Shown here: piece by piece, positions 1 to 38,723 of the stretch
Numbering within the stretch: position 1 is the stretch's first letter
How the letters are laid out: each line of letters begins with the position of its first letter
Assembly (NCBI GenBank): GCA_013812695.1
Contig: JACCSZ010000219.1
Location: 1-38,723, forward strand
Origin: Gemmatimonadales bacterium
GTDB lineage: Bacteria > Gemmatimonadota > Gemmatimonadetes > Gemmatimonadales > GWC2-71-9
Direction: 5' to 3'
Length of the DNA stretch: 38,723 nt
Notes under the pieces: model-generated
Told to the model about the DNA's origin: nothing
Seen by the model: the letters and a program-made list of their open reading frames with translations, nothing else
Databases searched by the model: none
Made by a program: the position numbers and the translations under genes

Positions 1-325
1 AGCTCCCGAGGACGCTGAGCGGCATCAGTGCGGTCGTGAGCAGCACCATCACGAGGGAGATCCCGTCGATTCCGACCCGATAGCTGATCCCCCAGCTCGC
101 GATCCACGGCGTATTCGAGACCAGCTGGAGCTGCGTGTTGGTGAGATCGAGCGCCCACCAGAGCCCGGCCGACACCAGGAACTCGAGCGTGGCCACGACC
201 ATCGCCGTGCGCTTGGCCGAGCGCTCGTCGCCCAGGAGTACCGGCACCACGCCGATCAGCGGAAACAGGACGAGCGCGTGCAGAATCCAGTGCTCGTACC
301 CGATGGACTGCAGGAGGGCGGTCAT
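1..325 (-). CDS. nuoM: NADH-quinone oxidoreductase subunit M, N-terminal part (runs off left edge)
   Basis: Minus-strand translation from ATG at 325: MTALLQSIGYEHWILHALVLFPLIGVVPVLLGDE...; directly downstream of nuoL. Confidence 0.85.
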   Translation of the reverse strand, partial: MTALLQSIGYEHWILHALVLFPLIGVVPVLLGDERSAKRTAMVVATLEFLVSAGLWWALDLTNTQLQLVSNTPWIASWGISYRVGIDGISLVMVLLTTALMPLSVLGS

Positions 326-332
326 CGCGGGG

Positions 333-2306
333 TCACCGGATCACGGCGCGCAGGATCCAGAGCGCTCCCACCAGGAAGAGCACGACGTACACGCCCACCT
401 GCCCCGTCTGAAGCAGCCGGAGACCCCCGCCCACCACCCGCGCGGCCCACGCCGACCCGTTGACCGCCACGCCGTCCACCAGCCGCTGGTCCACGCCGCG
501 CCAGAGCACCACGCGCGAGACCCAGGCGAGCGGCCGCACGATGACCGCGTCGTACAGCTCGTCGACGTAATACTTCCGATTGAGCACCAGGCTCAGTCCG
601 GTATCCGCCGGCGCTTCCCTGGCCGGCGGCGTGGGGCGGCCCAACGTGGTCCGGAAGCCGAGGAAGAGGCCGAGCGCACCGATGGCGACGGCGGCGCCTA
701 CGAGGAAATATTCGGTCGAGCCCGTAGGCATGACCAGCTGCGTGATCCGAAGGCCAGGCTCCATGACCGGCTCGAGCCAGCGCTCGAGCGCCGGGTGCCC
801 ACCGACCAGGTGAGGCAGGTTGAGCACGCCGCCGACGGCGCTGAGCAGGCCGAGCACGACCAGCGGGCCGGTCATGATCCACGGGGCCTCATGCAGGTGC
901 GCCCGCTCCGGCTCGCCCGTCCGGTTCTGGCCCATGAAGGTCATGGCCATCAACCGCGCCATGTAGAAGGCCGTGAGCAGCGCGGCGAGCACGCCCATGC
1001 CGTAGAACAGGTAGAACACCGGCAGATCCGCGCCGCGCGCAAAGGCCGCCGCCAGAATCTCGTCCTTGGAGAAGAAGCCGGAGAACGGCGGGATGCCGGC
1101 GATGGCGAGTGTCGCGATCATCATCAGCGCGAAGGTCACGGGCATCCAGCGTCTGAGGCCGCCCATGTTCCGCATGTCCTGCGCGTCCTCGTGCGAGTGG
1201 GTCGCGTGATAGGCGTGGTGCATCGCGTGGATCACACTGCCGGCCCCCAGGAACAGCAGCGCCTTGAAGAACGCGTGGGTCGCCAGATGGAAGACGCCCG
1301 AGACGTATGCGCCGGTGCCGACCCCGAGGAACATGTAGCCGAGCTGGGAGACGGTGGAGTAAGCCAGTACCTTCTTGATGTCGTACTGGCGGAGACCGAT
1401 CGTGGCCGCGAACAGCGCGGTCAGGGCGCCGATGCCGGCGACGACCGTGCTCGAGACCGGCGCGAGCGCAAACAGCACGTTGGTCCGCGCCACCAGGTAC
1501 ACGCCGGCGGTCACCATCGTCGCGGCGTGAATGAGCGCCGACACCGGCGTCGGCCCCGCCATCGCGTCGGGGAGCCAGGTATACAGGGGGATCTGCGCCG
1601 ACTTGCCGGTGCAGCCGAGGAACAGGAACAACGTGATGGCGGTGACGATGGCGCCGCCCGGCTCGAGCACGGCGGCGGCCCGCTCGTTGACGTGGGCGAA
1701 GTCGAGGCTCCCGAACGTGCGCCAGATGAAGAACATGGCTACCAGGAAGCCGAAGTCGCCGATCCGGTTCATGATGAACGCCTTCTTGCCGGCGTCCGCG
1801 TTGACCTTGTCGGCGAACCAGAAGCCGATCAGCAGGTACGAGCAGAGCCCCACGCCCTCCCAGCCGATGAACATCACCGGGAAGCTCGACCCGAGCACCA
1901 GCACCAGCATGAAGACGACGAACAGATTGAGGTAGGCGAAGTAGCGCGCATACCCCGGATCCTCGCGCATGTAGCCGACACTGAACAGGTGAATCAGGCT
2001 CCCGACGCCGGTGACGATCAGCAGCATCACAGTGGAGAGCTGGTCCACCTGGAAGGCGAAGGCCACCTGCAGGCGGTCCACGGGCAGCCACGACCAGAGA
2101 TGCACCACGAGTGGCGCGTGCGGGGGCTCACGCCAGAGCTCGACCAGGACGCCGAGGGATACGACGAAGGAGCCCAGGAGCACGCCCGGCCCCACCACCG
2201 ACACCAGACGCTTGGCCTCGGGTCGCCAGAGTGCCAGCGCGCCGTTCACCAGAAACCCCGCCAGCGGGAGCGCCACGGCGAGCCAGACCACGTGCGAAAA
2301 GGCCAT
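333..2306 (-). CDS. nuoL: NADH-quinone oxidoreductase subunit L
   Basis: [22 protein letters not shown]... with MFIGWEGVGLCSYLLIGFWF, CTGKSAQIPLYTWLPDAMAGPTPVSALIHAATMVTAGVYL. The supplied 810-aa ORF is over-extended; the start overlaps the nuoK stop (ATGA). Confidence 0.97.
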   Translation of the reverse strand: MAFSHVVWLAVALPLAGFLVNGALALWRPEAKRLVSVVGPGVLLGSFVVSLGVLVELWREPPHAPLVVHLWSWLPVDRLQVAFAFQVDQLSTVMLLIVTGVGSLIHLFSVGYMREDPGYARYFAYLNLFVVFMLVLVLGSSFPVMFIGWEGVGLCSYLLIGFWFADKVNADAGKKAFIMNRIGDFGFLVAMFFIWRTFGSLDFAHVNERAAAVLEPGGAIVTAITLFLFLGCTGKSAQIPLYTWLPDAMAGPTPVSALIHAATMVTAGVYLVARTNVLFALAPVSSTVVAGIGALTALFAATIGLRQYDIKKVLAYSTVSQLGYMFLGVGTGAYVSGVFHLATHAFFKALLFLGAGSVIHAMHHAYHATHSHEDAQDMRNMGGLRRWMPVTFALMMIATLAIAGIPPFSGFFSKDEILAAAFARGADLPVFYLFYGMGVLAALLTAFYMARLMAMTFMGQNRTGEPERAHLHEAPWIMTGPLVVLGLLSAVGGVLNLPHLVGGHPALERWLEPVMEPGLRITQLVMPTGSTEYFLVGAAVAIGALGLFLGFRTTLGRPTPPAREAPADTGLSLVLNRKYYVDELYDAVIVRPLAWVSRVVLWRGVDQRLVDGVAVNGSAWAARVVGGGLRLLQTGQVGVYVVLFLVGALWILRAVIR

Positions 2307-2602
2307 CAGCCCCGCAGCAGGTTGATGTTCTGAAGGTCGACCGATTGCTTGTGCCGGAAGATCGCGAGGATGATCGCCAGCCCCACCGCCGCTTCGGCCG
2401 CTGCCACGGTCATGACGAAGAACACCATGATCTGGCCGCTGGCGCCGTAGAGCTGGGCCAGGGCCACGAAGGTCAGGTTGACGGCGTTGAGCATCAGCTC
2501 GATACACATGAAGAGGATGATCGCGTTCCGGCGGAGGAGCACGCCGGCCACGCCGAGACTGAAGAGGATGGCCGAGAGACCGAGCGCGGGCCCGAGCAGC
2601 AT
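2306..2602 (-). CDS. nuoK: NADH-quinone oxidoreductase subunit K
   Basis: [48 protein letters not shown]..., 98 aa, typical NuoK. Confidence 0.96.
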
Positions 2603-3159
2603 CAGGCGTTTCGCTTGGCGAGCACGACGGCACCGACGATGGCCGCGAGCAGCAGGATCGAGGTGATCTCGAACGGCACCAGGTAGATCTGGAACAGCGG
2701 CGCCGCGAGCCCGCCGACCACGCCTCGGGCGGCCGCGTCCTGCTGCGCGAGCTGGCCGGCGGCAAACACCGTGGCGGGGTCGGCGAATGCCGGGGCCTGG
2801 GAGATCTCGCTCGCCAGCCGGCGCGGGGTGTAGCGCCAGAGCGCGAACAGCTCGATGGCCAGCAGGCCGACGATGACGACCGTCGCCGCCACGCTCGACG
2901 CGCCCCGCATGTCGGAGCTGGCCTGGCCGAGGTTGAGGAGCATGATGACGAACAGGAAGAGCACCATCACCGCGCCGGCGTACACCAGCACCTGGATCGC
3001 CGCGATGAACTGCGCGTCGAGCAGCACGTAGATGGCGGCCAGCGAGAACATGGTGGACACCAGCCACAGGGCCGCGCTCACGGCGTTGCGCTGCAGGATG
3101 CAGAGCGCCGCCGAGACGACCGCGAACGCGGCGAAGACGTAAAACACGGTCTGGGTCAT
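2602..3159 (-). CDS. nuoJ: NADH-quinone oxidoreductase subunit J
   Basis: 185 aa, [20 protein letters not shown] motif typical of NuoJ; operon position. Confidence 0.95.
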
Positions 3160-3666
3160 CTACTCGCCCTGAGGGTCGCTCGGGTCCCAGAGCGTCGACA
3201 CCGCGTGGGTCTGCGACTGCAGCCGTTCGAGGTCGTACACGAACCGGCCGCGGGTGTACTCGGCGTTCTCGAAGTGGACGCCCACGTGGATGGCCTCCTC
3301 AGGGCAGACCTCCTGGCAGTACCCGCAGAACACGCAGCGGAACTCGTCGATCTCGTAGATCAGCGGGTACCGGTTCCCTTGCTCGTCCTCGCCCGGCACC
3401 AGCTTGATGCAGTTGGCGGGGCAGATCTGCGGACAGAGTCCGCAGGCCACACACTTGGACCGGCCCTGCTCGTCGGTGAGCATCCGGTGCGTCCCGCGCC
3501 AGCGCTGGGAGATGCTCCACTCGGTCGTGCTCTTCTGCTCCGGGTACTGCATCGTCACCTTCGGCTCGAACATGTGCTTGAAGGTGAGCGCCATGCCCTT
3601 GAGCGTAGCCCGCACGTAGCTGACTTCGCGCTCCGGGCGGCGCATGACCTTCACCCCGATCGCCAT
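3160..3666 (-). CDS. nuoI: NADH-quinone oxidoreductase subunit I (2x 4Fe-4S)
   Basis: [18 protein letters not shown] and [16 protein letters not shown] ferredoxin motifs; start [12 protein letters not shown] at 3666, ORF track over-extended. Confidence 0.96.
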
Positions 3667-4907
3667 CAGCCCGTGACCGTGGCGCGCTTCACGAGCGGCT
3701 TGGCGCTGTGCTGCCGCCGGTTGGAGCCCTTGATGAAGACCCCGCTGTCCAGCAGCCCGAAGACCAGAAACGCCACCACGACGTTCACCCCGAGCAGGGC
3801 GAGCGAGCGGAGCTTGGGATCGGTGATCCCGGCGACGTGCTCGATGCCATAGATGGCCGTGCAGATCACCATGATGTAGGCCAGCGCGATCGGCATCAGC
3901 ACCTTCCATCCGAGCGCCATGAGCTGGTCGTACCGGAATCGCGGCAGGGTCCACCGGATCCACATCACGAAGAAGATCCAGAACATCAGCTTGAGGAAGA
4001 AAAAGGCCCCCGTGGCGATGGTCTGCAGCAGTCCGCCCTGTTCGTCCCAGCGGCCCGGGATGTCCCAGCCTCCGAAAAACAGGGTCGTGACCATGGCGCA
4101 GACCGTCACCACGTTCGCGTATTCGGCGATGAAGAAGAGCGAGAACTTCATCGCGCTGTACTCGGTGTGATACCCCGCAATCAGCTCCGACTCGGCCTCG
4201 GGCAGGTCGAACGGGAGCCGGTTGGTCTCGGCGAATCCCGAGATGAGGAAGATGAAGAACGACAGGAACAGCGGCAGGACGTACCACAGGCCGGCCTGCT
4301 GGTCCCGGATGATGGCCCCGAAGCCCACGTTTCCGCTGATGAGGAGGACAGGGATGAGGCTCAGACCCATCGCCACCTCGTACGAGATCATCTGCGCCGT
4401 GGCGCGAAGCCCCCCGAGAAGCGCGTATTTGCTGTTCGACGACCACCCCGCCAGCGCGATCCCGTAGACGCCCATGGAGCTGATAGCCAGCACGAACAGG
4501 AAGCCGATGGGCAGATCGGCCACGACCATCGGGAGTGGGCCGTGGTAGGCGAAGGGGCCGAGCGGACCGAGGGTGACGTCGAAATCCACCGGCAGGGGGG
4601 CGGCGAACGGGATCACGGCCGACAGCATGAGGGCCGGAATGAACGCCAGCGCGGGGGCCAGGACGAACAGCCAGCGGTTGGCGAGCGCCGGGGAGGTTTC
4701 CTCCTTGAGGATGTTCTTGACACCGTCGGCGGCCGGCTGCAACAGGCCGGCCCAGCCCACCCGGTTGGGCCCGCGCCGGTTCTGCATCCACGCGCTGACC
4801 TTGCGCTCCATCAGCGTGAGGAGCGCCACGCCGACCAGGATGACGGTGAAGACGAAGAGCATCTTGAGGACGCTCAGCAGAATGAACCCCTTCATCTCCG
4901 GGGTCAT
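3666..4907 (-). CDS. nuoH: NADH-quinone oxidoreductase subunit H
   Basis: [20 protein letters not shown]...[39 protein letters not shown]; typical NuoH. Confidence 0.96.
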
Positions 4908-6505
4908 CGCGCGGCGCCTTCCGCGCGTCCTGGCACGGGCGCGGATCCAGTCCGAAGGACCCGGCCGGTGTATCCGATATCCCCATGCCCGAGGCCGGCG
5001 AAGACGGGCCACCGCTCGCCAAGCAGCTCGAACGCTTCCGCTGCGGTGGACGGCGCGTCGGCGCTCGGGCCAGGTCCGGCGAGCACTTCGCCGGCAATCC
5101 ACCACGCGGGACGCGCCATGCCCGGCTGCGATTTGGCCTGCTGATAGCGCTGGATGCGGTGGTCCCGGTTCACGTAGGTGCCGTTCTCCTCCGCCATCGT
5201 GGTGACCGGCAGCACCAGCTCGACGTTCCTGAGGGCATCCGCGATCACGGTGCCCAGGAGGACGACCATGCCGGGCGCCGCGGCCAGCGCGGCCTCGTCG
5301 GCTTGGTCGAGGTCCGCGTCCAGGACGATCACCACGGCGGCGGAGAGTGCCTGGCGCATGGCGGCGGCCCACTGTGGCGTATAGCCGAGCAGCTCGGCCC
5401 CGGCCAGGTTCGGCGCCCGCTCGCGGCGGAGCGCCAGGTTGGGCACGCCGGACAGCGGGGCCTCCTCGCCCAGCGGCACCTGCACGGCGGCGGCCACCTC
5501 GAAGCGATCCACGAGCCGGCGCACCAGTCCGAGCGATTCCGTCGACGCGCGCCCGGTCGCCAGGATGACCGCGGAGCCGCTGGCGCCGCGCAGCACCTGC
5601 TCGAACCGGGCGAGCGCGGTGTCCCAGTCGGTCGCCGTGTGGCGGGCGCCGTCGCGCACGAGCGGCGCCTCGATGCGGTCGCCACGATTCATCCAGCGGT
5701 AGTTGGCGCGGCCGTAGTCGCACATGAAGTGGCGGTTGACCTCGAGGTTCGGCCGCGGCCGGATGCGGATCACGACGTCGTCGCGGGTGTCGATGCTGAC
5801 GTTGCAGCCCTGGGTGCAGCCGGGGCAGACGCTGGCGGTCTTGTCGAGATCCCAGGCCCGCGCCTTGTGCAGGAAGTCTTTGGAGAGCAGCGAGCCGACC
5901 GGGCAGAGGTCGACGACGTTACCGGACCACGCGTGATCGAGCTTCTGCTCCTCGCTGATGCCGATGTAGGCCCGGTCGCCGCGCTCGCTCACGTTGAGCA
6001 CGGGGGCGTCGGCCACGTCCTCCATGAACCGGACGCAGCGGGTGCACAGGATACAGCGATTCGGCACGTAGAGGATGTCCGGACCGAAGTCCTCGACCGG
6101 GCTGTAGCGCTTGGCGTACTCGGCATACCGGGTGCCGGCGCGGCCTTCCTGGAATACGTAATCCTGCAGCTCGCACTCGCCCGCCTGATCGCAGATCGGG
6201 CAGTCCAGCGGATGGTTGATGAGCAGGAGCTCGAGTACGCCCTCGCGGGCCTTCTTGGCACTCGCGCTGTTGACGTGGACAACCTGGCCCTCGACCACCG
6301 ACGTGACGCAGGCGGGCATCAGCTTGGGCGCCTTTTCCACTTCCACCAGGCACATCCGGCACACCGCCGGGCTCGGCAGCGACGGATGGTAGCAGTAGTG
6401 CGGCACCAGCACGCCCGCCTGCTTGGCGGCCTCGATGATGGGCGTGCCCTTCGGCACGCTCACTGGCATACCGTCGATCGTCACGTTGACCAGTTCGTCG
6501 GCCAT
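4904..6505 (-). CDS. nuoG: NADH-quinone oxidoreductase subunit G (short form, about 533 aa)
   Basis: [73 protein letters not shown] cluster ligands; ATGA overlap with nuoH. Confidence 0.94.
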
Positions 6506-6536
6506 TGCGCTTTCCTGGTTGGGCTCGGGTGCTGTA

Positions 6537-6614
6537 TTCACCACGAAGGCACGAAGGACACGAAAACCATTCCGCACGCGGCCCCCCTCGTGGCCTTGGT
6601 GCCTTGGTGGTGAA
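6537..6614. repeat. Intergenic imperfect inverted repeat (TTCACCACGAAGGCACGAAGGACACGAA / TGGCCTTGGTGCCTTGGTGGTGAA) between nuoF and nuoG
   Basis: Left arm TTCACCACgAAGGCACgAAGGaCAC; reverse complement of right arm TTCACCACcAAGGCACcAAGGcCAC. The left arm also contains short tandem CACGAAGG units. Confidence 0.85.
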
Positions 6615-6627
6615 AGAGCATCGGCAC

Positions 6628-7935
6628 TCAAACCACCGCCATCGCCGGCTCGCGCGCGCCGGCGATGTACGCCTCGAACTCGGACCGGAACTTCTGGATG
6701 CCGCTCACGACCGGCGCGGCGCAGGAGTCGCTCAGGACGCAAATGGTCTTGCCGGTCATATTGTCGCAGAGGTCGAGGAGGAGCTGGAAATCGTCCTGCT
6801 TGCCCCGGCCGGTCAGGATACGCTCCAGGATCCGCGTCGTCCACGCCGTGCCCTCCCGGCACTGGGTGCACTGGGCGCAGCTCTCGTGGGCGTAGAAGCG
6901 GGCGAGGCGCCAGATCTGGTACACCATGTCGGTGGTGTCGTCCATGACGATCATGCCGGCCGAGCCGAGCATCGAGCCTTGCTCGACGATGCCTTCGTAA
7001 TCGAAGAGCGCCGCTTCGGCTTCCTCGCGCGTCATGATGGGCACCGAGCTGCCGCCCGGAATGATCGCCTTGAACGTCCGACCCGGCTTGGGCCCCCCGG
7101 CCATGTCGTACAGGATCTCCTTCACCGGCGTGCCCATCGTGACCTCGTAATTGCCGGGCCGCTGGATGTGCCCGCAGATCGAGATCAACTTGGTGCCGGT
7201 GCTCTTGGGGTTGCCGAGACACAGGGCCTTGTACCACGCGGCGCCGCGGTTCAGAATGTGGGGGACCGCGCTCAGCGTCTCGACGTTGTTGATCGTCGTC
7301 GGCATGCCGAACAGGCCGGCCACCGCCGGGAACGGCGGCTTGATCCGCGGGTTCCCGCGCTTCCCTTCGATCGAGTTCATCATCGCGGTCTCTTCGCCGC
7401 AGATGTACGCCCCGGCGCCGCGATGCAGCACGATGTCCACCCGCTTCCCGCTCCCCAGCGCGTCGGCCCCGAGCGCACCCATCGCGTAGGCCTGCTCCAC
7501 CGCCGCCGACATGACCTTCCACGGCTCGGTGAACTCGCCGCGGATGTAGAGGTAGCACCGCTCCGCCCCGATGGCGTACGCCGCGATCGCGCACCCCTCG
7601 ATGAGGGCGTGCGGCGTCCAGCGCATGATCTCCCGGTCCTTGAACGTTCCGGGCTCCGATTCATCCGCGTTGCATACGAGATAGTGCGGCTTGACCACGT
7701 CCTTCGGCATGAAGGACCACTTGAGTCCGGTCGGGAAGCCGGCGCCGCCACGGCCCCGGAGGCCCGACGCCTTGACTTCTTCCACGATGGCGTCGCGCGT
7801 CATCGCGAGCGCCCGCTTCAGCGCCTCGTAGCCGCCGCGCTCCACCCAGCCGTCGTACGTGCGCGCGCCGGCGTCACCGAAGTACCGGGACAGCACCACC
7901 GTCTCTTTCGAGTGGCTCGGATGCGGAAAGCCCAT
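6628..7935 (-). CDS. nuoF: NADH-quinone oxidoreductase subunit F
   Basis: GLRGRGGAGFPTGLKWSFMP, NADESEPGTFKDREIM, CGEETAMMNSIEGKRGNPRIKPPFPA, ESCAQCTQCREGTAW. Confidence 0.97.
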   Translation of the reverse strand: MGFPHPSHSKETVVLSRYFGDAGARTYDGWVERGGYEALKRALAMTRDAIVEEVKASGLRGRGGAGFPTGLKWSFMPKDVVKPHYLVCNADESEPGTFKDREIMRWTPHALIEGCAIAAYAIGAERCYLYIRGEFTEPWKVMSAAVEQAYAMGALGADALGSGKRVDIVLHRGAGAYICGEETAMMNSIEGKRGNPRIKPPFPAVAGLFGMPTTINNVETLSAVPHILNRGAAWYKALCLGNPKSTGTKLISICGHIQRPGNYEVTMGTPVKEILYDMAGGPKPGRTFKAIIPGGSSVPIMTREEAEAALFDYEGIVEQGSMLGSAGMIVMDDTTDMVYQIWRLARFYAHESCAQCTQCREGTAWTTRILERILTGRGKQDDFQLLLDLCDNMTGKTICVLSDSCAAPVVSGIQKFRSEFEAYIAGAREPAMAVV

Positions 7936-8459
7936 TACGGGAACCTCTGCAGGATGCCCGCGACCTTGTCGGGGGTCACGTCCTCGATGAAGTCGTCGTC
8001 GACCATGATCGGCGTGGGAAAGCCGCAGGCGCCCAGGCACTCGACCTCGATGACCGTGAACCGGTCGTCGGGACTGGTGGCCCCCAGTTCGACGCAGCCG
8101 GTGGCCGCGAGCAGTGCCTTCACCACATCCTCCGCACCGCAGATGTTGCACGGTGACGTGGTGCAGACCTGAATGAAGTGGCGGCCCACTGGATGGGTGT
8201 GGTACATGGTGTAGAACGTGACCACGCCCTTCACGTAGGCCGGGGTCAGGTCCAGCGCTTCGGCCACTTCGCCGATGTCCGTCTCCGAGATCCAGCCCCT
8301 GACCTCCTGGACCATCCAGAGCGCGGGCAGCAGGCATGCCTGCTTGGTCGGATAGCGGGCGAACAGCTCCTCCAGTTTCGTTCGCGTCTCGCCCACGAAC
8401 ACCGGATCCTGCGCGGCCGGCGTGGCGCCGTGGCTTCCGTGCGCCTGGTGCGAGGTCAT
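7935..8459 (-). CDS. nuoE: NADH-quinone oxidoreductase subunit E
   Basis: VCTTSPCNICGAEDVV and VECLGACGFPTPIMVDDDF 2Fe-2S thioredoxin-like motifs. Confidence 0.95.
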   Translation of the reverse strand: MTSHQAHGSHGATPAAQDPVFVGETRTKLEELFARYPTKQACLLPALWMVQEVRGWISETDIGEVAEALDLTPAYVKGVVTFYTMYHTHPVGRHFIQVCTTSPCNICGAEDVVKALLAATGCVELGATSPDDRFTVIEVECLGACGFPTPIMVDDDFIEDVTPDKVAGILQRFP

Positions 8460-9748
8460 CGGTCGACTTCTCCCATCACGATATCGACGCTCGCGTTGAT
8501 GGCGATGACGTCGGAGAGGAGCGCGCCCTCGCACATCACGGGCAGGCTCGACAGGTTGATAAACGACGGAGGCCGGATGCGCCACCGCACGGGCTTGGCC
8601 GTGCCATCGGAGACCAGGTAGTAGCCGAGCTCGCCCTTAGGGTTCTCGACGCCCAGGTAGGCCTCGCCCACCGGCGGCTTCACGCCGTCCATCACCTGCT
8701 TGAAGTGGAAGATCATCGCTTCCATGTCGCTCATCGCGCGCGACTTGGGCGGCAGGATGACGCGGGGATCGTCCACGTTGATCGGGGCGCCCTTGAGCGT
8801 GGCCAGCCGGTCGAGCGCTTGCTCGAGGATCCGGTTTGACTGCCACATCTCCTCGAGCCGCACGCGGTAGCGGTCGTAGATATCGCCGTGCTCGCCCACG
8901 GGCACGTCGAACTCGTACGTCTCGTAGTCGAGATAGGGCCGGTCCTTGCGCACATCGTAGTCCACCCCGCTGGCCCGGAGCATGGGCCCGGAAAGCGAGT
9001 GGTTGATCGCCTGCTCCGCGGTCAGCACGCCCACGCCCTGGGTCCGCCCGATCCAGATGGCGTTCCGGGTGAACATCGTGTCCACTTCGGCCAGCGTCTT
9101 GGGAAAGGTTCGGGTGAAGTCGCGGAGCCCGGCCTCGAAGTCGTCGGGTACGTCGGCCATCATGCCGCCGACGCGGGTGAGGCTCGTCGTGAGCCGCGCG
9201 CCCGTCCACTTCTCCTGCAGGTTGTAGATTCGCTCCCGCTCCTGAAACGACCAGAGGAACGGCGTGAACGCGCCGAGGTCGATCCCCGTGGTGCCGAGCC
9301 AGACCAGATGAGAGATGATCCGGCTCATCTCGCACGCGATGACCCGGAGGACCCGGCAGCGCTCCGGCACCTCGATGGCCATCAGCTTCTCCGCCGCCAG
9401 CGCGAAGCAGACGTTGTTGGCCATCGGCGAGAGGTAATCGGTGCGGTCGGTAAGGGGAATGATCTGGTTGTAGTGGCGGTACTCGCCCAGCTTCTCGAAC
9501 CCCGAGTGGAGGTAGCCGATGTGCGGAATGCAGCGCTTGACGGTTTCGCCCTCGAGCTCGATCACCAGTCGGAGCACGCCGTGCGTGGCCGGGTGTTGCG
9601 GGCCGATGTTGACCAGCATGTGCTCTGCGCCGAAGTCCTCGTCGAACGCCACCGGGGCGTCCCGTACACCGAGCGGCACCCGGGTGGGGCGGCCCTGCGC
9701 GTCGAGCCCGGGTGTCGCCAGCGCCATCTCGACCGTTCGCAAGCTCAT
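8456..9748 (-). CDS. nuoD: NADH-quinone oxidoreductase subunit D
   Basis: VNIGPQHPATHGVLRLVIELEGETVKRCIPHIGYLHSGFEKLGEYRHYNQIIPLTDRTDYLSP. Confidence 0.97.
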   Translation of the reverse strand: MSLRTVEMALATPGLDAQGRPTRVPLGVRDAPVAFDEDFGAEHMLVNIGPQHPATHGVLRLVIELEGETVKRCIPHIGYLHSGFEKLGEYRHYNQIIPLTDRTDYLSPMANNVCFALAAEKLMAIEVPERCRVLRVIACEMSRIISHLVWLGTTGIDLGAFTPFLWSFQERERIYNLQEKWTGARLTTSLTRVGGMMADVPDDFEAGLRDFTRTFPKTLAEVDTMFTRNAIWIGRTQGVGVLTAEQAINHSLSGPMLRASGVDYDVRKDRPYLDYETYEFDVPVGEHGDIYDRYRVRLEEMWQSNRILEQALDRLATLKGAPINVDDPRVILPPKSRAMSDMEAMIFHFKQVMDGVKPPVGEAYLGVENPKGELGYYLVSDGTAKPVRWRIRPPSFINLSSLPVMCEGALLSDVIAINASVDIVMGEVDR

Positions 9749-10362
9749 TTCAGGAATCCCCGCTCGCCCCGCGCCAGCCGCTCCCGCATGTCCGCGGGCA
9801 GCTCGTCATACGCCTCGGCGATCGACAACTCTTCCATGGAGTAGTGCGCTTCCGGATTGGCGGCCAGCGCCTGCCGCGTCTGCTCCGCGCGGCTGAAGTG
9901 CCCGCGCAACGGGAAATCCTTCCGGAGCGGAAACCCCTCGGCATAGGTCTCCCACATCAGGATCCGCCGCAGGTCCGGGTGTCCCACGAAGGTGATGCCG
10001 AACATGTCGTACACCTCGCGCTCCAGCCAGTCGGCCCCGCGCCACAGGTCGTAGACGGACCGGACCTCGAGCGGACCGCCCTTGTCGAGCTCGACCTTGA
10101 GGCGCAGGTCGGCCTTGCGGCCGAGCGACCGGAGCTGCCAGACCACCTCGACCGGCCGCTCGGGATCCCGGTACTCGACGGCGGTCACGTCGGTGAGATA
10201 GTCGAACTGCTGGCCGGGCGCGTCCTTGAGCCACGCGAGCACGTCGTGCGCGCGGTCCCGCTCGACGTACACGACCGTGTCGCCGCAGGACACCAGGTGG
10301 CGGGTGACGGCGTCGGCGAACTGGGCGCGGAGCGCTGCGACCGAGGGAGGGGCGTTGGTCAT
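9745..10362 (-). CDS. nuoC: NADH-quinone oxidoreductase subunit C
   Basis: WLEREVYDMFGITFVGHPDLRRILMWETYAEGFPLRKDFPLRG; typical 30 kDa subunit signature. Confidence 0.95.
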   Translation of the reverse strand: MTNAPPSVAALRAQFADAVTRHLVSCGDTVVYVERDRAHDVLAWLKDAPGQQFDYLTDVTAVEYRDPERPVEVVWQLRSLGRKADLRLKVELDKGGPLEVRSVYDLWRGADWLEREVYDMFGITFVGHPDLRRILMWETYAEGFPLRKDFPLRGHFSRAEQTRQALAANPEAHYSMEELSIAEAYDELPADMRERLARGERGFLK

Positions 10363-10429
10363 GCGGCCGCGCCCTGGACACACAGCTGCCGCCGCGCCCC
10401 GTGAGGCGTGTGACGCGTGAACGTCTGCC

Positions 10430-11059
10430 TCACGTGGACCGGGTCTGGTGAACGGAGTTGCCGAACGGCTCCGACAGTTCGTCGACGCGATCGGCAGGCA
10501 GGAACAACCCGGACGGCCCGACCAGCTTTTCGTCGCGGAGCATGTCGTCAGTGATGCTCTCACCCATGATCTTCTTCTGGAGCAAACGGATGCCGTAGAT
10601 GAGCCCTTCCGGCCGCGGCGGGCACCCCGGAACATAGACATCCACGGGGATGATGGTGTCGATCCCCTGCACCATCGAATAGTTGTCGAAGATCCCGCCC
10701 GAGGACGCGCAGGCCCCCATCGAGATCGACCACTTGGGCTGCGGCATCTGGTCCCAGATACGCCGGATCACGGGGGCCAGCTTGAACGGCAGCCGTCCGG
10801 CGCAGATGAGCACGTCCGCCTGGCGGGGTGAGAAGCTCATCCGCTCCATCCCGAACCGAGCGAGGTCGAACCGGCTGGCCGCCGTGGCCATGAACTCGAT
10901 GGCGCAGCAGGCGGTGCCGAACGGCATCGGCCACAGCGAGTTGCTGCGGGCCCAGTTGGTGAGGAAGTCGAGCCGGGTGGTGACCCAGTTGGGCGAGACC
11001 GGCGAGACGGTGGTGCCGTCCCCGCCGCCGAACCCCGTGGCGGGATCGCTCAGTCCCAT
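10430..11059 (-). CDS. nuoB: NADH-quinone oxidoreductase subunit B
   Basis: [39 protein letters not shown]...[38 protein letters not shown]. Confidence 0.97.
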
Positions 11060-11415
11060 TGCAGCGCTCCGCGCTTCCAGACATAGACGTATCCCACCGC
11101 GAGGATCGCGATGAAGACGAACATCTCAATGATGAGCACCCCGGCCATGTCGCCGAGCTGCCGGAAGGCCACGGCCCACGGAATCATGAACACGGTCTCG
11201 ATGTCGAAGATGATGAAGAGCATCGCGACCAGGTAGAACTTGACCGAAAACCGCTCGCGGGCATCGCCGAGGACGGGCATCCCGGACTCGTACGGGGCGA
11301 TCTTGGTGGGTGTCCGGCGGTAGGTCGACAACACGTGTGACACGCCCAGCATCAGGGCCGCGTTGGCGACGACGAACGCGAGCAACAGCAGGATCGGGAT
11401 GTACGGCTGAAGCAT
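11050..11415 (-). CDS. nuoA: NADH-quinone oxidoreductase subunit A
   Basis: 121 aa, [45 protein letters not shown]. Confidence 0.96.
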
Positions 11416-11427
11416 ACGCCTCGGCTT

Positions 11428-11445
11428 TCGTGAATTTTTTCACTA
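11428..11445. promoter_or_regulatory. Putative Rex (NADH/NAD+-sensing repressor) operator upstream of nuoA
   Basis: TCGTGAATTTTTTCACTA: perfect GTGAA-N4-TTCAC palindrome with A/T centre; 16/18 match to TTGTGAAWWWWTTCACAA; 13-30 bp upstream of the nuoA ATG. Confidence 0.6.
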
Positions 11446-11544
11446 TCCGCCGAAAAGTAACCGACCCAAAAGGTCAATTCAACCCGACCCCGGTCCGGCT
11501 ATATTCCCGCCCGACAGCCTGTTCGTGCCCTGCTTCGAGGCCGC

Positions 11545-12123
11545 ATGTCCATCAAATCCGACCGCTGGATCCGCCGCATGGCCCGCGACCACGGGATGAT
11601 CGAGCCATTCGTGGACACCCAGGTCCGGCAGGCCGACGCGCACGGGCGGCGGGTGATTTCCTACGGGCTGTCGAGCTACGGCTACGACATGCGGGTGGCG
11701 CCCGAGTTCAAGATCTTCACCAACGTACTCAGCGTGATCGTGGACCCGAAGGAGTTCGACCACCGGAGCCTGGTGGAGTTCGACGGCGACGTCTGCATCG
11801 TCCCGCCGAACAGTTTTGCCCTCGCGCGGTCGGTCGAGTATTTCCGGATCCCCCGGCAGACGCTGACGATCTGCGTCGGCAAGAGCACCTACGCCCGCTG
11901 CGGCATCATCACGAACGTCACCCCGTTCGAGCCGGAGTGGGAGGGACACGTGACGCTCGAGATCAGCAATACGACGCCCCTGCCGGCGCGGATCTATGCG
12001 AACGAGGGCATCTGCCAGGTGCTGTTCTTCGAGGCGGACGCGGACGACATCTGCGAGACCAGCTACGCCGACAAGGCCGGCAAGTACCAGCGGCAGACCG
12101 GCGTCACGCTCCCCAAGCTCTGA
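11545..12123 (+). CDS. dcd: dCTP deaminase
   Basis: [22 protein letters not shown]...[15 protein letters not shown]...[52 protein letters not shown]. Confidence 0.96.
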
Positions 12124-12137
12124 ACCGCAGGCCGCCG

Positions 12138-14180
12138 ATGCGCCACCTCGCGCTGCTAGCCGCGCTGGCCGCGAGCCCCCTCGCCGCCCAAGAGCCGGAC
12201 ACCAACGCCCCGACCCAGCCGGTGCGTCCGCTCAACCTGCAGCCCGCGCTCAAGCCGCCCATCGCCGACACCGGCATCTTCAGCCCGCTCACGCTGCCGC
12301 CGCCCAGCGAGGTCCGGTCGGCCGGGGGCGCACCCGGGCCGCGCTACTGGCAGCAGCGAGTGGACTACCGGATCCAGGCGACGCTGGATACCGCCGCCCG
12401 CCGGATCGACGCGACGGAGCGGATCCATTACACCAACGCGTCGCCCGACACGCTGCGGTTCGTCTGGCTCCAGCTCGACCAGAACCTGTTCCGATCCGGC
12501 AGCACGGGGTCGCTGCTTTTCCCGGCCGAGAGCCGGTTCGGCGGGGCAGGATTCGAGGGCGGTGTCGACATCGTGTCCTTGAGCCAGTCGCCCGTCCCCG
12601 CTCCTCCCGTCTCGCCTCCCGCACGCCGCCGCCCGCGCGCAGCCGCGCGCCCGGCGCCCGCACGGCCCGAAGACTCGCCCGCGGCACTCACCCACCGGAT
12701 CGACGGCACGATGATGTACGCGGAGCTCGCGCAGCCGCTCGTGCCGGGCGGCGCCACGGTGTTGGACCTGGCCTACCGCTTCAACGTCCCCGAGCACGGT
12801 GCCGACCGAATGGGCCGCGAGGGCAGCCTGTACGAGCTCGCCCAGTGGTATCCGCGCATGGCGGTCTACGACGACGTCCACGGCTGGAATACCGACCAGT
12901 ACCTGGGCCAGGGCGAGTTTTACCTGGAGTATGGTGACGTCGAATACGAGGTCACCCTGCCGGCGGGCTACATCGTGGCGGGCACGGGCACCCTGCAGAA
13001 CGCCGAGCAGGTGCTCACGCCGGCCACGCGGGCCCGGCTGGCGGCGGCACTGCGGTCGGACACCACCATCGCGATCGTCACCGCCGACGAGCTCGCGTCG
13101 GGCGCCGCGCGACCCCGGCGCGACGGCATGCTCACGTGGCGCTTTCGCGCCGAGCGAGTGCGTGATGTCGCGTGGGCGGCCTCGCCCGACTACCAATGGG
13201 ACGCGTCGGGGTGGGAGGGCGTCCTGACCCAGGCGTACTATCGCCCGTCCGCGCGGTCCACCTGGCAGGACGCCGCCGCGATGAGCCGAGCCTCGCTGGT
13301 GGAATTCAGCACCCGGTGGCTCCGCTACCCGTATCCGCAGCTCTCGGCAGTCGAGGGTCCGGTGTCCGGGATGGAATACCCGATGGTCGCCATGGTGGCC
13401 CGCGGTGACGACGCACCGGGTCTGTCTGCGGTGATCGCGCACGAGATTGGCCACATGTGGTTCCCGATGGTGGTGGGCTCCGACGAGCGGCGCCACGCGT
13501 GGATGGACGAAGGCTTCGGCACGTTCATCACTACGTTCGCGGAAGCCGGCGCCTGGAGCCGCGACGGCGGCGAGGCGCGACGCGAGGCAGTGCGCACCGT
13601 GACGTCGCTCGATCAGACGCCGTCGGCGCAGCCGATCATCACCCCGGCCAACCGGTACCGGAGCCACGACAACCTCGTCAGCCTCGCGTACGTGAAGCCA
13701 TCGATCCTGCTCCTCGCGCTCCGCAACAAGATCCTCGGCCCCGGCGTGTTCGACGCCGCGTTCCGGGAATACACGCGGCGGTGGGCGTTCAAGCACCCCC
13801 AGCCGGCCGATTTCTTCCGCACGATGGAGGAAGTGTCGGGGCGCGACCTCGCCTGGTTCTGGCGCGGGTTCTTCCTCTCCACCGCCGCGCTGGACCAGAC
13901 CGTCGAGAGCGTGCGGCAGGAGCCGGACGGCGCCGCCCTCATCACGCTCCGGAATCTGGGCCCCGCCGTGATGCCCGTCGAGCTCGAGCTCGGGTTCGCC
14001 GATGGCACGACGCAGACGGTAGCGCTGCCGGTCGAGATCTGGTACGGCGGGAACCGCTACGTCCACCGGCTCGTGAGCGGTCCGGCGATCGTCCGCGCGC
14101 GCGTGAACCCGGATGGACAATTGCCGGACCTGCTGCCGCTCAACGATGCCTGGTCGCTGGACACGGCAGCCTCGCGCTGA
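12138..14180 (+). CDS. Secreted M1-family-like (gluzincin) metallopeptidase, paralog 1
   Basis: Signal peptide MRHLALLAALAASPLAAQ; VIAHEIGHMWFPMVVGSDERRHAWMDEGFGTF (HExxH-x18-E). Confidence 0.9.
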   Translation: MRHLALLAALAASPLAAQEPDTNAPTQPVRPLNLQPALKPPIADTGIFSPLTLPPPSEVRSAGGAPGPRYWQQRVDYRIQATLDTAARRIDATERIHYTNASPDTLRFVWLQLDQNLFRSGSTGSLLFPAESRFGGAGFEGGVDIVSLSQSPVPAPPVSPPARRRPRAAARPAPARPEDSPAALTHRIDGTMMYAELAQPLVPGGATVLDLAYRFNVPEHGADRMGREGSLYELAQWYPRMAVYDDVHGWNTDQYLGQGEFYLEYGDVEYEVTLPAGYIVAGTGTLQNAEQVLTPATRARLAAALRSDTTIAIVTADELASGAARPRRDGMLTWRFRAERVRDVAWAASPDYQWDASGWEGVLTQAYYRPSARSTWQDAAAMSRASLVEFSTRWLRYPYPQLSAVEGPVSGMEYPMVAMVARGDDAPGLSAVIAHEIGHMWFPMVVGSDERRHAWMDEGFGTFITTFAEAGAWSRDGGEARREAVRTVTSLDQTPSAQPIITPANRYRSHDNLVSLAYVKPSILLLALRNKILGPGVFDAAFREYTRRWAFKHPQPADFFRTMEEVSGRDLAWFWRGFFLSTAALDQTVESVRQEPDGAALITLRNLGPAVMPVELELGFADGTTQTVALPVEIWYGGNRYVHRLVSGPAIVRARVNPDGQLPDLLPLNDAWSLDTAASR

Positions 14181-14296
14181 TGGATCGACTGGCCCCGTCG
14201 GGCCGTTCCGGGGCCGTGCCCGCGCCAGGCGCTCTTCCCGAGGCCTCCGACGGCCGATAGATTCTTCCGCCTCGCTCGCATCTCCCGGGGGCCGTT

Positions 14297-15757
14297 GTGT
14301 CACTGCCGGACTACCTGCTCGATCTGCCTGCCGAGGAAGCCGCCCGTCTGATCGCCCTCGGGCTGCTCGACCGAACGGCGGACGCGGCACGGCGCCTTGC
14401 CGATTCGACCGACCCGATGGCCCTGCACGACTTTCGAGTCGCCACGCGCCGGCTCCGAAGCGGGCTGGAGGCCTATCGCCCGGAGATCGACGGGAGCGTG
14501 TCGCGAGCGAGTCGTCGCCGCCTTCGTCGCCTGGCGCGCGCCACGCGCCGGAGCCGGGACTTCGAGGTTCACCTGCAGTGGGAGCGCGCACAGGACGCCG
14601 TCCTCACCGAACGGCAGCGCACGGGGCTGCGCTGGCACCTCGAGCGACTCGAGGCCCGCCGCCACCGCGCCGACCGGCGCCTCGGCGTGCTGGTGGCGCG
14701 CCGCTTCGCTCGTTTCGAGCGGCGTCTCCGCCGGCGGCTCGAGACCTACCGCCTCCACATCGAGCGCGATCCCACTCGTCGGCGGCACGAGGCGGCTGCC
14801 GTGCTCGGGCGGCGCCTTTGCAAGTTCGGCGGCGACCTCGAATGCCGGCTGGCCGCCATGCGAACGATGGCCGACGACGCGGCCGCGCGGCGCGCCCGGA
14901 TCGCCGCCAAGCGACTGCGGTATCTGCTCGAGCCCATCCGCGGTGAGGTCGACGGCGTCGAGCCGCTGATCGTGAGGCTGCGAGATCTGCAGGACGCGCT
15001 CGGCGAGCTCCACGACAGCCAGACCCATTGGGTCGAGCTCTCCGGCGAGGTCGAGAAAGCCGGGCGCGAGCATGCGCGGCGGCTCGAGGGCGCGCTTCGC
15101 GATGGCGGCGAACGCGGGCCCGAGAGCGCCGACGCAGGCGACGATCCCCGGCCAGGACTGCTCGCGCTGCTCGAGCGGCTCGACGATCGCGAGGCCGAGG
15201 CCTTCGCCCGACTGCGCGCGGACTGGCTGGCGGGTGCCGCGGATAGCTTCTTCGAGGCCGTGGGAGCAGTCGGGAAGCGGGTCGCCCACCGCCCTTCATG
15301 CGTAGCCGAGATCGAGCGGCGATTCCTGCTCCGGCGCATGCCCGCCTCCGCCCAGGCGTTCGCCTTTCAGGCAATCGAGCAGGGCTGGCTTCCCGGCAGG
15401 CGCGTCGTCGAGCGCATCCGTCTGCTGCGGCGGCCAGACGTCCCGATCACCTACCATTCCAGCAAGTGCGCCACCGGGGGCCGCTCGATGGCGGTCGGGG
15501 GCGAAGTGGATCTTCAGTTGTTCGAGCAGATCTGGCCGCTCACCTCCGGCAGGCGGGTGGTGAAACGCCGGCACGTGATGTCAGACTATGGAGTGCAGTG
15601 GGCAATCGACCAGTTCCTCGACCGCGATCTCGTTCTGGCCGAAGTAGCACCGCCGGCGGAAGGCGTCGAGGTGATTCTGCCCGAGTGGCTCCAGCCATAC
15701 GTCGTCCGAGAGGTGACCGGCGAGGGTGCGTACACGAGCCGGGCCTTGGCGCGATAG
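14297..15757 (+). CDS. CHAD domain protein with C-terminal CYTH-like domain
   Basis: GTG start. N-terminal CHAD: ALHDFRVATRRLRSGLEAYRP... RIAAKRLRYLLE... LRDLQDALGELHD. C-terminal CYTH-like: EIERRFLLRRMP... IEQGWLPG..RRVVERIRLLRR ... EVDLQLFEQIWPLTSGRRVVKRRHV ... LVLAEVAPP ... VVREVTGEGAYTSRALA. Confidence 0.85.
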   Translation: MSLPDYLLDLPAEEAARLIALGLLDRTADAARRLADSTDPMALHDFRVATRRLRSGLEAYRPEIDGSVSRASRRRLRRLARATRRSRDFEVHLQWERAQDAVLTERQRTGLRWHLERLEARRHRADRRLGVLVARRFARFERRLRRRLETYRLHIERDPTRRRHEAAAVLGRRLCKFGGDLECRLAAMRTMADDAAARRARIAAKRLRYLLEPIRGEVDGVEPLIVRLRDLQDALGELHDSQTHWVELSGEVEKAGREHARRLEGALRDGGERGPESADAGDDPRPGLLALLERLDDREAEAFARLRADWLAGAADSFFEAVGAVGKRVAHRPSCVAEIERRFLLRRMPASAQAFAFQAIEQGWLPGRRVVERIRLLRRPDVPITYHSSKCATGGRSMAVGGEVDLQLFEQIWPLTSGRRVVKRRHVMSDYGVQWAIDQFLDRDLVLAEVAPPAEGVEVILPEWLQPYVVREVTGEGAYTSRALAR

Positions 15758-15819
15758 GGCATGCAGGGACGAGCTGCTGCTTCCGCCCCCCGTTCGACAT
15801 CTTGCTGGAGGGTGCCACC

Positions 15820-17817
15820 GTGCGCGTGAGCTCCGCTTCGCTGCTCTGCTGGCTGCTGGCCGGCCCCTTGGCGGCCCAGGACACCTCCGCATCCGGCCGA
15901 CCAGGCCCCGAGGCACGATTTCGCCGACTCGACCTTCCCGCTCCGACCGCCCTCCGGAGCGCCAACGGCGCGCCCGGCCCCGCCTATTGGCAGCAGCGCG
16001 CCGACTACGTGATCCGCGCCACGCTTGACACCGCGATCCGGTCGGTGCGCGGTGAAGAGCGCATTACGTACAGCAACAATTCGCCGGACACCCTTCGGTT
16101 CGTCTGGCTGCAGCTCGACCAGAACCTGTTCAACAGCGACAGCCGCGGGTTCCGCGTCTTCGGACAGGATCCGCGCTTCGGCACCAAGGGCGCCGAGGTG
16201 TCGGTGCGGCTGCTCAAGGTCGGCGAGCCGGCGGTACCGCGCGCTCGCGGACGGGCGGCCGCGCCGGCGGCGGCACTGCCGTACGTCGTCAACGGGACCC
16301 TCCTGCGGATCGACCTCGCGCGCCCGCTCCCGCCCGGCGGACGGCAGATCCTGGAGCTGGAGTGGTCGTTCCCGTTCGGCGCCAACAGCAACCGGATGGG
16401 TCTGGAGGATATCGACGGCGCGACCATCTACGAAGTGGCGCAGTGGTACCCGCGGATGGCGGTGTACGACGATGTGCGCGGCTGGAACACCGAACAGTAT
16501 ATGGGCCAGGGCGAGTTTTACCTCGAGTACGGCAGCTTCGACGTGAGCCTGACCGTGCCGGCCGACATGCTCGTCGCCGCCACCGGCACGCTCCGGAATC
16601 CGGACGAGGTCCTGACCGCGGCACAGCGCGCGCGGTTGGCGCGGGCACGCACGAGCGCGGAGACGGTGGTCATCCGCGGCAAGAACGAGATCGGCAGCTC
16701 TGACTCGCGGCCGCCAACGCAGGATCCGTCCCTTACCTGGCGGTTCACCGCCGACAGCGTCCGCGACTTCGCCTGGGCCGCGGCCCGGCACTTCATCTGG
16801 GACGCGGTCGGCGTGAACGGCGGCAAGACGCTGGCGATGAGCTTCTACCCGCCCAGCGCCGAACCGCAGTGGAAGGACGCGACGCAGTACGCCAAGACCG
16901 CCATCGAGTACTACTCCACGCAGTGGTCACCCTACCCGTATCCGTACGCCAGCAACGTGAACGGGATCGAGGGTGGCATGGAGTACCCGATGATCGTCTT
17001 CTGCCGGAACCGCACGGACCCGCACGCGCTGTACAGCGTGACCGACCACGAGTTCGGCCATACCTGGTTCCCCATGGTGGTGGGCAACAACGAGCGACTG
17101 CACGGCTGGATGGACGAGGGGTTCAACAGCTTCATGAACCACTACAGCTTTCCGCGGAAGTTTCCCGACGCCCCACTGCCGTCATCCCGCGGCGTCCAGG
17201 AGACTTATCTCAAGAACGCCGTGTCGGGCGACGAACAGCGTATCATGTCGCCCGCGGACCGGATGCGCTCCAACGAGAACTGGCGGCAGGCGCTGTACAA
17301 CAAACCGGCGGTCGGGCTCGTGCTGCTCCGGGATCAGATCACCTCGCCCGAGCGGTTCGACCCGGTGTTCCGCGAATATATCCGCCGGTGGTCGTACAAG
17401 CATCCGGCCCCGGCTGATTTCTTCCGCACCATGGAGGACGGGCTCGGCGAGGACCTGAGCTGGTTCTGGCGCTCGTGGTTCTACACGACCGAGCGGCTCG
17501 ACCAGGCCGTCGACTCGGTGGCAATCTCGGACTCGGCGGGCGTGATCTCACGGGTGTACTTGCGGAACGCCGGAGCGATGCCGATGCCGGTGGAACTCGC
17601 GCTGCTCATGGACGACGGGACTACACAGCGGCTTCGGCTGCCTGTGGAGATCTGGGGGCTGGGCGACCGGTACACGGCACTCGTGCCTGGGCCGCGGAAG
17701 GTGAGCGGGGTGATCATCGATGCGGAGGGCCTGTATCCGGACGTCGAGCGGGCGAACAACCGATGGCCCGCGGCCGGAGCGCCATCGAAGCCGGCGCGCG
17801 CGTCAGGGAGGAGATAG
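15820..17817 (+). CDS. Secreted M1-family-like (gluzincin) metallopeptidase, paralog 2
   Basis: GTG start after GGAG; signal peptide ...LLCWLLAGPLAAQ; VTDHEFGHTWFPMVVGNNERLHGWMDEGFNSF; shares ANGAPGPAYWQQRADY/SPDTLRFVWLQLDQNLF/AQWYPRMAVYDD.RGWN with paralog 1. Confidence 0.9.
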   Translation: MRVSSASLLCWLLAGPLAAQDTSASGRPGPEARFRRLDLPAPTALRSANGAPGPAYWQQRADYVIRATLDTAIRSVRGEERITYSNNSPDTLRFVWLQLDQNLFNSDSRGFRVFGQDPRFGTKGAEVSVRLLKVGEPAVPRARGRAAAPAAALPYVVNGTLLRIDLARPLPPGGRQILELEWSFPFGANSNRMGLEDIDGATIYEVAQWYPRMAVYDDVRGWNTEQYMGQGEFYLEYGSFDVSLTVPADMLVAATGTLRNPDEVLTAAQRARLARARTSAETVVIRGKNEIGSSDSRPPTQDPSLTWRFTADSVRDFAWAAARHFIWDAVGVNGGKTLAMSFYPPSAEPQWKDATQYAKTAIEYYSTQWSPYPYPYASNVNGIEGGMEYPMIVFCRNRTDPHALYSVTDHEFGHTWFPMVVGNNERLHGWMDEGFNSFMNHYSFPRKFPDAPLPSSRGVQETYLKNAVSGDEQRIMSPADRMRSNENWRQALYNKPAVGLVLLRDQITSPERFDPVFREYIRRWSYKHPAPADFFRTMEDGLGEDLSWFWRSWFYTTERLDQAVDSVAISDSAGVISRVYLRNAGAMPMPVELALLMDDGTTQRLRLPVEIWGLGDRYTALVPGPRKVSGVIIDAEGLYPDVERANNRWPAAGAPSKPARASGRR

Positions 17818-17838
17818 GCGGGGCACCCGCGCCGCAGG

Positions 17839-17868
17839 CCGGCAACCCGGGTGACGACGGGTTGCCGG
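17839..17868. terminator. Stem-loop between convergent genes (possible bidirectional terminator)
   Basis: CCGGCAACCCG-ggtgacga-CGGGTTGCCGG, perfect 11-bp stem with 8-nt loop, in the 70-bp gap between convergent CDSs; no long T-tract. Confidence 0.5.
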
Positions 17869-17887
17869 GGAAGCGGGAGAAAATCAT

Positions 17888-19072
17888 CTACGGCACGTCG
17901 AGCTGCCACAGCCCGCTGAGCATGTCGATCGCATAGAGCGATCCGCCCGAGAGCTGCACCCCCCACGTGAACGTATTCCCCTCTCCACCCGGACGAATCT
18001 GCGAGATCAAGCGGCTCGAGAGATCGCCCGCCAGCGTCCCCGAGACGTCGAGGGCTACCACGCCGCCGTCGTAGTACGCGGCATACAGAATCTGCCGCTG
18101 CTCGTCCATCCAGAAGTTGTGCGTGCCGGCGTTCTCCAGGCGAAAGAACGCGACCTCGCGGGGCCGCGCCAGGTCCGAGACATCCACGACGTGAATGTCG
18201 CCGCTGGACCGCGAACCCACGACGCCCGCGCCCTCCTGCCCGAGGAACAGGTACCGCTGCTCGCCGCGCACGGGATTGTGGAACCACCAGCCGTTGTGCA
18301 CCGCCACTCCGCCGGGCACGGCTCTGTCCGACGTGACCAGGCGGCTCACCTCCTGGGGAGACGAGGGCGACCCACCTTCGATGCCGTTGCCCACGTCGTA
18401 GACGATCACCCCTGTGTTCCAGGCGAACACGAACGCCAGCCCGTCGCGTACATAGGTATCGTGGATGCCGTACGCCGGCGGGATCGGCACGGTGGCCACC
18501 GCACTGACGGCGGCGGGGTCGGTGATGTCGAAGATGACGAGCGCGGGGCCGGCCGGATTGCGGGCGGCGAACACGTACCGGCTCCCGCCGATCTCCGCGA
18601 TCGTGGCGGTGTGAATGCCCTCGGCCACGTGGACACTGTCCCGAAACGCGGGCCGCCGCGGATCGGTCAGGTCGTACACATACAGGCCGGCGCCCGCGCC
18701 ACCCTCCGCCCCGAACACCAGGGTGCCACCGTCATCGCTGACCTGGACGTCGCTCACGGTCGCGATGCCCGGCACCATCACGGAGTCCGCCAGCACCGGC
18801 GCGCCGCTCGCATCGAGCGACCAGACGTTGACCACGTTGCCGGGAACGCCGCCCCGAGGCACGCGGCCCCATGTCCCGGTGTAGGCGTAGGCGCCGTGCA
18901 CCCACAGGTCCGAGCTGTACCGGTCCGGCACATTGTTGCCGCCGGCGACGATGGCGAAATCGGACGGCGGGGGCGGCTGCGTGGGTCCGCCGCCCCCGCC
19001 GTCGCCACCTCCGCAGGCGGCAAGCGCGAATGCCGCGGCGAGCGCGGGCAGCGAGAGCCATCGCCAAGGCAT
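17888..19072 (-). CDS. LVIVD-repeat-like beta-propeller lipoprotein
   Basis: Lipobox MPWRWLSLPALAAAFALAACGGG; repeats such as LYVYDLTDPRRPAF, LVIFDITDPAAVSAVATVPI, IHVVDVSDLARPREVAFF. Confidence 0.8.
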   Translation of the reverse strand: MPWRWLSLPALAAAFALAACGGGDGGGGGPTQPPPPSDFAIVAGGNNVPDRYSSDLWVHGAYAYTGTWGRVPRGGVPGNVVNVWSLDASGAPVLADSVMVPGIATVSDVQVSDDGGTLVFGAEGGAGAGLYVYDLTDPRRPAFRDSVHVAEGIHTATIAEIGGSRYVFAARNPAGPALVIFDITDPAAVSAVATVPIPPAYGIHDTYVRDGLAFVFAWNTGVIVYDVGNGIEGGSPSSPQEVSRLVTSDRAVPGGVAVHNGWWFHNPVRGEQRYLFLGQEGAGVVGSRSSGDIHVVDVSDLARPREVAFFRLENAGTHNFWMDEQRQILYAAYYDGGVVALDVSGTLAGDLSSRLISQIRPGGEGNTFTWGVQLSGGSLYAIDMLSGLWQLDVP

Positions 19073-19083
19073 GTGGGCGTTGC

Positions 19084-20325
19084 TCACCGGTGCGTCATTT
19101 CTTGGTGCTCGGGTCTCGCCATGTCGGTCTCCGTTTCCAGCACGCCGTAGCGCCCCATCCGATGCAGCGCCGCGCCGGCGCTGACGCGCACGCCGAGCGC
19201 GAGCGACCAGATGTGGTTCCGGCCATACAGGCTCGTCACGTCGAAGAGTCCCCCGCCCACCTTGGCGATCCGGGCATATCCAACTTGCACCAGGGGCCGG
19301 ATCTCGAACGCCGGCCGCCGGATCGCGGTGACTTCGTACCCAGCCGTGTGCGTCGTCCATCGTGACACCCCGATGATCGAATTCTCGAGGTGTGGCCGGA
19401 GCGAGCGGAAGCGGGCGACCCGTTCCTCCTCGGGCCGCTCGGTCCGTTCGAAGCGGTACTGGAGACGATGCGGGCGCCTGGTCCATGCACCTTCGAGGAG
19501 CGCGCTGCGAAACACGAAGAAGCCGCTGGCTTCCGACGTCCGGGCCCACTCCAGCATGAGGTAGACCGGGTCCTTGCCCAGCGGGCGGTCCCAGCGGGCG
19601 GCCACGCTCCACTTGCCCTGGGCGGGGCCCGCGCCCGGCCGATGCTCGGGCGAGTGGACGTGCGCGTGCGATGCCTGCACGGTCAGGCCGCGTATCAGCG
19701 TTCCGGAGACGCGCACGCTTCGGGAGTCCCCGAACCTCCCCCCGATCCTCGGCCACTGCCCCGGACGTTCCGGCTCGTCGCCGTTGAATACCCCCGCCTC
19801 GACGGTCACCGGCCCCGTGCGGAAGGCCGCGATCGCCACCGCGCGCTCGAGGATCTGGGCGAGGTGGTGATTGACGGGGTATCCCAGAAACGGCCGTACC
19901 ATGGGATCGTCGGTACCGAACGGAGCAAAGCCCTTGCCGGCGCTGAGCGACACGCGTGCGACGCCGTCGTGCCTTCCGAGCACATCGTCTGCGCTGAGCA
20001 TCAACTCGTGCAGGTAGGTGTGCGGATGGCGCCGGTCGACGAACCCTTCGCCCCAGTCGCCCGGCGTCAGCTCGCCCCCAGGGATCGTGGCGCCTTCGAG
20101 ATTGAGGACGCCCGTGAGGCGGAGCCGGCCCGGGCCGCGCGCGTGCAGGTGGAGGATGGGCTGGACGACTCGTACCTCACCCAGCGCGCCGCCCCCCGGC
20201 ACCGGCTCGGACCGCTCGAACGCCAGCACCGCATGTGCTCCCACGCGGACCGACGCGGGCTCCCCCTGGGCGGACGTACCTACAGGAGCCGACGCCATCA
20301 GGGCGGCCAGTGCGGTCCGGGCCAT
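19084..20325 (-). CDS. Putative outer-membrane beta-barrel/porin-like protein
   Basis: Sec signal-like N-terminus MARTALAALMASAPVGTSAQG; alternating amphipathic strands throughout; 12 nt after sdhB stop. Confidence 0.6.
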   Translation of the reverse strand: MARTALAALMASAPVGTSAQGEPASVRVGAHAVLAFERSEPVPGGGALGEVRVVQPILHLHARGPGRLRLTGVLNLEGATIPGGELTPGDWGEGFVDRRHPHTYLHELMLSADDVLGRHDGVARVSLSAGKGFAPFGTDDPMVRPFLGYPVNHHLAQILERAVAIAAFRTGPVTVEAGVFNGDEPERPGQWPRIGGRFGDSRSVRVSGTLIRGLTVQASHAHVHSPEHRPGAGPAQGKWSVAARWDRPLGKDPVYLMLEWARTSEASGFFVFRSALLEGAWTRRPHRLQYRFERTERPEEERVARFRSLRPHLENSIIGVSRWTTHTAGYEVTAIRRPAFEIRPLVQVGYARIAKVGGGLFDVTSLYGRNHIWSLALGVRVSAGAALHRMGRYGVLETETDMARPEHQEMTHR

Positions 20326-20336
20326 GCCGGGACTCG

Positions 20337-21103
20337 TCAGTCGGACTCTGACACCACCGCGCGCACGGGCGCCACCGCGGCCCGGAGGTAATCCCGATTC
20401 ATCCGGGTGATGGTATCGATGCTGATCAGTTTGGGACACGCTTCCTGGCATTCGCCGTACAGCGTGCAGCCCCCGAACCCCTCGATATCCATCTGCTCCA
20501 CCATGCGCCGCGCCCGCAGCCCCCGCTCGGGTTGGCCCTGCGGCAGCAGGCCGAGGTGCGTGATCTTGGCCGCCGTGAAGAGCGAGGCCGAGCCGTTGGG
20601 ACAGGCGGCCACGCAGGCCCCGCAGCCGATGCACTGCGCCGCGTCCATGGCGGTATCCACCTCGTCCTTCGCGATCAGCGTCGCGTTGCCGTCGATCGCG
20701 CTGCCCGTCGGCGCGCTGATGTAGCCGCCGGCCGCGATAATCCGGTCGAACGCCTCGCGGCTCACGACCAGGTCCCGCAGGATGGGGAAGGCGCGGGAGC
20801 GCCAGGGCTCGACGGAGATTTCGCGGCCGTCCGCAAAGCTCCGCATGTGGAGCTGGCAAGTGGCGGTACCCTTGTTCGGACCGTGCGCCACACCGTTGAT
20901 CATCAGGCTGCACGAGCCGCAGATGCCCTCCCGGCAGTCGTGGTCGAAGGCGATCGGCACCTCCCCGGCCGCCATCAGGCGCTCGTTCACCACATCGAGC
21001 ATCTCCAGGAACGACGCGTCCGGGCTGATGTCGTTGGCCTCGTAGCGCACCATGCCGCCGGGGGCGCTGGGCCCCGCCTGACGCCAGACCTGGAGCGTGA
21101 CGT

Positions 21104-21107
<4 letters not shown>
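20337..21107 (-). CDS. sdhB: Succinate dehydrogenase/fumarate reductase iron-sulfur subunit
   Basis: [55 protein letters not shown] start overlapping sdhA stop (GTGA). Confidence 0.95.
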
Positions 21108-23017
<1,910 letters not shown>

Positions 23018-23043
23018 GCCGCTCTCCAGTGCTCAGGCAGCCT

Positions 23044-23109
23044 GTCAACTTGAGCGAAGCGAAGGAGCCATGGACCGAAGCATGCCCCCTTCGCTGCGCT
23101 CAGGGTGAC
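23044..23109. repeat. Intergenic inverted repeat, GTCA..TGAGCGAAGCGAAGG family (copy 1), between sdhC and sdhA
   Basis: GTCAACTTGAGCGAAGCGAAGG ... CCTTCGCTGCGCTCAGGGTGAC (arms complementary with a few mismatches). Confidence 0.85.
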
Positions 23110-23141
23110 AACGCGGGGAAGGCCGACGAAGCGCCCGCCGC

Positions 23142-23801
23142 TCACCGAATCACCCCCGCGTACACCGCCAGGGGAATCACCGTGAATCCCGCCCACACGA
23201 TCAGGGAGAGCGCCACCGCCAATTGCCGCCGGAGGGGGCGCGGCGACGGCTGGCTCACGCCGAGACTCCGTCCGCTGCTCCAGAGCCCGTGGTACAGGTG
23301 GAGGCCCACCGCCACCAGCGCGAGCTCGTAGAATGCTACCACGAGCAGGTTCGCGAACCCCGCCACCACGTTGTGGTAGGGGTCGCCCTCGACGAACGAG
23401 GTGTGGACAATACCGACCGTGAAATGGAGGACGTGGTACACGATGAACACCAGAATCAACACGCCGCCCCACCGGATCGAGCGTGACGCCAGGGTCGACA
23501 CCTGCGGCCGGCGCCCTCCGGCATACCCCACGGGCCGTGCCACCTGACTGCGCCGGGTGAGCTGTACCGCCGCCACGATGTGGACGACCACGGCCGCGAG
23601 GAGGGCCAGCCGGGCGACCCATAATGCTCCGCCCGTCCCGTGCAGGAGCCGGCTGTACAAGTTGATCTTCTCCGGGCCCTGAAAGACGAGCAGGTTGGCG
23701 AGCACGTGGGTGACCAGGTACGCGACCAGGAGCAGCCCGCTCACGGCCATGACCGCTTTCTTCCCGACCGAAGACTTCCAGAGCGCCTGCACCCGGTTCA
23801 T
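23142..23801 (-). CDS. sdhC: Succinate dehydrogenase cytochrome b subunit
   Basis: MNRVQALWKSSVGKKAVMAVSGLLLVAYLVTHVLANLLVFQGPEKINLYSRLLH... HVLHFTVG...LHLYHGLWSSGRSLG; membrane protein adjacent to sdhA/B. Confidence 0.93.
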   Translation of the reverse strand: MNRVQALWKSSVGKKAVMAVSGLLLVAYLVTHVLANLLVFQGPEKINLYSRLLHGTGGALWVARLALLAAVVVHIVAAVQLTRRSQVARPVGYAGGRRPQVSTLASRSIRWGGVLILVFIVYHVLHFTVGIVHTSFVEGDPYHNVVAGFANLLVVAFYELALVAVGLHLYHGLWSSGRSLGVSQPSPRPLRRQLAVALSLIVWAGFTVIPLAVYAGVIR

Positions 23802-23814
23802 GGATACTCCCCGA

Positions 23815-24747
23815 TCAGCCGGCGTCGACGACGGCCTGGGTTGCCCGCACCGCCTCGGCCGACTGCGCCAGCTCGGCCCGCTCGGCATCCGTGAGCTCGA
23901 TCTCGACGATCCGCTCCAGACCCGTCCGCCCGAGCTTGCACGGCACCCCGCAGAACACGTCGCGGAGGCCGAACTCTCCTTGTAACCACGCCGAGCACGG
24001 AAGGATCCGGCGTTTGTCGAGCGCGATCGCCTCGACCATCTGCACCGCCGCGGCGCTGGGGGCGTAGTACGCCGAGCCCGTCTTGAGATACGACACGATC
24101 TCGGCGCCGCCGTTGCGGGTTCGGTCGAGAATGGCGTCGAGCCGGTCGCGTGCGAGGAGCTGGCTCACCGGGATCCCCGAGACCGTCGTGTAGGACACCA
24201 ATGGAACCATGGTGTCACCGTGGCCGCCGAGCACCATCGCCTGGATGTCGTCGACCGACACGGCCATGGCCTCGGCGAGGAACATCCGGTAGCGTGCGGT
24301 GTCGAGGACCCCGGCCATGCCGATAACCCGCTCGCGCGGAAACCCGCTTGCCTTCATGGCCACGTAGCACATGACGTCGAGCGGGTTGGATACCACGATG
24401 ATGATCGAGGCCGGGGCTACGCGCGCGATCTCCTTCGCCACCGAGCGGACGATCCCGGCGTTCGTCTTCACCAGGTCGTCGCGGCTCATCCCGGGCTTCC
24501 GCGCGATGCCCGCGGTCACGAGGAACAGCTCGGCGCCGGCGGCCTCGTCGTAGCCGTTCGTGCCGACGATGCGGGTGTCGAACCCCTCGATCGGGCCGGA
24601 CTGCCACTGGTCGAGGGCCTTGCCCTGCGGCACGCCTTCGACCACGTCGATCATCACGACGGTACGGGCCAGACTCTTCTCGGCCAGCCGTTGTGCCGCG
24701 GTCGCGCCCACGTTTCCGGCCCCGACGACGGCCACTTTTCCCAGCAT
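23815..24747 (-). CDS. mdh: Malate dehydrogenase (LDH-like)
   Basis: [92 protein letters not shown]. Confidence 0.96.
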
Positions 24748-24781
24748 GCGCGATCGCTTTCGTGTGGGGGGGACGCGGCTC

Positions 24782-24880
24782 GTCATCGTGAGCGGAGCGA
24801 AGGATCGGCTCGGGCATGCGAGTGAGGGTCGAGGCTCACTCGTACCACCCACCCGATCCTTCGCTTGCGCTCAGGATGAC
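24782..24880. repeat. Intergenic inverted repeat, GTCATC.TGAGCG.AGCGAAGGATCGG family (copy 2), upstream of mdh
   Basis: GTCATCGTGAGCGGAGCGAAGGATCGG ... CCGATCCTTCGCTTGCGCTCAGGATGAC. Confidence 0.88.
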
Positions 24881-24906
24881 GCTCCGGAACCGAAGAATCT
24901 ACCGGC

Positions 24907-25392
24907 TCACTGCGCTGCCTCCAACCCTGCCGGTAGCGCCACGCCGAGCTGCCGGAGCCCCTCGTACAGCACGACGCTCACCGCGTTGGCGAGGTTGAGG
25001 CTGCGCACCTCACCAGGCATTGGAATCCGGAAGCAGCGCTCGGGATGCTTCTCGAGAATCCGCGTGGGCATGCCCTCCGTTTCGCTCCCGAACACCAGCA
25101 CTCCGCGCTCCCGGAACCGCGCGTCCCGATAGTCGTTGCCCGCGTTCGCCGAGAAGTACAGGCAGCGGTCACGGCTGATGGCGTCGCGGAATTCGAACCA
25201 GTCCGGGTGCACCCAGAGGTCCACCTTGTCCCAGTAGTCGAGCCCCGCGCGCTTCACCTCTCGCGCGTCGAGTGAGAAGCCCAGCGGCTCGATCAGGTGC
25301 AGCGGCGTGTCGGTGGCCGCGCACAGGCGGGCGATGTTGCCGGTGTTCGGCGGGATCTGCGGTTGGATCAGCGCGACGTGGAGGCCCATCAC
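24907..25392 (-). CDS. trmL: tRNA (cytidine(34)-2'-O)-methyltransferase (SPOUT)
   Basis: MGLHVALIQPQIPPNTGNIARLCAATDTPLHLIEPLGFSL...LVFGSETEGMP...IPMPGEVRSLNLANAVSVVLYE. Confidence 0.92.
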   Translation of the reverse strand: MMGLHVALIQPQIPPNTGNIARLCAATDTPLHLIEPLGFSLDAREVKRAGLDYWDKVDLWVHPDWFEFRDAISRDRCLYFSANAGNDYRDARFRERGVLVFGSETEGMPTRILEKHPERCFRIPMPGEVRSLNLANAVSVVLYEGLRQLGVALPAGLEAAQ

Positions 25393-26408
25393 CCGCCGCG
25401 CGTGTGCATCTCGCGCCGCGGATCCGCGCGCAGGCTGTCGATCTGGTGGAGGATGCCACGGTCGGGAAGCGCCGCCCGGACCTCGGCGCCGCGATCGGTA
25501 CGCGAGCTCCAGGTGTCCCGGATGCGGCCGGCGATCTCCTCGTCCGAGGCGCCGGTGCGGAGCAGCTCGCGGAGGTCGAGCCCGCGCTCACCGTACAGAC
25601 ACAGCAGAAATGTGCCGTCCGCGGTGAGGCGCGCTCGGTCGCAGGTGCGGCAGAACGGCGCCGTGGTCGAAGCGATCACGCCGAACGTGCTGCCGTCGGC
25701 CAGACGAAATCGCTCGGCGGGCGCCCAGCCGCTCTGGTGCAACTCCGTCACCGGGCCGTGCTCGGCGGCAATGCTCGCAAGGATTTCCTGCTGCGAGACC
25801 ACCTTGCGCTGATCCCAGTCCGTCGCGCCACCCACGTCCATGTACTCGATGAACCGGACTTCCAGTCCCCTGTCCCGTGCAAAGGTGAGCAGGTCGAGAA
25901 CCTCATCATCGTTGTAGCCGCGGATGACCACGGTGTTGAGCTTGACCGAGTCGAATCCCGCGGCGGTGGCGGCGTGAATTCCCGCGAGCACTTCCGCGTG
26001 CCGCGCGCTGCGCGCGAACGCCACCATCCGCTCAGGCTGGAGCGTGTCGATGCTCACCGTCACCCGCCGGAGCCCCGCCTCGCGCAGCGCCTGCGCCGAG
26101 CGTGCGAGGAGAATGCCGTTGGTGGTGAGGGCGAGGTCACGGACGGCCTCGTGCCGGCGCAGCAGCCGGACCAGGGTCGGCAGGGCGTGCCGCAGCAACG
26201 GCTCGCCGCCGGTCAGCCGGATCTTGCGCACTCCGAGGCCGACGAAGATCCCCGCCAGTCGATCGATTTCCTCGAACGTCAGGATCGATTCCCGTGGCAG
26301 CCACACGTACTCCGCCTCCGGCATGCAATACCGGCAGCGCATGTTGCAGCGATCGGTGACCGAGATCCGCAGATTTCGGAGCGGGCGGCCGAGGACGTCG
26401 ACGGTCAT
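25389..26408 (-). CDS. moaA: GTP 3',8-cyclase
   Basis: LRISVTDRCNMRCRYCMPEAEYVWLPRESILTFEEI...LTGGEPLLR...FCRTCDRARLTADGTFLLCLYGERGLDLR. Confidence 0.96.
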   Translation of the reverse strand: MTVDVLGRPLRNLRISVTDRCNMRCRYCMPEAEYVWLPRESILTFEEIDRLAGIFVGLGVRKIRLTGGEPLLRHALPTLVRLLRRHEAVRDLALTTNGILLARSAQALREAGLRRVTVSIDTLQPERMVAFARSARHAEVLAGIHAATAAGFDSVKLNTVVIRGYNDDEVLDLLTFARDRGLEVRFIEYMDVGGATDWDQRKVVSQQEILASIAAEHGPVTELHQSGWAPAERFRLADGSTFGVIASTTAPFCRTCDRARLTADGTFLLCLYGERGLDLRELLRTGASDEEIAGRIRDTWSSRTDRGAEVRAALPDRGILHQIDSLRADPRREMHTRGG

Positions 26409-26833
26409 TGCACGTGCTGCAGCGTGGCCGTGGGATCGACCCAGGCCACGGTGCCGTCGGCGTAGAACTCACGCTTCCAGACCGGTACGCGCCGCTTGAC
26501 CTCCTCGATGACGTACCGGCAGGCCGCGAACGCCTCCTCGCGGTGAGCGGAGGCGGCCACTACCGCCACCGCGGTGTCGCCGATCGCGAGCGAGCCGACC
26601 CGGTGCCGCAGTGCGACCGCCACGTTCCAGCGCGACTCCGCTTCGGCGGCGATGCGGCCGCATTCAGCTTCAGCCATCGGACCGTACGCCGAATAGTCGA
26701 GCCGGAGCACGGCGCGCCCGCTGTGATGGTTCCTCACCTGACCCAGAAACGAAGCCACTCCGCCGCGGTCGGGCGCGGCTGCGGCCGCCAGCAGCGCGGC
26801 GAGATCGATGGGCCGGTGGGTCAGGAACCCCAC
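26405..26833 (-). CDS. moaE: Molybdopterin synthase catalytic subunit
   Basis: GGVASFLGQVRNHHSGRAVLRLDYSAYGPMAEAE...RHRVGSLAIGDTAVAVVAASAHREEAFAACRYVIEEVKRRVPVWKREFYADG; probable GTG start. Confidence 0.92.
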   Translation of the reverse strand: MGFLTHRPIDLAALLAAAAAPDRGGVASFLGQVRNHHSGRAVLRLDYSAYGPMAEAECGRIAAEAESRWNVAVALRHRVGSLAIGDTAVAVVAASAHREEAFAACRYVIEEVKRRVPVWKREFYADGTVAWVDPTATLQHVQ

Positions 26834-26835
26834 GA

Positions 26836-27117
26836 CTACCCGCCCGCGAGCGGAGGAAGGATGGCAATCTCGTCGCCATGGACGACCGGCTCTTCCCGGT
26901 CGGCATGAGCGAGGTTGCGAGCGCACAGCGGCTTGGCGGGCAGCTGGTCCCCGCCCGGGAGGCGCCGGAGCTGATCGAGCACGGTACCGATCGAGGCCGG
27001 CGCCGAGAGCGTCAGCTCCCTGCGCTCGAAGCCCAGACGCTCCGCGTAACTCGCGAAGAGCAGCACGTGCACCGTGACGGTGGATGGGGCGGCGACAGGC
27101 ATGACGGAAGTTACCAT
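26836..27117 (-). CDS. moaD: Molybdopterin synthase sulfur carrier subunit
   Basis: VHVLLFASYAERLG...VVHGDEIAILPPLAGG with C-terminal GG; adjacent to moaE. Start could be internal. Confidence 0.88.
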   Translation of the reverse strand: MVTSVMPVAAPSTVTVHVLLFASYAERLGFERRELTLSAPASIGTVLDQLRRLPGGDQLPAKPLCARNLAHADREEPVVHGDEIAILPPLAGG

Positions 27118-27121
27118 GAAA

Positions 27122-27158
27122 CCGGGCCGCGCCGCGATACGCTCGCGAGGCGGCCCGG
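27122..27158. terminator. GC-rich stem-loop between HU gene and moaD (possible HU terminator/attenuator)
   Basis: CCGGGCCGC ... GCGGCCCGG perfect 9-bp inverted repeat; on the minus strand followed by TTT and then the moaD start. Confidence 0.35.
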
Positions 27159-27190
27159 CGCTGCGATGGATGCCGTTGTGTGCTGCGGGG

Positions 27191-27520
27191 TCAGAGTCCC
27201 TGGACGGGCTCCGCCTCGGGCTGACCTTCGTCGGCGACGAGGGCCCGCAACTCCTTGCTGGGCTTGAACACTGGGACCGGGCGGGCGGCCACTTCCACCG
27301 GATCGCCGGTGCGCGGATTCCGCGCCATGCGCGTTTTCCGCCTGCGAATCTTGAACGTGCCGAAGCCGCGAACCTCGATGTTATGCTGCTCCTTGAGTGC
27401 GTCCTTCACCGCCTCGAGGAACGCATCCACGACGCGAGCGCAATCCTTCTTGGAGATCATCGGACCAGCGGTCTTGGCAATCGACGCGGTTACCTGTTCG
27501 ACGAGATCGGCCTTGGTCAT
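27191..27520 (-). CDS. HU-family DNA-binding protein
   Basis: MTKADLVEQVTASIAKTAGPMISKKDCARVVDAFLEAVKDALKEQHNIEVRGFGTFKIRRRKTRMARNPRTGDPVEVAARPVPVFKPSKELR. Confidence 0.95.
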   Translation of the reverse strand: MTKADLVEQVTASIAKTAGPMISKKDCARVVDAFLEAVKDALKEQHNIEVRGFGTFKIRRRKTRMARNPRTGDPVEVAARPVPVFKPSKELRALVADEGQPEAEPVQGL

Positions 27521-27572
27521 GCGTCCCCCAGACAGGTTACGGGCAGCGGAGCGGACGGGCCTCCTAACGCCG

Positions 27573-27601
27573 ATTCTATGAGCTTAAGTGTTGTCTGTCA
27601 A
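27573..27601 (-). promoter_or_regulatory. Sigma70-type promoter for HU gene, overlapping the end of carA
   Basis: Minus strand TTGACA - 17 nt - TAGAAT, about 50 bp upstream of the HU ATG. Confidence 0.65.
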
Positions 27602-28714
27602 GGGGTTGGCGTTCGCGGCGAGGGCGCCTCGGCCAATCGACGCCATGAATTCGGCGAAGTGGGGAAAGGCGTCGTGGGGGCCGGGCGCAGCCTCCGGGTG
27701 ATACTGCACGGCGAACAACGGCAGCTCCCTGTGCCGAACGCCTTCGATCGTACCGTCGTTCAGGTTGAGGTGGGTCACCTCGAGCGCGGGCGCGCCCGGA
27801 ACGCCGTCCACGTCGCCAACCACCGCGAAACCATGGTTTTGCGTGGTGATGAGCACGTGTCCCGCGCGGACGTCTCGCACGGGATGATTTCCGCCCCGAT
27901 GGCCATAGGACAGCTTGGCGGTAGCGCCCCCGAACGCGAGACCCACGAGCTGGTGGCCCAGGCAGATGCCGAAGGTCGGGAGGCCGCCCTCCGCCAGCTC
28001 GCGGACGTTCGCCAGGGCGTACTCGACGGCCACCGGATCGCCGGGCCCGTTCGAAAGGAAGAGCCCATCAGGGTTTAGCCTGCGCACCATCGCGGACGGA
28101 AACTCCGCGGGCACTACGGTCACGCGGCAACCGGCCTGGACCAGCATGCGGACGATGTTTCGCTTGATGCCGTAGTCGTACGCCACGACGTGGGGCCCGC
28201 GGCCCTCGCTGTACGGCTCGCGAATGGTGGCGCGGGAGGCTAGGTCGAGCCCGTCCATCGACGGCGACGCGAGCAGTCGCGCCGTCAGCTCGTCGCCCGG
28301 CTGGCGCCCCTCGGCGATGACGCCGCGCATCGCGCCGCGCGCGCGCAGGTGGCGAGTGAGCCGACGCGTGTCGATGCCTTCGATGACCGGCACTGCGGCC
28401 TCGGCGAGCCATTCGTCCAGGCTGCCGGTCGCGCGCCAGTTCGAGGGATGGCGGCTCAACTCGCGCACGACTACGCCGGTCACCTGCGGTCGCGCCGACT
28501 CCATGTCCTCCACGTTCACACCGTAGTTGCCGATCATCGGCGCCGTCATCACGACGATCTGGCCGAGGTAGCTCGGATCGGTGAACGTCTCCTGATAGCC
28601 CGTGAGGTTGGTGGTGAAGACCACCTCGCCGAAGACCGGCTCGATCGGGCGCGCGGTGGTCCCCGAGAACCAGGCGCCGTCCTCGAGCAACACGAACGCG
28701 GGGCGATCCGTCAT
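27584..28714 (-). CDS. carA: Carbamoyl-phosphate synthase small subunit
   Basis: [36 protein letters not shown]...[16 protein letters not shown]...SNGPGDP...FGICLGHQL...[13 protein letters not shown]. Confidence 0.96.
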
Positions 28715-28739
28715 CCGGTCACCCCGCGGTCGAGCGGCG

Positions 28740-29177
28740 TCACGGCTTCGGGGTGCTCGCGGGAGGAGGGGCGGTCGACGGTGGCGTAGTCGCGGGCGAT
28801 TTCGCAGCGCCGGATGCGGGAGCGCCGGCGCTCGACGGCGCGGGCGCCGCTGCCGACCCCGCCGGCGGTGTACCGCCCAGCGGCAGCGGGGCGCTGGGCG
28901 CGGTGGCCGGCGTAGTGGCGCGAAGGCGCTCCTGCAGCGAGCTGGAGCCTCCGCCCCGGGGCACGAGCGAAAGCGCCAGGGCGAGCACGAGGAAGATTCC
29001 GCCGCACCACCAGGTGGCCTTGGTCAGCAGAGTGACCGCCTGGCGGCCGCCCAGGACGGTGTCGGTCGTAGCGCCGCCGAGCGAGGCGAGACCGCCACCC
29101 TGGCCGGCTTGCAGCAGCACGACCGCCGAGAGCAGCAGCGCGTCGATGATGAGCAGCGTGAGCAGAAATGCGAACAT
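28740..29177 (-). CDS. secG: Preprotein translocase subunit SecG with long Pro/Ala/Ser-rich tail
   Basis: [78 protein letters not shown]. Confidence 0.88.
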
Positions 29178-29201
29178 GGACTCCCTCCTGGGCAGCCGGG
29201 A

Positions 29202-29230
29202 AGTTTACCCGCCGGCGGAGTTCGGGTCAA
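29202..29230 (-). promoter_or_regulatory. Possible sigma70-type promoter for secG
   Basis: Minus strand TTGACC - 17 nt - TAAACT, about 25 bp upstream of the secG ATG. Confidence 0.45.
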
Positions 29231-29336
29231 CTCGGGCAGCGCCGGTTGTCCGCGTGCGGGGTGGACCGACATGTTTGGCGGTCAATCGCCCACGTGCACC
29301 TGGCGGGCGCCCATGCTTCGCTTTCCCGAGATCGCC

Positions 29337-30980
29337 ATGGCTCCGCACCCGCTCGCCGGCCGCCCTGCCCCGTCCGAGCTTCTGGTGGACGTCGCACAGC
29401 TCGAACGGCTGTATTACGAGGGTCGGCCCGACGCCGGACAGCCCGCGCAGCGGGTGAGCTTCGGCACGAGCGGCCACCGAGGAACCCCCATCGACGCGAG
29501 CTTCACCGAAGCGCACATTCTCGCCATCGCGCAGGCGATCGCCGAATACCGACAGGGCCAGGGCATTACCGGTCCGCTCATCCTGGGCAAGGATACGCAC
29601 GCGGTGTCGCGCCCGGCCGAGCGGAGCGCGCTCGAGGTGCTCGCGGGCAACGGCGTCACGGTCATCGTCGAGCGCGACGACGGCTACACGCCCACGCCCG
29701 CCGTCTCGCGGGCCATCCTCGCCTGGAATGAGGGCCGCGACTCGGGACTCGCCGACGGGATCGTCATCACCCCGTCGCACAACCCGCCCTCCGATGGCGG
29801 CTTCAAGTACAACCCGCCGGACGGCGGCCCGGCCGACACCGCGGTCACGGCCTGGATTCAGGAGCGCGCCAACGCTCTGCTGGTCGCCGGCAACGCCGGA
29901 GTACGACGCCTGAGCCTCGAGCGCGCGCGTGCCGCGGCCACGACGCACGAGGAAGACCTGGTCGAGCCTTACGTCGCGGGGCTCGGGAGCGCCATTGATC
30001 TTGAAGCTGTGCGGTCGGCCGGCGTCCGCATCGGGGTCGATCCGCTCGGGGGGGCCTCGGTGGCCTACTGGCCGCGGATCGCCGAGCGCTACGGGCTGGA
30101 CCTCACCGTCGTCAACGATCGGCTCGATCCCACCTTCGGCTTCATGCCCGTCGATCACGACGGCAAGATCCGGATGGACTGCTCGAGCCCCTGGGCGATG
30201 GCCGGGCTCGTCGGCCTGCAGGATCGCTTCGCGGTGTCCTGGGGGAACGATCCGGACGCGGACCGGCACGGCATCGTCACTCCGGCCGCGGGGCTTCTGA
30301 ATCCGAATCACTACCTGGCGGTGGCCATCGGGTATCTGCTCGGGCACCGCCCGTCCTGGCCGCTCGCGGCGCGGGTGGGCAAGACGCTGGTGTCGAGCGC
30401 GCTGATCGACCGCGTGGTCGCGGACCTTGGCCGCGAGTTGCTCGAGACGCCGGTCGGGTTCAAGTGGTTCGCGCCGGGCCTGTACGACGGAAGCTGCTGC
30501 TTCGGAGGCGAGGAGAGCGCCGGCGCCAGCTTCCTCCGCCGCGATGGCGGGGTGTGGACGACGGACAAGGACGGGCTGCTGCTGGGTCTGCTGGCGGCGG
30601 AGATTACGGCGGTCACGGGCCGCGATCCGGGTGCGCACTACTCGGAGCTGACGGCTCGCCTCGGTGGGCCAGTCTACACCCGGATCGACACCCCGTGCTC
30701 CCCGGCCGAGAAGGCGGGGTTCAAGCGCTTGACGCCGGAGTCGATCACGGCGACCACGCTCGCCGGCGATCCGATCCAATCGAAGTTGACTCGGGCGCCG
30801 GGAAACGGCGCACCGATTGGCGGGCTCAAGGTGACGACGGCGGAGGGCTGGTTCGCGGCGCGGCCAAGCGGGACGGAAAACGTCTACAAGCTGTATGCGG
30901 AGAGCTTCCGGGATGCGGGGCACCTGCAGCGGATCGTGGAGGAGGCGAGGGGGATGGTGGGAGGAGTCGTCAGCGTCTGA
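29337..30980 (+). CDS. pgm: Phosphoglucomutase, alpha-D-glucose phosphate-specific
   Basis: [31 protein letters not shown]...[52 protein letters not shown]...[28 protein letters not shown]. Supplied ORF over-extended upstream; an ATG at 29313 is an alternative start. Confidence 0.95.
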
Positions 30981-31191
30981 AGCGGGCAGCGACGTTTGAA
31001 GCGAACCGGGCCTTGGCCGAGGAAGATCTGGCAGGCGCCGATGTAATCCGAGAGCCGCTCAAGGCCGCGGCAGGTCGGGCGGCGGCGATGTAGCGCGCGA
31101 GCTCGGCGGCCCGGTTGAGCGCCAAGGGCGCCCAGATAACCCTCACGCCGAGGCCTAACCTGCGCCAGATCGTCTCTCCGCAATCGCTGCC

Positions 31192-31284
31192 GCCCAACGG
31201 ACCGCGCTTGAGCTGCGGCGCATTGGTGAAAGAGTAGTCATTCACCAATCTGCGTGCACCGCCAGCTTCAGGCGCTTGTTAAGC
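31192..31284 (-). repeat. attC-like integron recombination site (93 bp, imperfect palindrome)
   Basis: Minus strand: GCTTAAC (RYYYAAC) ... CGCCTGAAGCTGGCGG ... ATTGGTGAA-loop-TTCACCAAT ... CCGCAGCTCAAGCG ... GTTGGGC (GTTRRRY). Arms pair with two bulged bases on one strand. Confidence 0.75.
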
Positions 31285-31644
31285 GGCAGCCCTGGGTTCA
31301 GGGGCGTCGTACCGGCGCACGAAGCATTCGAGATCGCGCCCGGCATTCCCCAGCCCGAGATGGGAAACCAGTTGCACACCATGCCGCCGCAGGTCACGGG
31401 AAAGAAAGGCGCCTGCGTCACGCCCATCATGAAGCGGAGGACCAGCACCCCAGGCGAACCCTCCCAGGACGACACCGAGCTGCACGGGGGACAGCTCCAG
31501 GTCCGCGGCCATCGGGGCGCCGGCCACGGACATGTTGGTCCGGAGCAGGTAGGCGACAAAGCTCATGATCGCGATGAGGGCGCAGACCCGCCAGCGGACC
31601 GACGTGGGTCGTTCGGAGCGGCTGATTCCGGCATCGAGATTCAC
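31285..31644 (-). pseudogene. Truncated/frameshifted MFS transporter (N-terminal remnant)
   Basis: Frame 1 from GTG at 31644: ...RWRVCALIAIMSFVAYLLRTNMSVAGAPMAADLELSPVQLGVVLGGFAWG; homologous text resumes in another frame as VLVLRFMMGVTQAPFFPVTCGGMVCNWFPISGWGMPGAISNA, then ends near the attC-like site. Confidence 0.75.
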
Positions 31645-31654
31645 GTCGCCCTCC

Positions 31655-32539
31655 CTAGTCGAGGTCGTCGACCGAGCGGGGCCAGTCCTCGCGCAGGATG
31701 CGCGACATCGCGCGGTCGGCCAGCAGCCGGCCGCCGGTCTGACAGCGCGCGCAATAGTTGGTCTCGTTGGCCACGTACCGTATGCGCTGCACCGGCGCGC
31801 CGCAGTCGGGGCACGGCTTTCCGTACCGTCCGTGGACCGCCATGCCTTCCCGAAAGGCGGTGACCTTGTCCGGGAATCCTTCGCCTGCCTCGGCGCGCAG
31901 GCGCTCGGTCCACTCCAGCAGGGTCACCCGGGTGGCGTCGAACAGTCGGCGTACCTCGTCCGGGCCCAGCTTCCGCGTCAGGGCGAGTGGCGACAGCCTC
32001 GCCCGGTGGAGAATCTCGTCCGAGTACGCGTTTCCGATCCCGCTGAAGAGTCGCGGATCGGTCAGAGCGCGCTTGAGCGTGTGGTTCTGGCTCACGAGCC
32101 GGGCCTCGAACGCGTCGGGCCGAGCATCGAGGACCTCGAGGCCTCCGCGGTCGAACTCGCTGAGGGCGGCTTGGCCCTGCACCAGATGCACCGACGCCCG
32201 GCGAGTGGTTCCGGCCTCGGTGAGCACGAGGGTGCCAGTGGAAAACTCGAACAGCGCGAGGGCCAGCTTTCCGGGCGGCTTGGCGCCGGCTGCGTGCCAG
32301 CGCAAGCGTCCCGCGATCATCAGGTGGATCACGACGAACCGGTCGTGCTCCAGCGCCAGGACGATGCGCTTGCCGACGCGGCGCAGGCCCGTGACGGCAC
32401 TGCCCACGAGCTCGGCCGGCGCGGGCGCGACCGAGCGGAGCACGAACGGGTTCCGGAAGGTGAGTCGCTCGAGCGGCCGGCCGAGCACCCGGGGGGCCAG
32501 GCAGTCGAGATAGACCGCGATGTCGGGGAACTCGGGCAT
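31655..32539 (-). CDS. Fpg/Nei-family DNA glycosylase (MutM-like)
   Basis: MPEFPDIAVYLDCLAPRVLG...HLMIAGRLRWH...SGIGNAYSDEILHRARLSPL...zinc finger CPDCGAPVQRIRYVANETNYCARCQ. Confidence 0.9.
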   Translation of the reverse strand: MPEFPDIAVYLDCLAPRVLGRPLERLTFRNPFVLRSVAPAPAELVGSAVTGLRRVGKRIVLALEHDRFVVIHLMIAGRLRWHAAGAKPPGKLALALFEFSTGTLVLTEAGTTRRASVHLVQGQAALSEFDRGGLEVLDARPDAFEARLVSQNHTLKRALTDPRLFSGIGNAYSDEILHRARLSPLALTRKLGPDEVRRLFDATRVTLLEWTERLRAEAGEGFPDKVTAFREGMAVHGRYGKPCPDCGAPVQRIRYVANETNYCARCQTGGRLLADRAMSRILREDWPRSVDDLD

Positions 32540-32560
32540 GAGAGTCGGCCCGTCAACCTG

Positions 32561-33868
32561 TCATGGTGTCATGGTGCCCATCGTCGCCCGCCACTTCCCC
32601 CCGACGTACGTCCCCGCGATCACCTCGTTCCCCGCCCCGAACACCAGCGCGTCGAGCAGGCGGTCGGCCGGCACATCGGCCAGCGACGGCGCAGCGAGGT
32701 CCACGGCCGCGAAGTCCGCCCACCAGCCCGGCGCGATCCTTCCGGCCCGCAGGTTGAGCGCGCGCGCGCCGCCCGTCGTCGCCGCCGCCAGCAGCGTCGG
32801 CGCTACCGCCCCCTCGGAGTCGGGCAGCGCTCCCCGCAGCTCGCCCCGCAGCCGTTGGCCATACTCCAGCCACCGCATGTCCTCCAGCATCGACAGGCGC
32901 GCGTTGCTGTCCGTGCCGAGCGCGAGTCGTCCACCCGCCGCGTGCAGCCGGGCGAGATGCGGGACGCCATCGCCGAGATTGCCTTCGGTGAGGGGACAGA
33001 GACACCCTACGCCCCCAGCCGCGAGAAACCGTGCCATGTCCTCGTTGGCTGTGTGCGTGCAGTGCACCGCCGTGAATGCCCCATCCTCCACCGCGTCGAG
33101 CACGACGGCCATCGGCGTCCGGCCATAGGCGGCGCGGCACTCCTCGATCTCGCGGCGCTGTTCCTCGACGTGCAGGTGCATCGGCAGGCCGCGCCGGACG
33201 GCCTCCTGGTGGATAGCGCGAATGTCTTCTGGGCTCGCGGCGCGGATGCTGTGGGGCGCGGCCCCCATGGACTGGGTGGCCGGATCCAGCATCGGACTCA
33301 AGCGGTCGATCCGCTGCCAGAAACCGTCCACCGACGTGGTGGCAAAGCGAAGTTGCGCGCCGTCGAGGCTTCGTCCGGGGGCGCTGGTCGCGTAGTAGCA
33401 GTACAGCACCACCAGCCGGATGCCGGCATCCCGGGCCGCCTCGAGCACCGCCTCGTCGAGCGCGAAGTCACCCTGGCGCTCATGGTGGACGTAGTGAAAC
33501 TCGCCGACCGCGGTGATCCCGGCATCGCGCATCTCGGTAAAGGCGCGGGTCGACAGCCGACGTAGCGTCGTACGGTCGAGTGAGCCCACCAGCGAGTACA
33601 TGGCCTCCCGCCACGTCCAGAAGCTGCCGGTGCCGGCCGGAAAGCGTTCGCCGTAGCCGCGGAGCCCACGCTGAAAGGCGTGCGAATGCGCGTTCACGAA
33701 CCCCGGCAGCAGCGCGATGCGGTTCAGTCGGCTCGCCTCGGGTCTACCCAGGGAGCCGACGTCGTCGATCCGGCCGGCGTCGTCGATGGCGATCTGCACC
33801 CGCGGCTCGAACCCGGCCCCGGTCCACGTCAAGTCCGGCTCGAGCACGGCACTCACGCTCGAGTACAA
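32561..33868 (-). CDS. hutF: Formimidoylglutamate deiminase-like amidohydrolase
   Basis: LLPGFVNAHSHAFQRGLRGYGERF...FWTWREAMYSLV...GITAVGEFHYVHHE...LCPLTEGNLGDGVPHL...LGTDSNARLSMLEDMRWLEYGQRL. Start (TTG at 33868) uncertain. Confidence 0.85.
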   Translation of the reverse strand: MYSSVSAVLEPDLTWTGAGFEPRVQIAIDDAGRIDDVGSLGRPEASRLNRIALLPGFVNAHSHAFQRGLRGYGERFPAGTGSFWTWREAMYSLVGSLDRTTLRRLSTRAFTEMRDAGITAVGEFHYVHHERQGDFALDEAVLEAARDAGIRLVVLYCYYATSAPGRSLDGAQLRFATTSVDGFWQRIDRLSPMLDPATQSMGAAPHSIRAASPEDIRAIHQEAVRRGLPMHLHVEEQRREIEECRAAYGRTPMAVVLDAVEDGAFTAVHCTHTANEDMARFLAAGGVGCLCPLTEGNLGDGVPHLARLHAAGGRLALGTDSNARLSMLEDMRWLEYGQRLRGELRGALPDSEGAVAPTLLAAATTGGARALNLRAGRIAPGWWADFAAVDLAAPSLADVPADRLLDALVFGAGNEVIAGTYVGGKWRATMGTMTP

Positions 33869-35013
33869 CTCCGCCGGATGACGGCGTCGAGCACCTCACC
33901 GGCCTGGCGGAACTCCGTGACCGGCAAAAACTCGTTGGGCTTGTGCGCCACCTCGATGCTGCCGGGACCGTACAGGACGCACTCGAAGCCCGCGCGCTGC
34001 AGCCATCCGGCGTCGGTGGCGAACATGACGCTGTGCTCGCCGCGCTGGCCCGTCGCCTCGCGGAGCGCCGTATGGATCGGCGCACTGGCGTCGAGCAGCA
34101 TGGCCGGGCTTTCGCCCAGGTCCTCGAGCGCGAACGGCTCGCTTACCGAGCGCTCGATGGCGACGCGTACCCGATCGGACATCGCCGCCGCGCTCATACC
34201 CGGCAGGAGCCGGATGCCGAGCAGCAGCTCGCAGCGGTCGGGGATGACGTTGGCGGCGCTTCCGCCGCCGACCGTGCCGACATTGAGGGCGGCGAACGGC
34301 ACCTCAGGGAACGCCTCCGCACCGGCCGGCCGCTCCGACTCCATGAGTCGCCGGAGCTCCGCGAGTGCCGAGATGGCTCGCGCCGCTGGTTCGATGGCAC
34401 TCCGCCCGAGATGGGGATAGCCCGAGTGTGCGGCCTGGCCGAGAAACGTCACCCGAAGCCGAATCATGCCCTTGTGCGCGCGGACGACTCGAAGACCGGT
34501 CGGCTCGCCGATGACGACGTGGCGTGGCAGCCGCGCCGCGTGCTCGTAACTCTCCGCGAATCGACGGGCGCCGAGCGTGCCGACTTCCTCATCATAGGTG
34601 AACAGCAGGACCAATGGTCGGCGGAGCTTCGCGGGTTCGATGGCCGCCACGCGATTGGCGGCGAGCGCGAGAAAGCCCTTCATGTCGGCGGTCCCGCGCC
34701 CGACGTAGCGATCCCCGGCCTCGGTCATGATGAAAGGATCCGAGCGCCACTCCGGTTCCACGGCGGGAACGACATCCATGTGTCCCGAGAGGACCAACCC
34801 TTCCCGGTCATCCGTCTCGGGTCCGACCGCCACGACCAGATTGGCCTTGGTGCGGTCCGCCGATGGGTTCGCCGCGATGCGCACTCCGGGCCGGTCCACA
34901 TACTCGGAGAGGAATTCGGCCAGGGGCAGATTACTCTGGTGGCTGGTGGAGTCGAAGGCGACGAGCCGCGCGAGCAGCGCGCCGTCGTCGAGCCGGGGCC
35001 TCGCTGCCGTCAG
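33853..35013 (-). CDS. M20-family deacylase (acetylornithine deacetylase ArgE-like)
   Basis: VLSGHMDVVPAVEPEWRSDPF...YVGRGTADMKGFLAL...LLFTYDEEVGTLGARRF...VIGEPTGLRVVRAHKGMIRLRVTFLGQAAHSGYPHLGRSAIE. Start probably CTG at 35013 (CTGA overlap with upstream stop). Confidence 0.85.
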   Translation of the reverse strand: MTAARPRLDDGALLARLVAFDSTSHQSNLPLAEFLSEYVDRPGVRIAANPSADRTKANLVVAVGPETDDREGLVLSGHMDVVPAVEPEWRSDPFIMTEAGDRYVGRGTADMKGFLALAANRVAAIEPAKLRRPLVLLFTYDEEVGTLGARRFAESYEHAARLPRHVVIGEPTGLRVVRAHKGMIRLRVTFLGQAAHSGYPHLGRSAIEPAARAISALAELRRLMESERPAGAEAFPEVPFAALNVGTVGGGSAANVIPDRCELLLGIRLLPGMSAAAMSDRVRVAIERSVSEPFALEDLGESPAMLLDASAPIHTALREATGQRGEHSVMFATDAGWLQRAGFECVLYGPGSIEVAHKPNEFLPVTEFRQAGEVLDAVIRRSCTRA

Positions 35014-38000
35014 CTGGGGCTCTCTGTCGAGAGCCGGGCAAGCCGGAGCCGCACCTCGCGGACGCCCGGCTGGAGCTCCGGGTCGGCGTCCTTCCAGAGG
35101 TCCACGAAGCGGCGATATCGCTCGGCGGCCCGGGTCCGGTCGCCCTTCGCCTCGTACAGCTCGCCCGAGCGCTTGAGGGCCGGCGGGAGCTGGAACGGGT
35201 CGAGCAGCAGTTGCCGGAACGCGTGCGCGTTGATGGCCCGGTCGTACAGCCCCAGCGCCGAGTCCGCCTGGCCGGCGCGGTCGGCGAGCCGGGCGAGATC
35301 GAACAGGCCGCACGCGATGCACGCTCCGCTCTGCTCGTGCCACTCGCGGTACGCCGCTGCCGCATCGGCGGTACGTCCTTCGGCCTCGGCGAGCGCGCCC
35401 GCCGCGAACAGTCGCAGATCGTCGCCCCGCCGTTGGCCGGCGGGCACGGACGACTCGTACTCGCGGGTCAGCCGCCGGGCGACGTCGGGCTTGCCGAGCC
35501 TGGCGTAGGTCAGGATCAGCACGGGATAGGGTCGATCCGACGCCGGCATGTCAGCGAGCGGATGCCGCTGTAGCGCGGTGCCGAGGATCGACATGGCGGA
35601 GTCCGGGCTTCGGAAGTCCAGTCGCAGCAGCGCCAGCTCGGCCGCGGCGGCGACGTAGCTCCCGAGCGCGCCGCTCGCCTCGCTCCCGGCCATGTTCTCG
35701 CGCAGGTAACGCTCCGACTCGGCCAGCTTGCCGGTGAGCCGGCCGAGGCGGGCCAGGAGGAGGCCGGTGCGAGCCTGCCAGCCAGGGCTGGTGCGCTGCG
35801 CTGCGCGCAATTCTCCGACGAGGCGACCGCCCGCGGCGTAATCGCGCCGCGTGATCGCCAGCCGCGCGCGCATATCGAGCAGCGCGGGACTTGCCGGCGC
35901 CTTCGCGGCGTAGTTCGCCAACGTCCGGGCGCCGTCCTCGAAGTGGCCCTGCGCGATCTGGGCGACCAGCGCGTTCTCGAAGAACGACGCGCCCCGGCCG
36001 ATCTGCCCGGCCCGCACGGCCAGACTCTCGGCCTCGGCCCATTTCCGGCTCTGCTGCAGCGTCACCGAAAGATTGTTCAGCGCCACCAGATTGTCGGGGT
36101 TGACCGCGAGCGCCGCCCGATAGGCGGCAGCCGACCTGATCGGATCGTACTCGACGAACTGGTGGTAGTAGCCGGCCGTGAGATTCCCTTCCAGCTCGGG
36201 CAGACGGTCCCGGTGGGAGAAGGCCCGCGTCGCCGCGGCGATCTGCCCGGCCTCGTTCCCGCCGAGGTTGCCCAGAATGACGGCCAGCTTCCGGTACGCC
36301 ATGGCGAAGCCGGTATCCAGCGCCACCGCCTCCTGCAGCAGCGGAATGGCTGCCTCGGACTGGTCGTCTTCATCCAGGCGAAGCGCGTCGGAGTATTTGC
36401 GGAGCGCGACCAGCGAGCCGGTGGTCACCTGCTCGAGCGGGGCGTTCGCACGGATCGACACCAGCGACTCCCCCACCCGCTCGCGGAGCTTCTTCGACAG
36501 GCGGTCGATCGCGCCGAGCAGCTCGGCGTCGCCAGGCGCCGTCTCGCGCACGGCCGTGAGCACGTGTCCGTCCGCGGCATTGAGCAGGCTGGCCGAGAGC
36601 ACGTACCCCTTCCCGACCGGGTCGATCTGCCCGCTCACGACGCCTTTGATTCCCTCCCGTTCCGCCAGCTCGCGCGCGAGCGCTACCGGCAGGCGCGTGC
36701 CTCCGGCCCGCTGCATCCGCTGGAGGGCGTCGCCGATGCTCGAGGCGTCCAGCAGCCTCACGGTCGGCGACTGGCTCAAATCCACCCGAAAGGCTTCCGT
36801 CAGGGAGGGGCCCAGCGTGGAATCCGCGCTCCGGTTCTCGAAGTCGGCGAGCACGAGGGGCTCGCGCTCCCTGAGCACGCCGGACGCGACCAGAGTTCCC
36901 ACCGGTCCGATGCCGAGCAGTCGCATCGCCGTGTACCCCGCCGCCACCGTCCCCAAGGCGACGAACGCCAGCGCGCCGCCGAGCACGGCCTTTCGCCATG
37001 TCAGCAGCCTGGCGACGCCGGTCGCCGGCGCCCCGGGTTGCAGGCCCGTGGTTCGCGCCACCGCGCGCCTTCGCTCGTGCAGCCCGGTCAGCAGCATGAT
37101 CGGGAGGCCGAGCAGCAACAGGACGACCGTACCGTACAGCACCCAATCGGGCAGCCCCAGCCGCTGGACGAGCCACCACACCGCCCCGACGAGCACCATC
37201 GACGCCAGCAGGAACACGCCCGCCACGCGGAGCGGGTGTCCGCGGCGAATCGCCTGCTCGGTGCCCGTCGAGACGAATCCGGGGGTGGAGACGGGCAGGG
37301 TGCCGCCGGTCGGCGTGCTCATCGCGTCGAGCTGCGGCACCATCTCCGCCGCGCTCTGCCAGCGATCGGCCGGCCGCTTCTCCAGGCAGCGCATGACCAC
37401 CGCGTTGAGGCCAGGCGGTACCGTACGGCGGTGCTGCACCAACGGATCCGGCGCCTGCGTGATCTGCGCGGCCAACAGTGCCTGCGCGGTCGGCGCGGTG
37501 AACGGCGGTCGGCCGGCAAGCATCTCGTAGGCGAGCGCGCCGACGGCATAGATGTCGGCGCGATGATCCACGTGCGGGTCGGCGGCCGCCTGCTCGGGCG
37601 CCATATAGGCCGGCGTGCCGAGCGCCACACCGAGCGACGTGAGCGACGAGCCGCCGCTCGAGGCGCTCACCGCCTTGGCCACACCGAAGTCGGTGATGAC
37701 GGCGTGGCCCTCGGACAGCAGGATGTTGTCAGGCTTGATGTCCCGGTGGACCACGCCGTTCCGATGCGCGTACGCGAGCGCGTCCACCACCTCGCGCAGG
37801 ATGCGGACGCTCTCGAGCACGGGCAGCTCGCCTTCGCGAGCGAGCTTTATTCGGAGCGATTCGCCCGAGATGAACGGCATCACGTAGTAGAGGAGGTCGC
37901 CAGAGGCGCCGGCGGTGAGCAGCGGAACGATGTGCGGGTGCTGGAGGCGGGCCGCGAGCTGAATCTCGCGCTCGAACCGCTCGACGTTGACGGCGGCACC

Positions 38001-38150
38001 CATCTCGGGCGGCAGAAGCTTCAGGACGACCTGCCGGCCAAGCCGGACTTCCTCGGCGAGGAACACCCGACTCATCCCACCGCCCCCCAGCTCCTTCAGG
38101 ATGCGGTAGTGGTCGCCGACCGCGGCCTGAAGCCGTTGTACGAGATCGAT
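35010..38150 (-). CDS. Serine/threonine protein kinase with TM segments, TolB-like and TPR regions; probable ATC start
   Basis: ILKELGGGGMSRVFLAEEVRLGRQVVLKLL, VVHRDIKPDNILL, ITDFGVAK, GTPAYMAPEQ; C-terminal TPR-like repeats. The first ATG (38075) lies inside the glycine loop; ATC at 38150 sits 7 nt after AGGAG. Confidence 0.85.
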   Translation of the reverse strand: MDLVQRLQAAVGDHYRILKELGGGGMSRVFLAEEVRLGRQVVLKLLPPEMGAAVNVERFEREIQLAARLQHPHIVPLLTAGASGDLLYYVMPFISGESLRIKLAREGELPVLESVRILREVVDALAYAHRNGVVHRDIKPDNILLSEGHAVITDFGVAKAVSASSGGSSLTSLGVALGTPAYMAPEQAAADPHVDHRADIYAVGALAYEMLAGRPPFTAPTAQALLAAQITQAPDPLVQHRRTVPPGLNAVVMRCLEKRPADRWQSAAEMVPQLDAMSTPTGGTLPVSTPGFVSTGTEQAIRRGHPLRVAGVFLLASMVLVGAVWWLVQRLGLPDWVLYGTVVLLLLGLPIMLLTGLHERRRAVARTTGLQPGAPATGVARLLTWRKAVLGGALAFVALGTVAAGYTAMRLLGIGPVGTLVASGVLREREPLVLADFENRSADSTLGPSLTEAFRVDLSQSPTVRLLDASSIGDALQRMQRAGGTRLPVALARELAEREGIKGVVSGQIDPVGKGYVLSASLLNAADGHVLTAVRETAPGDAELLGAIDRLSKKLRERVGESLVSIRANAPLEQVTTGSLVALRKYSDALRLDEDDQSEAAIPLLQEAVALDTGFAMAYRKLAVILGNLGGNEAGQIAAATRAFSHRDRLPELEGNLTAGYYHQFVEYDPIRSAAAYRAALAVNPDNLVALNNLSVTLQQSRKWAEAESLAVRAGQIGRGASFFENALVAQIAQGHFEDGARTLANYAAKAPASPALLDMRARLAITRRDYAAGGRLVGELRAAQRTSPGWQARTGLLLARLGRLTGKLAESERYLRENMAGSEASGALGSYVAAAAELALLRLDFRSPDSAMSILGTALQRHPLADMPASDRPYPVLILTYARLGKPDVARRLTREYESSVPAGQRRGDDLRLFAAGALAEAEGRTADAAAAYREWHEQSGACIACGLFDLARLADRAGQADSALGLYDRAINAHAFRQLLLDPFQLPPALKRSGELYEAKGDRTRAAERYRRFVDLWKDADPELQPGVREVRLRLARLSTESPS

Positions 38151-38206
38151 CCGCCAGCTCCTGGAAAGGGATGCCCAAAGCTAGGGGCGGCAGAATGGGA
38201 AGGCCA

Positions 38207-38225
38207 GCGCGGGAGCGGCCCGCGC
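38207..38225. terminator. Stem-loop immediately 3' of tpiA
   Basis: GCGCGGG-agcgg-CCCGCGC perfect 7-bp stem adjoining the tpiA stop; no clear T-tract. Confidence 0.3.
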
Positions 38226-38226
38226 C

Positions 38227-38723
38227 TTACGGCTTGACGAGCCCCACCAGCTCCGCCCACCCGTCCGCATCCAGACTCGCGCCACCCACCAGCACGCCGT
38301 CCAGCTCCGGCCGAGCCAGCAGCGCAAGCACGTTGCCGGCATTCACGCTGCCACCGTACAGGATCGGTACCCGGCCCCCCACGCCGCGCCGACCGATGCT
38401 GAATCGGATCAGCTCGTGCACCTGCGCGGCATCGTCGGGCGTCGCGTTCTTGCCTGTGCCGATGGCCCAGACCGGCTCGTACGCCACGACGACTTGTTCC
38501 CACCCGGCCGCAGGCACCTTGTCGAGGAGCGGCTCGAGCTGGCGCGTGATGATGTGTTCGGTGCGCCCACCTTCACGCTCGGCCAGCGTTTCGCCGACAC
38601 ACACGAGCGGGAGCAGTCCCGCCTTGAGCACCGCAGCCGTCTTCCGCGCCACCTGGTCGTGGGTCTCGCCGAACAGGTGCCGCCGCTCGGAGTGCCCGAC
38701 CAGGATCACGGCCGCGCCGGACT
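38227..38723 (-). CDS. tpiA: Triose-phosphate isomerase, C-terminal part (runs off right edge)
   Basis: ILVGHSERRHLFGET...VVVAYEPVWAIGTGKNATPDDAAQVHELIR...ILYGGSVNAGNVLALLARPELDGVLVGGASLDADGWAELV. Confidence 0.95.
   Translation of the reverse strand, partial: SGAAVILVGHSERRHLFGETHDQVARKTAAVLKAGLLPLVCVGETLAEREGGRTEHIITRQLEPLLDKVPAAGWEQVVVAYEPVWAIGTGKNATPDDAAQVHELIRFSIGRRGVGGRVPILYGGSVNAGNVLALLARPELDGVLVGGASLDADGWAELVGLVKP

Follow-up and report, generated by a model that had tools for sequence, protein, structure and literature searches.

A single attC site beside toxin-antitoxin gene fragments between pgm and fpg in a Gemmatimonadales genome, the probable relic of an eroded cassette insertion

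The window analysed here is a stretch of 38,723 nucleotides (38.7 kb; contig JACCSZ010000219.1) from the draft genome of a Gemmatimonadales bacterium. A phosphoglucomutase open frame (pgm, 28602-30980, plus strand), whose true start is probably further inside, and a gene for an fpg-type DNA glycosylase (fpg, 31655-32539, minus strand) form the conserved flanks of the region of interest and were identified by Pfam and by synteny; the best named match of the Fpg protein is from a Gemmatimonadaceae MAG (70%). The order and the orientation of pgm and fpg are common to the window and the same-genus relatives. Between them lies a truncated and frameshifted MFS transporter gene (31325-31644, minus strand), recognised from the intact frames of 517-519 codons in two relatives, G002 and G008. 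About 158 bp have been deleted internally at 31447/31448, where the frame is shifted, and the 3' part is lost; the blastn homology ends at 31349, with a weaker resemblance as far as about 31325, and the reading frame runs to a stop codon, TAA, that is part of the GCTTAAC box of an attC site. The first-pass annotation had described the surroundings of this site as a housekeeping neighbourhood; they are not made up of housekeeping genes alone, as the attC lies among the remains of the truncated MFS gene and fragments of two toxin-antitoxin genes.

The attC site occupies positions 31192-31284, with the minus strand as its top strand. On that strand, the boxes GCTTAAC (R'', of the form RYYYAAC; 31278-31284), which is GCCTAAC in the consensus of the relatives, and GTTGGGC (R', of the form GTTRRRY; 31192-31198), the predicted cleavage box, can be read directly and bound an imperfect palindrome of 93 bp. 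The L''-side arm GCGCCTGAAGCTGGCGG (31259-31275, minus strand) carries two unpaired bases, about 5-6 nt apart and present on the GCTTAAC side only, and sites with the same bulged arm are found in the relatives. The L'-side arm, CCGCAGCTCAAGCGC on the minus strand (31204-31218), was read directly and, like the R' box, is borne out by the alignment with the relatives. Between the arms is the variable terminal structure (31222-31249, given without strand), seen both by direct reading and by folding, with a 9-bp stem, ATTGGTGAA/TTCACCAAT (halves 31222-31230/31241-31249), and a 10-nt loop. The boxes, the arms with their one-sided bulges, the stem and the loop all lie where the first-pass annotation had drawn them from the sequence. 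In known attC sites, the extrahelical bases are likewise confined to the R''-L'' arm (PMC2727003); the first of them differs from the usual bottom-strand G both in the window site and in the consensus of its relatives. Since the bulged bases lie on the GCTTAAC arm and the open reading frames of the relatives' arrays run mostly in the attC top-strand sense, the minus strand is the cassette-sense strand. Folding of the region as single-stranded DNA gave z-scores of -5.7 (minus strand) and -5.2 (plus strand, with flanks), none of 200 shuffles being as stable, and the bottom strand forms a hairpin with a central spacer and a terminal structure, the pairing of its R boxes being imperfect. The terminal stem at 31222-31249 is a perfect 9-bp hairpin, while the terminal structures of the relatives' attC sites are less paired. 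A second R'-like motif, GTTAGGC, is present on the minus strand at 31153-31159, in the stretch that separates the attC from the ParE fragment; no partner arms were noted for it.

DNA searches were performed in 61 genomes, comprising the window's own and 60 relatives, and arrays near native IntI in the relatives served as the reference, being closer than the attC sites of class 1 integrons. Homologues of the window site with 75-82% identity over about 100 nt were found in tandem, on one strand, in three genomes of the same family (G035, G019 and G027), where a first covariance model, which included the window site, placed an attC every 0.5-1.5 kb. The R'', L'', L' and R' boxes are almost unchanged across the 23 array sites aligned, and 43 of the 81 family genomes scanned have attC matches at E <= 1e-8. 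A second covariance model, a check of the kind proposed in the first-pass annotation, was built from 30 attC sites of relatives with the window left out, and the window was scanned with filters off. By this window-free model, which captures homology to the cassette-array sites in both sequence and structure, the window attC scores 75.1 bits (E 8.5e-21) on the minus strand and about 9 bits on the plus strand. The runner-up place in the 38.7 kb reaches 13.1 bits, and a chance palindrome is thereby excluded. An Rfam scan of the window gave no matches. On contig C80 of G035, an array of the same attC type begins about 0.6 kb from an IntI match. The covariance score, together with the homologues in family cassette arrays, one of them near IntI, establishes that the palindrome at 31192-31284 is a genuine attC of the type used by the integrons of this family, as had been suspected at first sight. 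It shares with the array sites of G035, G019 and G027 the boxes, the arms, the bulged bases and the length class (90-93 nt). However, those sites stand in tandem with intact cassette genes, whereas the window attC stands alone, is changed at 10 conserved positions and has the perfect terminal stem.

The IntI match on C80 of G035 spans only model positions 59-276, the gene (L022, 6495-7309) being apparently split between two frames, and it is oriented like the cassettes, which is the arrangement of 'inverted' integrases. An apparently intact IntI on contig C3 of G030 (L181, 5729-6664) also has the direction of its cassettes, with attC sites at 7583-7735 and 8169-8321, while IntI and cassettes are divergent in G025 (L041). 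The orientation of the integrase thus seems to vary within the family.

The corresponding locus in same-genus relatives was examined for the site. In G002 an intact MFS gene lies between pgm and fpg, in G008 an intact MFS gene and further genes, and in G004 only about 90 bp separate the two flanking genes, the MFS homologue being on another contig; the covariance models detected no convincing attC at the pgm-fpg locus of any of the three. These comparisons bear on the possibility that the palindrome terminates transcription in both directions between the convergent pgm and MFS/fpg genes. A strong hairpin between convergent genes is what a terminator would present, but the stem is without a T-run, a terminator scan was silent at the hairpin, no hairpin occurs at the same place in G002, G008 and G004, and the sequence itself matches attC arrays, so that this explanation retains hardly any credit. 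An intrinsic terminator, as a stem-loop with a T-run conserved at the locus, was rejected because the T-run is missing and the relatives lack the structure; fixation as a terminator in all relatives, which had been raised at the outset as the finding that would speak against an attC, is not seen.

The window's own genome (G000) contains seven further, more divergent attC sites, two each on contigs C11, C304 and C434 and one on C393, which were identified by the first covariance model and all refound by the second. Boxes of the GCCTAAC/GTTAGGC type are present in five of these seven by direct pattern match, while the attC type of the window occurs once only in the assembly. No intI was found in the assembly (92% complete, 447 contigs), either above the cut-off or at E <= 1e-30, and the weaker recombinase matches look like Xer-type enzymes without the insert that distinguishes IntI, judging by gap sizes. 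It is possible that an intI exists in the genome and is missing from the assembly, which would be compatible with 447 contigs and 92% completeness. The designation of the site as an orphan, which came with a proposal to search the whole genome for copies and for intI, is therefore accurate as regards the single attC at the locus and the assembly without intI, but not for a genome with at least eight attC sites; 'lone' holds at the pgm-fpg locus and not genome-wide.

The state of the window attC was assessed over 71 conserved columns. It is changed at 10 of them, nine of the changes being transitions, as compared with 0-5 changes (median 1) in 29 of the 30 array sites of the relatives and 14 in the remaining one. 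On the plus strand, the R boxes have two A-C mismatches; in the best fold of the bare 93 nt they are unpaired, whereas they are paired in the relatives' sites tested, and two R-box positions remain open even when the flanks are included. These observations point to a site that has drifted or decayed, and the mispairing of the R boxes suggests that it would be used by IntI with low efficiency or not at all. Nevertheless, the window attC could be a divergent subtype rather than a decayed site: one altered base of the upper stem is matched by a compensating change of its partner, and comparable divergence is seen in one array site (L024:10097), both of which count against decay. The same data are relevant to the alternative that a lone cassette site or small CALIN is still in use here, an IntI from the unassembled part of the genome or from a neighbour acting on the window attC and the sites on C11, C304, C393 and C434. 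Both R boxes of the window still fit the consensus, most of the other sites in the genome keep boxes of the GCCTAAC/GTTAGGC type, IntI is common among the relatives (above the cut-off in 29 of the 61 genomes), and the assembly of the window's genome is about 92% complete. Set against these are the lack of IntI in G000, the many altered conserved positions and the bottom-strand pairing of the R boxes described above, and continued activity is considered unlikely.

Downstream of the attC, in the cassette sense, is a fragment of a ParE-family toxin gene (31063-31146, minus strand) encoding the N-terminal 28 residues or so, which match ParE proteins of relatives, most closely one in G062 (71% identity, E 2.2e-7). 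This homologue is a Pfam ParE_toxin (7.3e-18) and sits between two attC sites (L196, 996-1136 and 1830-1968). The fragment is directly abutted by the C-terminal end of a HicB-type antitoxin gene (30998-31063, plus strand), with 88% DNA identity over 66 bp (E 1.3e-17) to a UPF0150/HicB-like gene of G001 that precedes hicA (HicA 3e-12) and lies between two attC-like sites. Pfam gave no match for the unstitched open reading frames of the two remnants in the window, which were thus recognised through their homologues; a Pfam ParE match obtained only with a 53-residue query joined by hand from two frames is weak (E 0.039) and is taken as a hint only. About 60 bp within about 31325-30981 match nothing. 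The interval from about 31325 to 30981 is best read as cassette-derived fragments.

The most probable explanation, to which we assign a probability of about 0.83, is that the window attC is the only recognisable recombination site left of a cassette insertion, now eroded, in the pgm-fpg interval, a CALIN-like relic with a single attC; the initial suggestion of a lone attC or the edge of an integrase-less cassette cluster was close to this. A cassette or a short array would have inserted between pgm and fpg or within the MFS gene, either by off-target insertion by IntI, for which ordinary genome sites are known to be receptive (PMC8618304), or through the rearrangement of an array. Subsequent deletions may have joined the MFS remnant to the cassette end, with loss of the 3' part of the MFS gene and most of the next cassettes, and the attC would then have drifted. 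No upstream cassette boundary or insertion junction with GTT is visible at the locus, and off-target insertion and rearrangement are consequently indistinguishable here. As the folded bottom strand of attC is the substrate of IntI (PMC2727003), the plus strand would, given an IntI, be predicted to be cleaved within the GTTGGGC box. The single attC at the locus, the shortness of the ParE and HicB pieces and the missing upstream boundary count against this explanation. That the locus represents a cassette in the making, an attC having been joined directly to the end of the host MFS fragment as an early step, appears quite improbable; if true, it would show how chromosomal genes may gain an attC and become cassettes. 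The assembly might also have joined an array fragment into the pgm-fpg locus, as attC repeats are a recognised source of assembly difficulties (PMC9024848) and the genome is a draft of 447 contigs. However, both flanks have the order and the orientation found in the relatives, this attC type is single in the assembly and the debris has degenerated and does not look like the intact end of an array, which makes such an artefact very hard to credit.

The comparison with described classes supports the term CALIN-like for the eroded insertion. IntegronFinder 2 by default defines a CALIN by at least two clustered attC sites, though single-attC cases can be true positives (PMC9024848), and the proposed origins of CALINs, namely off-target insertion, intI loss and rearrangement (PMC8618304), fit the present locus. 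As in a CALIN, an attC and cassette-type genes occur with no integron-integrase nearby; unlike a CALIN, the window contains a single attC in its 38.7 kb, short of the minimum of two, and none of its cassette genes is intact. A complete integron, with intI, attI and an attC array, is not present in the window. Insertion of cassettes at genomic sites termed attG was reportedly described by Loot et al. in 2024 (cited in PMC11023631). The locus would resemble such insertions in having a cassette site among ordinary genes, outside an integron platform, and would differ from them in that an intact cassette is lacking and an insertion junction cannot be identified. Read as an eroded insertion, the locus would be one documented case of cassette material in place of part of a chromosomal gene, and would indicate that a lone attC noticed on visual inspection of a draft genome can be a true relic, which its lineage-specific type and the surrounding toxin-antitoxin debris make recognisable. 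Integrons have already been reported in Gemmatimonadota (PMC8618304), and the find therefore contributes further detail and not a new system.

Few kinds of gene occur in cassettes as often as those of toxin-antitoxin pairs (PMC8618304), and further examples were observed in the genomes examined. Contig C74 of G001 (L029, 4836-6700) has two HicA-type cassettes near attC sites, its hicBA pair (about 6150-6557) being opposite to the cassette sense. On contig C304 of the window's own genome (L192), the attC sites at 4698-4794 and 6021-6163 flank open reading frames at 5383-5730 and 5508-6026 (plus strand), which read like a putative HigB/HigA-type toxin-antitoxin pair.
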